The position numbers and the translations under genes were made by a program. DNA of 54,086 nucleotides, from positions 78,927-133,012 of the forward strand of contig LJSV01000010.1 of NCBI GenBank assembly GCA_001314715.1, written 5' to 3'. The stretch's first letter is position 1, and each line of letters opens with the position of its first letter. Positions 1 through 54,086 of the stretch are shown one piece after another. Under the pieces are notes generated by a model. The model did no database searches. It was not told the origin of the DNA and saw nothing but the letters and a program-made list of their open reading frames with translations. This stretch comes from Rhodobacteraceae bacterium HLUCCA12 (GTDB taxonomy: Bacteria; Pseudomonadota; Alphaproteobacteria; Rhodobacterales; Rhodobacteraceae).

Positions 1-24
1 CGCCCCCCCCCCCTTTCGGTGACG

Positions 25-1092
25 CTACCGAACGATCCGGTTCACATGCCCCATCTTGCGTCCCGGTCGCACCTCGTCCTTGCCGTAAAGGTGGATCTGC
101 ACATCGGCCTCGGCGGCAAGCTCAGGAATGCGGGCAATATCGTCGCCGATCAGGTTTTCCATGATCACATCGGCGTGGCGCCCGCCATTGCCCAGGGGCC
201 AGCCCGCGACTGCGCGGATATGCTGTTCGAACTGATCCACGGCACAGCCCGCCTGGGTCCAGTGGCCCGAATTATGCACCCTTGGCGCAATCTCGTTGAC
301 GATCAGCCCGCCGGGTGTGATGAACAATTCGACCCCCATCACGCCGACATAGTCCAGCGCGTTCAAGATCTTACCGGCCAGAAGCACCGCATCCATCCGT
401 TGCGCTTGGCTCAGCGTGGCCGGCACCGTGGTCCGGCGCAGAATGCCCGCCTCGTGCAGGTTCTCACCCGGATCGAAACAGGCCACCTCGCCCGAAAGGC
501 CGCGCGCGGCGATGACCGAGACCTCACGCTCGAACGTGACAAAACCCTCCAGAACGGCGGGGGCGCCCTGCATCGCGTCCAGTGCCGCTGCGGCCTGATC
601 GGGCGCGTTGATCCGGGCCTGGCCCTTGCCATCATAGCCCAGCCGCGCGGTCTTCAGAATCGCGGGCATTCCGATCTGCTGCACGGCCGCATCCAGCGAC
701 ATCGCGTCGGTCACGGGCGCAAACGGGGCCACCGACAGACCCAGGCCCGACAGAAAGCGCTTTTCGTTCAGCCGATCTTGCGACACCGTCAGCGCCCGGC
801 GGCCCGGCCGCACCGGGCGCAGCCCTTCCAGCAGATCCAGCGCCGTGGCCGGAATGTTCTCGAATTCATAGGTCACGACATCCACCGACTGTGCGAAGGC
901 TCGCAAAGCCGCCGCGTCGCCCCAGGGCGCAGTTGTCACGCAGTGCACCACATCGGCGGCAGGCGGTTCCGGGGCAGGTTCGTAGACATGGGTGCGAAAC
1001 CCAAGACGGCTGGCCGCGACCGACAGCATGCGCCCCAGTTGTCCGCCCCCCAGAATGCCGATGACCGCGCCGGGCTCCAGCCGCTCACTCAT
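25..1092 (-). CDS. purK: N5-carboxyaminoimidazole ribonucleotide synthase
   Basis: PurK uses ATP and bicarbonate to turn aminoimidazole ribonucleotide into N5-CAIR, a step of de novo purine synthesis in the cytosol. The 355-residue product has the ATP-grasp layout: GGGQLGRM at 15-22, EFENI at 76-80 and the family signature [13 protein letters not shown] at 266-278. The ATG at 1092 overlaps the purE stop by 8 bp, so the two genes are transcribed together with purE first; longer upstream extensions of the frame lie inside purE and are not needed. A 6-bp inverted repeat (TTCGGT/ACCGAA, 15-32) covers the stop codon, but it has no U-tract. Length and motifs are normal for the family. Confidence 0.95.
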
Positions 1093-1573
1093 CGCGCGGC
1101 TCCAGCGGGATCGAGGCTGACAGATCGGCGCGCCATTGGTCCAGTCGCGCAGCCAGCGCCGCATCGCCCAGCGCCAGGATCTGCGCCGCCATGAGCCCGG
1201 CATTGGCCGCGCCCGCGGCACCGATGGCCATGGTTGCCACCGGATAGCCCTTGGGCATCTGCACAATGGAATACAGCGAATCGACGCCCGACAGCGCCCG
1301 CGTCTGCACCGGCACACCGATCACCGGCACGCGGGTCTTGGACGCCATCATGCCCGGCAGATGCGCCGCGCCGCCGGCCCCGGCGATGATCACCTGCAAG
1401 CCGCGCTCGACGGCGGTGCGGCCATAGTCCCACAGCCTGTCCGGCGTGCGATGGGCCGAAACGATCCGGTCCTCGTGGCCGATCCCCAGTTCGTCCAGAA
1501 TCATCGCTGCCTCGCGCATCGTCGGCCAGTCGGACTGACTGCCCATGATGATCCCGACTTTGACCGCCGACAT
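1085..1573 (-). CDS. purE: N5-carboxyaminoimidazole ribonucleotide mutase
   Basis: Class I PurE moves the carboxyl group of N5-CAIR to carbon 4, giving CAIR; it is the partner step of PurK. The 162-residue protein shows GSQSDWPTM at 11-19 (phosphate and substrate loop), SAHRTP at 39-44 with the catalytic-type His41, and [11 protein letters not shown] at 65-75. Length is typical of octameric class I PurE. It is the first gene of a purEK operon, with a promoter-like sequence just upstream (1604-1631). Confidence 0.96.
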
Positions 1574-1603
1574 GCTGCCCCCGCATCGTGTTTTCCGCGC
1601 GTC

Positions 1604-1631
1604 ACTATACCGGGCACGGGGTTGGGCGCAA
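1604..1631 (-). promoter_or_regulatory. Probable sigma-70 promoter of purEK
   Basis: On the minus strand TTGCGC (1631-1626) is followed after 16 bp by TATAGT (1609-1604), a 5/6 match to the -10 consensus. Transcription would begin about 1597, leaving a leader of roughly 24 nt before the purE ATG. The -35 is only moderate. Inferred from sequence only. Confidence 0.45.
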
Positions 1632-1688
1632 TGCGCCTTGCCTGACCCGCCCGGTTACGGGCCGGGGAACATTTTTTCCGCCGCGACG

Positions 1689-1718
1689 TTGGACATGGCC
1701 GGGTACGATCCCCATATT
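1689..1718 (+). promoter_or_regulatory. Possible promoter of the bacterioferritin-like gene
   Basis: TTGGAC at 1689-1694 and CATATT at 1713-1718 are 18 bp apart, 34 bp upstream of the start codon at 1752. Both boxes are imperfect. No clear Irr or RirA iron-box was seen. Confidence 0.3.
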
Positions 1719-1751
1719 CACCTTGATGAATGAAACCCAAGGGAGTTTGAC

Positions 1752-2231
1752 ATGACCAACGACGTTACCGTGAAAAATCTCAACAAGGCCCTGCAAATGG
1801 AGCTGAGCGCGGCGCACCAGTATCAACTGCACGCACATGTCCTTGAGGATTGGGGGCTTTCCAAACTGGCCGCGCAGATGCGCGAGGAAATGGACGAAGA
1901 GATCGGCCATTCCGACAGTTTCGCCGAACGCATCCTGTTTCTGAAGGGCGATCCCAAGCTGGAATTCGCCAAGACTCCGCAGCGCGCCGCGACACTGGTC
2001 GAGATGTTCAAGGCCGATCTTGCCGACGAGGAAGAGGCGATCGCCTTTTACACCAAGGCCGCCAAGCAGGCCGACGAGGTCGGCGACATCGGCTCGCGCA
2101 AGCTGTTCGAACAGATCGTGATGGATGAAGAAGGCCACAAGAGCTGGCTTGAGTTGCAACTCGACCTGATCGAGCGGGTGGGCGAGCCGGCATACAGCGT
2201 CCGCTTCATGTCCGACGGCCCCGATTCGTGA
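1752..2231 (+). CDS. bfr: Bacterioferritin-like ferroxidase protein lacking the haem methionine
   Basis: Ferritin-family four-helix protein of 159 residues that would oxidise and store iron in the cytosol as a 24-mer. The diiron-centre residues can be placed by comparison with E. coli Bfr: Glu17, Glu50, His53, Glu93, Glu126 and His129 (DEEGH motif at 125-129). The position that aligns with E. coli Met52, the axial ligand to haem, is Ile51 here, so the protein probably cannot bind haem in the usual way. A good ribosome-binding site (AAGGGAG) precedes the ATG. It is a single-gene unit between purE and a convergent DUF465 gene. It could be the haem-free partner of a two-subunit bacterioferritin encoded elsewhere. 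Confidence 0.88.
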   Translation: MTNDVTVKNLNKALQMELSAAHQYQLHAHVLEDWGLSKLAAQMREEMDEEIGHSDSFAERILFLKGDPKLEFAKTPQRAATLVEMFKADLADEEEAIAFYTKAAKQADEVGDIGSRKLFEQIVMDEEGHKSWLELQLDLIERVGEPAYSVRFMSDGPDS

Positions 2232-2291
2232 CCCCGCCCGTGGCCGCGAACCGGTGGCCCGCGGAATTGCCCGCCTGCAGCTGCGCCGTCG

Positions 2292-2510
2292 TCAGGCGAT
2301 GATATCGGGCGTGAGTTCGTCCTCGATCCGGGCGATCTGATCCTTCAGCACGAGCTTGCGCTTTTTCAACCGGCTCATGGCCAATTGGTCCGACCCCGCA
2401 CGCGCCGTCATTGCCGCGATCGCCTCGTCCAGATCGCGGTGTTCGCGCCTGAGCACTTCAAGCCTGACCCGCAACACCTGTTCGTGGTTCAGTTCCTGCG
2501 GAGGGTTCAT
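2292..2510 (-). CDS. DUF465 (YdcH-like) small helical protein
   Basis: A 72-residue charged protein predicted to be two long helices. The C-terminal stretch SRLKKRKLVLKDQIARIEDE (about 46-65) is the usual hallmark of the DUF465/YdcH family, which is common in proteobacteria and has no settled function. The start was taken at ATG 2510 because the family is 60-75 residues long; the longer upstream extension of the frame runs into the promoter region of hsp20 and lacks similarity. It is divergent from hsp20. Confidence 0.8.
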   Translation of the reverse strand: MNPPQELNHEQVLRVRLEVLRREHRDLDEAIAAMTARAGSDQLAMSRLKKRKLVLKDQIARIEDELTPDIIA

Positions 2511-2584
2511 GGTGTCGCTCGCCTGTCGGGATACCGGCTGCCATAATACCCGGTTTGGCCCGCTTGGCAAAGACCGTGGCGCCT

Positions 2585-2613
2585 CTTGCGGGCGGGTGCG
2601 TGCCGACCCATAT
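2585..2613 (+). promoter_or_regulatory. Probable heat-shock (RpoH/sigma-32) promoter of hsp20
   Basis: CTTGCGG at 2585-2591, a 14-bp spacer and ACCCATAT at 2606-2613 match the classical sigma-32 pattern (CTTGAAA, N11-16, CCCCATNT), with a 7/8 match in the -10. It lies 67 bp upstream of the hsp20 ATG, as expected for a small heat-shock gene. Confidence 0.55.
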
Positions 2614-2680
2614 TCAGATGATGCCCGGCTAGCTGCCGTTGCGGGGGCCGGGCACGGTGTCGCTGCTACAGGGCAATTAC

Positions 2681-3109
2681 ATGACCAAGTTCGCCTTTCC
2701 TTCGCATCCGCTTCTGCTGGGTTTCGAACCGCTGGAGCGTTTGGTCGAACGCACCGCTCGCGCCGGTGCCGATGGCTATCCGCCATTCAACATCGAGGTG
2801 TCGGAAAGCGGTATCTACACGATCACGCTGGCCGTGGCCGGGTTCCGAGACGACGAGATCGCAATCACGCTTGAGGATCGTCAACTGGTGATCCGCGGCC
2901 AGCAGGCCGACCCCGAGCCCGATCGCGTGTTCTTGCACCGCGGCATCGCCACGCGCCAGTTTCGGAGGGTATTCGCCCTGGCCGAAGGGGTCGAGGTCAT
3001 GCGCGCCGCACTCGAAAACGGTCTTCTGACCATAACATTGCAGCGCCGCGACCCGGAACCGACGGTGCACACGATCCCGATCAACCGAGGCGAAAGGAGG
3101 GCGGAATGA
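2681..3109 (+). CDS. Hsp20-family small heat-shock chaperone
   Basis: ATP-independent holdase chaperone of the IbpA/HspD type, 142 residues. The alpha-crystallin domain spans roughly residues 30-128, starting at YPPFNIEVSESGIYTITLAV; the I-x-I-like C-terminal tail motif appears as HTIPINR near 131-137. The start at ATG 2681 follows AGGG and matches other small heat-shock proteins; an in-frame ATG at 2639 would add 14 unconserved residues. The stop overlaps the next start by 4 bp (ATGA), so it is translationally coupled to the DUF1150 gene, and a sigma-32-like promoter lies upstream. Confidence 0.92.
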   Translation: MTKFAFPSHPLLLGFEPLERLVERTARAGADGYPPFNIEVSESGIYTITLAVAGFRDDEIAITLEDRQLVIRGQQADPEPDRVFLHRGIATRQFRRVFALAEGVEVMRAALENGLLTITLQRRDPEPTVHTIPINRGERRAE

Positions 3110-3327
3110 AAACCCACTATCCCGATCTGCCCGAAGGCAACATCGCCTATATTCGCGAAGTGTCGGTCGACTCGCTGCCCGATGCGATCCGCGCCAAGCT
3201 GGATGGCGCGCAACCGGTCTATGGCATTCATACCGAGACCGGCGAATGCGTCGCCCTGGCGCGGGACCGCAAGCTGGCGTTCATGCTGGCGCGGCAAAAC
3301 GACCTGAACCCTGTCAGCGCTCACTGA
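3106..3327 (+). CDS. DUF1150 family protein
   Basis: A 73-residue protein recognised as DUF1150, a small alphaproteobacterial family that typically follows an hsp20 gene. Its central part (GIHTETGECVALARDRKLAF, about 40-59) is the conserved core. No signal peptide or membrane segment. It overlaps hsp20 by 4 bp, so it should be heat-inducible with it. Function is unknown; the pairing suggests a partner of the chaperone or a stress-responsive regulator, which is inference. Confidence 0.85.
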   Translation: MKTHYPDLPEGNIAYIREVSVDSLPDAIRAKLDGAQPVYGIHTETGECVALARDRKLAFMLARQNDLNPVSAH

Positions 3328-3342
3328 ACACGGTCAACCGGC

Positions 3343-3870
3343 TCAATCGCTGCGCGTGTTGACCGGCTCCCAGGGTTCGGGTTGCTGGTGATACCCGATA
3401 TAAAGCGGATGCTTCGGGTGCCCGCCCTTGCTGAGGCCCAGGTGGAACAACCGGTGTCCACCGGCACGCAACAGCGACTCGACCGCCGCGCCACGGCGGT
3501 AATGGGCACCATGGGTGCCCCAGGCACAGACAATCCGATCGGCCCATTGCGCGCTCTCCAGGATCGCGTCGTCGTTTCGGGGACCGACCGGATCGGGCTG
3601 GCCGCGCATCGCCCGCGGATCGGTCGCGCGCCAGGCAAAGATGTTGCAGACCCGGAATGCGCCGAACCCCAGGGCGCGCGCGCGCCGCTCGCAGCGTTCA
3701 ACCGTGGGGTCGTTTTGCACCTCGGTCGCGGTCGAGGGGTTGAGCATGATGAACAGCGCCCTTGGCCCCTGGGGGTTCCAGACGCGGGTCAGTATGTAGC
3801 GATAGTTCATGCAGGGCGAATAGACGGCCGTGCTGGCGGCATCGCCCTTGGTGTGTTCGCGGGTAATCAT
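3343..3870 (-). CDS. DUF1643 domain protein
   Basis: A 175-residue cytosolic protein of the DUF1643 family. Conserved pieces visible are LFIMLNPSTATEVQNDPT (39-56), CNIFAWRATDP (75-85) and CAWGTHG (115-121). The start at ATG 3870 fits the family; the frame upstream is open but overlaps tex. Function is unknown. It converges with the DUF1150 gene, only 15 bp apart; an 8-bp inverted repeat CGGTCAAC/GTTGACCG (3331-3365) lies over this junction and may help terminate both transcripts, though no U-tract follows. Confidence 0.85.
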   Translation of the reverse strand: MITREHTKGDAASTAVYSPCMNYRYILTRVWNPQGPRALFIMLNPSTATEVQNDPTVERCERRARALGFGAFRVCNIFAWRATDPRAMRGQPDPVGPRNDDAILESAQWADRIVCAWGTHGAHYRRGAAVESLLRAGGHRLFHLGLSKGGHPKHPLYIGYHQQPEPWEPVNTRSD

Positions 3871-3985
3871 GGCCGGTGTGTAACGTGATATGGGGTTCGG
3901 ACGCCACCCTGTCCGGCACCCCTTGGCGCCAATGGGGCGAGGCGATACTGTCGCCCCCCGTTTCGACCTGAAAGGCCAGCCCGAC

Positions 3986-6310
3986 GTGACCCAACCCGAC
4001 CTCGCCGCAGGCATTCCGCGCCGGATCGCCGCGGAAATCCGCGCAACACCCGCGCAGGTGACAGCCGCCATTTCATTGCTGGACGGGGGCGCCACCGTCC
4101 CGTTCGTGGCGCGCTACCGCAAGGAGGCGACAGGCGGGCTGGACGATAGCCAGTTGCGCACCCTGTCCGAGAGGCTGGCCTATTTGCGCGAACTCGAAGC
4201 GCGGCGCGCGACCATCGTCGATTCGATCCGCGAGCAAGGCAAGCTTGACGACGATCTGGCAAGGGCGATTGCAGCCGCCGACACCAAGGCAACGCTTGAA
4301 GACCTGTATCTGCCCTTCAAGCCCAAACGTCGCACCAAGGCGATGATCGCGCGCGAAAACGGGCTTGAACCGCTTGCGGACGCGATCCTGACCGATCGCG
4401 CCGCCGATCCGAAGGTGCTGGCCGCGGGTTTCATATCGGATGCGGTTCCCGACCCGAAGGGCGCCTTGGACGGCGCGCGCGAGATTATCGCCGAACGCCT
4501 GTCCGAGAATGCCGCGCTCAAGGCACGGCTGCGCGCACGGCTGCACGATCACGGGTTCCTGGCATCATCGGTCCTTCCCGGCAAGGAAGCCCAGGGCACC
4601 AAATTCGCCGATTATCATGCGCATTCGGAAAAGCTGGCCACCGTTCCCAGCCACCGCGCGCTTGCCATGATGCGCGGGCGCAACGAGGGGTTCCTGACCC
4701 TCGATCTGGTGCTCGATGCCGATGCCGCGCCCGGTGACAGCCCCGCCGAGCGCATGGTAAAGGACGTGCTGGGCGCGCATGGCCATGGGGCCGGCGATCA
4801 GTGGCTGGCGCAGGTCGCGGGCTGGGTCTGGCGCGTCAAGCTGAAGCTGTCGTTGAGCATAGAATTGATGACCGACTTGCGCGAACGCGCCGAGGCCGAG
4901 GCGATTCGCGTTTTCGCCCGCAACCTGAAGGATCTGTTGCTGGCGGCACCGGCGGGCGCGCGGGCGACGATGGGGCTGGATCCGGGTGTGCGCACCGGGA
5001 TCAAGGTCGCGGTGGTCGATGCAACGGGCAAGCTGGTCGAGACCGCCACCGTCTATCCGTTCGAGCCGCGCCGCGATGTCGAGGGCGCATTGTCGACGCT
5101 CGCATCCCTGGTGCGCCGTCACGGTGTCGAACTGATCGCGATCGGCAATGGCACATACAGCCGCGAAACCGACGCCCTCGCGGCTGAACTGTTGAACCGT
5201 CTGCCGGCGCCGCGTCCGACCAGGGTTGTCGTGTCCGAGGCGGGCGCGTCTGTCTATTCGGCCTCGGAACTGGCCGCGCGCGAATTTCCGGGGCTCGACG
5301 TGTCGCTGCGCGGCGCCGTGTCCATCGCCCGGCGCCTTCAGGATCCCCTGGCCGAACTGGTCAAGATCGAGCCCAGGTCGATCGGCGTCGGCCAGTATCA
5401 GCATGACGTGAACCAAAGCCTTCTGGGCAAATCGCTTGATGCCGTGGTCGAGGATGCGGTGAATGCGGTCGGCGTGGAACTGAACACTGCATCGGCGCCG
5501 TTGCTGGCGCGGGTGTCGGGCCTTGGCCCGGTGCTGGCCGACGGAATTGTCGCCCACCGCGATGCCAATGGCCCCTTCCCTGAGCGCAAGGCCCTGCTGA
5601 AAGTGCCGCGGCTGGGGCCCAAGGCCTTTGAACAGGCCGCCGGCTTTCTGCGCATACGCGGCGGGTCCGAGCCGCTGGATGCCAGCGCCGTCCACCCCGA
5701 GGCCTATGGCCTGGCTCGCAGGATCGTTGCGGCGACCGGGCGCGATGTGACCGCACTGATGACCGACCCCGCACCACTCCGTCAGCTTGAACCGTCGGAT
5801 TTCATGGATGACAGTTTCGGCCTGCCGACCGTGCGCGATATTCTTGCCGAACTGGAAAAGCCCGGCCGCGACCCGCGCCCGGCATTCAGGACCGCAACCT
5901 TTGCCGAGGGCGTGAACGACATCCGCGATCTGAAGCCGGGGATGTCGCTTGAAGGCACGGTCACCAATGTCGCGGCCTTCGGTGCCTTCGTCGATATCGG
6001 CGTGCACCAGGACGGATTGGTCCATGTCAGCCAGCTTGCCGATCGGTTCGTGAAAGACCCGCATGACGTGGTCAAGGCAGGCGATGTGGTCCGCGTCCGC
6101 GTGCTGGAGGTGGATATCGGGCGCAAGCGCATCGGCCTGAGCATGCGCAAGGATAACGCCGGCGCGCCCGCCGAACGCGCGGCCAAAGGTCGCGACAAGC
6201 CGACAGCCGATGCACAAAGCCGCGCCAAGCCCCGGCAAGATACGCAAAAGGAAACGGGCGCACCGGGCGGGCTTGGCCAGGCTTTGCTGGACGCGATGAA
6301 GAAGCGCTGA
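3986..6310 (+). CDS. tex: Transcription accessory protein Tex
   Basis: Tex is a conserved RNA-binding protein tied to transcript quality and stress tolerance. The 774-residue product shows the standard order: N-terminal Tex helical region, YqgF/RuvC-like domain beginning at [17 protein letters not shown] (about 330), a helix-hairpin-helix region ([10 protein letters not shown]...[13 protein letters not shown], about 513-550), and a C-terminal S1 RNA-binding domain ([19 protein letters not shown], about 655-675), followed by a charged tail. The GTG at 3986 is preferred over the ATGs at 3890 and 3932 because it follows AAAGG and gives the usual family N-terminus and length. It is divergent from DUF1643. 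Confidence 0.95.
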
Positions 6311-6364
6311 CCCGAATGGCCCCCGGATGGTCACAGCCACGATTGCAAGGAACGGAACCACGCC

Positions 6365-6817
6365 ATGCCTGACTACCCCGCGCTTGCCGCCCGCATTCGC
6401 GCCCTGACCGAGGGCGAGACCGACACGGTCGCGTTGATGGCGACCCTCGCCTGCGAGATCCATCACGCCGATGATCGGTTCGACTGGACAGGGTTTTACC
6501 GCGTCACCGAACCGGGATTGCTGAAGATCGGCCCTTATCAGGGCGGACATGGCTGCCTGGTGATCCCGTTCGAACGCGGTGTCTGTGGCGCCGCGGCGCG
6601 CATGCGGCAGGCCCAGATCGTCGCCGATGTCGATGCCTTCCCCGGCCATATCGCCTGTTCAAGCGCGACACGTTCGGAACTGGTGCTGCCGGTCATTGAC
6701 GGTGACGATGCCCTGATCGGCGTTCTTGACATCGACAGCGATCAACCCGGCGCATTCACGCAAGACGATGCCAATGCCCTTGCGGGAATCCTAGGCGACA
6801 CGTTCGGCATGCGCTGA
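6365..6817 (+). CDS. msrC: GAF-domain free methionine-(R)-sulfoxide reductase
   Basis: A 150-residue single GAF domain that reduces free methionine-R-sulfoxide, protecting the free amino-acid pool against oxidation. The three cysteines known from the E. coli enzyme are present with identical spacing: Cys64, Cys74 (RGVCG) and Cys98 (GHIACSS). The substrate pocket motifs WTGFY (41-45) and GVLDIDS (119-125) are also there. It lies 54 bp downstream of tex in the same direction, so it may be read from the tex transcript. Confidence 0.92.
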   Translation: MPDYPALAARIRALTEGETDTVALMATLACEIHHADDRFDWTGFYRVTEPGLLKIGPYQGGHGCLVIPFERGVCGAAARMRQAQIVADVDAFPGHIACSSATRSELVLPVIDGDDALIGVLDIDSDQPGAFTQDDANALAGILGDTFGMR

Positions 6818-6936
6818 GTGCCATACCCATGGAACGCGCGGCACCGGCCCTGGCAGGATTGACAGCGAAACCGCAACGCGGGCACACGGGCTGGAACAGG
6901 CGGGCCTCGCCCGGCTGACGCGGAAAGGAGGGATTG

Positions 6937-7569
6937 TTGAAGCTCTATACCTATTGGCGCTCGACCGCGGCATACCGCGTTCGCATCGCGCTCAACCTCA
7001 AACGGGTGGCGCGGCAGGACGTGTTCGTCTCTCTGGTGGCGGGCGAACAGTCTGCCCCGCCCTATGGCACGCTGAACCCGCAGCAACTTGTCCCGGCGAT
7101 GGAACTGGACGACGGAACCGTGCTGACGCAGTCCCTGGCAATCATCGACTGGCTTGATACCGCCTTTCCCGAGCCGCCACTGATGCCCGCCGATCCGATT
7201 GCGCGCGCGCAGGTTCTGTCTGCCGCGCATACCATCGCGATGGACATTCACCCGGTCAACAACCTGCGCGTTCTCAAGGCGCTGGGCGCGCGTTTCGACG
7301 CGACCGATCAGGACCGGCGCGAGTGGATGCATCACTGGATGCGCCTGGGCTTCGATGCGCTCGAAGCCGTCATGCCGGCGCCGCGCTTTGCCTTTGGCAA
7401 TGCGCCGGGGCTTGCGGATCTGTGCCTGATCCCGCAACTTTACAATGCCAGGCGCTGGGACCTTGACCTTGCGCCCTGGCCCAAACTCACCGCGGTCGAG
7501 GCCGCCTGCCTTGCCCTGCCCGCCTTTGCCGAGGCCGCGCCCGAGGCGCAGCCAGACGCCACCGGCTGA
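6937..7569 (+). CDS. maiA: Maleylacetoacetate isomerase (zeta-class GST)
   Basis: MaiA isomerises maleylacetoacetate to fumarylacetoacetate with glutathione as cofactor, in the homogentisate branch of tyrosine and phenylalanine breakdown. The 210-residue protein has the zeta-GST N-terminus (LYTYWRSTAAYRVRIALNLK, about 3-22), the substrate-loop PQQLVPAMELDDG (49-61) and the all-alpha C-terminal domain. There is no ATG; two adjacent TTG codons (6934, 6937) follow a strong AAGGAGGG at 6925-6932, and spacing favours 6937. It is followed 13 bp later by fahA, the next pathway step. homogentisate dioxygenase (hmgA) is not in the window. Confidence 0.93.
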   Translation: MKLYTYWRSTAAYRVRIALNLKRVARQDVFVSLVAGEQSAPPYGTLNPQQLVPAMELDDGTVLTQSLAIIDWLDTAFPEPPLMPADPIARAQVLSAAHTIAMDIHPVNNLRVLKALGARFDATDQDRREWMHHWMRLGFDALEAVMPAPRFAFGNAPGLADLCLIPQLYNARRWDLDLAPWPKLTAVEAACLALPAFAEAAPEAQPDATG

Positions 7570-7582
7570 CAAAGGAACCGAC

Positions 7583-8845
7583 ATGCCGCTGATCAAATCC
7601 TGGCTCGAAAGTGCCAATGACCCGGATTGCCCCTTTCCGCTGAACAACCTGCCGTATGGCGTGTTTTCACATCCCGGCACGCAACCGCGTTGCGGCGTGG
7701 CGATCGGCGACCAGATCCTTGATGTTGCCGCACTTGAGGCGGCCGGGCTGCTGACCCTGGCCGACAAGCCGGTGTTCGACCGGCCGGAATGGAATGCGGT
7801 CATGGCGCTTGGGCCCGACGACTGGCAGCGTCTGCGCACCCTGCTTCTGGGCTTTCTGGTCGAAGGGGCGGCGCTGAAATCGCAGGTGTCGGCATACCTC
7901 CATCCGCTCGACGGGGCGACGATGCACATGCCCTTCACGGTGGCCGAGTATACGGATTTCTACGCCGGCCGGCACCACGCCACCAATGTCGGCACCATGT
8001 TTCGGGGCGCCGAAAACGCTTTGCCGCCCAACTGGCTGCATATTCCCATCGGCTACAATGGCCGGGCATCGTCGGTGGTGGTCTCGGGGACCGATGTGCG
8101 CCGGCCCTGGGGGCAGTTGAAGGCGCCCGATGCAGACGCACCGCGCCTTGCGCCCTGCGAGCGGTTCGATTTCGAACTGGAGCTGGGCGCCATTGTCGGC
8201 CAGCCCTCCGGCAACGGCCAGCCGGTCACCGTGGCCGAGGCCGATGCGATGATCTTTGGCTATGTCCTGCTCAACGACTGGTCGGCACGCGACATCCAGG
8301 CCTGGGAATATCAGCCGCTGGGCCCGTTCCAGGCCAAGGCGACGGCGACCACGATCAGCCCTTGGATCGTCACGCGCGCGGCGCTGGAACCGTTCCGCTG
8401 TGCCACACCCGAACGGGAAAAGCCGCTTTTGCCCTATCTGCAAGAACCGGGGCCTATGCTTTACGACATCGCGCTTGAGGTCGAACTGACCCCGCGCGAC
8501 GGCGCCCCGACGATTATCGCACAGACCAACTATCGCGAGATGTATTACTCATCCGCCCAGCAACTGGCGCATCACACGACATCGGGCTGTCCGATGCGGG
8601 TTGGCGATCTGCTGGGGTCGGGCACGATCTCGGGGCCGGACAAGGACAGCCGCGGCAGCCTTCTGGAACTGAGCTGGGGCGGCAGGGAACCGCTTGAGCT
8701 ACCTGACGGAACGCAGCGCAGCTTTCTGCACGACCACGACCGGCTGACGCTGCGCGGGCAGTGCCACGGCGACGGATACACCTTGGGGTTCGGCGCGTGC
8801 AGCGGCACGGTCCAACCTGCCCTGCCCGACCCGTATCGGCGCTGA
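7583..8845 (+). CDS. fahA: Fumarylacetoacetase
   Basis: FahA hydrolyses fumarylacetoacetate to fumarate and acetoacetate, the last step of tyrosine degradation. The 420-residue sequence carries the metal and catalytic residues of the mouse enzyme in order: Asp125 and His132 (DFYAGRHHATNVG), Glu198 and Glu200 (FELELG), Asp232 (LLNDWSARDIQAWEY) and Lys252 (FQAKATA). The N-terminal SH3-like domain and C-terminal beta-roll fit the usual length. The ATG at 7583 follows AAAGGA. It is in an operon with maiA. Confidence 0.96.
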   Translation: MPLIKSWLESANDPDCPFPLNNLPYGVFSHPGTQPRCGVAIGDQILDVAALEAAGLLTLADKPVFDRPEWNAVMALGPDDWQRLRTLLLGFLVEGAALKSQVSAYLHPLDGATMHMPFTVAEYTDFYAGRHHATNVGTMFRGAENALPPNWLHIPIGYNGRASSVVVSGTDVRRPWGQLKAPDADAPRLAPCERFDFELELGAIVGQPSGNGQPVTVAEADAMIFGYVLLNDWSARDIQAWEYQPLGPFQAKATATTISPWIVTRAALEPFRCATPEREKPLLPYLQEPGPMLYDIALEVELTPRDGAPTIIAQTNYREMYYSSAQQLAHHTTSGCPMRVGDLLGSGTISGPDKDSRGSLLELSWGGREPLELPDGTQRSFLHDHDRLTLRGQCHGDGYTLGFGACSGTVQPALPDPYRR

Positions 8846-9064
8846 CCACCGAACAAACCGCGCCACATCCCGTGCCAACGCAAGACGCGGGCCATGAAGA
8901 GTGGCCTTGGCAGTCTTGCAGACCCGGTGGGCGGGAGTCGGCATTGCCTGGTGAAAACCGGCGTCCCGGCACAACCCTGGGGTTCCCTCTTGAATTATAC
9001 TGGTGCATAACAAACCCCGCCGGGTGAAATTTCCGCTCGCGCCCACACCTTCCGAGCTTTCGTC

Positions 9065-10420
9065 ATGCCAGCGCCTTTCCCCCAGGGCTTTCGTTCGAAC
9101 GCGCGTGCCGTCCTGGCGCTCGGCTTACCGCTGATCGGCAGTCACATGGCGCAATTCGCGCTTCATGTGACCGATACGATCATGCTGGGCTGGTACGGGA
9201 TCACCGACCTCGCCGCGGGCGCATTGGGCGCGTCTGTCTTTTTCTCGTTCTTCACGCTCGGCACAGGCTATGCGAATGCCGTCATGCCGATGGTCGCCAC
9301 CTCGGCCGCCGCCGAAGACGATACCGAAGTCCGCCGCGCCACCCGCATGGGCATGTGGTTGTCAATTCTCTATGCCCTCGCGGTGCTGCCATTCTTCGTA
9401 TTCTCGCAACCGCTTTTGCTGGCAAGCGGGCAAGACCCGGTCATCGCCGCCCTGGGCGGCGCCTATCTGGCGCTGATCGGGCTGGGTGTCGGCCCCGCGC
9501 TGCTGGTGATGGTATTGAAAAGCTATCTTGCCGCGCTGGGACGCACGCAAGTCGTGCTTTGGGTCACGGTGGTTGCGGTCTTCGTCAACATCGGGCTGAA
9601 CTGGGTGTTGATCTTCGGCAACCTGGGCGTTCCGGCGATGGGCGCACGCGGCGCGGCGATTGCCTCGGTTCTGGTGCAGCTGGTCACGCTGGGCGCGCTG
9701 CTGGCCTATGCCCAGTGGTTGCCCGCCCTGCGGCGCTACACGCTCTTGGCCCGGTTCTGGCGGCCGGACTGGCAGGCGTTGCGCCAGGTCAATGCGCTGG
9801 GCCTGCCGATCGGGCTGGCGATGCTGGCGGAATCCGGCATGTTCGCGGCCTCGGCCATCATGATGGGGTGGCTGGGTGCGCAGTCTCTGGCAGCGCATTC
9901 CATCGCGCTGGAGATCACGGCGATGTTCTTCATGATCCATCTGGGTCTGTCCAACGCGGCGACCGTGCTGGTCGGGCGCGCGCGCGGACGCGGTGATATC
10001 GCGGGTTTGCGCACAGCGGCGCGCACGGCGCTGACCCTGTCCATCCTCGTGGCCAGCGCGACCATGATGATCTACTTCCTGGGGGGCGCGTTTTTGGTGG
10101 GTGCGTTTCTGAGCCCGGATGATCCCGAGCGCGCGATCATCGTTCCGTTGGGAACGACTTTCGTGATGGTTGCCGCGTTCTTTCAACTGGCCGATGGCTG
10201 CCAGGCCATGGCCATGGGCCTTTTGCGCGGGATACAGGATACGCGGATGCCGCTGATCATCGCCGCGATCAGCTATTGGCTCATCGGTATTCCCGCCGGG
10301 TATGCCTTGGCGTTTCTGGCCGGGTTCCAGGGCGTGGGGCTGTGGCTGGGCATGATTGCGGGTTTGTCTGCCGCAGCGATCGCCCTGCTGATGCGGTTCT
10401 GGCGCGCGGTCGGGGTCTGA
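9065..10420 (+). CDS. MATE-family multidrug efflux transporter
   Basis: Inner-membrane cation-coupled exporter of the MATE (NorM-type) family, 451 residues with about 12 predicted hydrophobic segments in two halves. Recognisable pieces are the first-helix region LALGLPLIGSHMAQFALHVT (19-38) with TDTIMLG after it, and the second-half counterpart GLPIGLAMLAESGMF (about 245-259). Substrate cannot be read from sequence. The 219 bp upstream (8846-9064) hold no gene; they contain a -10-like TATACT at 8996-9001 and a small AACCC-TG-GGGTT inverted repeat, with no clear -35. No strong Shine-Dalgarno precedes the ATG. Confidence 0.9.
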   Translation: MPAPFPQGFRSNARAVLALGLPLIGSHMAQFALHVTDTIMLGWYGITDLAAGALGASVFFSFFTLGTGYANAVMPMVATSAAAEDDTEVRRATRMGMWLSILYALAVLPFFVFSQPLLLASGQDPVIAALGGAYLALIGLGVGPALLVMVLKSYLAALGRTQVVLWVTVVAVFVNIGLNWVLIFGNLGVPAMGARGAAIASVLVQLVTLGALLAYAQWLPALRRYTLLARFWRPDWQALRQVNALGLPIGLAMLAESGMFAASAIMMGWLGAQSLAAHSIALEITAMFFMIHLGLSNAATVLVGRARGRGDIAGLRTAARTALTLSILVASATMMIYFLGGAFLVGAFLSPDDPERAIIVPLGTTFVMVAAFFQLADGCQAMAMGLLRGIQDTRMPLIIAAISYWLIGIPAGYALAFLAGFQGVGLWLGMIAGLSAAAIALLMRFWRAVGV

Positions 10421-10501
10421 ACCGGATCGCACGGGCATTGTGCCTGCCATGAAAGCCGGGCCATACTCGCGCAACTGTTCAAGCCAAGGATCGACCGTTT
10501 C

Positions 10502-11416
10502 ATGCCGACCCAATTTTCTGGCCTTCTGGTCCCCGCGATTACGCCGTTTACTGCTGACGGCGACGCTGACACACCAGCCTTCGTCGGGTTCTGCCGTTGG
10601 TTGCTGGCGCAGGGCGCGCACGGGCTGGCGGTGTTCGGCACCACATCCGAGGGCACATCGCTGACCGTGGCGGAACGCATGACACTGCTGGATGCGCTGG
10701 TCGAGGGCGGCATTCCGCCCTCGGTCCTGATGCCGGGCGTCGGCAGCCCGGCCATGGGCGACACGGTCGCGCTGACGCGCCATGCGGTGGCCCTGGGCTG
10801 TGGCGGGGTATTGTCGCTGCCGCCCTATTATTACAAACCGGCCAGCGAAGACGGCCTCTATGCTTGGTATGCAGGTGTCATCGAACGGGTGGGCAGCGCC
10901 GCGCTTGGGCTCTGGCTCTATCACATTCCGCAGATGTCAGGTGTCGGCATTCCGCTGTCGCTGATCGAACGGTTGATCGCCGAATTTCCGCAAACCGTTC
11001 CGGGCATCAAGGATTCGTCGGGCGACTGGGCCAACACCGAGGCCATGTTGAAGGCGTTTCCGGGGTTTCGTGTGTTCCCGTCGTCCGAATCCGTGCTGCT
11101 GAAGGCCACGGGGTTGGGGGCGGCGGGTTGCATCACCGCAACCGGCAATATCAACCCCCATGGCATCCGCGCGCTCTATGATGGCCGCGAGACGGCGCAG
11201 GCCGATGAGCTTCAGCAGCAGGCGGCGACAATCCGGGCGATCCTGTCGGATTACCCGCTGATCCAGGGATGCAAGGCGGTGCTGTCGGCCGAACTGGACG
11301 ATCCTCGGCTTGCACCGTTGCGCCCGCCGCTGACCCCCTTGCCCGCCGACAAGGAAACGGACCTTCGCAACCGGCTTGACGCGGCCGGATGGCGCATACC
11401 TGCACCACTGAAATAG
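10502..11416 (+). CDS. DapA/NanA-family aldolase or synthase, substrate unknown
   Basis: A 304-residue TIM-barrel of the dihydrodipicolinate synthase/N-acetylneuraminate lyase superfamily (class I, Schiff-base). The Schiff-base lysine sits in PGIKDSSGDW (about 165-174). The usual TTGE loop reads GTTSEG (41-46), and the YNxPGRT motif of true DapA reads YHIPQMSG (about 140-147), so the carboxylate-binding arginine of dihydrodipicolinate synthase is absent. It is therefore unlikely to be the lysine-pathway enzyme and better matches an uncharacterised lyase subgroup. AAGGA lies 10 bp before the ATG. No sugar-acid genes flank it. Confidence 0.82.
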   Translation: MPTQFSGLLVPAITPFTADGDADTPAFVGFCRWLLAQGAHGLAVFGTTSEGTSLTVAERMTLLDALVEGGIPPSVLMPGVGSPAMGDTVALTRHAVALGCGGVLSLPPYYYKPASEDGLYAWYAGVIERVGSAALGLWLYHIPQMSGVGIPLSLIERLIAEFPQTVPGIKDSSGDWANTEAMLKAFPGFRVFPSSESVLLKATGLGAAGCITATGNINPHGIRALYDGRETAQADELQQQAATIRAILSDYPLIQGCKAVLSAELDDPRLAPLRPPLTPLPADKETDLRNRLDAAGWRIPAPLK

Positions 11417-11504
11417 TCGCCCCCCACGCAGGCTTTCTTGCAGGGGTCGAGGCGCTTTGGTAGCGTTGCATTGGCAGGGCTTTGGGTCGGGGAGGGACTC
11501 AAGG

Positions 11505-12638
11505 GTGCTCGATTACACGCATGACGGGCTTTTGGTCGCCGCCTCGCTGGCGGTGGCGCTGATGGCGGGCTTCACGGGGCTGTCGCTGACACGCGGCGCG
11601 TCGGCATTGCCGACGGGTCAGCGCAAGCTGGTGGTATCGATGTCCGCCATAGCCTTGGGAGGCGGCATCTGGTCGATGCACTTCGTCGCCATGCTGGGGC
11701 TGCAATTGCCGATCCAGTTCTATTACGATTCACTGATCACGCTGATCTCGGCGCTGGTGGCGATCCTGATCGCCGGACTTGCGCTTTTGGTCGTGCATTT
11801 CGGGCGCCGCACGCGAAACCGGGTCGTTCTGGCCGGGCTGATCGTGGGCCTGGGTATCCCGGTGATGCATTTCATCGGCATGTCGGGGATGCAGATCTGC
11901 CGCCCTGTCTACAGTTTCGGCGGCATCGCGATCGCGCTGGCGGTTTCGGCCACGCTCAGCGTCGGGGCGTTTCTGATTGCCTATGACAAGCGTGCGCCGC
12001 GCAATATCGTTCTTGGCACTTTGGGCTTTGGTCTGGCGGTCTTTGCGGTGCATTTCACCGCGATGGCCGGAACCGGCTTCGTGGTGCAAGATGACCCTGC
12101 CGGCGCCGGGCCGTTGATCAGCAACGAGGTGCTGGCCTTTGGCGTGACATTGTCGGTCTTCGTTCTGTCCGGGGCGTTCCTGCTGACCGGCGTCACCTTC
12201 GGACCGCAGCCACAGGCCGCCGGGGTGCCGGCGGCGGGGCCGCTGGCAGCGGAAACGCCATTGGTCCAGCTTTCCGAACCGGCACCGCCACGCCCATCGC
12301 CGCTGCGCACGACCATTCCCTATGAAAAGGACGGGCGCACCCAGTTCGTCGCCGCCGATGCCGTCGCGGCAATCCGGGCCGAGGGGCATTACACATTGTT
12401 GTATGTCGGGCGCGACAAGTTCTTTTGCCCCTGGTCCATCACCGAGGCCGAATCGCGCGTGCCCAACGGCGAGTTCGTGCGGACCCATCGCAGCTACCTG
12501 GTCAACCGCCAGCATGTCAGCGGTTTTGAACGCAAGAAGGATACCGGCATCTGTTTCTTTGACGCGGTTCCGGCCTTGGGCAAGGTCCCCGTGAGCCGGG
12601 CACGCCTGGCCGATGTGCGCGAGGTTCTGGGCCTATAA
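11505..12638 (+). CDS. MHYT-LytTR membrane-bound transcriptional regulator (CoxC/CoxH type)
   Basis: A 377-residue regulator with an integral-membrane MHYT sensor and a cytoplasmic LytTR DNA-binding domain. The sensor has about seven hydrophobic helices and the three MHYT signature motifs, SMHFVAM (His59), VMHFIGM (His122) and AVHFTAM (His183), thought to coordinate a metal or haem-like site that binds a diatomic gas. The LytTR domain spans about 274-377 and ends with the typical FVRTHRSYLVN recognition segment (324-334). GTG 11505 is preferred: GGAGGG lies 8 bp upstream. The same architecture is known in CoxC and CoxH of the Oligotropha carbon-monoxide gene cluster. Here the gene stands alone, 38 kb from the cox operon of this window. 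Confidence 0.88.
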   Translation: MLDYTHDGLLVAASLAVALMAGFTGLSLTRGASALPTGQRKLVVSMSAIALGGGIWSMHFVAMLGLQLPIQFYYDSLITLISALVAILIAGLALLVVHFGRRTRNRVVLAGLIVGLGIPVMHFIGMSGMQICRPVYSFGGIAIALAVSATLSVGAFLIAYDKRAPRNIVLGTLGFGLAVFAVHFTAMAGTGFVVQDDPAGAGPLISNEVLAFGVTLSVFVLSGAFLLTGVTFGPQPQAAGVPAAGPLAAETPLVQLSEPAPPRPSPLRTTIPYEKDGRTQFVAADAVAAIRAEGHYTLLYVGRDKFFCPWSITEAESRVPNGEFVRTHRSYLVNRQHVSGFERKKDTGICFFDAVPALGKVPVSRARLADVREVLGL

Positions 12639-12654
12639 CGCAGTCGAACCCGGT

Positions 12655-13683
12655 TCAAAGATCGTGCGCAAGGTCCGGGTAAGCCAGGCGCAAGGCGTCG
12701 TCGAATGCGTCCGCCGACAGGTCCAGCGGCTTACCCAGCCATCGTGCCAGGGCGGGTGCGGGATCGAATTCATACGCACGGACCAGCCCGGCGGCTTGCA
12801 TCGCGGCCGGGTCGGCCACCGATTTGAGCCGGTCATGCAGTTCGCGCAAGGCCCGCGCGTCGTTGCCATGATCGCGTGCAAACGCCACCTGCGCGCGGCG
12901 GTGTTCGGCCAGAAAGCGCGACCAGTGCGCCGGGTCATGCGCGCCGTAGCGGCGCAACTTCAGCATCCAGTGCAATGGGGTCAGGCCGTCGAAATGCAGC
13001 ATCACGGCATTGCGGGCAGGACGCGATGGCGGCAAGGCGCCATCCACGCGCGGGGCGTGGGGTCGCAGCACGGCCCTCAGACCCGTGCGCGTGCAGGCCT
13101 TGCCCGCCGCATGGCCCGACACGCCTCGGGCGATGAAGGGTTCCTGGTTCGCCAGATCCGGCGGCACCGGGTCGCGCCGCGGCAAGGGTCCTCGAAAGAC
13201 CCCTTCGAACAGGGCGCGCACCGGCCCGCGGACATAGGCGCGCTCACGCGTCGGCAGCGCCAGATAGGCCCCGTGCCCGGCCGCATCGGCAAGTTCGTCG
13301 CCAAAGCGCTGACCCGCTGGCATCCACAGGAATTCGTCGGCATCCAGATTCAGCATCCAGTCGGCGCGGCTGCGGCGATAGGCGTGCGTCGCGACAAGGG
13401 TCTGCCGGCGTGTTTGCAGCACTGGCCGGCCACCGTTCAGCCCCTGCCAGAAACGATCGTCGCATTCCGTCACCCGGACACCCGGCAAGGCCTGCACCAT
13501 CGCCGTGATGGTCCGGGCAGACGGTGACTGGGGGGCATCGAGATACAGGTGCACCTCTTGCGCGCCTTGCTCAAGATGCCAGCACAGATTTGCCAGAACC
13601 AGAACCGATGGCTCATCCGCCAGCAGGACGACATCCCACACGGGATGCCGGTCGTCGTCGTCACGGGCCCCTTGCTGCGTCAT
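12655..13683 (-). CDS. Glycosyltransferase family 2-like protein
   Basis: A 342-residue cytosolic protein of the GT2-like group often seen in Rhodobacteraceae. The early part (VVLLADEPSVLVLANLCWHL, about 18-37) resembles the nucleotide-binding start of these enzymes, and NLDADEFLWM at about 112-121 is the DxD-type metal and sugar-nucleotide motif. Acceptor and sugar are unknown; it may act on cell-surface polysaccharide. It converges with the MHYT-LytTR gene and its start abuts the control region of the suc operon. No convincing Shine-Dalgarno was seen, so the start is less sure than the family. Confidence 0.8.
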   Translation of the reverse strand: MTQQGARDDDDRHPVWDVVLLADEPSVLVLANLCWHLEQGAQEVHLYLDAPQSPSARTITAMVQALPGVRVTECDDRFWQGLNGGRPVLQTRRQTLVATHAYRRSRADWMLNLDADEFLWMPAGQRFGDELADAAGHGAYLALPTRERAYVRGPVRALFEGVFRGPLPRRDPVPPDLANQEPFIARGVSGHAAGKACTRTGLRAVLRPHAPRVDGALPPSRPARNAVMLHFDGLTPLHWMLKLRRYGAHDPAHWSRFLAEHRRAQVAFARDHGNDARALRELHDRLKSVADPAAMQAAGLVRAYEFDPAPALARWLGKPLDLSADAFDDALRLAYPDLAHDL

Positions 13684-13745
13684 TCGGTCACTGGCCCCGT
13701 ACTGCTAGATGCCCAAGTGATTCCCGGCACGGACTTGTCGGCAAA

Positions 13746-13780
13746 TTTGTGATCACGCATTTTCATGCTGTGATCACAAA
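13746..13780. promoter_or_regulatory. Inverted-repeat operator upstream of the suc operon
   Basis: A 35-bp near-perfect inverted repeat: TTTGTGATCACGCAT (13746-13760), a TTTC loop, and ATGCTGTGATCACAAA (13765-13780). Each arm contains the palindrome GTGATCAC, at 13749-13756 and 13770-13777, 21 bp apart and therefore on the same face of the DNA. It sits 106 bp before sucC and 63 bp before the divergent glycosyltransferase start. It looks like a tandem repressor or activator site; the protein that binds it cannot be named from sequence. Confidence 0.6.
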
Positions 13781-13885
13781 GCAAAGAAAATACCTCTCGT
13801 ATGGGAATTTACACCAAATAGTCATTTGTGCCACGCTGGTTTCGTGGCATGAGCAGCGCAAATCGCAGCAGACGGGGACAGATCC

Positions 13886-15079
13886 GTGAACATTCATGAA
13901 TACCAGGCGAAGTCGCTTCTTCGCAGCTATGGCGTTCCGGTTTCGGACGGTCGAGTGGTCTTTCGCGCCGAAGAGGCCAAGAGCGCGGCGGGCGAAATGG
14001 ACGGGCCGCTTTGGGTGGTGAAGGCCCAGATCCATGCCGGCGGGCGCGGCAAGGGCACGTTCAAGGAGGCATCGGCCGGTGAAAAAGGCGGCGTGCGGCT
14101 GGCCAAATCGGTCGAGGAAGCGGCCGATCACGCCGCGTCAATGCTGGGGCGCACGCTGGTGACGCACCAGACCGGCCCCGCCGGTCGCGTCGTCAACCGC
14201 ATTTATATCGAAGACGGCTCGGATATCGAGCGTGAGCTGTATCTGGCATTGCTGGTCGATCGCGTCAGCAGCCGCATTTCGTTCGTGGTCTCGACCGAAG
14301 GCGGCATGGACATCGAAGAGGTCGCGGCCTCGACCCCGGAAAAGATCCTGTCGTTCACCGTCGATCCCGCCACCGGCATTCAGGGTTTCCACGGCCGCCG
14401 CGTGGCCTTTGCGCTGGGGCTTGAGGGCAAGCAGGTCAAGCAATGCGTCGATCTGGTGAACAAGCTCTACAAGATGTTCGTCGAGAAAGACGCCGAGATG
14501 GTCGAGATCAATCCGTTGATCGTCACGACCGGGGGCGATCTGAAATGCCTCGACGCCAAGGTTGGGTTCGATTCGAACGCGCTCTATCGTCAGGCCGATA
14601 TCCTGGCGCTGCGCGACGAGACCGAGGAAGACCCCAAGGAACTGGCGGCGTCGAAATTCGATCTCAACTATATCGCGCTGGATGGCGAGATCGGTTGCAT
14701 GGTCAACGGCGCCGGGCTGGCGATGGCCACCATGGACATCATCAAGCTTTACGGCGCGGAACCCGCGAACTTTCTGGACGTGGGCGGCGGCGCGACCAAG
14801 GAAAAGGTCACCGAGGCGTTCAAGATCATCACCTCGGACCCCAATGTGAAGGGCATCCTGGTCAACATCTTCGGCGGCATCATGCGCTGCGACATCATCG
14901 CCGAAGGCGTGATCGCCGCAGTCAAGGAGATGGGTCTAAAAGTGCCGCTTGTGGTCCGGCTTGAAGGCACGAACGTGGACCTGGGCAAGAAGATCATCAA
15001 CGAATCCGGCCTGAACGTGATCGCCGCCGACAACCTGTCGGACGCCGCGCAGAAGATCGTCAAGGCGGTGAAGGGATAA
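13886..15079 (+). CDS. sucC: Succinyl-CoA ligase (ADP-forming) beta subunit
   Basis: Beta subunit of the TCA-cycle enzyme that couples succinyl-CoA cleavage to nucleoside triphosphate synthesis. The 397-residue sequence has the N-terminal [15 protein letters not shown], the ATP-grasp glycine-rich segment [11 protein letters not shown] (about 47-57), the metal-site EINPL (207-211) and the C-terminal CoA-ligase domain with [11 protein letters not shown] (about 324-334). It starts with GTG at 13886, 4 codons before a later ATG. It is first in sucC-sucD-16016-sucA-sucB-MAPEG-lpd. The mdh gene that usually precedes sucC in relatives is not adjacent; a glycosyltransferase is there instead. Confidence 0.97.
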
Positions 15080-15084
15080 GAAGA

Positions 15085-15969
15085 ATGGCAATTCTCGTCA
15101 ACGAAAAGACCCGCGTCATCTGCCAGGGCTTCACCGGCTCGCAAGGCACCTTTCATTCCGAACAGGCCATCGAATACGGCACAAGGATGGTCGGCGGCGT
15201 GACGCCTGGAAAGGGCGGCAGCGAACATCTGGGCCTGCCCGTGTTCAACAGTGTGCACGAGGCGAAGGCCAAGACCGACGCCAATGCCAGCGTGATCTAT
15301 GTCCCGCCGCCCTTTGCCGCCGATTCAATCCTGGAGGCGATCGACGCGGGGATGGAGTTGATCGTCTGCATCACCGAGGGCATTCCGGTGCTGGACATGA
15401 TGAAGGTCAAGCGCGCGCTTGAAGGCAGCGCCAGCCGCCTGATCGGCCCCAACTGCCCCGGCGTCATCACACCCGATGCCTGCAAGATCGGCATCATGCC
15501 GGGCCATATTCACAAGCGTGGCTCGGTCGGGGTTGTCAGCCGTTCGGGCACGCTGACCTATGAGGCCGTCAAGCAGACCTCGGACATGGGTCTGGGCCAG
15601 TCCACCGCCGTGGGCATTGGCGGCGACCCGATCAAGGGGACCGAACATATCGACGTGCTCGACATGTTCCTTGACGATGACGAGACCCAATCCATCATCA
15701 TGATCGGCGAAATCGGCGGCTCGGCCGAGGAAGAAGCGGCCGAGTTCCTGAAGGAACAGAAGAAGAAGGGCCGCTGGAAGCCCGTGGCCGGTTTCATCGC
15801 CGGGCGCACCGCCCCTCCGGGTCGGCGCATGGGTCATGCCGGGGCCATCGTCGCCGGCGGCAAGGGCGATGCCGAAAGCAAGATCGAGGCCATGAAGGCG
15901 GCCGGGATCGTGGTGGCCGACAGCCCCGCCACCTTGGGCGAGGCGGTGATGAAGGCCATCAAGGGCTAA
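15085..15969 (+). CDS. sucD: Succinyl-CoA ligase (ADP-forming) alpha subunit
   Basis: Alpha subunit of succinyl-CoA ligase; it binds CoA and carries the phosphohistidine. The 294-residue protein has the CoA-binding Rossmann segment [12 protein letters not shown] (15-26), PPPFAADSI (74-82), GPNCPGVI (121-128), SRSGTLTYE (152-160), and the phosphorylated His251 in [10 protein letters not shown]. It follows sucC by 5 bp. Confidence 0.97.
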
Positions 15970-16015
15970 AGCGCCAGGCCCGGCATCAGGGCCTGCGTTC
16001 AACAATGGGTCGAAC

Positions 16016-16642
16016 ATGCGCCGGAAAGGACATCACTTGGCCAGGGCCGCAGCAGGCAGCATCTGCCTGCTTGTGGCCGCGGTCAGTCCGGCGCTTGCGC
16101 TCGATCAGGCATTCGCCCCCTGCCAAACCCGGCACGATGACGCGGGCGCCTATCACGCCGCGCTGGCCGAAGCAGGATGGCGGATCGCGGCGCGATCCGA
16201 TCGCGCGCCCCTGATGGAGCGTCTGGCCGATGGCTTTCTGCCCGACCTGTCAGCAGCCATCCCCGCCGACAATGCCGCCCTGTCCGGGTTTCGCAAGGAT
16301 GCCGCGTCGGTCTGGACCCGGTACGTCGCCGACCGCCCGCTGTTCCTGCGCGACGACGTCTTGCTGCTGATCGCCGGATACGTCAACGACGCGGGGCAAG
16401 AGGCCGTGCAATGCTGGGCGGTCTCGTCCGATCCCGCCTTGACCGACGCCCATCTGAACATGCCCGAAACCCCGCCCGATGCGGGCTTTCATCGGCAGGA
16501 AACCGTGCTGGACGGACAGCCGGGCGCGGATCAGGTCAAATTGTCCGCCATGCGGCTGATGCTGCCCTATGTGCCCGATCCGCCCCTGCTGTCCGAGAAT
16601 GCGTTGATCGTGACCTCGATATTCCCCTCTCACCCCGAGTGA
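16016..16642 (+). CDS. Secreted protein of unknown function between sucD and sucA
   Basis: A 208-residue hypothetical protein with an N-terminal signal peptide (hydrophobic ICLLVAAVSPALA, about 16-28, with AxA-type cleavage before LDQAF), so it should be periplasmic. No family was recognised. Mature part has two cysteines (CQTR and QCWAV), possibly a disulfide. A TTG at 16037 preceded by AAAGGA (16023-16028) is a plausible alternative start and would give a tighter signal peptide. It lies inside the TCA operon, 46 bp after sucD and 5 bp before sucA, so it is expressed with it, although its product leaves the cytosol. Confidence 0.75.
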   Translation: MRRKGHHLARAAAGSICLLVAAVSPALALDQAFAPCQTRHDDAGAYHAALAEAGWRIAARSDRAPLMERLADGFLPDLSAAIPADNAALSGFRKDAASVWTRYVADRPLFLRDDVLLLIAGYVNDAGQEAVQCWAVSSDPALTDAHLNMPETPPDAGFHRQETVLDGQPGADQVKLSAMRLMLPYVPDPPLLSENALIVTSIFPSHPE

Positions 16643-16647
16643 ATGCC

Positions 16648-19608
16648 ATGAATGACCACAGCCCCAATGACGCATACCGCGCCTTCAGCTTTCTTCAGGG
16701 CGCCAACGCCGCATACATCGACCAGATGCACGCGCGCTATTCCCAGAACCCCGACAGTGTCGATGCGCAATGGGCCGAGTTCTTTCGCGCGCTTGACGAC
16801 GACCCGGCCGAGGCCACGCGCCAGGCCAGTGGCCCCAGCTGGGCGCGCGCCGACTGGCCGTTGCACCCCACTGACGAGTTGACCGCGGCCCTGACCGGCG
16901 AATGGCCGGCCACCGAGGCCCGCGCGGCCGGCGACAAGATTGCCGCAAAAGCCGAGGAGAAGGGCATCGAGCTGGGCGATGCGCAGGTTCAGCGCGCGGT
17001 TCTGGACAGCCTGCGCGCGCTGATGATCATTCGCGCCTATCGCATCCGTGGCCACCTGATTGCCCAACTGGACCCGTTGGGCATGCGCCAGGAAACGGTG
17101 CATCCCGAGCTGGAACCCTCATCCTACGGTTTTACCGAAGACGACTTGGACCGGCCCATCTTCATCGACAACGTGCTGGGGCTACAGGTCGCCTCCTTGC
17201 GCCAGATCCTTGAGATCCTGCGGCGGACCTATTGCGGCACGTTCGCGATGCAGTTCATGCATATCTCGGATCCCGAACAGGCAGCATGGCTGAAAGAGCG
17301 GATCGAAGGATACGGCAAGGAAATCCAGTTCACCCGGCGCGGGCGCAAGGCCATTCTCAACAAGCTGGTCGAGGCCGAGGGCTTTGAGAAGTTCCTGCAT
17401 GTCAAATACATGGGGACAAAACGCTTTGGCCTGGATGGCGGCGAGGCGCTGATCCCGGCGATGGAACAGATCATCAAGCGCGGCGGCCAGCTGGGACTGA
17501 AAGAGATCGTGTTCGGCATGCCCCATCGCGGACGCCTGAACATCCTGGCGAATGTCATGGGCAAGCCTTATCGCGCGATCTTCGACGAGTTTCAGGGCGG
17601 AAGCTTCAAGCCCGAGGATGTCGATGGATCGGGCGATGTGAAATATCACCTGGGCGCCAGTTCCGACCGCGATTTCGACGGCAATGTCGTGCACCTGTCG
17701 CTGACCGCGAACCCCTCGCATCTGGAAGCGGTGAACCCGGTGGTTCTGGGCAAGGTCCGCGCCAAGCAGGACCAGCTTGGCGATAGCGAACGCCATCAGG
17801 TGCTGCCGGTGCTGCTGCATGGGGACGCCGCCTTTGCCGGTCAGGGCGTGGTGGCCGAGTGCCTGCAACTGTCGGGCATCCGCGGGCACCGGACCGGGGG
17901 CACGATCCATATCGTTGTCAACAACCAGATCGGGTTTACCACGGCACCGCATTTCAGCCGCAGTTCCCCCTATCCGACCGATATCGCGCTGATGGTCGAG
18001 GCGCCGATCTTTCACGTCAACGGCGACGACCCCGAGGCCGTGGTTCATGCCGCGCGCGTGGCCATCGAGTACCGCCAGCAGTTCGGCAAGGACGTGGTGA
18101 TCGACATCTTCTGCTATCGCCGCTTCGGGCATAACGAGGGCGATGAACCGATGTTCACCAACCCTCAGATGTATACCAACATCAAGCGGCACAAGACCAC
18201 CTTGCAGCTCTATACCGAACGGCTGGTCGCCGACGGGCTGATCCCCGAGGGCGAGATCGAGGATCTGAAGGCCGCTTTCCAGGCGCATCTGAACGAGGAG
18301 TTCGAAGCGGGCAAGGAATATCGCCCCAACAAGGCCGACTGGCTGGATGGGCGCTGGAAGATGATGAAGCCCAAGGACCAGGAGAATTACCAGCGCGGCC
18401 AGACCTCGATCAAGCCAGAGACCCTGGCCGAGATCGGGACGGCATTGACGCGCTATCCGTCCGACTTCGGCATTCACAAGACCGTGGTGCGCCAGCTCGA
18501 CGCCAAGAAAAAGATGTTCGACAGCGGCACGGGCTTCGATTGGGCCACGGCAGAGGCGGTGGCCTTTGGCTCGCTGCTGATCGAGGGGTATCCGGTGCGG
18601 CTGTCCGGCCAGGATTGCAGCCGCGGCACCTTCAGCCAGCGCCATTCCGCGCTGGTCGATCAGACCACCGAGGAACGCTACTACCCGCTCAACCATATCC
18701 GGTCGGGCCAGGCGCGCTATGAGGTGATCGACTCGATGCTTTCGGAATACGCGGTGCTTGGGTTCGAATACGGCTACTCGCTGTCGGAACCCAATGCACT
18801 GGTGTTGTGGGAGGCGCAGTTCGGCGATTTTGCCAACGGCGCGCAGATCATGTTCGACCAGTTCATCAATTCGGGCGAATCGAAATGGCTGCGCATGTCA
18901 GGGCTGGTGCTGCTGCTGCCCCACGGCTTCGAGGGTCAGGGGCCCGAGCATTCGTCGGCGCGGCTCGAACGGTTCCTGCAGATGTCGGCCGAGGAAAACT
19001 GGATCATCGCCAACTGCTCGACGCCGGCCAACTATTTCCACATCCTGCGCCGCCAGATGCATCGCGACTTCCGCAAGCCGTTGGTGCTGATGACGCCTAA
19101 GTCCTTGCTGCGTCATCCGATGTGCGTCTCGCGGGCTGAGGATTTTACCGACGGATCGACCTTTCACCGGGTGCTGTGGGACGATGCCGAAAAGGGCATT
19201 TCCAAGCAGGTTCTGAAACCGGACGACCAGATCCGGCGCGTGGTGATGTGTTCGGGCAAGGTCTATTTCGACCTGCTGGCCGAACGTGATGCGCGCAGCC
19301 TGGACGATGTCTATCTGTTGCGCATCGAACAGCTCTATCCGGTTCCGTCGCAATCGCTGCGCGCCGAGCTTGCGCGCTTCAAGGACGCAGAGATGATCTG
19401 GTGCCAGGAAGAGCCCAAGAACCAGGGCGCCTGGACTTTCATCGAACCCAGTCTTGAATGGGTGCTGACCCAGATCGGCGCCCGCCAGACCCGCCCGCGC
19501 TATGTCGGGCGTTCGGCATCCGCCTCGCCCGCGACCGGGCTGGCGTCACGACACAAGGCACAACAAGAGGCGCTCGTGAACGAGGCGCTGTCTTTCGAAG
19601 GGGAATGA
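16648..19608 (+). CDS. sucA: 2-oxoglutarate dehydrogenase E1 component
   Basis: Thiamine-diphosphate dependent E1 of the 2-oxoglutarate dehydrogenase complex, 986 residues. It has the N-terminal [17 protein letters not shown] segment that binds the E2 core, GMPHRGRLN (substrate loop), the TPP/Mg segment [13 protein letters not shown]...VNNQIGF, and the C-terminal transketolase-type domain. ATG 16648 (MNDHSPND) agrees with family N-termini; a GTG at 16639 is also in frame, and the open frame further upstream overlaps the previous gene. The stop overlaps an ATG of the sucB region. Confidence 0.97.
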
Positions 19609-19610
19609 CC

Positions 19611-21179
19611 ATGAGCACCGAAGTCCGCGTGCCCACGCTGGGTGAAAGCGTTTCCGAGGCGACGATCGCCACCTGGTTCAAGAAACCGGGCGACTCTGTC
19701 GCGGCCGACGAGATGCTGTGCGAGCTGGAAACCGACAAGGTCACGGTCGAGGTTCCGGCACCTGCCTCGGGCGTTCTGTCCGAGATCATCGCCGCCGAGG
19801 GCGAGACCGTCGGCGTCGATGCGCTGCTGGCCGTGATCGCCGAGGCGGGCGAGGCCGGGCCCGAAACCCCGACACTGCGCCCCGCCGGCGCCAAGACCGA
19901 CACCGGCGACGAGGATGATCTGCCCAAAAAGACCGAGGCGGTCCCGGTGATGGTTCCCGCCCTTGGCGAAAGCGTGTCCGAGGCGACCGTTGCCACCTGG
20001 TTCAAGAAGGTTGGCGATACCGTCGCGCAGGACGAGATGCTCTGTGAGCTGGAAACCGACAAGGTATCGGTCGAGGTTCCCGCCCCATCCGCGGGCGTCC
20101 TCAACGAAATCGTGGCCGCCGCTGGCACCACCGTCGCGGCAGGTGCCAAACTGGCCGTGATCGGCGGCGCGCCGGGCAAGACTGCCGGTGACGTCGAGAC
20201 CAAGGCAACGCCCGACAAGGCTGAAAAGGCTGAAAAGGCTGATGCCGGCGCCAGGGACGTCGAGGATGCACCATCGGCACGCAAGATGATGGCCGAGAAC
20301 GATATCGCCCGCGACTCGGTCACGGGAACGGGCCGCGACGGGCGCATCATGAAAGAGGACGTCCAGAAGGCGATGGCCGTCGGCGCCACGGCCGCCGCCT
20401 CGGCCCCCACGCCCTCGGCGCCCACGCCGGCGACGGCCCCCAACACGCCGCCCCGCGCCCCCGTTCCGGCCGAGGATGCCGCGCGCGAAGAGCGGGTGCG
20501 CATGACCCGCCTGCGGGCCACCATCGCCCGCCGCCTGAAGGACGCGCAGAACACGGCCGCGATGCTGACCACCTATAACGAGGTGGACATGTCGGCCGTG
20601 ATGGCCCTGCGCAACGAGTACAAGGCCGCCTTCGAGAAAAAGCACGGCGTCAAGATGGGCTTCATGTCCTTCTTCGTGAAGGCCTGCTGCCATGCCCTCA
20701 AGGAAGTGCCCGAGGTCAATGCCGAGATCGACGGGCAGGATGTGGTCTACAAGAACTACGTCCATATGGGCGTGGCGGTGGGCACGCCCTCGGGCCTCGT
20801 GGTGCCGGTGGTGCGCGACGCCGACCAGATGGGCTTTGCCGCGATCGAAAAGAAGATTGGTGAGTTGGGACTGCGCGCGCGGGACGGTAAGCTTTCGATG
20901 GCCGAGATGCAGGGCGGCTCGTTCACCATCTCGAACGGCGGGGTCTATGGCTCGCTGATGTCCTCGCCGATCCTGAACCCGCCGCAATCGGGCATCCTGG
21001 GCATGCACAAGATCCAGGAGCGTCCGATGGTCGTGAACGGCGAAATCGTCATCCGGCCGATGATGTATCTGGCGCTCAGCTACGATCACCGGATCGTCGA
21101 CGGCAAGGGCGCGGTGACCTTCCTCGTGCGCGTGAAAGAGGCGCTTGAGGATCCGCAGCGGTTGTTGCTGGATTTGTGA
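19611..21179 (+). CDS. sucB: 2-oxoglutarate dehydrogenase E2, dihydrolipoamide succinyltransferase
   Basis: E2 core of the 2-oxoglutarate dehydrogenase complex, transferring succinyl groups from lipoyl arms to CoA. The 522-residue protein has two lipoyl domains rather than the usual one, with lipoyl-lysines Lys43 and Lys151, each in ETDKV(T/S)VEVPAP. Then come an Ala/Pro/charged linker, a peripheral subunit-binding domain ([10 protein letters not shown]...[13 protein letters not shown], about 224-250), an Ala-Pro linker, and the catalytic domain ending with the DHRIVDG active-site histidine motif. ATG 19611 has AAGGGGA at a suitable distance; ATG 19605 is possible. Confidence 0.96.
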
Positions 21180-21276
21180 TGGAATGGCATAGGCGCGCAC
21201 CTACTACTTTTTCCAAAGTTGCGCGCTTACATACCGCTTCAGAAATAGGTGCCCTGCCAGAGAAAGTTCACCAACG

Positions 21277-21681
21277 ATGATGAGTAATCGCGACGTTTCG
21301 GAAATCGTTCGAGCGGATATCCTCAGGATACTCTGGAAACGTGGCGATGCGCCAGGTGTGCTCAGGGCGAGTGACTTAAGTGTGCCGGAATATGGCAGCT
21401 ATTTGGTAGACTCTGCGCGCTGGTTAGAGGCCGAAGGACTTGTGCGCTTGGGTAGGTGCCATTCGCCTGTCAATTCGCCGGGATCTTTCTCGAACGCATC
21501 GCTTACGGCGAAGGGTGAGAGCCTTCTCAGATACAAGTCGCACGGAGAAATAAAGGCGCTCGGTGATCTGATCTCCGAAGCTTTTCGCGACGCCGCGAAG
21601 GACGGCGTCAAAGAGGCAATCAGACACGCTCCCAAATTGCTCTGGACCGCTTTGGAAGCTTGGAAAACAGCACCCCCATGA
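21277..21681 (+). CDS. Unknown protein inserted between sucB and the MAPEG gene
   Basis: A 134-residue predicted cytosolic protein with no recognised family. The first 75 residues look like a small winged-helix fold (EIVRADILRILWKRGDAPG, then SARWLEAEGLVRLG as a recognition-helix-like stretch), followed by a helical tail. Base composition and codons are visibly more AT-rich than the neighbours (TTA, AGT, AGA and ATA-type codons appear). It has 97 bp of its own upstream sequence, containing a GCGCGCA/TGCGCGC inverted repeat around 21194-21226. Its stop overlaps the next ATG (ATGA, 21678-21681). It looks acquired, yet joined to the operon. Could be a regulator; unproven. Confidence 0.65.
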   Translation: MMSNRDVSEIVRADILRILWKRGDAPGVLRASDLSVPEYGSYLVDSARWLEAEGLVRLGRCHSPVNSPGSFSNASLTAKGESLLRYKSHGEIKALGDLISEAFRDAAKDGVKEAIRHAPKLLWTALEAWKTAPP

Positions 21682-22067
21682 CCCCCGAACTCCTCACCCT
21701 CGCCCTCGCCGCCCTGCTGCAAGCCGCGCAGTTCATCCTCTACTCGGTGCTGGCCCAGAAACAGGTCGGCCCGAGATACGCCGCCTCGCCCCGCGACGAA
21801 CCGCGGCAGCTCACCGGCACTGCCGGCCGCGCCCAGCGCGCGCTGAACAACCATTTCGAAGGGTTGATCCTTTTCACCATCGCGGTGGTCGTGGTCACGC
21901 TTTCCGACCGGGGGTCGGGCTTCACGGCGGCCTGCGCCTGGCTCTATCTTGGCGCACGGGTGCTCTATGTTCCGGCCTATCTCTTGGGCTGGACCCCCTG
22001 GCGATCGCTGATCTGGGCCATCGGCTGGTTCGCCAGTATCCTGATGCTGCTCGCGGTGTTGTTCTGA
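21678..22067 (+). CDS. MAPEG-family membrane protein
   Basis: A 129-residue integral membrane protein of the MAPEG superfamily (related to microsomal glutathione transferases), with four hydrophobic helices. Typical elements are QFILYSVLAQKQVGPRYA (about 17-34), a conserved RAQRALNNHFEGL (52-64) that matches the MAPEG N-x-x-E signature, and YVPAYLLGWTPWRS (about 97-110). Bacterial members of this subgroup commonly sit between sucB and lpd in Rhodobacteraceae; the biochemical role there is not known. Confidence 0.88.
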   Translation: MTPELLTLALAALLQAAQFILYSVLAQKQVGPRYAASPRDEPRQLTGTAGRAQRALNNHFEGLILFTIAVVVVTLSDRGSGFTAACAWLYLGARVLYVPAYLLGWTPWRSLIWAIGWFASILMLLAVLF

Positions 22068-22078
22068 TGCCGTTTCAT

Positions 22079-22141
22079 CTTGCCCCAAATACGCTCGGGG
22101 GGTGAGGGCCGCAGGCCCGAGGGGGGCGGAAAGCCCCCCTT
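22079..22141. repeat. GC-rich REP-like intergenic hairpin element
   Basis: The segment begins CTTGCCCCAAATACGCTC and carries two hairpins: GGGCC-GCA-GGCCC (22106-22118) and GGGGGGC-GGAAA-GCCCCCC (22121-22139). From memory, sequences of this layout are scattered in many Rhodobacteraceae genomes between genes. Only one copy is in this window, so repetition cannot be shown here. It lies inside the operon between the MAPEG gene and lpd and might modulate read-through or mRNA decay. Confidence 0.45.
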
Positions 22142-22165
22142 CCCCCGCCTTCAAGGAGACCGATC

Positions 22166-23551
22166 ATGGCCAAATTCGACCTTATCGTCATCGGCGCCGG
22201 CCCCGGCGGCTATGTCTGCGCGATCCGCGCGGCCCAGCTGGGCCTGAACGTGGCCTGCGTCGAGGGGCGCGAAACGCTGGGGGGGACATGCCTGAACGTG
22301 GGCTGCATCCCCTCGAAAGCGCTGCTGCACGCCACCCATCAGCTGCACGAGGCCCAAGAGAACTTCGAGACCATGGGCATCACGGCCAAGCCAAAGGTCG
22401 ATTGGTCAAAGATGCTGTCCTACAAGGATGACGTGATCGGCCAGAACACCAAGGGCATCGAGTTCCTGTTCAAGAAGAACAAGGTGACCTGGCTCAAGGG
22501 TTGGGCCGCGATCCCCGAGGCAGGCAAGGTCAAGGTCGGCGACGAGGTGCACGAGGCCGACAAGATCGTGATTGCCTCGGGCTCGGTCGCGGCATCGCTG
22601 CCGGGTGTCGAGGTCGACGAAAAGGTCGTCGTGACCTCGACCGGGGCGCTGGCCCTGGAAAAGCTGCCAAAGAAGATGGTGGTCATCGGCGGTGGCGTGA
22701 TCGGGCTCGAAATGGGGTCGGTCTATGCCCGCCTCGGCGCCGAGGTGACGGTGATCGAATACCTTGACCGGCTCATTCCCGGCAATGACGGCGAGGTCGC
22801 CAAGACCTTTCAGCGCATCCTCAAGAAACAGGGCATAAACTTTGTCCTCGGCGCCGCGGTCCAGAAGGCCGAGGTGAAGCGGAACAAGGCTACCGTGACC
22901 TACACGCTGCGCAAGGACGACAGCGAACAGACGATCGAGGCCGATTGCGTTCTTCTGGCCACCGGACGCAAGCCCTATACAGATGGCCTCGGGCTGGAGG
23001 ATCTGGGCGTCACGCTGACCAAGGGCGGCCAGATCGAAACCGATTCGCAATATGCAACCAGCGTGGCCGGCATCTACGCGATCGGCGATGCCATCGCCGG
23101 CCCGATGCTGGCCCACAAGGCCGAGGACGAAGGCATGGCCGTGGCCGAGATTCTGGCCGGGCAGGCCGGGCATGTGAATTACGGCGTGATCCCCGGCGTC
23201 ATCTACACCACGCCCGAAGTTGCCTCGGTCGGGGAAACGGAAGAGACGCTCAAGGATGCCGGTCGCGCCTACAAGGTGGGCAAGTTCAGCTTCATGGGCA
23301 ACGGCCGCGCCAAGGCCGTGTTCCAGGGCGAGGGCTTCGTCAAGCTTCTGGCCGATGCCGAGACCGACCGCCTTTTGGGGGCGCATATCATCGGCCCGAT
23401 GGCGGGCGATCTGATCCATGAGATTTGCGTCGCCATGGAATTCGGCGCCGCCGCCGAGGATGTCGCGCGCACCTGCCATGCGCATCCCACCTTCTCGGAA
23501 GCGGTGCGCGAGGCCGCATTGGCCTGCGGCGACGGGGCGATCCATGCCTGA
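22166..23551 (+). CDS. lpd: Dihydrolipoyl dehydrogenase (E3)
   Basis: FAD-dependent E3 that reoxidises dihydrolipoyl groups with NAD in 2-oxo acid dehydrogenase complexes. The 461-residue protein has the FAD site GAGPGGY (10-16), the redox disulfide Cys42-Cys47 in [17 protein letters not shown], the NAD site [10 protein letters not shown] (about 178-187) and the catalytic base region [10 protein letters not shown] near the C-terminus. AAGGAG precedes the ATG. It is the last gene of the suc operon, followed by a terminator. Confidence 0.97.
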
Positions 23552-23569
23552 TCGGCGCCACGCCCGCTG

Positions 23570-23604
23570 AACGCCCGCCCCTGCATGTCGGGGCGGACGT
23601 TTTC
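23570..23604 (+). terminator. Rho-independent terminator of the suc-lpd operon
   Basis: A hairpin with left arm AACGCCCGCCCC (23570-23581) and right arm GGGGCGGACGTT (23590-23601), eleven pairs and one C-A mismatch around an 8-nt loop, runs into TTTT. It lies 19 bp after the lpd stop. Confidence 0.6.
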
Positions 23605-23708
23605 ATGCCTTGCACCGGCGCCCGGATATGTCCACCGGAAAATAGCGCTTGCATGCCGCGTGTGGTTCTGGCGATATGTTCCGGAAACCATTTCGGGACG
23701 GGAATGAC

Positions 23709-24491
23709 TTGCGCACCGCCGCCGCATATCGCGCCCTTGCCACCGCGGTTGCGGTTCTGTTGGCGATCGCCCCGTCGCACCGCGTCCGGGCCAACGAGAC
23801 CCTGACAGTTTTCGCAGCTGCAAGCCTGGGCAGCGCGCTGGACGCCGTGGCCGATGCCTGGAGCGCCGAAAGTGGCGTGTCGGTCACGCTGTCCTTCGCC
23901 GGGTCGGCGGCCCTGGCCCGACAGATCCAGCACGGCGCGCCGGCGGATCTGTTCATATCCGCCAGCACCGAATGGATGGACGCTGTCGAACAGTCAGGCG
24001 ATCTGCAAGCCGACACGCGACGCGACATCCTGGGCAACCGCCTGGTCCTGATCGCCCATGACAGCGATGCGCCACAGTTGACCATCGATTCCGGCCTGGA
24101 TCTTGCGGCCCTGCTCGGCGACGGTCGTCTGGCGATGGCGATGACCGATTCCGTTCCCGCGGGGATCTATGGACAGCAGGCCCTGCGGACCCTTGGCCAG
24201 TGGGATGCGGTCACGCCCCGCGTCGCACAGTCCGACAACGTGCGCGCGGCGCTGGCCTTCGTTGCCCAGGGCGAGGCCCCGCTTGGCATCGTCTATGCAA
24301 CCGACGCCCGGATCGAGGACGATGTGACCGTGATCGGTACCTTTCCTGCTGAAAGCCATGCGCCGATCGTCTACCCTGCGGCCATCACCGCGCAAAGCCG
24401 GTCGCGGGCGGCGCATGCATTTCTTGATTTCCTGGGGTCCAGGACCGCCGCCGGGATCTGGAACGCGGCCGGCTTTTCCGTGCTGGACTGA
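23709..24491 (+). CDS. modA: Molybdate ABC transporter substrate-binding protein
   Basis: Periplasmic molybdate-binding protein, about 260 residues. It starts with a signal peptide (hydrophobic ALATAVAVLLAIA, cleaved after SHRVRA) followed by the ModA hallmark TVFAAASLGSALDAVA, then FSFAGSAALARQI-like loop (SFAGSAALARQIQHGAPAD), DLFISAS and the SVPAGIYGQQAL oxyanion-binding region. The start is uncertain: TTG 23709 has GGGA at good spacing and gives a compact signal peptide, while ATG 23676 is in frame without a Shine-Dalgarno. It is first of modABC and overlaps modB by one base. Two GATATGT...CGGAAA repeats lie just upstream (23625-23688). Confidence 0.93.
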   Translation: MRTAAAYRALATAVAVLLAIAPSHRVRANETLTVFAAASLGSALDAVADAWSAESGVSVTLSFAGSAALARQIQHGAPADLFISASTEWMDAVEQSGDLQADTRRDILGNRLVLIAHDSDAPQLTIDSGLDLAALLGDGRLAMAMTDSVPAGIYGQQALRTLGQWDAVTPRVAQSDNVRAALAFVAQGEAPLGIVYATDARIEDDVTVIGTFPAESHAPIVYPAAITAQSRSRAAHAFLDFLGSRTAAGIWNAAGFSVLD

Positions 24492-25195
24492 TGGCGATGG
24501 CAGATTTCCTTGGACCCGATGCGTGGCTGGCCGTCCTGCTGTCGTTGCGGGTGTCGTTCTGGGCGGTTCTCGTCAGCCTGCCGCTGGGCATTCTGGTTGC
24601 GCATGCACTGGCACGGTGGTCATTTCCCGGCAAGCAGGTCCTGAACGGGCTGGTCCATCTGCCGCTGGTCCTGCCGCCGGTCGTCACGGGCTACCTGCTG
24701 CTTGTCACCTTTGGCCGCCGCGGCCCGGTGGGCCAGTTTCTGGACACATGGTTCGGAATCGTTCTGTCCTTTCGCTGGACCGGCGCGGCGCTGGCCGCCG
24801 CCGTCATGGCGTTTCCGCTGATGGTGCGCGCAATTCGCCTGTCGATCGAGGCGGTCGACCCAAGGCTTGAAGCCGCCGCCAGCACGCTGGGCGCCGGACG
24901 GGCCTGGGTGTTCGTCACCGTAACCCTGCCCCTGATCCTGCCGGGCATCATAGCCGGCGCCATTCTCGCCTTTGCCAAGGCAATGGGTGAGTTCGGCGCG
25001 ACGATCACCTTCGTTTCGAACATCCCCGGCGAAACCCGCACCATCCCCTCGGCCATCCACGCGCTCTTGCAGGCGCCGGGGGGCGATTCGGCCGCGGCGC
25101 GTCTGGTCATCGTGGCCCTTGTGATCGCCATGGCCGCGCTGGTGCTGGCCGAACTGGTGTCGCGCCGCGTGGCCAGACGGGTCTCGGGCGCATGA
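24491..25195 (+). CDS. modB: Molybdate ABC transporter permease
   Basis: Inner-membrane permease of the molybdate importer, 234 residues with about five or six hydrophobic segments. The EAA loop that contacts the ATPase is visible as EAAASTLGAGRAWVFVTVTL (about 126-145). Starts at ATG 24491 in a TGATG junction with modA and overlaps modC by 4 bp, so translation is coupled. Confidence 0.95.
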   Translation: MAMADFLGPDAWLAVLLSLRVSFWAVLVSLPLGILVAHALARWSFPGKQVLNGLVHLPLVLPPVVTGYLLLVTFGRRGPVGQFLDTWFGIVLSFRWTGAALAAAVMAFPLMVRAIRLSIEAVDPRLEAAASTLGAGRAWVFVTVTLPLILPGIIAGAILAFAKAMGEFGATITFVSNIPGETRTIPSAIHALLQAPGGDSAAARLVIVALVIAMAALVLAELVSRRVARRVSGA

Positions 25196-26280
25196 CCCTG
25201 ACGGTTTCGGTCCAGCACCAGCTTGGCGATTTCACGCTCGATGCGAGGTTCGAGGCCCCGGCCGGCGTCACGGTTCTGATCGGCCCTTCGGGCGCCGGCA
25301 AGACCACGCTGGTGAACACGGTCGCCGGGCTTTTGCATCCCAGACAGGGCCGCATCGTCGTCGATGACTGGGTCCTGCTGGACACGCAGGCCGGACGTGT
25401 GCTGCCCCCGCACAAGCGCCGCCTTGGCTATGTCTTTCAGGGGGCGCGCCTGTTTCCCCATATGAGCGTGCGCCAGAACCTGCTCTACGGCCGCTGGTTC
25501 GCCCCCCGCACAGCGCGCGGCGAGTCGCTTGACAGGGTCGTCGACCTGCTGGGTATCGCCCATCTGCTGGCGCGTCGTCCCGGTGCCTTGTCAGGTGGCG
25601 AACGCCAGCGCGTGGCCATCGGCCGGGCGCTGCTGGCTTCGCCGCGCCTTATCCTGGCCGATGAGCCGCTTACCGCGCTCGACGAGGCCCGCAAGGCCGA
25701 GATCCTGCCCTATTTCGAACGGTTGCGCGACGAGGTGTCGGTTCCGATCCTCTATGTCAGCCATTCATTGTCCGAGGTGGCACGGCTGGCGACAACCGTG
25801 GTCGCAATGAAGGACGGGCAGGTTGCCGCCGTGGGTTCGCCGGACGCCATACTGGGCGATGTCGCGGTCGTCGGCGCGCGCCATGCGGCCTCGGTGTTGA
25901 ATGCACGCGTCGTTGCGCACCATGGCGATGGCCTGAGCGAGCTTGCCACCGGCGCCGGTCCGCTGTTCTTGCCGCATATTCACGAAGTTCCGGGGGCGAC
26001 CATCCGCGTCCGCATCGCCGCGCGCGACGTCATCCTGTCGCGCGAACGTCCGCACGGCCTGTCTGCCCTCAATATCCTGCCGGGCGTTATCGCCGACATC
26101 CGAACCGGGCATGGCCCCGGCGCACTGGTCACGTTGACGATCGGTGACGAGCGGCTGACCGCGCGCATCACCCAGCGATCGGTGCGGGACATGGGGCTGG
26201 AACCCGGCCAACCGTGCCACGCCGTTCTGAAGTCGGTGGCCGTCGCGCCCGAGGATGTGGGGACCGGCCGGATCGATTGA
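25192..26280 (+). CDS. modC: Molybdate ABC transporter ATPase with TOBE/Mop domain
   Basis: Cytosolic ATPase of the molybdate importer, 362 residues. It shows Walker A GPSGAGKTT (about 33-41), the ABC signature LSGGERQRVAIG (about 133-144), Walker B LILADEPLTALD, and a C-terminal TOBE/Mop domain (about 290-355) that binds molybdate and senses intracellular levels. Length matches E. coli ModC. It converges with tupA; the 12-bp gap carries a short CGATTGA/TCAATCG inverted repeat. Confidence 0.96.
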   Translation: MTLTVSVQHQLGDFTLDARFEAPAGVTVLIGPSGAGKTTLVNTVAGLLHPRQGRIVVDDWVLLDTQAGRVLPPHKRRLGYVFQGARLFPHMSVRQNLLYGRWFAPRTARGESLDRVVDLLGIAHLLARRPGALSGGERQRVAIGRALLASPRLILADEPLTALDEARKAEILPYFERLRDEVSVPILYVSHSLSEVARLATTVVAMKDGQVAAVGSPDAILGDVAVVGARHAASVLNARVVAHHGDGLSELATGAGPLFLPHIHEVPGATIRVRIAARDVILSRERPHGLSALNILPGVIADIRTGHGPGALVTLTIGDERLTARITQRSVRDMGLEPGQPCHAVLKSVAVAPEDVGTGRID

Positions 26281-26292
26281 CCCGGCCTGCGA

Positions 26293-27108
26293 TCAATCGT
26301 GCGCCGGAAAGAACAGTTGTTCACCTCCCACCGTATAGCTGGCAATGGCCGCCTGCCCGGCATCAGAGACGATCCAGTCGATGAAGGCCTGACCTTCGTC
26401 GGCTTTCACATACGGATGACGTTCCGGATCGACCAGAATGATCCCATACGGGTTGAACAGAACCGAGTCGCCCTCGAACACGATCTCAAGCGGGCCACGG
26501 TTCTGGAACGACAACCATGTGCCACGGTCGGCCAGCGCATAGGCCGGGGCCTGGGCGGCGGTGTTAAGCGTCGCGCCCATTCCCGAACCCGTCGACAGAT
26601 ACCAGTCGCCTTCGGGTTCGATGCCGGCCGCGCTCCACAGGTTCATTTCGGCGACATGGGTGCCGCTGTCGTCCCCGCGCGAGGCAAAGGACGCACCGGA
26701 GTCCGCAATGGCTGCCATCGCCGCCGCCGCGTCATCCGCCGCGCCGGCATCCGCCGGATCGTCGTCCGGGCCGACGATGACGAAGTCATTATACATCACG
26801 TCAAAGCGCTGGACCCCGTAGCCATCGGCGACGAATTCGTCCTCCTGCGCGCGCGCATGGACGAAGACGACATCGGCATCGCCCCTGCGTCCGGTTTCCA
26901 ACGCCTGGCCCGTGCCTTGCGACACCACCCGCACCTCGATCCCCGTTTCATCGGTGAAGATCGGCAGGATGTGATCGAACAACCCCGAATTCTCGGTCGA
27001 GGTGGTCGAGGCGACGGTGATGAAATTCTGCGCGGCGGCGGGCACAGCCGTCAGCAGCGCCAGGCCCGAGGCCAGGCCGAAGAGGGCGGAACGGTGATAG
27101 CAACTCAT
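26293..27108 (-). CDS. tupA: Tungstate ABC transporter substrate-binding protein
   Basis: Periplasmic tungstate-binding protein of the TupA family, 271 residues. A signal peptide ends near AVPAAA (21-26). The mature start ITVASTTSTENSG (about 30-42) contains the TTTS-like anion-binding motif of TupA, followed by VRVVSQGTGQALETGRRGDADV and FASRGDDSGTH, both typical of TupA/WtpA-type proteins rather than ModA. It is the last gene of tupBCA, 16 bp after tupC. It provides tungstate, or in some organisms backup molybdate, for Mo/W cofactor enzymes. Confidence 0.92.
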   Translation of the reverse strand: MSCYHRSALFGLASGLALLTAVPAAAQNFITVASTTSTENSGLFDHILPIFTDETGIEVRVVSQGTGQALETGRRGDADVVFVHARAQEDEFVADGYGVQRFDVMYNDFVIVGPDDDPADAGAADDAAAAMAAIADSGASFASRGDDSGTHVAEMNLWSAAGIEPEGDWYLSTGSGMGATLNTAAQAPAYALADRGTWLSFQNRGPLEIVFEGDSVLFNPYGIILVDPERHPYVKADEGQAFIDWIVSDAGQAAIASYTVGGEQLFFPAHD

Positions 27109-27124
27109 GTCAGTCTCCTGTCGA

Positions 27125-27856
27125 TTACCAGATCAGATCTCCCGCAAGGAATGCGCGGGCTTCGGCGGTGGTGGGCCGGGCAAAGAATGCCTCGGCCGGG
27201 GCTTGCTCGATCATCTTGCCGCGATGCAGAAAGACGACGTCCTGGCCCAGGCGTCGGGCCTGACCCAGGTCGTGGGTGGTCATCACGATGGTGATGCCGT
27301 CATGCGAAAAGCTTTCGATCATGTCTTCGATGGTCCGTGTCGCCGAGGGATCAAGCGCCGAGGTGGGTTCATCCAGAAACAGGATCTGGGGCTGCATCGC
27401 CCAGGCGCGCGCCAGGGCCAGCCGCTGCTGTTCGCCCCCCGACAAAAGGCGCGCGGGGCGATCCGACAGTGCGGCAAGGCCAAACCGGTCAAGCGTGCGG
27501 CGCACCATCTCGTGCCGCGCGGTCCGGTCCATCCCGCGCAAACGCAGCGGATAGGCCAGATTTGCCGCAACCGAACGGCGCAGCAGAACCGGGCGCTGAA
27601 AGACCATTGCCTGGTGTTCGGGCCGAACGTCGCCGCTGGCCCAGTCGCGTGCCCCTTCGGTCGGGTCGATAAGGCCGTGACACAGCCGCAGAAACAGGCT
27701 TTTTCCGGCGCCGTTCGCACCCATCACGACCAGGCGCCGCCCCGCTTGAATATCCAGGGTGATGCCTGACAGAAGCCGGGTTCCGCCAACCGAATATCCC
27801 ATATTCGACAATCGCAACGGCAGGATCGGGCGTTGCCGGGAATCGGGCGCACTCAT
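27125..27856 (-). CDS. tupC: Tungstate ABC transporter ATPase
   Basis: Cytosolic ATPase of 243 residues for the tungstate importer. Walker A is MGANGAGKS (about 44-52), the signature LLSGGEQQRLALARA (about 135-149) and Walker B ILFLDEPTSALD. It lacks the C-terminal TOBE domain of ModC, as expected for TupC. ATG 27856 overlaps the tupB stop by 4 bp; an upstream in-frame ATG at 27877 lies within tupB. Confidence 0.92.
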   Translation of the reverse strand: MSAPDSRQRPILPLRLSNMGYSVGGTRLLSGITLDIQAGRRLVVMGANGAGKSLFLRLCHGLIDPTEGARDWASGDVRPEHQAMVFQRPVLLRRSVAANLAYPLRLRGMDRTARHEMVRRTLDRFGLAALSDRPARLLSGGEQQRLALARAWAMQPQILFLDEPTSALDPSATRTIEDMIESFSHDGITIVMTTHDLGQARRLGQDVVFLHRGKMIEQAPAEAFFARPTTAEARAFLAGDLIW

Positions 27857-28548
27857 CCCAACTTCTCGCGCGACCATTGCCCGGCGCCCCAGGCCACGGC
27901 GTTCAGCGTCAGTGTCAGGGCCATGAGCACGATCCCCAAAGCGACCGCCAGTCCCAGGTTGCCGCGATTGGTTTCAAGCGTGATGGTGGTGGTCATGGTC
28001 CGGGTATGTCCGGCGATGTTGCCGCCCACGATCAGCACTGCCCCGACCTCGGCCGAGGCCCGGCCAAAGCCGGCCAGAACGCCGGTCAGCAAACTGGCGC
28101 GTCCGTCCCACAACAAGGTCGGCATCGCGCGCAGTCGGCTGGCGCCGAGGCTGCGCAACTGTTCGCGGTATTCGGCCCAAAGATCCTCGACCACCGAGCG
28201 GGTCAGCGACACGACGATTGGCAAGATCAGAACGGTCTGCGCGATAACCATCGCCGTGGGCGTGAACAAAAGCGCCCAGTCGCCCAGCGGACCGGCGCGT
28301 GACAAGAGCAGGTAGACCGCCAGCCCGGCGACGACGGGCGGCAGGCCCATGAACGCGTTGAACAGAACGATCACGCCGCTGCGCCCCGGAAACCGCGCCA
28401 GCGCAAGACCGGCGCCAAGCGGCAAGCCCAGCAGGCAGGCGATCAGCACCGCCGACAGCGTGACGCTCAGCGACAGGCCAATGATCTGCATCAATGCGGC
28501 GTCGCCTGCGGCGATCAGCCGGAATGCGGTCGCAAACGGACTTTCCAA
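27853..28548 (-). CDS. tupB: Tungstate ABC transporter permease
   Basis: Inner-membrane permease, 231 residues with about five or six hydrophobic segments. The EAA-type loop appears as EYREQLRSLGASRLRAMPTL (about 145-164). There is no ATG at the family start; TTG 28548 has GAGG six bases upstream and gives the usual length, whereas upstream ATGs would add unrelated residues across the promoter. It is first of tupB-tupC-tupA and divergent from the HTH regulator. Confidence 0.9.
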   Translation of the reverse strand: MESPFATAFRLIAAGDAALMQIIGLSLSVTLSAVLIACLLGLPLGAGLALARFPGRSGVIVLFNAFMGLPPVVAGLAVYLLLSRAGPLGDWALLFTPTAMVIAQTVLILPIVVSLTRSVVEDLWAEYREQLRSLGASRLRAMPTLLWDGRASLLTGVLAGFGRASAEVGAVLIVGGNIAGHTRTMTTTITLETNRGNLGLAVALGIVLMALTLTLNAVAWGAGQWSREKLG

Positions 28549-28596
28549 GGGAATCCTCGCATATTTCTCTGGAATGAGAGCAAAAAACAAACTAAG

Positions 28597-28635
28597 GTGC
28601 AATGACGGATATTCTTCATGGTTTTGCACTATAAT
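28597..28635. promoter_or_regulatory. Control region between tupB and its divergent regulator
   Basis: An inverted repeat GTGCAA (28597-28602) and TTGCAC (28624-28629) is followed at once by a perfect TATAAT at 28630-28635 on the plus strand, with no good -35 at 16-18 bp. The layout suggests a promoter under direct control of a protein that binds the repeat. The TATAAT overlaps the ATG at 28634, which bears on the start of the next gene. Confidence 0.4.
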
Positions 28636-29566
28636 GCATGACGAAACACCCTCGACTGCCGATCCCGCAAGCGGCCATGGCAGCGCCGCGATGCCGTCTT
28701 TGCTGACCACGGCCGAGGTCGCCGATTATCTGCGCGTGAAGGAACGCACCGTCTATGAGATGGTCGCCCGTCAAACGATTCCGTTCACACGCGCGACCGG
28801 CAAGCTCTTGTTTCCGCGCCGTCTGGTCGATGCCTGGCTTGAGGCTCAGACCGAATTGCCCGCAGCCGGCATCGCGCCACCACCACCGATCTATGCCGGA
28901 TCGAACGATCCGTTGCTGGAATGGGCGTTGCGGCAATCGGGCGCCGGGCTGGCGGTGCTGGCCTCGGGGTCGATGCAGGGGTTGGAGGAACTCGCGGCCG
29001 GCCGCGCGGCCCTTGCCGGATGCCATTTGCTGGATCCCGACAGCGGCACCTGGAACCTGCCTGCGATCCGCGCGCATCTGAGCGGCGGTCGCCATGTCGT
29101 CATACACTGGGCACGACGCACACAAGGCCTGATCACCCCGCCCGGAAACCCAAAGGGCATCAGCGGCTTGCACGATGCCGCCGCGCGTGGACTGCGCTTT
29201 GCCACCCGCGCCGAGGGGGCCGGATCGCAACGATTGCTGGATCTTATGCTATCGCGCGAGGGGCTTACAGCAGCCGATCTGCGTGTCACGGAACGGCCGG
29301 CGGAAACCCATGCCGACCTCGCCGCACTGATCGAAACCGGCGAGGCCGATTGCGGACTTGGGCTGATGGCGGCAACCGGATCGCTGGGGTTCATTCCCCT
29401 GGTCGACGATGAGCAATTTGACCTGGTCGTGGCACGCCGCGACTATTTCGAACCGCCAATGCAGACGCTGCTTGCTTTCGCGCGTTCGGACATGTTTGCC
29501 CGTCGCGTTCATCACCTTGGCGGCTATGACGTGACGCGGCTGGGTGCGGTGCGCTGGAACGGCTGA
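28634..29566 (+). CDS. HTH plus periplasmic-binding-like regulator of tungstate/molybdate uptake
   Basis: A 310-residue cytosolic regulator: an excisionase-type helix-turn-helix (LLTTAEVADYLRVKERTVYE, about 23-42) joined to a substrate-binding-protein-like domain (about 80-305, with PGNPKGISGL and a TGEADCGLGLMAATGSLGFI segment) of the type found in ModE-like and molybdate-linked one-component regulators. Divergent placement next to tupBCA supports control of tungstate or molybdate uptake, with oxyanion as ligand (inference). Start is open: ATG 28634 overlaps a TATAAT box, and ATG 28691 begins right before the HTH like most homologues; neither has a clear Shine-Dalgarno. Confidence 0.85.
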   Translation: MHDETPSTADPASGHGSAAMPSLLTTAEVADYLRVKERTVYEMVARQTIPFTRATGKLLFPRRLVDAWLEAQTELPAAGIAPPPPIYAGSNDPLLEWALRQSGAGLAVLASGSMQGLEELAAGRAALAGCHLLDPDSGTWNLPAIRAHLSGGRHVVIHWARRTQGLITPPGNPKGISGLHDAAARGLRFATRAEGAGSQRLLDLMLSREGLTAADLRVTERPAETHADLAALIETGEADCGLGLMAATGSLGFIPLVDDEQFDLVVARRDYFEPPMQTLLAFARSDMFARRVHHLGGYDVTRLGAVRWNG

Positions 29567-29573
29567 GCGGACG

Positions 29574-30230
29574 CTAGCCGGTCAAGTGCCGCAAGCCTTG
29601 CGTGACATCTGTGCGCAGCGCCAGCCGCAATCCCGGTTCGTCGCCCGCCTTTAATGCGGACAGAATCATACGGTGATGCGGTGGCGGGGTATTGCGCCGC
29701 AACCGACCATACAGCGCGCGCATGGTCGGGCCCAGTTGCAGCCACAGGGTTTCCACCAGCGCCAGCATCGCCGGGCTTTGCGCGCGCAGATAGAGCGTGC
29801 GATGAAACTCCAGATTGGTGCGGACATAGGTCACCGCATCGCCCTGCCCCACGGCATCCGTGATCGCCGCGTTGATGGCCTCCATCCGGTCGATCAGCGC
29901 GGGATGCGCGCGCGGCAAGGCCCGGCTGCCCAGTTCGGGTTCCAGAAGCGCGCGGATCGAGGCCAGTTCCTCGATCCGGTCGTTGCCCAGTTCCGGCGTG
30001 GCCACGCGCCCCGATGCCGACAGTGTCAGCGCCCCTTCGGCGACCAGCCGCTGGATGGCCTCGCGCGCGGGGGTCATGCTGACGCCGAATTCACGCCCGA
30101 TCCCGCGCAGCGTCAAGGCCCGACCGGGCGCATATTCACCATGCATCACCCGCATGCGCAATGTCCGATAGACCCGGTCATGGGCCGAAAGTTGCGAAAG
30201 ATCCGTGGTGGGGCGATTGACGCGCAGCAT
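29574..30230 (-). CDS. GntR-family (FadR/FCD-type) transcriptional regulator
   Basis: A 218-residue repressor-type protein. The N-terminal winged helix has the GntR pattern (LRGIGREFGVSMTPAREAIQRLVAEG, about 41-66, given here in part as SMTPAREAIQRL), and the C-terminal FCD all-helical effector domain contains the metal-site pattern with EFHRTLY (about 146-152). Effector unknown. Converges with the tup regulator, 7 bp apart, and is downstream of a YgjP-like gene in the same direction, separated by 31 bp. Confidence 0.9.
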   Translation of the reverse strand: MLRVNRPTTDLSQLSAHDRVYRTLRMRVMHGEYAPGRALTLRGIGREFGVSMTPAREAIQRLVAEGALTLSASGRVATPELGNDRIEELASIRALLEPELGSRALPRAHPALIDRMEAINAAITDAVGQGDAVTYVRTNLEFHRTLYLRAQSPAMLALVETLWLQLGPTMRALYGRLRRNTPPPHHRMILSALKAGDEPGLRLALRTDVTQGLRHLTG

Positions 30231-30261
30231 CAGGCAGCGTCACCACAACCGCCCCGCGCCG

Positions 30262-30966
30262 TCAAGCTGGCCCGAATCGATATCGGTGCAACCCCGCGCC
30301 GTGGATTCGCAGCCAAAGGCGCGGCTCGGCGTAACCCGGCATCAGGCGTTCGACCTCGGCCCAGAAGGCGGGCGAATGGTTCATCTGTGCCAGATGCGCC
30401 ACTTCGTGGGCGGCGACATAATCCAGAACCTCGGGCGGCGCCAGGATCAGGCGCCACGAGAACATCAGATCGCCCGCCGCCGAACACGACCCCCAGCGCG
30501 AGCGCGGATCGCGTAACGTGATCCGGCCGGGTATTCGGCCCAAGGCGGTGGCATGGTGGTGCACACGGGCATTCAGCTTTTGGCGTGCTCGCAGCTTCAG
30601 ATACGCCGTGACCCTTGGCCCGACATCGCCACGCTCGGGCACGAGAAGGCGATCGCCGTCAGCACGCGCGGCGCGCACCGGCGACGGCGTCACGGTCAGC
30701 ATCGCCCCTTCCATCGGAATCACCGCACCGGGTCCGACCGGGCACCGCCCCGGCAACCCCGAAAGGGCCGCCCGCAGCCAGGCAACCCGTTCGTTCAGAA
30801 ATTCGTGACCATGGCGTCTGTCCGTCCGGCTGGGCAGGGTCAGCGTGATCTTGCCATCCAGCCCCGAAACCCGCAGCGAGATGCGCCGCGCCCGCGCAGA
30901 GCGCCGCCAATGCACGATAATCGGCGGATCGCCGGGCAAATGCGTGGTTTCGCTGTCGTTGCTCAT
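30262..30966 (-). CDS. YgjP/M48-like zinc metallopeptidase domain protein
   Basis: A 234-residue cytosolic protein of the YgjP (DUF45, SprT/WLM-like) family. The zinc motif HEVAHLAQMNHSPAFW (about 188-203) contains HExxH and the downstream third-ligand histidine; LRDPRSRWGSCS (about 148-159) is also a family hallmark. The physiological substrate is unknown; some members are linked to restriction loci and stress. The start at ATG 30966 matches the family; a longer frame to 31059 would overlap the FYDLN promoter region. Confidence 0.88.
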   Translation of the reverse strand: MSNDSETTHLPGDPPIIVHWRRSARARRISLRVSGLDGKITLTLPSRTDRRHGHEFLNERVAWLRAALSGLPGRCPVGPGAVIPMEGAMLTVTPSPVRAARADGDRLLVPERGDVGPRVTAYLKLRARQKLNARVHHHATALGRIPGRITLRDPRSRWGSCSAAGDLMFSWRLILAPPEVLDYVAAHEVAHLAQMNHSPAFWAEVERLMPGYAEPRLWLRIHGAGLHRYRFGPA

Positions 30967-31052
30967 CGCGCTTGTGCGCCTTTCGTTGGTCCCGCACCGG
31001 CTGGTCCGGTTGGCGGAACGGCTGTTGATAGCAGAACACCGCGACAAAGGCT

Positions 31053-31081
31053 TTGACAAGCACTCGCTGTTGTGGCAACGG
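31053..31081 (+). promoter_or_regulatory. Possible promoter of the FYDLN-acid gene
   Basis: A perfect TTGACA stands at 31053-31058. At 17 bp the -10 would be CAACGG (31076-31081), which is poor. It precedes the gene start at 31113 by about 55 bp. Weak call. Confidence 0.25.
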
Positions 31082-31112
31082 GCGGCGATCCAAGCATCAG
31101 GAAGGGGATTTC

Positions 31113-31439
31113 ATGCCCAAGGAAGAATGGGGTGTAAAGCGTATTTGCCCGACGACCGGGAAGCGCTTTTACGACCTGAACAAGTCGCCCGTGGTCAGCC
31201 CCTTTACGGGTGAGGTCATCGACGCCGAACAGTCCAGCCGCAAGGGCGCCGCAGCGCTGCAGTCCGAAAGCGCCAAGACCAAGAGCAAGGCACGGACCGA
31301 AGAAACCGAAACCGATGATGTCCTGCTCGACGACGATGTCACGGTGGAAACCGACGACGACCTGCTGGAAGACGAGGATGACGACACCGTCTCGTTCGAC
31401 GAGCTGTCGGATGTCGCCAAGGACGACGAAGACGTCTGA
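31113..31439 (+). CDS. FYDLN-acid domain protein (TIGR02300 family)
   Basis: A 108-residue alphaproteobacterial protein. The N-terminus MPKEEWGVKRICPTTGKRFY carries a zinc-ribbon-like Cys and is followed by FYDLN and SPVVSPFTGE, which define the family. The rest is a very acidic tail (Asp/Glu rich, about 75-108). Function unknown; often placed next to tRNA-Ala or aroA/cmk genes. Here tRNA-Ala follows 92 bp downstream. ATG 31113 has AGGAAGGGGA upstream; the longer frame from 31053 is not supported. Confidence 0.88.
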   Translation: MPKEEWGVKRICPTTGKRFYDLNKSPVVSPFTGEVIDAEQSSRKGAAALQSESAKTKSKARTEETETDDVLLDDDVTVETDDDLLEDEDDDTVSFDELSDVAKDDEDV

Positions 31440-31530
31440 CGACTGCTTGGCGCTGTGCATTTTCCCCCTTGCACTGGTTGCTCAGCTTGCATAAACAGCC
31501 CGGGCGTTCCGCAAGGATCGTACCTCCGGT

Positions 31531-31606
<76 letters not shown>

Positions 31607-31682
31607 AATTAACCTAGTCAGATCAACGACTTGACCGGATCGCCTTGGCGGGCCTTTCGCATGTGCTGGGCGCCCGACCGGG

Positions 31683-33143
31683 TCAAGAGTCGGGTTGCGG
31701 CCGGTTTCGGACGCCGGCATGGCGGCGGATCGCGGCTATGGCGTCGCGAATGGCCGGATTGTGGCGCACCGCCGACCGGCCTGCAGCAATCAGCGTATCG
31801 ACCTGCGCATCAGGCAGGGTGAGCCGGGTCGGAATATCGTTCAAGGCATCCTGCGTTTCCTGGTCGAAATCGCGAAACGAAAGCAATTCCAGCGTGATGC
31901 GCACATCCCGGCAATTCCACCCCTCCAGTGTGCCGCGATACCGTCTGACCTGCGCATCGGAAAGCGAACACCGGTATTGGACGATATCGCGCTGCCAGTC
32001 TCGCGCGGCAAGGCTCAGTGCATCGACGCCCTTTCGCACCGATGACGTGATGCTGGTATGGGAAATCGCCGGGATCAGCTCGCTCAGGCGGGGCCGGCTG
32101 TCACGGTGGCCCCAGTCCGGCACGGTTTGACGTCCCGCATCGGTGACGATGAACAAAAGCCTTTGCAGACGCACCGCCTGTTCGGCCGTCAACGGCCCGT
32201 GCGGCGTATCGGCGGAGGCCCGTTCAAGCGCCAGGCCGGACACGCCGATATTGTCGGTCAGCCCCCCATCCAGCAGGCGAATCGTGGTCAACCTGTCGTC
32301 ACGGCGATAGCTGTCCAGCGCCTGGGCATGCGCGCTCAGCCGCGCCGAAACCTCGCGATCGGTCAAGGCGCGCTCCAGCCAGGCGGGGCGCTCATAGCCG
32401 CAATCGGGCGCGTCGGCGGCAACATCGATCGGCGCGAACACCACCGGCACCGCGGCCGAGGCCGCCACCGCATCGGCGACGCGCACCTGATCCAGTTCGC
32501 TGCATAACGCGGCAAAGGTGTCGTCGGTAAAGAGGAACGGAACACCGTTGAAGATGTCGGATGCGGTGAGCCAGATCGTCGGCGCGTCGGTATAATCAAG
32601 CGCGGCAAAGGTGGCGTCGTCGAACAGGTTGTCGTTCAGCCAGTCGGCCAGATGGCTGCGGTCGTTCACGCCGCCCGTCCAGGCCCGGATCAGGTTGACC
32701 GGCGACACGACCGAGGTGCGCATGCTGGCCTCGACATCCTGCACCAGGAACCGCTCGCGGAAATCGTGGAACCGGTCGGGGCCGCGCAGGCCGAAATAGG
32801 CGGCGGTCACGGCCCCGCCCGAGGTGCCAGAAACCATGTGGATGCTGTCTGTCACCGAACGTTCGCGCGGGGCTTCGTCGATCACCATGGCATCAAGTTC
32901 GCGCAGCACTCCGTACCCAAAGGCCGCGGCGCGCGTGCCGCCCCCTGAAAACGACACCCCGACCACCAACGCGCCGTCGTCACCGAAATCGTTCATGAAA
33001 TGCGTCGACTCGCGCGTCGGCACTGCGGAAAAGCTGTTGATCGGGCCGGTATCGGTCGCCGCACACCCCATCAAGGCCGACGCGAAGGCCAGCGCCGAAA
33101 CGATCCCCGCGCGCGAACGGTCCTGAGGGCGCGAGGCTGGCAC
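31683..33143 (-). CDS. Patatin-like phospholipase, predicted lipoprotein
   Basis: A 486-residue patatin-family lipid acyl hydrolase. From the chosen start the first 27 residues form a lipoprotein signal with lipobox LMGC (Cys27), so the protein should be anchored in the outer or inner membrane facing the periplasm. The catalytic elements are the GGGTR oxyanion loop (67-71), nucleophile Ser108 in GTSGG, and Asp292 in LLDGG. GTG 33143 was chosen since AGGGGA lies 6 bp upstream and it gives a clean signal peptide; ATG further upstream at 33284 would bury it. Divergent from DUF4239; the 218 bp between (33144-33361) show no other gene. Confidence 0.88.
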   Translation of the reverse strand: MPASRPQDRSRAGIVSALAFASALMGCAATDTGPINSFSAVPTRESTHFMNDFGDDGALVVGVSFSGGGTRAAAFGYGVLRELDAMVIDEAPRERSVTDSIHMVSGTSGGAVTAAYFGLRGPDRFHDFRERFLVQDVEASMRTSVVSPVNLIRAWTGGVNDRSHLADWLNDNLFDDATFAALDYTDAPTIWLTASDIFNGVPFLFTDDTFAALCSELDQVRVADAVAASAAVPVVFAPIDVAADAPDCGYERPAWLERALTDREVSARLSAHAQALDSYRRDDRLTTIRLLDGGLTDNIGVSGLALERASADTPHGPLTAEQAVRLQRLLFIVTDAGRQTVPDWGHRDSRPRLSELIPAISHTSITSSVRKGVDALSLAARDWQRDIVQYRCSLSDAQVRRYRGTLEGWNCRDVRITLELLSFRDFDQETQDALNDIPTRLTLPDAQVDTLIAAGRSAVRHNPAIRDAIAAIRRHAGVRNRPQPDS

Positions 33144-33361
33144 GGCATATCCCCTGAGCTTGAACAGACGGGCGCGACGGGCGGCGCTGCCGCGGATCGC
33201 AGGGTGTATCTTGACACGCTGCCACATCATCTTGCCCGTGCCAAGACCAAGCGCGCCACTGCTCGTGTCCCATGCCTTTCGCAACGGGTTGGTTTCGGCT
33301 TGCGGTTCGCGGGCCGAGCCGTTCTATTCAGACGCGGACGGTCCATTGACGGCAGCAAGGC

Positions 33362-34126
33362 ATGTCTCGAACCATGGTGCATCTGAACGACATTCTGGGC
33401 GCATTCACGTTGCTTGGATGGATCATCGCGGCAAGTATCGCCGCGCTTGTTGCCGCGTTCGCGCTGTTGCGGCTGTTTCATCGCCGCTTCAATGGCGAGA
33501 TCACCGCCGTGCCGGTCAATTCCTTTTTCGGCGCGGTCACGACGATCTGGGCGCTGGTATTCGGCTTTGTCGCGGCCGATGTCTGGCAGGCCAATTCAAA
33601 CGCCGCCGAGGCCGCCGTGCAAGAGCGCGCAGCCCTGATCCGGCTCAACGGCATGGCCGAAGCCGAGGCACTTGATCTGCCCGAGCTTGAAAACGCCCTG
33701 CACAGATATGTCGGCATCGTCGCCCGCAACGAATGGGACGGCGCCGGAAACAGCGAGTCCGCCCCCGAGGCCGAAACCGCATTACAGGCGATTCGGCTAG
33801 CGCTTCTGGCCGCGCAGGAGGATGGCGTGCCCTCGGTCCTGCTGGGCAAAATGATCACGGATTTCGACGAGTTGCAGGACGCCCGCACAAAACGCCTGGC
33901 GATCGGCGCGGGTGACGCCCAGATCCTGAAATGGATGCTTGTGATCATCCTGACCCTGATGTCGATGGTGGCGATCGCCTTTGTTCATCGCGACAAGCCC
34001 CGCGCCGGACGCACGGCGCTGAAGATCTTTACGGTCGCCGCGGCCGCCGCGTTCTGGCTGGTCCTGCTGCATTCGGGCCCCTATCTGGGTCCGGTTCGCC
34101 TCACCAGTGCCGAAATCGCGTTCTGA
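33362..34126 (+). CDS. DUF4239 (bestrophin-like) membrane protein
   Basis: A 254-residue inner-membrane protein. Two hydrophobic helices at the N-terminus (about 12-38 and 52-72), a soluble helical middle (about 75-185), and two more at the C-terminus (about 190-208 and 222-243). This layout and the NSFFGAVTTIWALVFGFVAA segment fit DUF4239, sometimes called bestrophin-like. Function is unknown; channel activity is only implied by the name. Confidence 0.75.
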   Translation: MSRTMVHLNDILGAFTLLGWIIAASIAALVAAFALLRLFHRRFNGEITAVPVNSFFGAVTTIWALVFGFVAADVWQANSNAAEAAVQERAALIRLNGMAEAEALDLPELENALHRYVGIVARNEWDGAGNSESAPEAETALQAIRLALLAAQEDGVPSVLLGKMITDFDELQDARTKRLAIGAGDAQILKWMLVIILTLMSMVAIAFVHRDKPRAGRTALKIFTVAAAAAFWLVLLHSGPYLGPVRLTSAEIAF

Positions 34127-34162
34127 TCGGCCGCCTGTACACAGCGGTATTCAGCAATGGCT

Positions 34163-34203
34163 TGCAATTTGCAGAATGATCTTTGATCCTTGTCTCCAAG
34201 GAT
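34163..34203. promoter_or_regulatory. Palindromes upstream of the GltD-KorAB operon
   Basis: The odd palindrome TGCAATTTGCA (34163-34173) lies 111 bp before the oxidoreductase start, and a second inverted repeat ATCCTTG-TCTC-CAAGGAT spans 34186-34203. The first resembles a dimeric regulator site; the binder is unknown. The second could be a weak hairpin. Confidence 0.35.
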
Positions 34204-34283
34204 GGTGCGGAGCGGTCGCCTTGCGCCACACGGCATAAGCCCCGCAAGGCCGATGCCGTCGGGAAAGGGCAGAGGAGGTCCTT

Positions 34284-36077
34284 TTGCAAAAGACGGATAT
34301 CGCGGATCCGAACTATTTCCTGAAAGTGGTGGATTGTCAGTGGGCCTGTCCGGCGCATACGCCAGTGCCGGAATACATCAGGCTGATCGCCCACGGGCGA
34401 TACAGCGATGCCTACATGATCAACTGGCAATCGAACGTCTTTCCCGGAATCCTGGGCCGCACCTGCGACCGCCCCTGCGAGCCGGCGTGCCGCCGCGGCC
34501 GGGTCGAGGATGAATCGCTGACCGGCAAGCGCAAGGAACCGGTCGCGATCTGCCGGCTCAAGCGCGTCGCGGCCGACTACAAGGACGACATCACCCCCCG
34601 CCTGCCCAGGGCCCCCGCCCCCAATGGCCGCCGCATCGCCTGCGTCGGTGCGGGACCGGCCGCGCTGACGGTCGCGCGCGATCTGTCGGTTCTGGGCTAT
34701 GAGGTCACGCTGTTCGATCACAACCCAAAGGCGGGCGGGCTGATCCGCACTCAGATCCCCCGTTTCCGCCTGCCCGAGGCGGTGATCGACGAAGAGGTTG
34801 CGAACATCACCGGCATCGGGAACGTGACGATCGAAAACCGCTGGATCGACAGCCTTGCGGCACTCAGGTCCGAAGGGTGGGATGCGATTTTCGTGGGGTC
34901 CGGCGCCCCCAAGGGCCGCGATCTCGACATCCCTGGCCGCGACGAGGGCAGCGACAATATCCATGTCGGTATCGAGTGGCTCTCGTCGGTGTCGTTTGGC
35001 CATGTCAGCCGGATCGGCAAGCGGGTGTTGGTTCTGGGCGGCGGCAACACGGCCATGGATTGCTGCCGCACCGCGCGGCGGATGGGCGGCGAGGATGTGA
35101 AAGTCATTGTGCGCTCGGGCTTCGATGAGATGAAGGCCTCGCCCTGGGAAAAGGACGACGCCATCGCCGAGGACATTCCGATCATCAACTGGCATGTTCC
35201 CAAGGCTTTTGTCACCGAGGGTGGCAAGCTGGTCGGGATGACGTTCGAGATCGTGCGCGCCGAATATGATGACGATGGCCGCCGCAAGCTTGTGCCCACC
35301 GGCGAGCCCGACCCGTTCTTTCCCTGCGATGACGTTCTGGTCGCGGTGGGCCAGGAAAACGCCTTTCCCTGGGTTGAGCGCGACATCGGCCTCGACTTCG
35401 ATCCGCGCTGGAACATGCCCAGGGTAGATCCGGTGACCATGCAATCCTCGTTGCCGGACGTGTTCTTTGGCGGCGACGCGGCCTTTGGCCCCAAGAACAT
35501 CATCTGGGCGGTTGCGCATGGGCACGCGGCCGCGATCTCGATCCACAAGCATCTGCAAGGCGAGGATCCGGCGGACCGGCCAGAGCCGGGCGTGAACATC
35601 GTCAGCCAGAAGATGGGCATCCATGAATGGAGCTATGACAACGATGTCGCGCTGGATGCCCGATATTCGGTTCCGCATCTGGTGAAGGATCGTGCGCTTG
35701 GCGATCTGAATGCCGAGGTCGAACTGGGTTTTGACCCTGAACTTGCCTGGCAAGAGGCGCAGAGATGCCTCAACTGCGATGTGCAGACGGTTTTCACCGC
35801 GCCCTTGTGCATCGAGTGTGACGCCTGCGTCGATATTTGCCCGATGGACTGCATCACCTTTACCGCCGATGGCGACGAGGACGATCTGCGCGCGCGCCTG
35901 AAGGCGCCGGCGCTGAATGCCGATCAGCCCATCTATGTTGCCGACGGTCTGGAAACCGGGCGCGTCATGGCCAAGGACGAGGATGTCTGCCTGCACTGCG
36001 GGCTATGCGCCGAACGGTGCCCGACGGGCGCGTGGGACATGCGCAAGTATTTGATCGAAACGGCGCAGGCAGGGTAA
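34284..36077 (+). CDS. GltD-like FAD-dependent NAD(P) oxidoreductase with two C-terminal 4Fe-4S clusters
   Basis: A 597-residue cytosolic redox subunit. N-terminal Cys-rich helical domain of the glutamate-synthase small-subunit type (Cys18, Cys22, Cys61, Cys65, Cys69, Cys90), FAD site VGAGPAALTVARDL (121-134), NAD(P) site VLVLGGGNTAMDCC (about 250), FFGGDAAFGP near 390, and at the C-terminus two ferredoxin-like clusters, CIECDACVDICP and CLHCGLCAERCP (569-580). It would pass electrons between NAD(P)H and the KorAB partner encoded next. It starts with TTG 34284 behind a strong AGAGGAGG (34271-34278). korA follows after 3 bp. Confidence 0.9.
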   Translation: MQKTDIADPNYFLKVVDCQWACPAHTPVPEYIRLIAHGRYSDAYMINWQSNVFPGILGRTCDRPCEPACRRGRVEDESLTGKRKEPVAICRLKRVAADYKDDITPRLPRAPAPNGRRIACVGAGPAALTVARDLSVLGYEVTLFDHNPKAGGLIRTQIPRFRLPEAVIDEEVANITGIGNVTIENRWIDSLAALRSEGWDAIFVGSGAPKGRDLDIPGRDEGSDNIHVGIEWLSSVSFGHVSRIGKRVLVLGGGNTAMDCCRTARRMGGEDVKVIVRSGFDEMKASPWEKDDAIAEDIPIINWHVPKAFVTEGGKLVGMTFEIVRAEYDDDGRRKLVPTGEPDPFFPCDDVLVAVGQENAFPWVERDIGLDFDPRWNMPRVDPVTMQSSLPDVFFGGDAAFGPKNIIWAVAHGHAAAISIHKHLQGEDPADRPEPGVNIVSQKMGIHEWSYDNDVALDARYSVPHLVKDRALGDLNAEVELGFDPELAWQEAQRCLNCDVQTVFTAPLCIECDACVDICPMDCITFTADGDEDDLRARLKAPALNADQPIYVADGLETGRVMAKDEDVCLHCGLCAERCPTGAWDMRKYLIETAQAG

Positions 36078-36080
36078 GGC

Positions 36081-37925
36081 ATGGTGCAGAAACTGAGCGC
36101 GATCAACGATTTCGTCGTCAAGTTCGCCAATGTGAATGGCTCGGGCTCGGCCAGCGCGAACGAGCTGTTCGCGCGATCGATCCTGCGGATGGGTGTGCCG
36201 GTCAGCCCGCGCAACATCTTTCCGTCCAATATCCAGGGCCTACCCACCTGGTACGAGGTCCGCGTCAGCGAGGCGGGGTATCTCGGCCGCCGCGGCGGCG
36301 TCGATATCGCGGTCGCCATGAACCCCGAGACCTGGAAACAGGATGTCGCCGAGATCACGCCGGGCGGGTATCTGTTCTACGACAGCACCCGCCCCCTGCC
36401 GCCCACCGCCTTTCGCGAGGACGTCACCGCCATCGGCGTGCCGCTGACCGCGATCTGCAATGCCACCTATTCGGAACCGCGCCAGCGCCAGCTGTTCAAG
36501 AACATCATCTATGTCGGCGCCCTGTCGCATCTTCTGGGGATTGAGGCCGACGTGATCGAGGCGCTGTTTGCCCAGCAATACAAGGGCAAGGAGCCGCTGA
36601 TAGAATCAAACCGCAAAGCGCTGCATCTGGGACGCGACTGGGCGCGCGACAACCTGCCCGCCGATCTTTGCGGCCTGACGATTGCGCGGCGCAACGCCGT
36701 GGGCGATCTGATCTTTGCCGAGGGCAACGCGGCGGCGGCACTGGGCGCCGTCTATGGCGGGGCCACCGTCTGCGCCTGGTATCCGATCACCCCGTCGTCG
36801 TCGGTGGCCGAGGCCTTCGAACGCTATTGCAAGACCTTGCGCACCGACCCCGTTACCGGCGAGGCGCGGTATGCGATCATCCAATCCGAGGATGAACTTG
36901 CCTCGATCGGCATGGTGATCGGTGCGGGCTGGAACGGGGCGCGGGCCTTCACCTCGACCTCGGGGCCGGGGATCAGCCTGATGACCGAGTTCATCGGCCT
37001 GGCCTATTTTGCCGAGATCCCGGCCGTGATCATGAATATCCAGCGCGGCGGGCCGTCCACCGGGATGCCCACGCGCACCCAGCAATCGGACATGATCTCT
37101 TGCGCCTATGCGTCGAACGGCGACACCAAGCATGTGCTGCTGTTCCCCGAAGACCCGCGCGAATGCTTTGATTTCGCCGCCGATGCGCTGGATCTGGCGG
37201 ACCATCTGCAAACACCGGTTTTCCTGATGTCCGACCTCGACATCGGCATGAACAACCGGCTTTGCCGCCCCTTCGAATGGAATGACGACCGCCGCTTTGA
37301 CCGGGGAAAGGTCATGAGCGCCGATGAGCTTGAGGCCGGCATGGCCTTTGGCCGATACCTCGATACCGATGGCGACGGCATCCCCTGGCGCACCCTGCCA
37401 GGCACGCATCCGTCCAGGGGGGCCTATTTTACGCGCGGCACGACCAAGAACGCCTATGCGAGATACTCGGAAGAGGGCGCGGACTACGTCGAGAACATGG
37501 AACGCCTGCAACGCAAGTTCGACACCGCGAAAGCGCTGGTGCCGCAGCCGGTATTTCGTCCGGCTGACACGCCCGCCAGCCTGGGCGCGCTTTACTTCGG
37601 CTCGACCGCGCCCGCGATGGACGAGGCGCTGGACCGTCTTGCCACCGATGGCCAGCCGATCGACGCGCTGCGCCTGCGGGCCTTTCCCTTTCCGGACTCG
37701 GTGCGCGCCTTCATCGAGGCGCATGAGCAGGTCTTTGTCGTCGAACAGAACCGCGACGGCCAGATGCGCAGCCTTCTGGTCAATGAACTGGGGGTAGACC
37801 CGGCACGGTTGGTGCCGGTGCTGCATTACGACGGAACGCCGATCACCGCCCGGTTCATCCGCGATGCCATTCGCGATCACCTGTCGCACGATGCTGTTGC
37901 GCCGCTCGAAAGGGCCGTATCATGA
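36081..37925 (+). CDS. korA: 2-oxoacid:acceptor oxidoreductase, fused gamma-alpha subunit
   Basis: A 614-residue subunit of a thiamine-diphosphate and Fe-S 2-oxoacid oxidoreductase. Residues about 10-190 form the gamma domain (NVNGSGSASANELFARSILR near the start), and 200-614 the alpha/pyrimidine-binding part with AWYPITPSSSVAEAFE (about 230-245), SEDELASIG and TSTSGPGISLMTEFIG. This gamma-alpha fusion is as in the oxygen-tolerant KorAB of mycobacteria. It overlaps korB by 4 bp. The substrate may be 2-oxoglutarate, but sequence alone does not exclude another 2-oxoacid. Confidence 0.9.
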   Translation: MVQKLSAINDFVVKFANVNGSGSASANELFARSILRMGVPVSPRNIFPSNIQGLPTWYEVRVSEAGYLGRRGGVDIAVAMNPETWKQDVAEITPGGYLFYDSTRPLPPTAFREDVTAIGVPLTAICNATYSEPRQRQLFKNIIYVGALSHLLGIEADVIEALFAQQYKGKEPLIESNRKALHLGRDWARDNLPADLCGLTIARRNAVGDLIFAEGNAAAALGAVYGGATVCAWYPITPSSSVAEAFERYCKTLRTDPVTGEARYAIIQSEDELASIGMVIGAGWNGARAFTSTSGPGISLMTEFIGLAYFAEIPAVIMNIQRGGPSTGMPTRTQQSDMISCAYASNGDTKHVLLFPEDPRECFDFAADALDLADHLQTPVFLMSDLDIGMNNRLCRPFEWNDDRRFDRGKVMSADELEAGMAFGRYLDTDGDGIPWRTLPGTHPSRGAYFTRGTTKNAYARYSEEGADYVENMERLQRKFDTAKALVPQPVFRPADTPASLGALYFGSTAPAMDEALDRLATDGQPIDALRLRAFPFPDSVRAFIEAHEQVFVVEQNRDGQMRSLLVNELGVDPARLVPVLHYDGTPITARFIRDAIRDHLSHDAVAPLERAVS

Positions 37926-38977
37926 CCTATATCGCAAAGCCCAAGCTGCATCACCCCTCGCTGCCGCGCAACGACGTGGGCTTCACCCGCCGCGACTATG
38001 AGGGAGCGGTGTCCACCCTGTGCGCCGGCTGCGGACATGACTCGATCTCGGCGGCGATCGTGCAGGCCTGTTTCGACCTGTCGATCGAACCGCATCGCGT
38101 GGCGAAGCTGTCGGGGATCGGCTGTTCATCCAAGACACCGACCTATTTCCTGGGCGCAAGCCACGGGTTCAACACTGTGCACGGGCGCATGCCATCGGTG
38201 CTGACAGGGGCCTATCTGGCCAACCGCGACCTGATCTATATGGGCGTATCGGGTGACGGCGACAGCGCATCGATCGGGCTGGGGCAATTCGCGCATATCA
38301 TGCGGCGCGGCGTGAACATGACCTATATCGTCATGAACAACGGCGTCTACGGGCTGACCAAGGGCCAGTTCTCGGCCACCGCCGACAAGGGGTCCAAGGC
38401 CAAGAAGGGCGCGGTCAACACCGATTCCGGCATCGACCTTGCGTCGATGGCGATCTTGATGGGTGCCAGTTTCGTGGCGCGGTCGTTCTCGGGCGACAAG
38501 GAACAGCTTGTTCCGCTGATCAAGGCCGCGATCAGCCACCCCGGCCCGGCGATCCTGGATGTCATCTCGCCCTGCGTGGCCTTCAACAACCACGCCGGAT
38601 CGACGCGCAGCTATGACTATGTGCGCGAACACAATGCCACGCTGAACCGGCTCGACGTGATCACCGGTGCCGCGCCCATGAGTGCCGACTATGCCCCCGG
38701 CAGCAGCGTCGTGATCGAGCAGCCCAACGGCGAACGGCTTGAGCTGCACAAGGCCGCAGCCAATTACGACCCATCGGACAAGGGCGCGGCGCTGTCCTAT
38801 ATCCAGTCGCGCGAAGAGGCCGGCATGGTGGCAACCGGTCTTCTGTATTACGATCCGGCGCGGCGCGATCTTCACGGTCGGCTGAACACCACGGCGACGC
38901 CGTTGAATCGGTTGGACGAAAAGACCCTTTGTCCCGGCACCGGGGCACTGAGCGCGATCAATGACGGGCTGCGATAG
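37922..38977 (+). CDS. korB: 2-oxoacid:acceptor oxidoreductase, beta (TPP-binding) subunit
   Basis: A 351-residue subunit that binds thiamine diphosphate and a 4Fe-4S cluster. Cluster cysteines are in TLCAGCGHDS (Cys34, Cys37), GIGCSS (Cys68) and ISPCVAF; the TPP motif is GDGDSASIGLGQ (111-122) through MNNGVYGLT. Length and residues are normal for KorB. It is the last gene of the operon; tRNA-Lys follows 82 bp later. Confidence 0.92.
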   Translation: MTYIAKPKLHHPSLPRNDVGFTRRDYEGAVSTLCAGCGHDSISAAIVQACFDLSIEPHRVAKLSGIGCSSKTPTYFLGASHGFNTVHGRMPSVLTGAYLANRDLIYMGVSGDGDSASIGLGQFAHIMRRGVNMTYIVMNNGVYGLTKGQFSATADKGSKAKKGAVNTDSGIDLASMAILMGASFVARSFSGDKEQLVPLIKAAISHPGPAILDVISPCVAFNNHAGSTRSYDYVREHNATLNRLDVITGAAPMSADYAPGSSVVIEQPNGERLELHKAAANYDPSDKGAALSYIQSREEAGMVATGLLYYDPARRDLHGRLNTTATPLNRLDEKTLCPGTGALSAINDGLR

Positions 38978-39018
38978 CAGCCGGTGGCAATGGCTAGGGG
39001 AAACTTCGTTTTTCGCCC

Positions 39019-39047
39019 TTGACCCGGACGGCAGTTCTTTCTAGTTA
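39019..39047 (+). promoter_or_regulatory. Promoter of tRNA-Lys
   Basis: TTGACC at 39019-39024, 17 bp, then TAGTTA at 39042-39047, within CTAGTTAG. It stands 12 bp before the tRNA 5' end. The sequence is strongly similar to that before the CAT tRNA at 52602-52629 (TTGACG...CTAGCAC), supporting both. Confidence 0.55.
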
Positions 39048-39059
39048 GCCTCGCATTGT

Positions 39060-39134
39060 GGGCCCGTAGCTCAGCGGTAGAGCAACTGACTTTTAATCAG
39101 TGGGTCGAAGGTTCGATCCCTTCCGGGCTCACCA
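39060..39134 (+). tRNA. tRNA-Lys (TTT)
   Basis: A 75-nt cloverleaf with encoded CCA. Acceptor stem GGGCCCG/CGGGCTC, anticodon arm ACTGA-CTTTTAA-TCAGT, giving anticodon TTT. A promoter precedes and a strong terminator follows. Confidence 0.97.
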
Positions 39135-39139
39135 TATAC

Positions 39140-39180
39140 AATAACGGCCGGGGCGCTGTCGCCCCGGCCGTTATTATTTT
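39140..39180 (+). terminator. Strong rho-independent terminator after tRNA-Lys
   Basis: A perfect 16-bp stem, arms 39140-39155 and 39160-39175, with a CTGT loop (39156-39159), begins AATAACGGCC and ends GGCCGTTATT and is followed by ATTTTCTT. It starts 6 bp after the tRNA CCA. Confidence 0.85.
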
Positions 39181-39300
39181 CTTAACTTTTTTGGTGCGCT
39201 GCGCCCTGCGCTGGCAACTTTGGGCTTGATTTTCGTCATTCCCTGCGCCGTTCTTGTGTGATGTGTGGGCTGCCCGGCGGGCGGCGCGTTCACGAATTCG

Positions 39301-39329
39301 TTGAAAAACGTGAAAAAGGGCGTTAACCT
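39301..39329 (+). promoter_or_regulatory. Possible promoter of the subtilase gene
   Basis: TTGAAA (39301-39306), 17 bp, TAACCT (39324-39329), 64 bp before the start codon. The rest of the 258-bp gap 39135-39392 has only the tRNA terminator and no gene. Confidence 0.35.
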
Positions 39330-39392
39330 TTTTGTCGAGCGACCCAGTTCAGCCTTGTTCCGCTTCTCTCGCTGCCATTCGGAGTAAAAAGT

Positions 39393-42300
39393 ATGCGTAG
39401 ACCGTTCACCAGCCGCCTGCGCGGCGCGCTGGGGGTTGCCGTGTTGGCACTTGCCACCGGCCTCTCCACCCCTTCCTTTGCACAGGATCTGCTGTCCAGC
39501 ACCGCCATGGCGCGGATGCCCGATGCCAGCGCCATCACATCGGCGCTTGAGGAAAGCGAGAATGGCCGCGTTTCGGTCATTGTTGAATTCGAGGCCCCCG
39601 ACCTGGCGGGGCTTGCAGCGCAAAGCGCGTCCAGCACGGCGGAAACGGCTGCCGAGGCTGACGCGGCCCTGACGGCGGCCGTGCACAGTGCCCAGAATTC
39701 GATCCTGGGCCGGGTCATGGATCAGGACGATGCCGAGGGGCTGAACGCCGCTTTGTCCGACCGCTCGATCGGGCTGGTGCGAATGAACTTCACGCCGATG
39801 TTCGCGATCAGCGCGGATGCGTCAATGCTGGAAAGCCTGGCAGCCGATCCTGACGTGGTGCGCATTCATCACAACGGTGCAGATGAGCCGTATCTGCGCA
39901 GCAGCCTGCCTGTGATCGGCATGCCTGACGCCTATGACGCCGGTGCGACCGGCGAGGACTGGCGCGTCGCCGTGCTGGACACCGGCGGTCGGCGCTCGCA
40001 TGAATTTCTCAATCGGCAGATCGTTTCGGCGGCGTGTTACAGCAATTCCGGCGGTGCGGGCGGCATGACAAGCCTATGCCCCGGCGGCGTGCCATCGTCG
40101 ATAAATATTGACTCGGCAAACGACTGCGATCGTGGAACCATCTTTGGTTGCGGTCACGGCACACATGTTGCCGGCACCGCAGCCGGGTTCAACCTGAACC
40201 CGAACGGGGTGAACCCCGATTTTGGTGTCGCACGCGATGCCCGCATCATCTCGATCAACGTCTTCACCCAGTTCCCGCGTTCGCAGTGCGGGTCGATTCC
40301 GTCGCAATATACCGGCGGCTGCGTCCTTGCCTATACCTCGGACCAGATCTCGGGCCTCGAACGCGTTTATGCGCTTCGCAACTCCATGGACATCGCTGCG
40401 GTCAACATGAGCCTGGGCGGCGGTGTGCATTTCTCACACTGTGATACCGATAGCCGCAAATCCATCATCGACCAGTTGCGTTCGGCCGGGATCGCCACGG
40501 TGATTGCCGCTGGCAACAATGGCGCAACCTATATCGGCGCACCTGCCTGCATTTCCTCATCCGTTTCCGTCGCCAGTTCGACGAACAGCGATATTCGCAG
40601 CTCATTCTCGAACTGGAATTCGCTGCTGGATGTCGTGGCACCCGGCTCGGACATCAATGCGTCTATCGTGAACGGCACCAGCAACAATTCCTATGCACTG
40701 CTCAGCGGCACCTCGATGGCCACGCCGCATGTCACCGGAGCATTCGCCGCGCTGCGCTCGGCAGTTCCATCGGCAAGTGTCAGCGACATCGAAGAGGCGC
40801 TTGAGGCCACGGGCACGCCCATCTCCTCTGGCAGCGTGTCATTGCCCCGGATCAACGTCGATCTGGCATTGGCCCGGTTGCGCGGCGGCGGCGGGCTCAA
40901 CCCGACAACGAGTGCGGTGACCGGCCCGGCCACGTCGACCGAGGGCACATCGGTGACATTCACTGCCACCGTTTCCGCCACGGCGGGCGGCACGCCTTCG
41001 GGCACCGTGACCTTCCGCAACAACGGCACGGCCATGGGCACGCGCACGCTGTCCTCGGGCACCGCCAGCTTCAGCACCGCGTCGCTTCCGGTGGGCACCA
41101 ACCAGATCAGCGTGGTCTATAGCGGGTCGGCCACGCATGCCGCGTCCACATCGCCGAACTTTGCGCATACGGTGACGGGAACGAACGGTGCGCATCCGGT
41201 CAATGACGATTTCGCGGATCGCTCCCCGATGTCAGGGCCGGGTCGTTACACGGGTTCGAATGTCGGGGCGACAAACGAGACCGGCGAGCCGACTCACGCA
41301 GGTAGAACGAGCGCCGACAACAGTGTCTGGTGGCGCTACACGCCTTCCTCCAGTGGCGAGGTCACGATCGACACGGACGGCAGCGATTTCGACACGGTCC
41401 TGGCGGTCTACACCGGGTCTGCCGTGAACGCCCTGTCGGAAGTTGCTTCGAACGATGACGCAATCGGTTTGCAATCAAGGGTCGTGTTCAACGCAACCGC
41501 CGGCACCAGCTATGCAATTGCTGTTGCCGGTTATGGCGGCGCCGATGGGGACATCGTCCTCAACGTTGTCGGCGGTGGCGGCGGTGGCGGGCCGACGCCA
41601 ACCACCACGTCACTGAGCGGGCCAAGCTCGTCGGTGTTCGGCCAGTCGGTCACGTTCAACACGACCGTGTCGGCCGATTCCGGAATACCGGCGGGCAGTG
41701 TCACGTTCCGCCGTGGCACCACCACGCTCGGCAGCGCCAGCCTGTCGGCGGGCGCCACCGACTTGACGACATCTTCGCTGCCGGTCGGCAGCCACCAGAT
41801 CACGGCCGAATACAACGGCTCGGCCACGCATGCGGGCTCGACCTCGTCGCCACGTTCGCACACGGTGTCGCAAGCCGATGTTACCGTCTGGCTCTGGTCC
41901 GACAGGCACGACGACACCTATCGTCCCGGCGAAAGGGCCGAGCTGACCGCGCGCGTCAATGTCGACTCGCCCGGTGGCGGCACTCCCACGGGCACCGTGC
42001 GGTTCACCGCCAATGGCAACACGCTGGGCAGCGCCAGCCTGAGCGGGGCCACGGCAACCCTGTCGACCGAGCTGCCATTGGGCACCAACACCGTCGTGGC
42101 CGAGTATCAGGGCACAACGGGGTATCGCGCGGGTGATTCGTCGCCGCTGACCGTGATTGTCAGCGCCGGTCTGGGCGATGAGGTGATCGTCAACCAGCGC
42201 ACCGCGCTGATCCAGCAGCGTCCGGCGATCTCGCCGCTGCGCAGATCGGCAGTCGTGGTGTTCGAGGATCAGCACGTCAACAATGGCCCCTTCGGCGTCA

Positions 42301-43313
42301 CCGCGCAGCGCGTCAACTGGCGCGGCGACCGAAACGGCTCACCGATCACGGTGGCGCGCCCGGCCGAGGGCACGGGCTATCCGGCTGTTGCCGAACTGGT
42401 GCAGAACGCCTGGGTCGTTGTCTGGCAGGCGCAGGGGCGTGGCGGAAGACCCGACATCTTCATGCGCCGCTTCCGCGTCAATGGCCGCGCGATGGATCGC
42501 CAGCCCCGCACGGTCAACGACTCGGGCCGGGGCCAGCAGACAGTGCCGCGGGTCGCAGCACTTGAAGACGGCGGCTATGTCGTGGTCTGGCAATCCAGCC
42601 GTGCCGACGGCAACGGCGAAGGGATCGTCATGCGCATTTTCGAAGCCTCCGGCAATCCGCGCACGGGCGATATCGTTGTCAACGAGACGACCCAGGGCGA
42701 CCAGGTGGGTCCGGATGTGACGGTGCAGGAAGGTGGCGACATCGTCGTGACCTGGGCCGGCCCGACCAACCGGGGCAATGGCGCGTTCTCGCGGCGGGTC
42801 GATGCGCAAGGCAACATGGTCGACGGCGAAACCGTGGTCGGGCAGGCCGGCCGCGCCAGCGTGCCGCATGTGCGCACCGCGGCGCTGGACAACGGCAACT
42901 TTGCCGTGGCCTTCGAGGCCAGCGACCGGCTGCGCCGCGATGGCCCCTACAGCGTCGTCGTGCAGCGCAATCGCCGGCTCGGCGGCCCCTGGGGCGATCC
43001 TGAGCGGATGGAACGCCTGCGCTCGGGCGACCAGTTGCTGCCAGCCATCAGCGGACTGCGTCGCATGAGTCTGGTCACGGTCTGGAATGCGCCCGACGGC
43101 AACCAGGGCGGCATCTGGGGGCAGACGATCGGGCGTGACGGCGACCCCATCGGCGCGCCCGAGATGATCAACACCACCACCCAGGGCGATCAGCGCCAAC
43201 CCGCGGTCGGAACGGTCGGGGACACGCGCCACTTCTTCGTGGTCTGGACAACGCCCGACTCGGGCACGTCGGACAACACGAATATCGCCTTGCGCCGGTT
43301 CATGGGCCCCTGA
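39393..43313 (+). CDS. Large secreted S8 subtilisin-like serine peptidase with Ig-like and propeller-like domains
   Basis: A 1306-residue exported protease. Signal peptide 1-30 (cleavage after SFA), a prodomain to about 165, and an S8 catalytic domain (about 170-495) with Asp196 (VAVLDTGG), His255 (GHGTHVAG), oxyanion Asn375 (AAGNNG) and Ser441 (SGTSMATPH): the triad is complete. Then an Ig-like domain (about 506-595), a PPC-like beta domain (about 600-726), a Gly-rich hinge, two more Ig-like repeats (about 735-826 and 828-925), and a C-terminal set of about 60-residue repeats of the VVVWQ type (about 930-1306), probably a beta-propeller. No RTX or autotransporter domain is seen. Monocistronic; GGAG lies 8 bp before ATG. 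Confidence 0.92.
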   Translation: MRRPFTSRLRGALGVAVLALATGLSTPSFAQDLLSSTAMARMPDASAITSALEESENGRVSVIVEFEAPDLAGLAAQSASSTAETAAEADAALTAAVHSAQNSILGRVMDQDDAEGLNAALSDRSIGLVRMNFTPMFAISADASMLESLAADPDVVRIHHNGADEPYLRSSLPVIGMPDAYDAGATGEDWRVAVLDTGGRRSHEFLNRQIVSAACYSNSGGAGGMTSLCPGGVPSSINIDSANDCDRGTIFGCGHGTHVAGTAAGFNLNPNGVNPDFGVARDARIISINVFTQFPRSQCGSIPSQYTGGCVLAYTSDQISGLERVYALRNSMDIAAVNMSLGGGVHFSHCDTDSRKSIIDQLRSAGIATVIAAGNNGATYIGAPACISSSVSVASSTNSDIRSSFSNWNSLLDVVAPGSDINASIVNGTSNNSYALLSGTSMATPHVTGAFAALRSAVPSASVSDIEEALEATGTPISSGSVSLPRINVDLALARLRGGGGLNPTTSAVTGPATSTEGTSVTFTATVSATAGGTPSGTVTFRNNGTAMGTRTLSSGTASFSTASLPVGTNQISVVYSGSATHAASTSPNFAHTVTGTNGAHPVNDDFADRSPMSGPGRYTGSNVGATNETGEPTHAGRTSADNSVWWRYTPSSSGEVTIDTDGSDFDTVLAVYTGSAVNALSEVASNDDAIGLQSRVVFNATAGTSYAIAVAGYGGADGDIVLNVVGGGGGGGPTPTTTSLSGPSSSVFGQSVTFNTTVSADSGIPAGSVTFRRGTTTLGSASLSAGATDLTTSSLPVGSHQITAEYNGSATHAGSTSSPRSHTVSQADVTVWLWSDRHDDTYRPGERAELTARVNVDSPGGGTPTGTVRFTANGNTLGSASLSGATATLSTELPLGTNTVVAEYQGTTGYRAGDSSPLTVIVSAGLGDEVIVNQRTALIQQRPAISPLRRSAVVVFEDQHVNNGPFGVTAQRVNWRGDRNGSPITVARPAEGTGYPAVAELVQNAWVVVWQAQGRGGRPDIFMRRFRVNGRAMDRQPRTVNDSGRGQQTVPRVAALEDGGYVVVWQSSRADGNGEGIVMRIFEASGNPRTGDIVVNETTQGDQVGPDVTVQEGGDIVVTWAGPTNRGNGAFSRRVDAQGNMVDGETVVGQAGRASVPHVRTAALDNGNFAVAFEASDRLRRDGPYSVVVQRNRRLGGPWGDPERMERLRSGDQLLPAISGLRRMSLVTVWNAPDGNQGGIWGQTIGRDGDPIGAPEMINTTTQGDQRQPAVGTVGDTRHFFVVWTTPDSGTSDNTNIALRRFMGP

Positions 43314-43338
43314 CGCAACACGGCCGATTGTCAAGCAA

Positions 43339-43369
43339 GCGCCGCCGCGGAACCCCTCCGCGGCGGCGC
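43339..43369. terminator. Bidirectional hairpin between the subtilase and the cox operon
   Basis: A perfect 13-bp GC-rich stem: GCGCCGCCGCGGA (43339-43351), ACCCC loop, TCCGCGGCGGCGC (43357-43369). It lies between the convergent subtilase and coxG genes, 26 bp after the first stop and 21 bp from the second. No long U-tract on either strand. Confidence 0.5.
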
Positions 43370-43389
43370 ATCCCGTTCGGGGCCGGCTA

Positions 43390-43848
43390 TCAGGCCGTGA
43401 TGGTATCGCGGGATTCGACCTCTTCGGCGAAGGCCGCAAAGAACTTGGCTGCCAGCTTCTTCGCGGTGCTCTGAACCAGCCGGCTGCCCAGTTGCGCCAG
43501 CTTGCCGCCGATCTCGGCCTTCGCGTCATAGCGCAGCAGGGTTTCCGCGCCGCGATCCTCAAGCTCGACTGTGGCGCCCCCCTTCGCAAATCCGGCCGCG
43601 CCGCCCGAACCCTCGCCCCGCAGCGAAAACCGCTCGGGCGGGTTTTCCGGGTTCAACGTGACATTGCCGCCAAAACGCGCCTTGACCGGCCCGATCTTGA
43701 GCACGACCTTGGCCTCAAGCTCGGTGTCGGAATGCTTGATCAGCTCTTCGCATCCGGGAATGCAGTGTTTGAGGATTTCGGGATCGTTCAGCGCGGCATA
43801 AACGACATCGCGGGGGGCCTTGATCAGGATTTCGTCGTTCAGTTCCAT
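43390..43848 (-). CDS. coxG: CO dehydrogenase accessory protein CoxG (SRPBCC)
   Basis: A 152-residue SRPBCC-fold protein of the CoxG family (COG3427), involved in membrane attachment of CO dehydrogenase in Oligotropha. Visible hallmarks are ALNDPEILKHCIPGCEEL (19-36), the beta-strand KIGPVKARFGG (50-60) and the C-terminal amphipathic helix LVQSTAKKLAAKFFAAFAEE (about 123-142). ATG 43848 has AAAGGA 5 bp upstream. Last gene of the operon, just after a 35-residue ORF. Confidence 0.9.
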   Translation of the reverse strand: MELNDEILIKAPRDVVYAALNDPEILKHCIPGCEELIKHSDTELEAKVVLKIGPVKARFGGNVTLNPENPPERFSLRGEGSGGAAGFAKGGATVELEDRGAETLLRYDAKAEIGGKLAQLGSRLVQSTAKKLAAKFFAAFAEEVESRDTITA

Positions 43849-43858
43849 GATTGTCCTT

Positions 43859-43966
43859 TCAGCAGCAGGGAAATTTGATCCGCGCGACAAGTTCCGCCTG
43901 TTCCGGCGTCAGCCGCGGCCAGATCCGGGCGAAAAGCCGCGAGACTACGCGAATGTGTATCGTCAT
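43859..43966 (-). CDS. 35-residue ORF between coxF and coxG
   Basis: A small frame that begins with an ATG overlapping the coxF stop (ATGA, 43966-43963) and ends with TGA at 43861-43859, immediately before the coxG Shine-Dalgarno. The product starts MTIHIRVVSRLFARIW, has a PRLTPEQAELVARIKF stretch and ends in FPCC. About three quarters of its codons end in G or C, as in the neighbours. It carries several Arg residues and looks like two short helices with a terminal Cys pair. It may be a real subunit or accessory peptide, or a coupling leader for coxG. No homologue is recalled. Confidence 0.5.
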   Translation of the reverse strand: MTIHIRVVSRLFARIWPRLTPEQAELVARIKFPCC

Positions 43967-44790
43967 TCGCGCCGACCCGCGCGGCGCTCGGCGACGATCT
44001 GGGCAAGGATCGACAAGGCGATCTCGTCCGGGGTGATGGCGTGGATATGCAGCCCGGCCGGCGCGCGAACGCGCTCCAGCGCCGCGGGGTCGATCCTGCC
44101 GTTGCGTAACTTGGCGGCCAGCGCCGCGAACTTTCGGCGGCTGCCGACAAAGGCGATGAAATCCGCGCCACTTGCCAGTGCGGCGCGCAACGCGGCCTCG
44201 TCACCCTTGCCCTGTGTGGCGACAACAACAAACCGCTGCGCGCCGGGTGCGGTATCCAGCGCGAAACTGTCGCTGAGGGTTTCGACTTCGGGCATGGGTT
44301 CCGGGGCGGGGCCGGGGATGCAAAGCATGCGGTGAAAATCGAACCGCCCGCCCAGATCGGCCAGTGCCAGCGCGACGGGCCCACCACCGCAGATCACCAA
44401 GCGCGGCAATGGCAGGACCGGCTCGATGAAAATGTCCATCGACCCACGGGATGGGCATCCATTGCGCGCAAAACGGATGCCGTCGCGTTCTTCGCCGGGG
44501 CGCACGCCCTCGGCATCCAGCAAATCCTCGGGGCGGAGCGAGACGAATTGCGGCGCGCCGCTATTCATTGCCTCAAGCGCCGCCTTGCTGACAGCCGCGC
44601 GCGCGCAGCCGCCGCCAACCCAGCCCTCGGCAAGCGTTCCATCGGCCAGGATCAGCGCCTTTGCGCCGGGCTTGGCCGAGGTCGCATCGACCGTCCGAAC
44701 GATCGTGGCGACCGCAAAGGTCCGGCCGTCATGGCGCAAGCGTTCGATTTCCTGCGACAAACGAGTCTGACTTTTCATGGACAGGGTCAT
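43963..44790 (-). CDS. coxF: XdhC/CoxI-family molybdenum cofactor maturation protein
   Basis: A 275-residue protein of the XdhC-CoxI family, which binds molybdenum cofactor and assists its sulfuration and insertion into xanthine-oxidase-type enzymes. N-terminal XdhC_CoxI domain with AEGWVGGGCARAAV (about 54-67) and NGCPSRGSMDIFIEP (about 110-124), then a Rossmann domain with LVICGGGPVALALADLGG (about 131-148). Overlaps coxE by 4 bp. The symbol follows the Oligotropha order D-E-F-G; coxI is a related paralogue. Confidence 0.88.
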   Translation of the reverse strand: MTLSMKSQTRLSQEIERLRHDGRTFAVATIVRTVDATSAKPGAKALILADGTLAEGWVGGGCARAAVSKAALEAMNSGAPQFVSLRPEDLLDAEGVRPGEERDGIRFARNGCPSRGSMDIFIEPVLPLPRLVICGGGPVALALADLGGRFDFHRMLCIPGPAPEPMPEVETLSDSFALDTAPGAQRFVVVATQGKGDEAALRAALASGADFIAFVGSRRKFAALAAKLRNGRIDPAALERVRAPAGLHIHAITPDEIALSILAQIVAERRAGRRE

Positions 44791-46016
44791 AGGCGGGCAA
44801 GCTCCGGTTCCAGTGCAGCGAAATCGGCCAGCGTTGCGGCGGGGGCGAACAGGTCCAGCGAAGGCAGGGCCGCGGCCATGCCACGGGCAACGGGCGAATA
44901 GTCTTTCCAGCCCTTCAACGGGTTCAGCCAGATCACCCGGCAGCCGCGTTTGCGCAACCTTGCCAGCGCCGCGCCCAACTGCGCGGGATCGCCGGTGTCA
45001 TAGCCATCCGACAGAATCAGAACCACCGTGCGGCCATTGACGAGGTGGCGCGCCGGGCCGCGCGCAAAGCGATCAAGATTGGCCCCGATCATCGAGCCGC
45101 CCCCGAACCCCTCGGCCAGCAGGGTCAGTCGGTTCAGAACGCGCAATGGATCGTCATCGCGCAGGGCCTCGGATATCCGCACAAGTCGGGTGTGAAAGAG
45201 CCAGGCATCGCAATCGGGGTCGGCCCGCATCAGCCCGGCGACAAACGCCAGATAGGGCCGCGCATAGGCCGTCATGGACCCCGATACATCGCACAACGTC
45301 ACGATTCGCACCGGGCGATCGGGCCGGCGTCGGCGCACCAGCCGGAACGGTTCGCCGCCGGTTGCGAGCGATGCGCGCATCGTGCGCCGCAAGTCGATGG
45401 ACTGCCCCCGCCTTGCCGCCCGACGCCTGCGCGATCGCCGGTCCCTGATCGCTCGGCCCAGCGCCGCAGCGATCGCCTCGGCCTCGCGTATGTCTTGCGG
45501 TGCGACCAACTTGCGCAAATCCTTGCGCATCAGGTTCGCGGCCTCGCTTGCGACGAGCTTGCCGGTCCCGTCGGCATTGGCCTCGCCCTTCGCGTCACCC
45601 TCATCCGGGCTGTCGGTCTGGCCGCTGCCGGTGCTGTCGTCACCATGCGCGCGACGGCTATTCTGGCCCTGCGTGCGTTTTGTCGTGGATGCACTGGGGC
45701 GCACCCGCCCCGCATTCAGCCAATACGCGTCGAAGAGCGCGTCGAACCGCCGCGCCTCGTCGCTGGAGCTGGCAAGAACGGTCTTCAGCGCCAGGCGCAC
45801 CGTGTCCGGCGCGTAATCGGCCACGCAAGCAAGCGCGGTCAGCGCGACCTCGGCCTCGGCCACGCCGAGACGAAATCCATTCTCGCGCAGATGGCCGACA
45901 AAGCCCGACAGTCGCGCCGCCGGCCCCGGATCGCGGGCGGCAAACCGGGTGGCGCGCGATGGGCGCGCAAGCGTCAGGTCACGCGCCTTGCGGGGGGCAA
46001 CGGTGGCCTGCATCAC
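44787..46016 (-). CDS. coxE: VWA-domain protein CoxE
   Basis: A 409-residue von Willebrand A protein. The MIDAS metal motif is DVSGSM in RIVTLCDVSGSMTAYARPYL. Together with the MoxR-type ATPase CoxD it is needed for post-translational building of the Cu-S-Mo active site of CO dehydrogenase (known from Oligotropha). A Gly/Ser/Asp-rich middle (about 105-150) is low in complexity. Overlaps coxD by 4 bp. Confidence 0.9.
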   Translation of the reverse strand: MMQATVAPRKARDLTLARPSRATRFAARDPGPAARLSGFVGHLRENGFRLGVAEAEVALTALACVADYAPDTVRLALKTVLASSSDEARRFDALFDAYWLNAGRVRPSASTTKRTQGQNSRRAHGDDSTGSGQTDSPDEGDAKGEANADGTGKLVASEAANLMRKDLRKLVAPQDIREAEAIAAALGRAIRDRRSRRRRAARRGQSIDLRRTMRASLATGGEPFRLVRRRRPDRPVRIVTLCDVSGSMTAYARPYLAFVAGLMRADPDCDAWLFHTRLVRISEALRDDDPLRVLNRLTLLAEGFGGGSMIGANLDRFARGPARHLVNGRTVVLILSDGYDTGDPAQLGAALARLRKRGCRVIWLNPLKGWKDYSPVARGMAAALPSLDLFAPAATLADFAALEPELARL

Positions 46017-46891
46017 GCGGCCTTTCCGGCCAGCCGCGCCGCAACCTCAAGCGGGATTGCCGCGCGATCAGCCTGTGTCTTCAGCAACGTGGCCAGTGCC
46101 GCAACCAGCGCGGCGGGATCGTCGGTCAGATCGTTCACGCCCAGCCCTGCCAGCGCCGCCGCGAAATCCAGCATTTCGGCCACGCCCGGCTTCTTTTCCA
46201 GATCCTCGCCGCGCAAGGCCTGCACGAACGCGACGATCTGCGCGCCCAGGGCTGCCTCGACCTGCGGGCAGCGCGCCCGCAAGATTGCCAGCTCGGTCTC
46301 GCGATCGGGGTATTCGACCCAGGCATAGAGGCATCGCCGGCGCAGCGCGTCCGACAGATCGCGCGTGCCGTTCGCCGTCAGGATGACATGCGGGCGGCTG
46401 GTGGCGCGGATCGTGCCCAGTTCAGGCACGGTGATCTGGAAGTCGGAAAGCACCTCAAGCAGATAGGCCTCGAATTCCTCGTCGGCACGGTCGATCTCGT
46501 CGATCAGCAGGACCGGCGGGGTGGCGCGCCGGATCGCGGCCAGAAGCGGGCGTTCCAGCAGGAAATCCTCGGAAAAAAGGCGTTGTTCGGCCGCGCGCGC
46601 GCTTTCTCCGTCCTCCGCGGCGGCACGGATCGCCAAAAGCTGGCGCTGGTAGTTCCATTCATAGATCGCCTGCGCCGAATCGAGCCCTTCATAGCATTGC
46701 AGGCGGATCAATTCGGTCTCAAGCATGGAGGACAGGGCGCGCGCGACCTCGGTCTTGCCGACGCCCGCCGCCCCCTCCAACAGCAGCGGGCGATCCAGCG
46801 ACAACGCCAGATGCAGCGCCATCGCCAAGTCGGGGGCGGCGACATAGCCCTGCGCCGCCAGTCGATCCTGAAGGGTTTGCCAGGTATCCAT
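46013..46891 (-). CDS. coxD: MoxR-type AAA+ ATPase CoxD
   Basis: A 292-residue AAA+ chaperone that works with CoxE in maturing the CO dehydrogenase Cu-S-Mo centre. Walker A GAAGVGKT (40-47), Walker B VLLIDEIDRA (127-136), sensor region LTANGTRDLSDALRRRC. ATG 46891 is the family start, but it has no adjacent Shine-Dalgarno. AAGGAGGG stands 34 nt upstream, right after the coxL stop, with a GC hairpin between. Confidence 0.92.
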   Translation of the reverse strand: MDTWQTLQDRLAAQGYVAAPDLAMALHLALSLDRPLLLEGAAGVGKTEVARALSSMLETELIRLQCYEGLDSAQAIYEWNYQRQLLAIRAAAEDGESARAAEQRLFSEDFLLERPLLAAIRRATPPVLLIDEIDRADEEFEAYLLEVLSDFQITVPELGTIRATSRPHVILTANGTRDLSDALRRRCLYAWVEYPDRETELAILRARCPQVEAALGAQIVAFVQALRGEDLEKKPGVAEMLDFAAALAGLGVNDLTDDPAALVAALATLLKTQADRAAIPLEVAARLAGKAA

Positions 46892-46900
46892 GCGGTGATG

Positions 46901-46931
46901 CGGGGCGCGCCCAAGGGGCGCCCCGCCCTCC
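46901..46931 (-). promoter_or_regulatory. Hairpin in the coxL-coxD junction
   Basis: On the minus strand an AAGGAGGG right after the coxL TAA is followed by GGGGCGC...GCGCCCC arms (within 46902-46925), ending about 10 nt before the coxD ATG. The structure separates a good ribosome-binding site from the start codon and could act as a weak terminator, mRNA-end stabiliser or translational switch between structural and maturation genes. Confidence 0.4.
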
Positions 46932-49349
46932 TTATCCATGCAGGCCAAGCTGGTTGGCAGTCTTCCAGATGCGCCAGTGGTCGTGCGGCATGTGCGACTG
47001 GCGCAACCCGAACGCGCGGAAGGCATCATGCACCGCGTTCGAAAACGCAGGCACCCCGCCCACATTCGGGCTTTCCCCCACACCCTTGGCCCCGATCGGG
47101 TGATGCGGGCTCGGGGTTTCGGTGAAATCGGTGGTATAATTCGGGGTCTCCCACGCCGTCGGCAGGAAGAAGTCCATCAGCGTCCCGGTCTTGACGTTGC
47201 CGATCTCGTCATAGGCAATCTCCTGGCCCATGGCGATTGCCAGCGCCTCGGTCAGGCCGCCGTGCACCTGCCCTTCGATAACCATCGGGTTGATCCGCGT
47301 GCCGCAATCGTCAAGCGCATAGAACTGGCGGATCTCATGCTCGCCGGTGTCCACGTCGATTTCCATCACGCAGACATAGGCCCCGAACGGATAGGTCATG
47401 TTCGGCGGATCGTAATAGCTGACGGCTTCAAGCCCCGGCTCGATACCCGGGATTGCCTGATTATAGGCGGCATAGGCGATGTCCTTCATGGTCTTGAAAC
47501 GCTCGGGCGCGCCCTTGACCGCGAAGCGATCCACATCCCATTCCAGATCGCCTTCGTGCACCTCCAGCAACCACGCGGCAATCATCTGCGCCTTTGCGCG
47601 GATCTTGCGCCCGGCCATGGCCGTGGCCGCCCCGGCAACCGGGGTCGAACGCGAGCCATAGGTGCCCAGGCCATAGGGCGCAGTATCGGTATCGCCCTCT
47701 TCGATCGTGATGCTGTCGGCGGGCAGGCCGATTTCGGATGCCAGGATCTGCGCGAATGTCGTCGCATGCCCCTGCCCCTGGCTGATCGTTCCCAGCCGGG
47801 CAATCGCGCTGCCGGTCGGATGAATGCGGATTTCGCAGCTGTCGAACATCCCCATACCCAGGATGTCGCAATTCTTGACCGGCCCGGCCCCGACGATCTC
47901 GGTGAAATGGGTCAACCCGATCCCCAGAAGCTTGCGGGTTTCACCGCGCTTGAAGGCTCCGACGCGCTCGGCCTGTTCGCGGCGCAACCCCTCATAATCG
48001 ACCGCTTTCAGCGCCTTGTCCCAAGCTGTGTGGTAATCGCCCGAATCGTATTCCCAGCCCAGCGCCGAATGATAGGGAAACTGATCGGCGCGGATGAAGT
48101 TCTTGCGCCTGAGTTCGGCGGCGTCCATGCCAAGCTCGATCGCCAGAACCTCGATCATCCGTTCGATGAAATAGGCCGCCTCGGTCACACGGAAGGAACA
48201 ACGATAGGCCACACCGCCCGGAGCCTTGTTGGTATAGACCCCGTCCACACCGACCCAGGCCACGGGTATGTCATAGCTGCCGGTGCAGATATGAAAGAAC
48301 CCGGCCGGAAATCTGGTTGGATCGGCACAGGCATCAAAGGCACCGTGATCGGCGGTGGTATGGCACCACAGACCGGTGATCTTGCCGTCTTTCGTCGCGG
48401 CGATCTTGCCCTTCATCCAGTAATCGCGGGCAAAGGCGGTGGACATGAGGTTTTCCATCCGGTCCTCGACCCATTTTACCGGCTTCCCGGTCACGATCGA
48501 GGCCACGATGGAACAGACGTAGCCAGGATAAACCCCCACCTTGTTGCCGAACCCGCCGCCGATATCGGGCGAGATCACGCGAATGTTGTGCTCCTCGATC
48601 CCCGACAGCAGGCTGGCGACGGTGCGCACCACATGTGGCGCCTGGAACGTGCCCCAGACGGTCAGCTTGCCATTGACCTTGTCCATCGACGCCACGGCGC
48701 CGCAGGTTTCCAGCGGGCACGGATGGGTGCGGTGGTAATAGACCATCTCTTCGGCGACGACATCGGCGCTGTCGATCACCTGTTCGGTGGCGGTCTTGTC
48801 ACCCTCTTCCCATAAAAAGATATGGTTGTGATGGCGTCGCGGGCCGTGTGCGCCCTCGGTCTGCCCGGCCAGATCCTCGCGCAGGACAACGTCGCTTTCC
48901 AAGGCGGCGAAGGGGTCGGTCAGGACCGGAAGCTCTTCATATTCGACCTCGACCAGTTCGACCGCATCGGCGGCGATGTATCGGTCCTCGGCGACGACAA
49001 AGGCAACCTCCTGCCCCTGGAACAGAACCTTGCCATCGGCCAGCACCATCTGCTTGTCCCCGGCCAGCGTCGGCATCCAATGCAGGTTCAGCGGCGCCAG
49101 ATCCTCGGCGGTCAGCACGGCGATCACACCGGGCAGCGCCAGCGCGGCCTCCTTGTTTACCGACTTGACGCGCGCATGGGCATAGGGCGAGCGCACGAAA
49201 TCGCCGTGCAGCATTCCTGGCAATTTCACATCATCGACGTAGTTGCCCTTACCTTGGGTAAAACGCGCATCCTCGACGCGCTTGCGCGAGCTGCCCAGAC
49301 CCTTGAGGTTCGCAATGCGGTCTTCACGGCTTGGCGACAGATCGTTCAT
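46932..49349 (-). CDS. coxL: Aerobic carbon-monoxide dehydrogenase large subunit, form I
   Basis: Catalytic subunit (805 residues) of the Mo-Cu CO dehydrogenase that oxidises CO to CO2 and passes electrons to the quinone pool. It has the form I active-site loop AYRCSFR (381-387), with Cys384 expected to hold copper, Gln236 (TFQAPH) and the catalytic Glu759 (KGVGE). These are the residues that separate true CO dehydrogenases from form II enzymes (AYRGAGR). [15 protein letters not shown] (about 261-275) binds the molybdopterin. It overlaps coxS by 4 bp. Length is near the 809 of Oligotropha CoxL. Confidence 0.97.
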
Positions 49350-49837
49350 TGCGCGGCCTCCTTCGCGGCATTGATCTCACTTGCGGCGGCAAGGATCGAC
49401 TTGACGATGTTCTGATACCCGGTGCAGCGGCACAGGTTCCCCGCCATGCCAAAGCGAACCTCCTCTTCGGTCGGGTTCGGGTTTTCCTCAAGCAGGCGGT
49501 GCGCGCGGGTGATCATGCCCGGCGTACAGAAGCCGCATTGCAGCCCGTGATGCTCACGGAAGGCCTGTTGCAGGACATGCAGCGCGTCGGGCGTGCCCAG
49601 CCCTTCGATGGTGGTGATCTCGGCACCATTGGCCTGCGCGGCAAAGACGGTGCAGGACTTGACCGACTTGCCGTTCATCTCGACCGTGCAGGCGCCGCAA
49701 TGGCTGGTTTCGCACCCGATATGCGGGCCGGTCAGGTTCAGACGCTCGCGCAGGACGTGGATAAGCAATTCACGCGGCTCGGCCAGAAGTTCCTCGGCCT
49801 TGCCGTTGACGGTCAGTTTAACGTGGATCTTTGACAT
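49346..49837 (-). CDS. coxS: CO dehydrogenase small (2x 2Fe-2S) subunit
   Basis: Electron-transfer subunit, 163 residues, with two 2Fe-2S clusters: plant-ferredoxin type at Cys42, Cys47, Cys50, Cys62, and the alpha-helical cluster at Cys101, Cys104, Cys136, Cys138 ([15 protein letters not shown]). ATG 49837 fits the family; upstream in-frame extension overlaps coxM. It lies 10 bp after coxM. Confidence 0.97.
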
Positions 49838-49847
49838 GGTTCCCCCC

Positions 49848-50702
49848 TCAGGCGCGCGACCAGGCGCGCTGAATGGCGCGCGTGATGATGATGCCGGCGA
49901 CATGGCGCTTGAACTCGACCGGGCCGCGATTGTCCTCGGTCGGGTCGATGTCGGCCAGCGCAGCCGCGCTCGCAGCTTTCACCGCCTCGGCGCCGCAGTC
50001 GGTGCCGGTCAACGCATCCGCCGCGGCCTGCGACCAGATCGGCGTGTCGCTCAGGTTGGTCATGGCGATGGACGCCCAGGCGACCTTGCCGCCCTCCTTG
50101 CCCACCAAGACGGCCGCCGCCGCCGTGGCGTAGTCGCCGATCTTGCGCTTTTGCTTTTCATAGGCATAGCCGCCGGGCCGCGCGGTGAACTGCACCGCCG
50201 TCAGGATCTCGTCGTCCTCACGGTCGGTCATATAGGCCGCCTCGTAGAACGCGCGTGCCTCGACCTCGCGCTCGCCATCCGGCCCGGACAGCAGGAAGGT
50301 CGCATCCAGCGCCTGCATCAACCCCGGCATGTCATTCCCCGGATCGCCATTGGCGATATTGCCGCCGATGGTGCCCATCGCGCGCACCTGCGGGTCGGCG
50401 ATCTGCAACGCCGCCTCGCGCAGGATCGGCGCGGACTGGGCCAGCCCGGCATGCGCGATCAACTCTTGCTGGGTCACCATCGCGCCGATGGTGACAGCAT
50501 CGCCATCAATGGTGACGCTTTTCAGCGCGCCGATGTCCTGCAGATCGACCAGATGTTCGATGGCCGCCATGCGCAGTTTCATCATCGGGATCAGGCTGTG
50601 CCCGCCTGCAAGAACGCGCGCCTCATCCCCAAGGCGCTGCAAAAGCCCGACCGCGGATTCAATATCCGCCGGGCGATGATACTCGAAAGCCGCTGGTATC
50701 AC
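49848..50702 (-). CDS. coxM: CO dehydrogenase medium (FAD-binding) subunit
   Basis: FAD subunit of CO dehydrogenase, 284 residues. FAD motifs are [13 protein letters not shown] (32-44) and [14 protein letters not shown] (111-124). First gene of coxM-S-L-D-E-F-(ORF)-G. GTG 50702 follows AGGGAGG at close spacing and gives the usual N-terminus [10 protein letters not shown]; the upstream ATG frame would add 34 unrelated residues. Three direct repeats lie upstream at 50800-50852. Confidence 0.96.
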
Positions 50703-50799
50703 GTTTTCCTCCCTCGCTGGGCCGAGTGGCCTTGCTGGGCGAGGGATAGGATGCATCTCTGGCCGGGCCGAATCGACGCACACAGAATTCGACGGCTTT

Positions 50800-50852
50800 T
50801 GCACGAACGGCGAACTGTCTGCACGAACGGCGTATGCAGGTGCAGAACCGGC
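50800..50852 (-). promoter_or_regulatory. Three direct repeats upstream of coxM, likely regulator-binding array
   Basis: On the minus strand GCCGTTCGTGCA occurs at 50811-50800 and 50831-50820, and a related GCCGGTTCTGCA at 50852-50841, at 20- and 21-bp steps. The GCCGTTCGT core matches 8/9 of the LytTR half-site consensus, and ACAGTTCGC between the first two matches 9/9. The exact copies also contain TTnnnG as in RcoM sites. The array ends 98 bp before the coxM start codon, where an activator is expected. Confidence 0.55.
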
Positions 50853-50879
50853 GCGACAGCGCGACGCCGGCAGATCAGG

Positions 50880-51470
50880 TCACAGAAAGATCGGTCGGCG
50901 ATCGCCCGCGGCAAACCGGCGCAGTACGGCCGGATACAGGCGATGCTCCTGCACCAGAACCCGCGCGGCAAGGGTTTGCGGGGTATCGTTTGCCAGGATC
51001 GGCACTCGCGCCTGACCCAGGATCGGCCCGTCATCCAGAACCGGCGTGACCTCGTGCACCGTGCATCCGGCCTCGGCATCGCCCGCCTCCAGCGCGCGCG
51101 CATGCGTATTGAGCCCGGGATACAGCGGCAGCAGCGACGGGTGAATGTTCATCATCCGCCCGGCGAACCGCTGCACGAACCCTGTCGTCAAGACGCGCAT
51201 GAACCCGGCCAGCGCGATGATATCGGGCCGTGCATCCTCAAGCACAGGCAACAGCGCCGCCTCGAACGCGGCCCGGTCCTGGCCAAACGGGCGATGGTCG
51301 ATCACGGCGGTCGCTATGCCCATCGCCGCCGCGCGCTCAAGCCCGCGTGCCTGCGGCTGGTTCGACAGCACCAGACAGGGCCGGGCCGGGTGATCACCGG
51401 TCATGCTTTGCGCCAGCGCCACCATGTTCGATCCGCCACCGGAAATCAGGATGGCGACCCGTTTTCTCAC
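50880..51470 (-). CDS. purN: Phosphoribosylglycinamide formyltransferase
   Basis: PurN formylates glycinamide ribonucleotide with 10-formyl-tetrahydrofolate, step 3 of purine synthesis. The 196-residue protein shows ISGGGSNM (9-16), LAGFMRVL (87-94), [20 protein letters not shown] (108-127, with catalytic Asn108-His110) and [15 protein letters not shown] (with catalytic Asp). It overlaps purM by 4 bp. It ends 177 bp from the cox start, and that gap holds the cox control region. Confidence 0.96.
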
Positions 51471-52513
51471 GCCAGCGCACCGCGATAGCGAATGGTGGTG
51501 CCCGGCACGATCTGCCCGATCACATGAACGCGTTCGCCCGCCTCGGCCAGGTCGCTCGCCAGCATCTCGGCGCGTTCGGCCGCGACCACGGCAACCATGC
51601 CGATACCACAGTTGAATGTCTTGAGAAGTTCAGCGGTCTCAATACCAGCCTCATTGGCCAGCCAGCCGAAGATCGGCGGCAGCGCCCAGGCCGACAGGTC
51701 GATTTCGGCGCCCAGCCCCTCGGGCAGGACGCGCGGCAGGTTCTCGGTCAGCCCACCGCCGGTGATATGCGCCAGCGCGTGAACCCCGCCCGCGCGGATC
51801 ATTGCCAGCGCCGGTTTCACATAGAGCCGGGTCGGCGCCAGAAGGGCTTCGCCCAGCGTGCCCTCGGAAAACGGGCTGGCATCGGACCAGTCAAGCCCTG
51901 CCCCTTCGACCACCTTGCGCACCAGCGAATAGCCGTTGGAATGCACCCCGTCGGATTCCAGCCCCAGCAGCACGTCCCCCTCGGACACACCGCGCGGCAG
52001 ATCCGCGCCACGCTCCATCGCGCCGACGGCAAAGCCGGCAAGGTCGAAATCACCGCGATGATACATGCCCGGCATCTCGGCGGTTTCACCCCCGATCAGC
52101 GCGCAGCCGGATGCCGCGCAGCCCTCGGCAATGCCCTCGATGATCCGCGCGGCCTGATCCACCTCCAGCTTGCCGGTGGCGAAATAATCCAGGAAAAACA
52201 GCGGCTCGGCGCCCTGGCAAACCAGGTCGTTCACGCACATCGCAACCAGGTCGATCCCGATCGTGTCGACATTTCCGGTGTCGATGGCAATTCGAAGCTT
52301 GGTGCCGACGCCATCGGTGGCCGCCACCAGGACCGGGTCGGAATAGCCGGCCGCCTTGAGATCGAACAAGGCACCGAACCCGCCCAGCCCGGCAAGGGTG
52401 CCCGGTCGCGCGGTCCTTTTGGCCGCCGGCTTGATCCGTTCGACCAATGCATTGCCCGCGTCGATGTCGACACCGGCCCCGGCATAGGTCATTGCGTTCC
52501 TGCGCTCGCTCAT
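51467..52513 (-). CDS. purM: Phosphoribosylformylglycinamidine cyclo-ligase
   Basis: PurM closes the imidazole ring to AIR, step 5 of purine synthesis. The 348-residue protein has [13 protein letters not shown] (9-21), [16 protein letters not shown] (about 61-76), [13 protein letters not shown] (about 139-151) and [17 protein letters not shown] 52513 follows GGAG and matches the family; upstream extension covers the tRNA promoter. First gene of purMN. Confidence 0.96.
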
Positions 52514-52601
52514 GGCCGCGATCTCCGTTGCCCCGTTGGCGCCCGCCATACCCCAAGCCCTGCACACAGGCAACGCGGCTTGCGCGCACGCGCACATATT
52601 C

Positions 52602-52629
52602 TTGACGCCGGGCCGCAATCTGCTAGCAC
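52602..52629 (+). promoter_or_regulatory. Promoter of the CAT tRNA
   Basis: TTGACG (52602-52607), 16 bp, TAGCAC (52624-52629), ending 9 bp before the tRNA. Very like the tRNA-Lys promoter. Confidence 0.55.
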
Positions 52630-52638
52630 GAGGCAGCC

Positions 52639-52714
52639 GGGCCTGTAGCTCAATGGTCAGAGCAGGGCGCTCATAACGCCTTGGTTGGGGGTTCGAGTCC
52701 CTCCGGGCCTACCA
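52639..52714 (+). tRNA. tRNA with CAT anticodon (Ile2 or elongator Met)
   Basis: A 76-nt cloverleaf with encoded CCA. Acceptor stem GGGCCTG/CGGGCCT (G1-U72 and U6-G67 wobbles), anticodon arm GGGCG-CTCATAA-CGCCT, T-arm GGGGG-TTCGAGT-CCCTC. The lack of a C1-A72 mismatch and of the three G-C initiator pairs excludes tRNA-fMet. The AGCAGG...TTGGT features look more like E. coli ileX (CAT modified to lysidine) than metT. Most annotation tools would label it tRNA-Met. The gene is the apparent integration target for the downstream recombinase. Confidence 0.9.
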
Positions 52715-52739
52715 TACAACCCGTTGAATTCTAAGAAAC

Positions 52740-52792
52740 CCCTTGCACAGCAAGGGCTTCCCCCATTACCTGACCCCAAATCCGACCCCAAA
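52740..52792 (+). repeat. Hairpin and tandem repeats between tRNA and integrase
   Basis: CCCTTGC-ACA-GCAAGGG (52740-52756) is a perfect 7-bp hairpin, which may end the tRNA transcript although no U-run follows. GACCCCAAA occurs at 52772-52780 and 52784-52792, a 12-bp step. Such short repeats beside att sites are typical arm-type sites of tyrosine recombinases (inference). Confidence 0.4.
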
Positions 52793-52806
52793 ACGGACGC
52801 GGGATC

Positions 52807-54086
52807 ATGGCGCGAACACCGAAGTATCTCCACTACAAGCGCGGGCGGTTCTTCGCGAGAATCGTGGTCCCGAGAGAGCTGCAAGCACTGGTCGGGAAGA
52901 GGGAACTGACAAAGGCGCTAGGTGCCGATCGTCGCAGCGCTGAAAAACATCTGCCCGGCGCAGTCGCCATGATGATGCACGAACTTGCGCTCGCTGAGCG
53001 CAAGCTAAACGCGAGTAGCGCGGTTCCTGCCGAAGCGCGCTTTCCGATGGCTCCGGCTGCGATCGCTGCCAGCCACTATCTTCAACGCCTCACGCTTGAC
53101 GACCAAATTCGGAGCGATCCAAGCTATGGACGGTATGCGACGATCGGATTCGACGATCAGTATGTTCAGCGCCTCCGGGACGGAATGGCAGGCAGGCTAG
53201 CCAATGAACAGCTCGCTGAACTGGTCGGACCGAGGATCGAGCGCTTCCGTTACCTCGGTAATGTGACGGCTGAACCGGGCAGCGACGAGTGGCGGCAGAT
53301 CGCGCGCGCGCTTTGTGTCGCTGAGTATGAAGCACTCTCGCGTGTGGTCGAGCGCGATGAAGGTGAGTTTGACGGCAAGCCTTCGCATCCGCTGATCATC
53401 AACGCGCTACCAGCTCAGGACGCACCCGAGCCTGTCAGCCTGACAAAGCTCTGGACCGACTACCTCGCTTCCCGGATGCAAGCCGGATTCATCAAAGACG
53501 GCGGAAAGCGACAGGAACCCGTTATCAAGAGCTTGAGGGCTTTTCTCAAGCACAACGACGCACAACGCGTGACGAAGAAAGACCTCTTGTCTTGGCGGGA
53601 CCATCTGCTGAATGTGGCCAAGCTCAGCGCGAAAACGATCAACGACATATACCTTTCGACCATACGCTCACTGTTTGCATGGGCACATGAAAACGAACGT
53701 TTAACCGAGAACGTCGCAGCGACGGTCAGGCAACCGAAGCCTCGCAAGGTGCAGTCGCGGGAACGTGGTTACACCGATGCTGAGGCTCTGGCAGTCCTGC
53801 GCGCCTGTCAATCGCATGTGCCAAAGGCGAATCAAGTCGGCTTTGTGCGTGAGACCACGCACATGACGGCTGCGAAACGATGGGCACCGCTGCTATGCGC
53901 GTTCTCTGGCGCGCGTATCTCCGAGATCACTCAACTTCGGAAAGAGGACATCAGTAAGCAGGGTGAACACTGGATCATGCGCATTACCCCTGAGGTGCCC
54001 CCCGAAAACTGGACAATGACGCAAGCTCGGATTTGCTGTCTGCTGATCTTCACCACGAAGGAGATCGAAGATGTCGAAACGAAAGC
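52807..54086 (+). CDS. Tyrosine recombinase/integrase (partial, apparently interrupted)
   Basis: A frame open from ATG 52807 to the window edge. The N-terminus TPKYLHYKRGRFFARIVVP resembles the DUF6538 domain of phage-type integrases; a SAM-like core-binding domain (about 205-310, with LTKLWTDYLASRM and INDIYLSTIRSLFAWA) follows, then the catalytic domain with box I Arg in FSGARISEITQLRKEDI (about 370-386). After MRITPE (codon 395, position 53990) similarity stops and the DNA looks like an IS end. The HxxR and Tyr residues are not seen. Codons are more AT-rich than in purM. The tRNA-adjacent, co-oriented position indicates a genomic island. Confidence 0.85.
   Translation, partial: MARTPKYLHYKRGRFFARIVVPRELQALVGKRELTKALGADRRSAEKHLPGAVAMMMHELALAERKLNASSAVPAEARFPMAPAAIAASHYLQRLTLDDQIRSDPSYGRYATIGFDDQYVQRLRDGMAGRLANEQLAELVGPRIERFRYLGNVTAEPGSDEWRQIARALCVAEYEALSRVVERDEGEFDGKPSHPLIINALPAQDAPEPVSLTKLWTDYLASRMQAGFIKDGGKRQEPVIKSLRAFLKHNDAQRVTKKDLLSWRDHLLNVAKLSAKTINDIYLSTIRSLFAWAHENERLTENVAATVRQPKPRKVQSRERGYTDAEALAVLRACQSHVPKANQVGFVRETTHMTAAKRWAPLLCAFSGARISEITQLRKEDISKQGEHWIMRITPEVPPENWTMTQARICCLLIFTTKEIEDVETK
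53991..54086 (+). mobile_element. Probable left end of an IS3-family insertion sequence
   Basis: The sequence from TGAGGTGCCCCCCGAAAACT (53991) onwards has the look of an IS3-family terminal repeat (TGAnnTGCCCCC...GGACA), and 80 bp later a transposase-like OrfA start appears behind AAGGAG. It interrupts the integrase frame. The right end and target duplication lie outside the window. Confidence 0.5.
54071..54086 (+). CDS. Start of a putative transposase OrfA (5' fragment)
   Basis: ATG 54071 begins MSKRK, a common start of IS3-type OrfA, with AAGGAG at 54058-54063. It is in a different frame from the integrase. Only five codons are in the window. Confidence 0.4.

Follow-up and report, generated by a model that had tools for sequence, protein, structure and literature searches.

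A conserved pair of phased direct repeats before the cox operon of a Rhodobacteraceae bacterium as the probable operator of a CoxC-like MHYT-LytTR regulator

The window considered here, the whole stretch of 54,086 nucleotides that was analysed from Rhodobacteraceae bacterium HLUCCA12, carries the genes for CO dehydrogenase on its minus strand and, just before them, a short array of direct repeats on one face of the DNA helix. The array raises the question of which regulator it may serve and how that regulator might act on the operon.

The repeat array and the cox operon

The operon begins with coxM, the gene for the medium subunit (49848-50702, minus strand), whose longest open reading frame (ORF) matches Pfam FAD_binding_5 and CO_deh_flav_C. 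Its GTG start lies at 50702-50700 and aligns with the coxM start codons of relatives, which are mostly ATGATACC or ATGATTCC; a ribosome-binding site, AGGGAGG, was recognised by eye at 50708-50714 on the same strand. Five further genes follow on the minus strand. These are coxS for the 2Fe-2S subunit (49346-49837; Fer2 and Fer2_2; start placed by eye, the longest ORF beginning at 49903), coxL for the molybdenum subunit (46932-49349), a coxD-like AAA ATPase gene (46013-47083, ORF limits, named by analogy), coxE for a VWA domain protein (44787-46016, VWA_CoxE) and a coxF/XdhC-like maturation gene (43963-44790; XdhC_CoxI and XdhC_C; named by analogy). The product of coxL contains AYRCSFR, which we take to be the form I signature.

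The upstream neighbour is purN (50880-51470, minus strand, Formyl_trans_N), which occupies the place held by coxC in most relatives. A terminator-like hairpin at the purN end (50889-50903, minus strand; 0.3 expected by chance) could separate purN from the cox promoter. Farther out, a tRNA-Met gene (52639-52714, plus strand) precedes an ORF (52807-54084, plus strand) that runs off the contig end, has DUF6538 below cut-off as its only Pfam match and reads by eye like a tyrosine recombinase; this tRNA-Met/recombinase-like region next to purM may be the border of an integrated element.

Between the purN stop (50880) and the coxM GTG, two identical 12-bp units, GCCGTTCGTGCA, stand on the minus strand at 50831-50820 and 50811-50800, and a variant, GCCGGTTCTGCA, at 50852-50841. 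The step from the variant, here called U (50841-50852), to the first exact copy is 21 bp and that from the first exact copy to the second is 20 bp. The array thereby spans the region 98-150 bp upstream of the coxM GTG; these coordinates and distances, given in a preliminary description made from the letters alone, were correct when the strings were relocated. The identity of the two exact copies extends to 13 nt, CGCCGTTCGTGCA at 50832-50820 (site A) and at 50812-50800 (site B), and their consensus sequences in relatives are CGCANTTCGTGC and CGCATTTCGTGCA, respectively. A possible degenerate site, C (TCGAATTCTGTGT, 50780-50792, minus strand), lies 20 bp after B and is weak in the window. A search for inverted repeats in 50690-50890 found none.

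How unusual such an array would be by chance was estimated with Markov-1 sequences of window length (n = 60), which contained 0.017 exact 12-mer pairs 18-23 bp apart per sequence and in 0 of 60 cases a third copy at three or fewer mismatches beside such a pair. The same scan of the window returned one repeat of this kind, the array before coxM. Taken one by one, copies of the 12-mer show no enrichment in the window (13 matches at two or fewer mismatches vs 11.7 expected); the distinctive feature is the phased pair. The preliminary description had also read the three repeats as LytTR half-sites, a 9/9 match between two 8/9 matches to the pattern quoted in its text. Both perfect copies do score 8/9, but the third repeat falls below that value, and the 9/9 match, ACAGTTCGC at 50818-50810, turned out to consist of six spacer letters and the first three of site B. 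The spacer beneath it is poorly conserved in relatives, and the 9/9 match was ruled out as a repeat, being mostly spacer and not conserved.

Conservation of the core pair in relatives

Absence of conservation upstream of coxM was one of the results that the preliminary description had named as fatal to its own proposal, and the proposal withstood this test. Among 394 genomes from the family, coxM was found in 101, and 99 of the upstream regions could be evaluated, those of L097 and L101 being too short. A core pair, defined as two copies of CGCATTTCGTGCA with at most four mismatches each and a permitted spacing of 18-23 bp, was found in 93 of these 99, and the spacing of the best pair was 20 bp in 50 loci and 21 bp in 43, with no other value among them. 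The same search returned a pair in 1 of 97 control stretches farther upstream and a mean of 0.12 (maximum 2) in shuffled sequences. The downstream copy starts 98-146 bp before coxM across the 93 loci. This conservation argues against a chance origin of the repeats. The six loci that lack the pair are L034, L048, L090, L098, L100 and L102, the first two of which keep one good site.

A second set, the best 80 loci of at least 571 relatives in titled genomes, which are partly the same genomes as those of the family set, gave the core pair in 78 of 80 and a CoxC-like match within 900 bp upstream of coxM in 76 of 80. It takes in bacteria outside the Rhodobacterales, such as Jiella, Zhengella, Oricola and Anderseniella. 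In the profile of the relatives, CGCA-N-TTCGTGC is strongly conserved in both A and B and the spacer is variable. A block like CTGCACCTGCATACG was seen to varying degree immediately 5' of site A in the window and in L003, L004, L016, L020, L026, L036, L058 and L141.

A strict two-site pattern has one match in the window's own genome, the array before coxM, and no second strict pair was found there. Across the 394 genomes it has 69 matches, one per genome, compared with 4 for a reversed control pattern. Sixty-one of the 69 lie within 300 bp of coxM, one lies behind the coxC of G344, and the others lie elsewhere in seven genomes (G131, G133, G152, G188, G282, G346 and contig C33 of G083). The matches in G133, G152, G346 and G083 are nearly one string, which looks like coding sequence.

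The weaker copies do not share the standing of A and B. The preliminary description had treated U as an equal third repeat; this could not be maintained, as U differs from A and B at 3 of 12 positions, does not register as a site with the profile built from relatives and has its register, CTGC[ACG] with T second, in 7 of the 93 loci including the window (four exact TTNNNGC). An exact TTNNNGC at A-21 occurs in 6 of 93 loci and is the commonest upstream offset for that string, but an exact TTNNNG at A-21 occurs in 6 of 93 vs 12 at another offset, and the profile test at A-21/-20 gave no U signal (4/93 vs 7 elsewhere). Since the profile penalises unseen letters harshly, only offset-to-offset comparisons were used with it. 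By such comparison a possible site C at B+20/21 passes in 31 of 93 loci at a lenient threshold (at most 3 outside offsets 19-21) and in 15 of 93 at a stricter one (at most 2 outside these offsets). The exact TTNNNG is not outstanding at this place (B+20, 11/93; B+21, 8/93; top elsewhere, 12), so site C depends solely on the profile test; the window's own C has no score on the profile. What can be stated firmly about the array is a core of two sites accompanied by weaker copies in phase with it.

The CoxC-like protein and published operators

The predicted binder of the array is the CoxC-like product of an ORF at 11505-12638 (plus strand), 38 kb from coxM, which has an N-terminal MHYT domain (Pfam, 7.6e-32) and a C-terminal LytTR domain (6.5e-16). 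Over aligned positions it is 33% identical (135/403) to CoxC of Afipia carboxidovorans. Its MHYT motifs read MHFV, MHFI and VHFT, with His retained and Phe in place of Tyr in all three; the Met of the third is lost, and the Val found there also occurs in the Aestuarium homologue (L135).

In 89 of the 101 coxM loci the end of a same-strand CoxC-like gene is found no more than 600 bp upstream of coxM. The window is one of the twelve outside this count. L028 (G253) and L093 (G276) also have a CoxC-like gene there, though with a truncated match that left them outside the 89; L072, L097 and L101 offer too little upstream sequence for the count; in the window, G007, G328 and G279 coxC is located 4 to 38 kb off, at another place in the genome; and a search of G083, G109 and G008 found no CoxC-like gene. 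By genome, the CoxC-like protein is present in 97 of 394, coxM in 101 and both in 96. The coxM genomes that gave no CoxC-like match are G008, G083, G102, G109 and G354 (5 of 101), and in G344, the sole genome with CoxC only, the operator is present and coxM is broken into pieces below cut-off. Of the evaluable loci, 96 belong to genomes with CoxC and 3 to genomes without; the core pair is found in 92 of the former and 1 of the latter, counts that are not independent because the relatives share ancestry and coxC and coxM are usually adjacent. Four genomes (G224, G336, G227 and G017) have a CoxC-like gene yet no core pair, the first two of them keeping one good site, and G109 has a weak core pair where CoxC gave no match. 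The CoxC-like frame of G017 (locus L102) is itself distant, at 31% identity, and has two internal stops; the region upstream of its coxM is without the core pair.

In all four genomes with a distant coxC (the window, G007, G328 and G279) a strict pair stands within 300 bp of coxM, and none was found near coxC in the examined stretches of G007, G328 and G279. Near the window's coxC the 12-mer gave only two matches, each with two mismatches, at 12828 and 12837 inside a glycosyltransferase ORF.

A published precedent is available in the CoxC of A. carboxidovorans strain OM5 (Durante-Rodriguez et al. 2024, PMC11347149). There, CoxC is reported to recognise at PcoxB a set of three direct repeats, TTNNNGCN, spaced by 18-21 bp, to need all three, and to be a repressor whose repression is relieved by CO, with copper required. 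The window array resembles that operator in having repeats of the TTNNNGCN type about 20-21 bp apart before a cox operon, with steps of 21 and 20 bp that fall within the CoxC-type spacing of two helical turns, and in having an MHYT-LytTR regulator of the cognate type in the genome. Sites A and B fit TTNNNGCN exactly; U, through GTTCTGCA, is one mismatch away and lacks one consensus base; and C does not fit. In our own reading of the Afipia record, CGCAGTTCATGCG is followed before coxB by CGCCGTTGGTGGA 21 bp on and by TTTGGGCA a further 20 bp on (the last by eye), and two of these units also start with CGC. Unlike the Afipia operator, the window array has two strong copies accompanied by one or two weak ones, precedes coxM rather than coxB and lies 38 kb from the regulator gene.

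The same source quotes two other arrangements. The canonical LytTR site is a pair of 9-bp direct repeats 10-13 bp apart, which the window array resembles in its direct repeats with a two-turn step and from which it differs in its longer and different conserved unit (CGCANTTCGTGC). RcoM1 of Paraburkholderia xenovorans recognises a triplet of TTCNNGCA at 12-13 bp intervals. As the preliminary description held the three-site phasing to be undescribed, its claim of novelty falls, the two-turn triple repeats of CoxC and the RcoM1 triplet both being in PMC11347149. The array is most likely a well-conserved further instance of the published CoxC-type site and not a new kind of element. A literature search of titles and abstract beginnings returned no description of such an operator in Rhodobacteraceae.

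Similar sets were noticed in other alphaproteobacterial records. The coxC-coxM gap of A. carboxidovorans pHCG3 (L140, 6228-6279) holds TTCGTGC at 6233, TTGGTGA at 6253 and CTGGTGC at 6273 in 20-bp steps, a second array-like set besides the one before coxB; the term PcoxM is absent from the main text of PMC11347149. Sinorhizobium meliloti AK83 pSINME01 (L136, 6243-6289) has three TTCGTGC, 21 and 19 bp apart, after an MHYT-LytTR gene, with no coxMSL annotated within the 11 kb examined. Two Hyphomicrobiales, Shinella sp. HZN7 (L139, 6221-6267; steps of 21 and 19 bp) and Bradyrhizobium betae (L137, 6250-6296; steps of 20 and 20 bp), have three phased TT[CG]GTGC / CTGGTGC sites between an MHYT-LytTR gene and coxM.

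Adjacency, co-occurrence, the position of the pair at coxM when coxC is distant and homology to CoxC all bear out the preliminary description where it assigns the array, as an operator at the cox operon, to a LytTR regulator, with the protein at 11505-12638 as likely binder. The repeats, the conservation of the core pair with its fixed step and the cross-genome association of protein and operator were obtained directly here. We conclude that the repeats are very probably the operator of this CoxC-like protein and would act as a CO-responsive switch of the cox operon. Binding of LytTR domains to such repeats, CO sensing by MHYT and the need for copper come from the Afipia work, and by analogy with it the protein would be expected to contact the DNA in the same way in this organism, with like cooperativity and a like response to CO. 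Some features sit less well with this conclusion: the window has two exact copies, and U in the register shared by 7 of 93 loci, vs the three repeats that Afipia CoxC is reported to need, and the protein has a modest 33% identity to that CoxC and the VHFT form of the third motif.

Whether the array is the sole target was approached with a looser pattern, TTCNNGCA-N12/13-TTCNNGCA, which has four matches in the window's own genome, the array included, and 0 with a reversed control. In none of the three other places do both sites carry the CGC prefix. One of them (L131) lies inside what was read as a lexA-like coding sequence; in the other two, L130 (C8:144208) and L133 (C21:28727), the TTCNNGCA pairs, with a step of 20 bp, precede an ATG (by eye) and are possibly further LytTR sites or chance. 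With three more genomic places, two of them before an ATG, the array may not be the only target.

Mode of control and alternative readings

We propose that A and B, two strong sites on one helix face, would be bound by LytTR domains, with the weaker phased U upstream and perhaps C downstream assisting them. The MHYT domain in the membrane would sense CO, and CO binding would alter the contact between LytTR and DNA such that the cox operon is turned on. As to the sign of control, repression relieved by CO is slightly favoured by homology, and a tentative promoter downstream of A and B would also fit activation. This promoter was placed by eye and with low confidence at 50748-50776 (minus strand; TCGATT at 50776-50771 and CATCCT at 50753-50748, 17 bp apart). 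A consensus promoter scan found no promoter before coxM, and no convincing -10 emerged from a two-block motif search. In the relatives a possible -10 element, [TC]ATGCA, clusters at B+58..60, counted from where site B starts, in at most 19 of 93 loci, and TANNNT occurs around B+62..65 (13 of 93). A -10-like cluster at B+58..65 implies a -35 near B+35..42, so this weak positional signal puts the promoter downstream of A and B, not overlapping them. With the promoter placed tentatively in this way, the window operator would differ from that of Afipia, which is reported to overlap a predicted -35.

That the array binds the CoxC-like protein as an activator, with the sign of RcoM, is a variant compatible with our main conclusion and a possibility that we consider somewhat less likely than not. 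It draws on the place of the -10-like elements, which leaves the -35 downstream of A and B, and on the discussion in PMC11347149, which describes RcoM1 and most LytTR regulators as activators that bind upstream of -35; against it, Afipia CoxC, the sole studied homologue, represses according to the same paper, and the promoter positions in the window are weak.

The array might also belong to the CoxC-like protein and answer chiefly to another gas or to redox state (O2, NO) rather than to CO. The same paper gives MHYT domains as proposed sensors of CO, O2 or NO, and the window protein has an altered third MHYT motif. We nonetheless consider this improbable given the near-perfect co-occurrence with CO dehydrogenase, the single strict site in the genome and the Afipia CoxC itself, which is described there as reacting to CO and not to O2 or CO2.

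Other binders within the genome fare worse than the CoxC-like protein. Two LytTR proteins were found in the genome, which is 99.9% complete. The second (277 aa, L104 7045-7878, contig C36) has no other Pfam match, MHYT and PAS included; its N-terminal half is hydrophobic by eye. Its LytTR domain would in principle suit the array, but it is encoded on a different contig from cox and it is the CoxC-like protein that fits the adjacency and co-occurrence, which makes the second protein a very improbable binder.

A heme PAS-LytTR protein of the RcoM type, named as a possible regulator in the preliminary description, is less probable still. The window array is like the RcoM1 operator, as quoted in PMC11347149, in that its unit TTCGTGCA fits TTCNNGCA, the intervals are 12 and 13 bp, and a LytTR domain and cox genes are involved; A and B fit TTCNNGCA exactly with a 12-bp interval, and U does not. 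However, RcoM is a heme-sensor LytTR activator and no PAS-LytTR protein was found among the two LytTR proteins of the genome, one of which is MHYT-LytTR and the other without a PAS or MHYT match, and RcoM was ruled out as the binder on this ground.

The alphaproteobacterial LexA box is GTTC-N7-GTTC. That the repeats are a LexA/SOS box, form an RNA element or arose by chance is highly improbable, since GTTC does recur several times in the array but GTTC-N7-GTTC has its only window match at 42393 and none at the array, 50550-51000 has no Rfam match at gathering scores and 50690-50890 no inverted repeat, and the core pair is conserved upstream of coxM in relatives.

If the operator is read in this way, a CO-sensing regulator-operator pair studied in one carboxydotroph would be extended to a large number of Rhodobacteraceae that carry CO dehydrogenase genes, and the spread of this little-studied sensor to so large a group gives the finding moderate interest. 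The motif CGCATTTCGTGCA, occurring twice 20-21 bp apart, would predict where a CoxC-like regulator acts. The separation of coxC from coxM in some genomes suggests that a long distance between the two genes need not cost a membrane-anchored regulator its target. A further-reaching view, possible and in our opinion rather doubtful, is that the CoxC-like protein of Rhodobacteraceae and some other alphaproteobacteria is a membrane-anchored activator, opposite in sign to Afipia CoxC, that acts on an array of two strong plus weak sites upstream of -35 and reaches its operator in trans even tens of kilobases from its gene. The array would offer a simple site for studying the control of CO oxidation in these bacteria.
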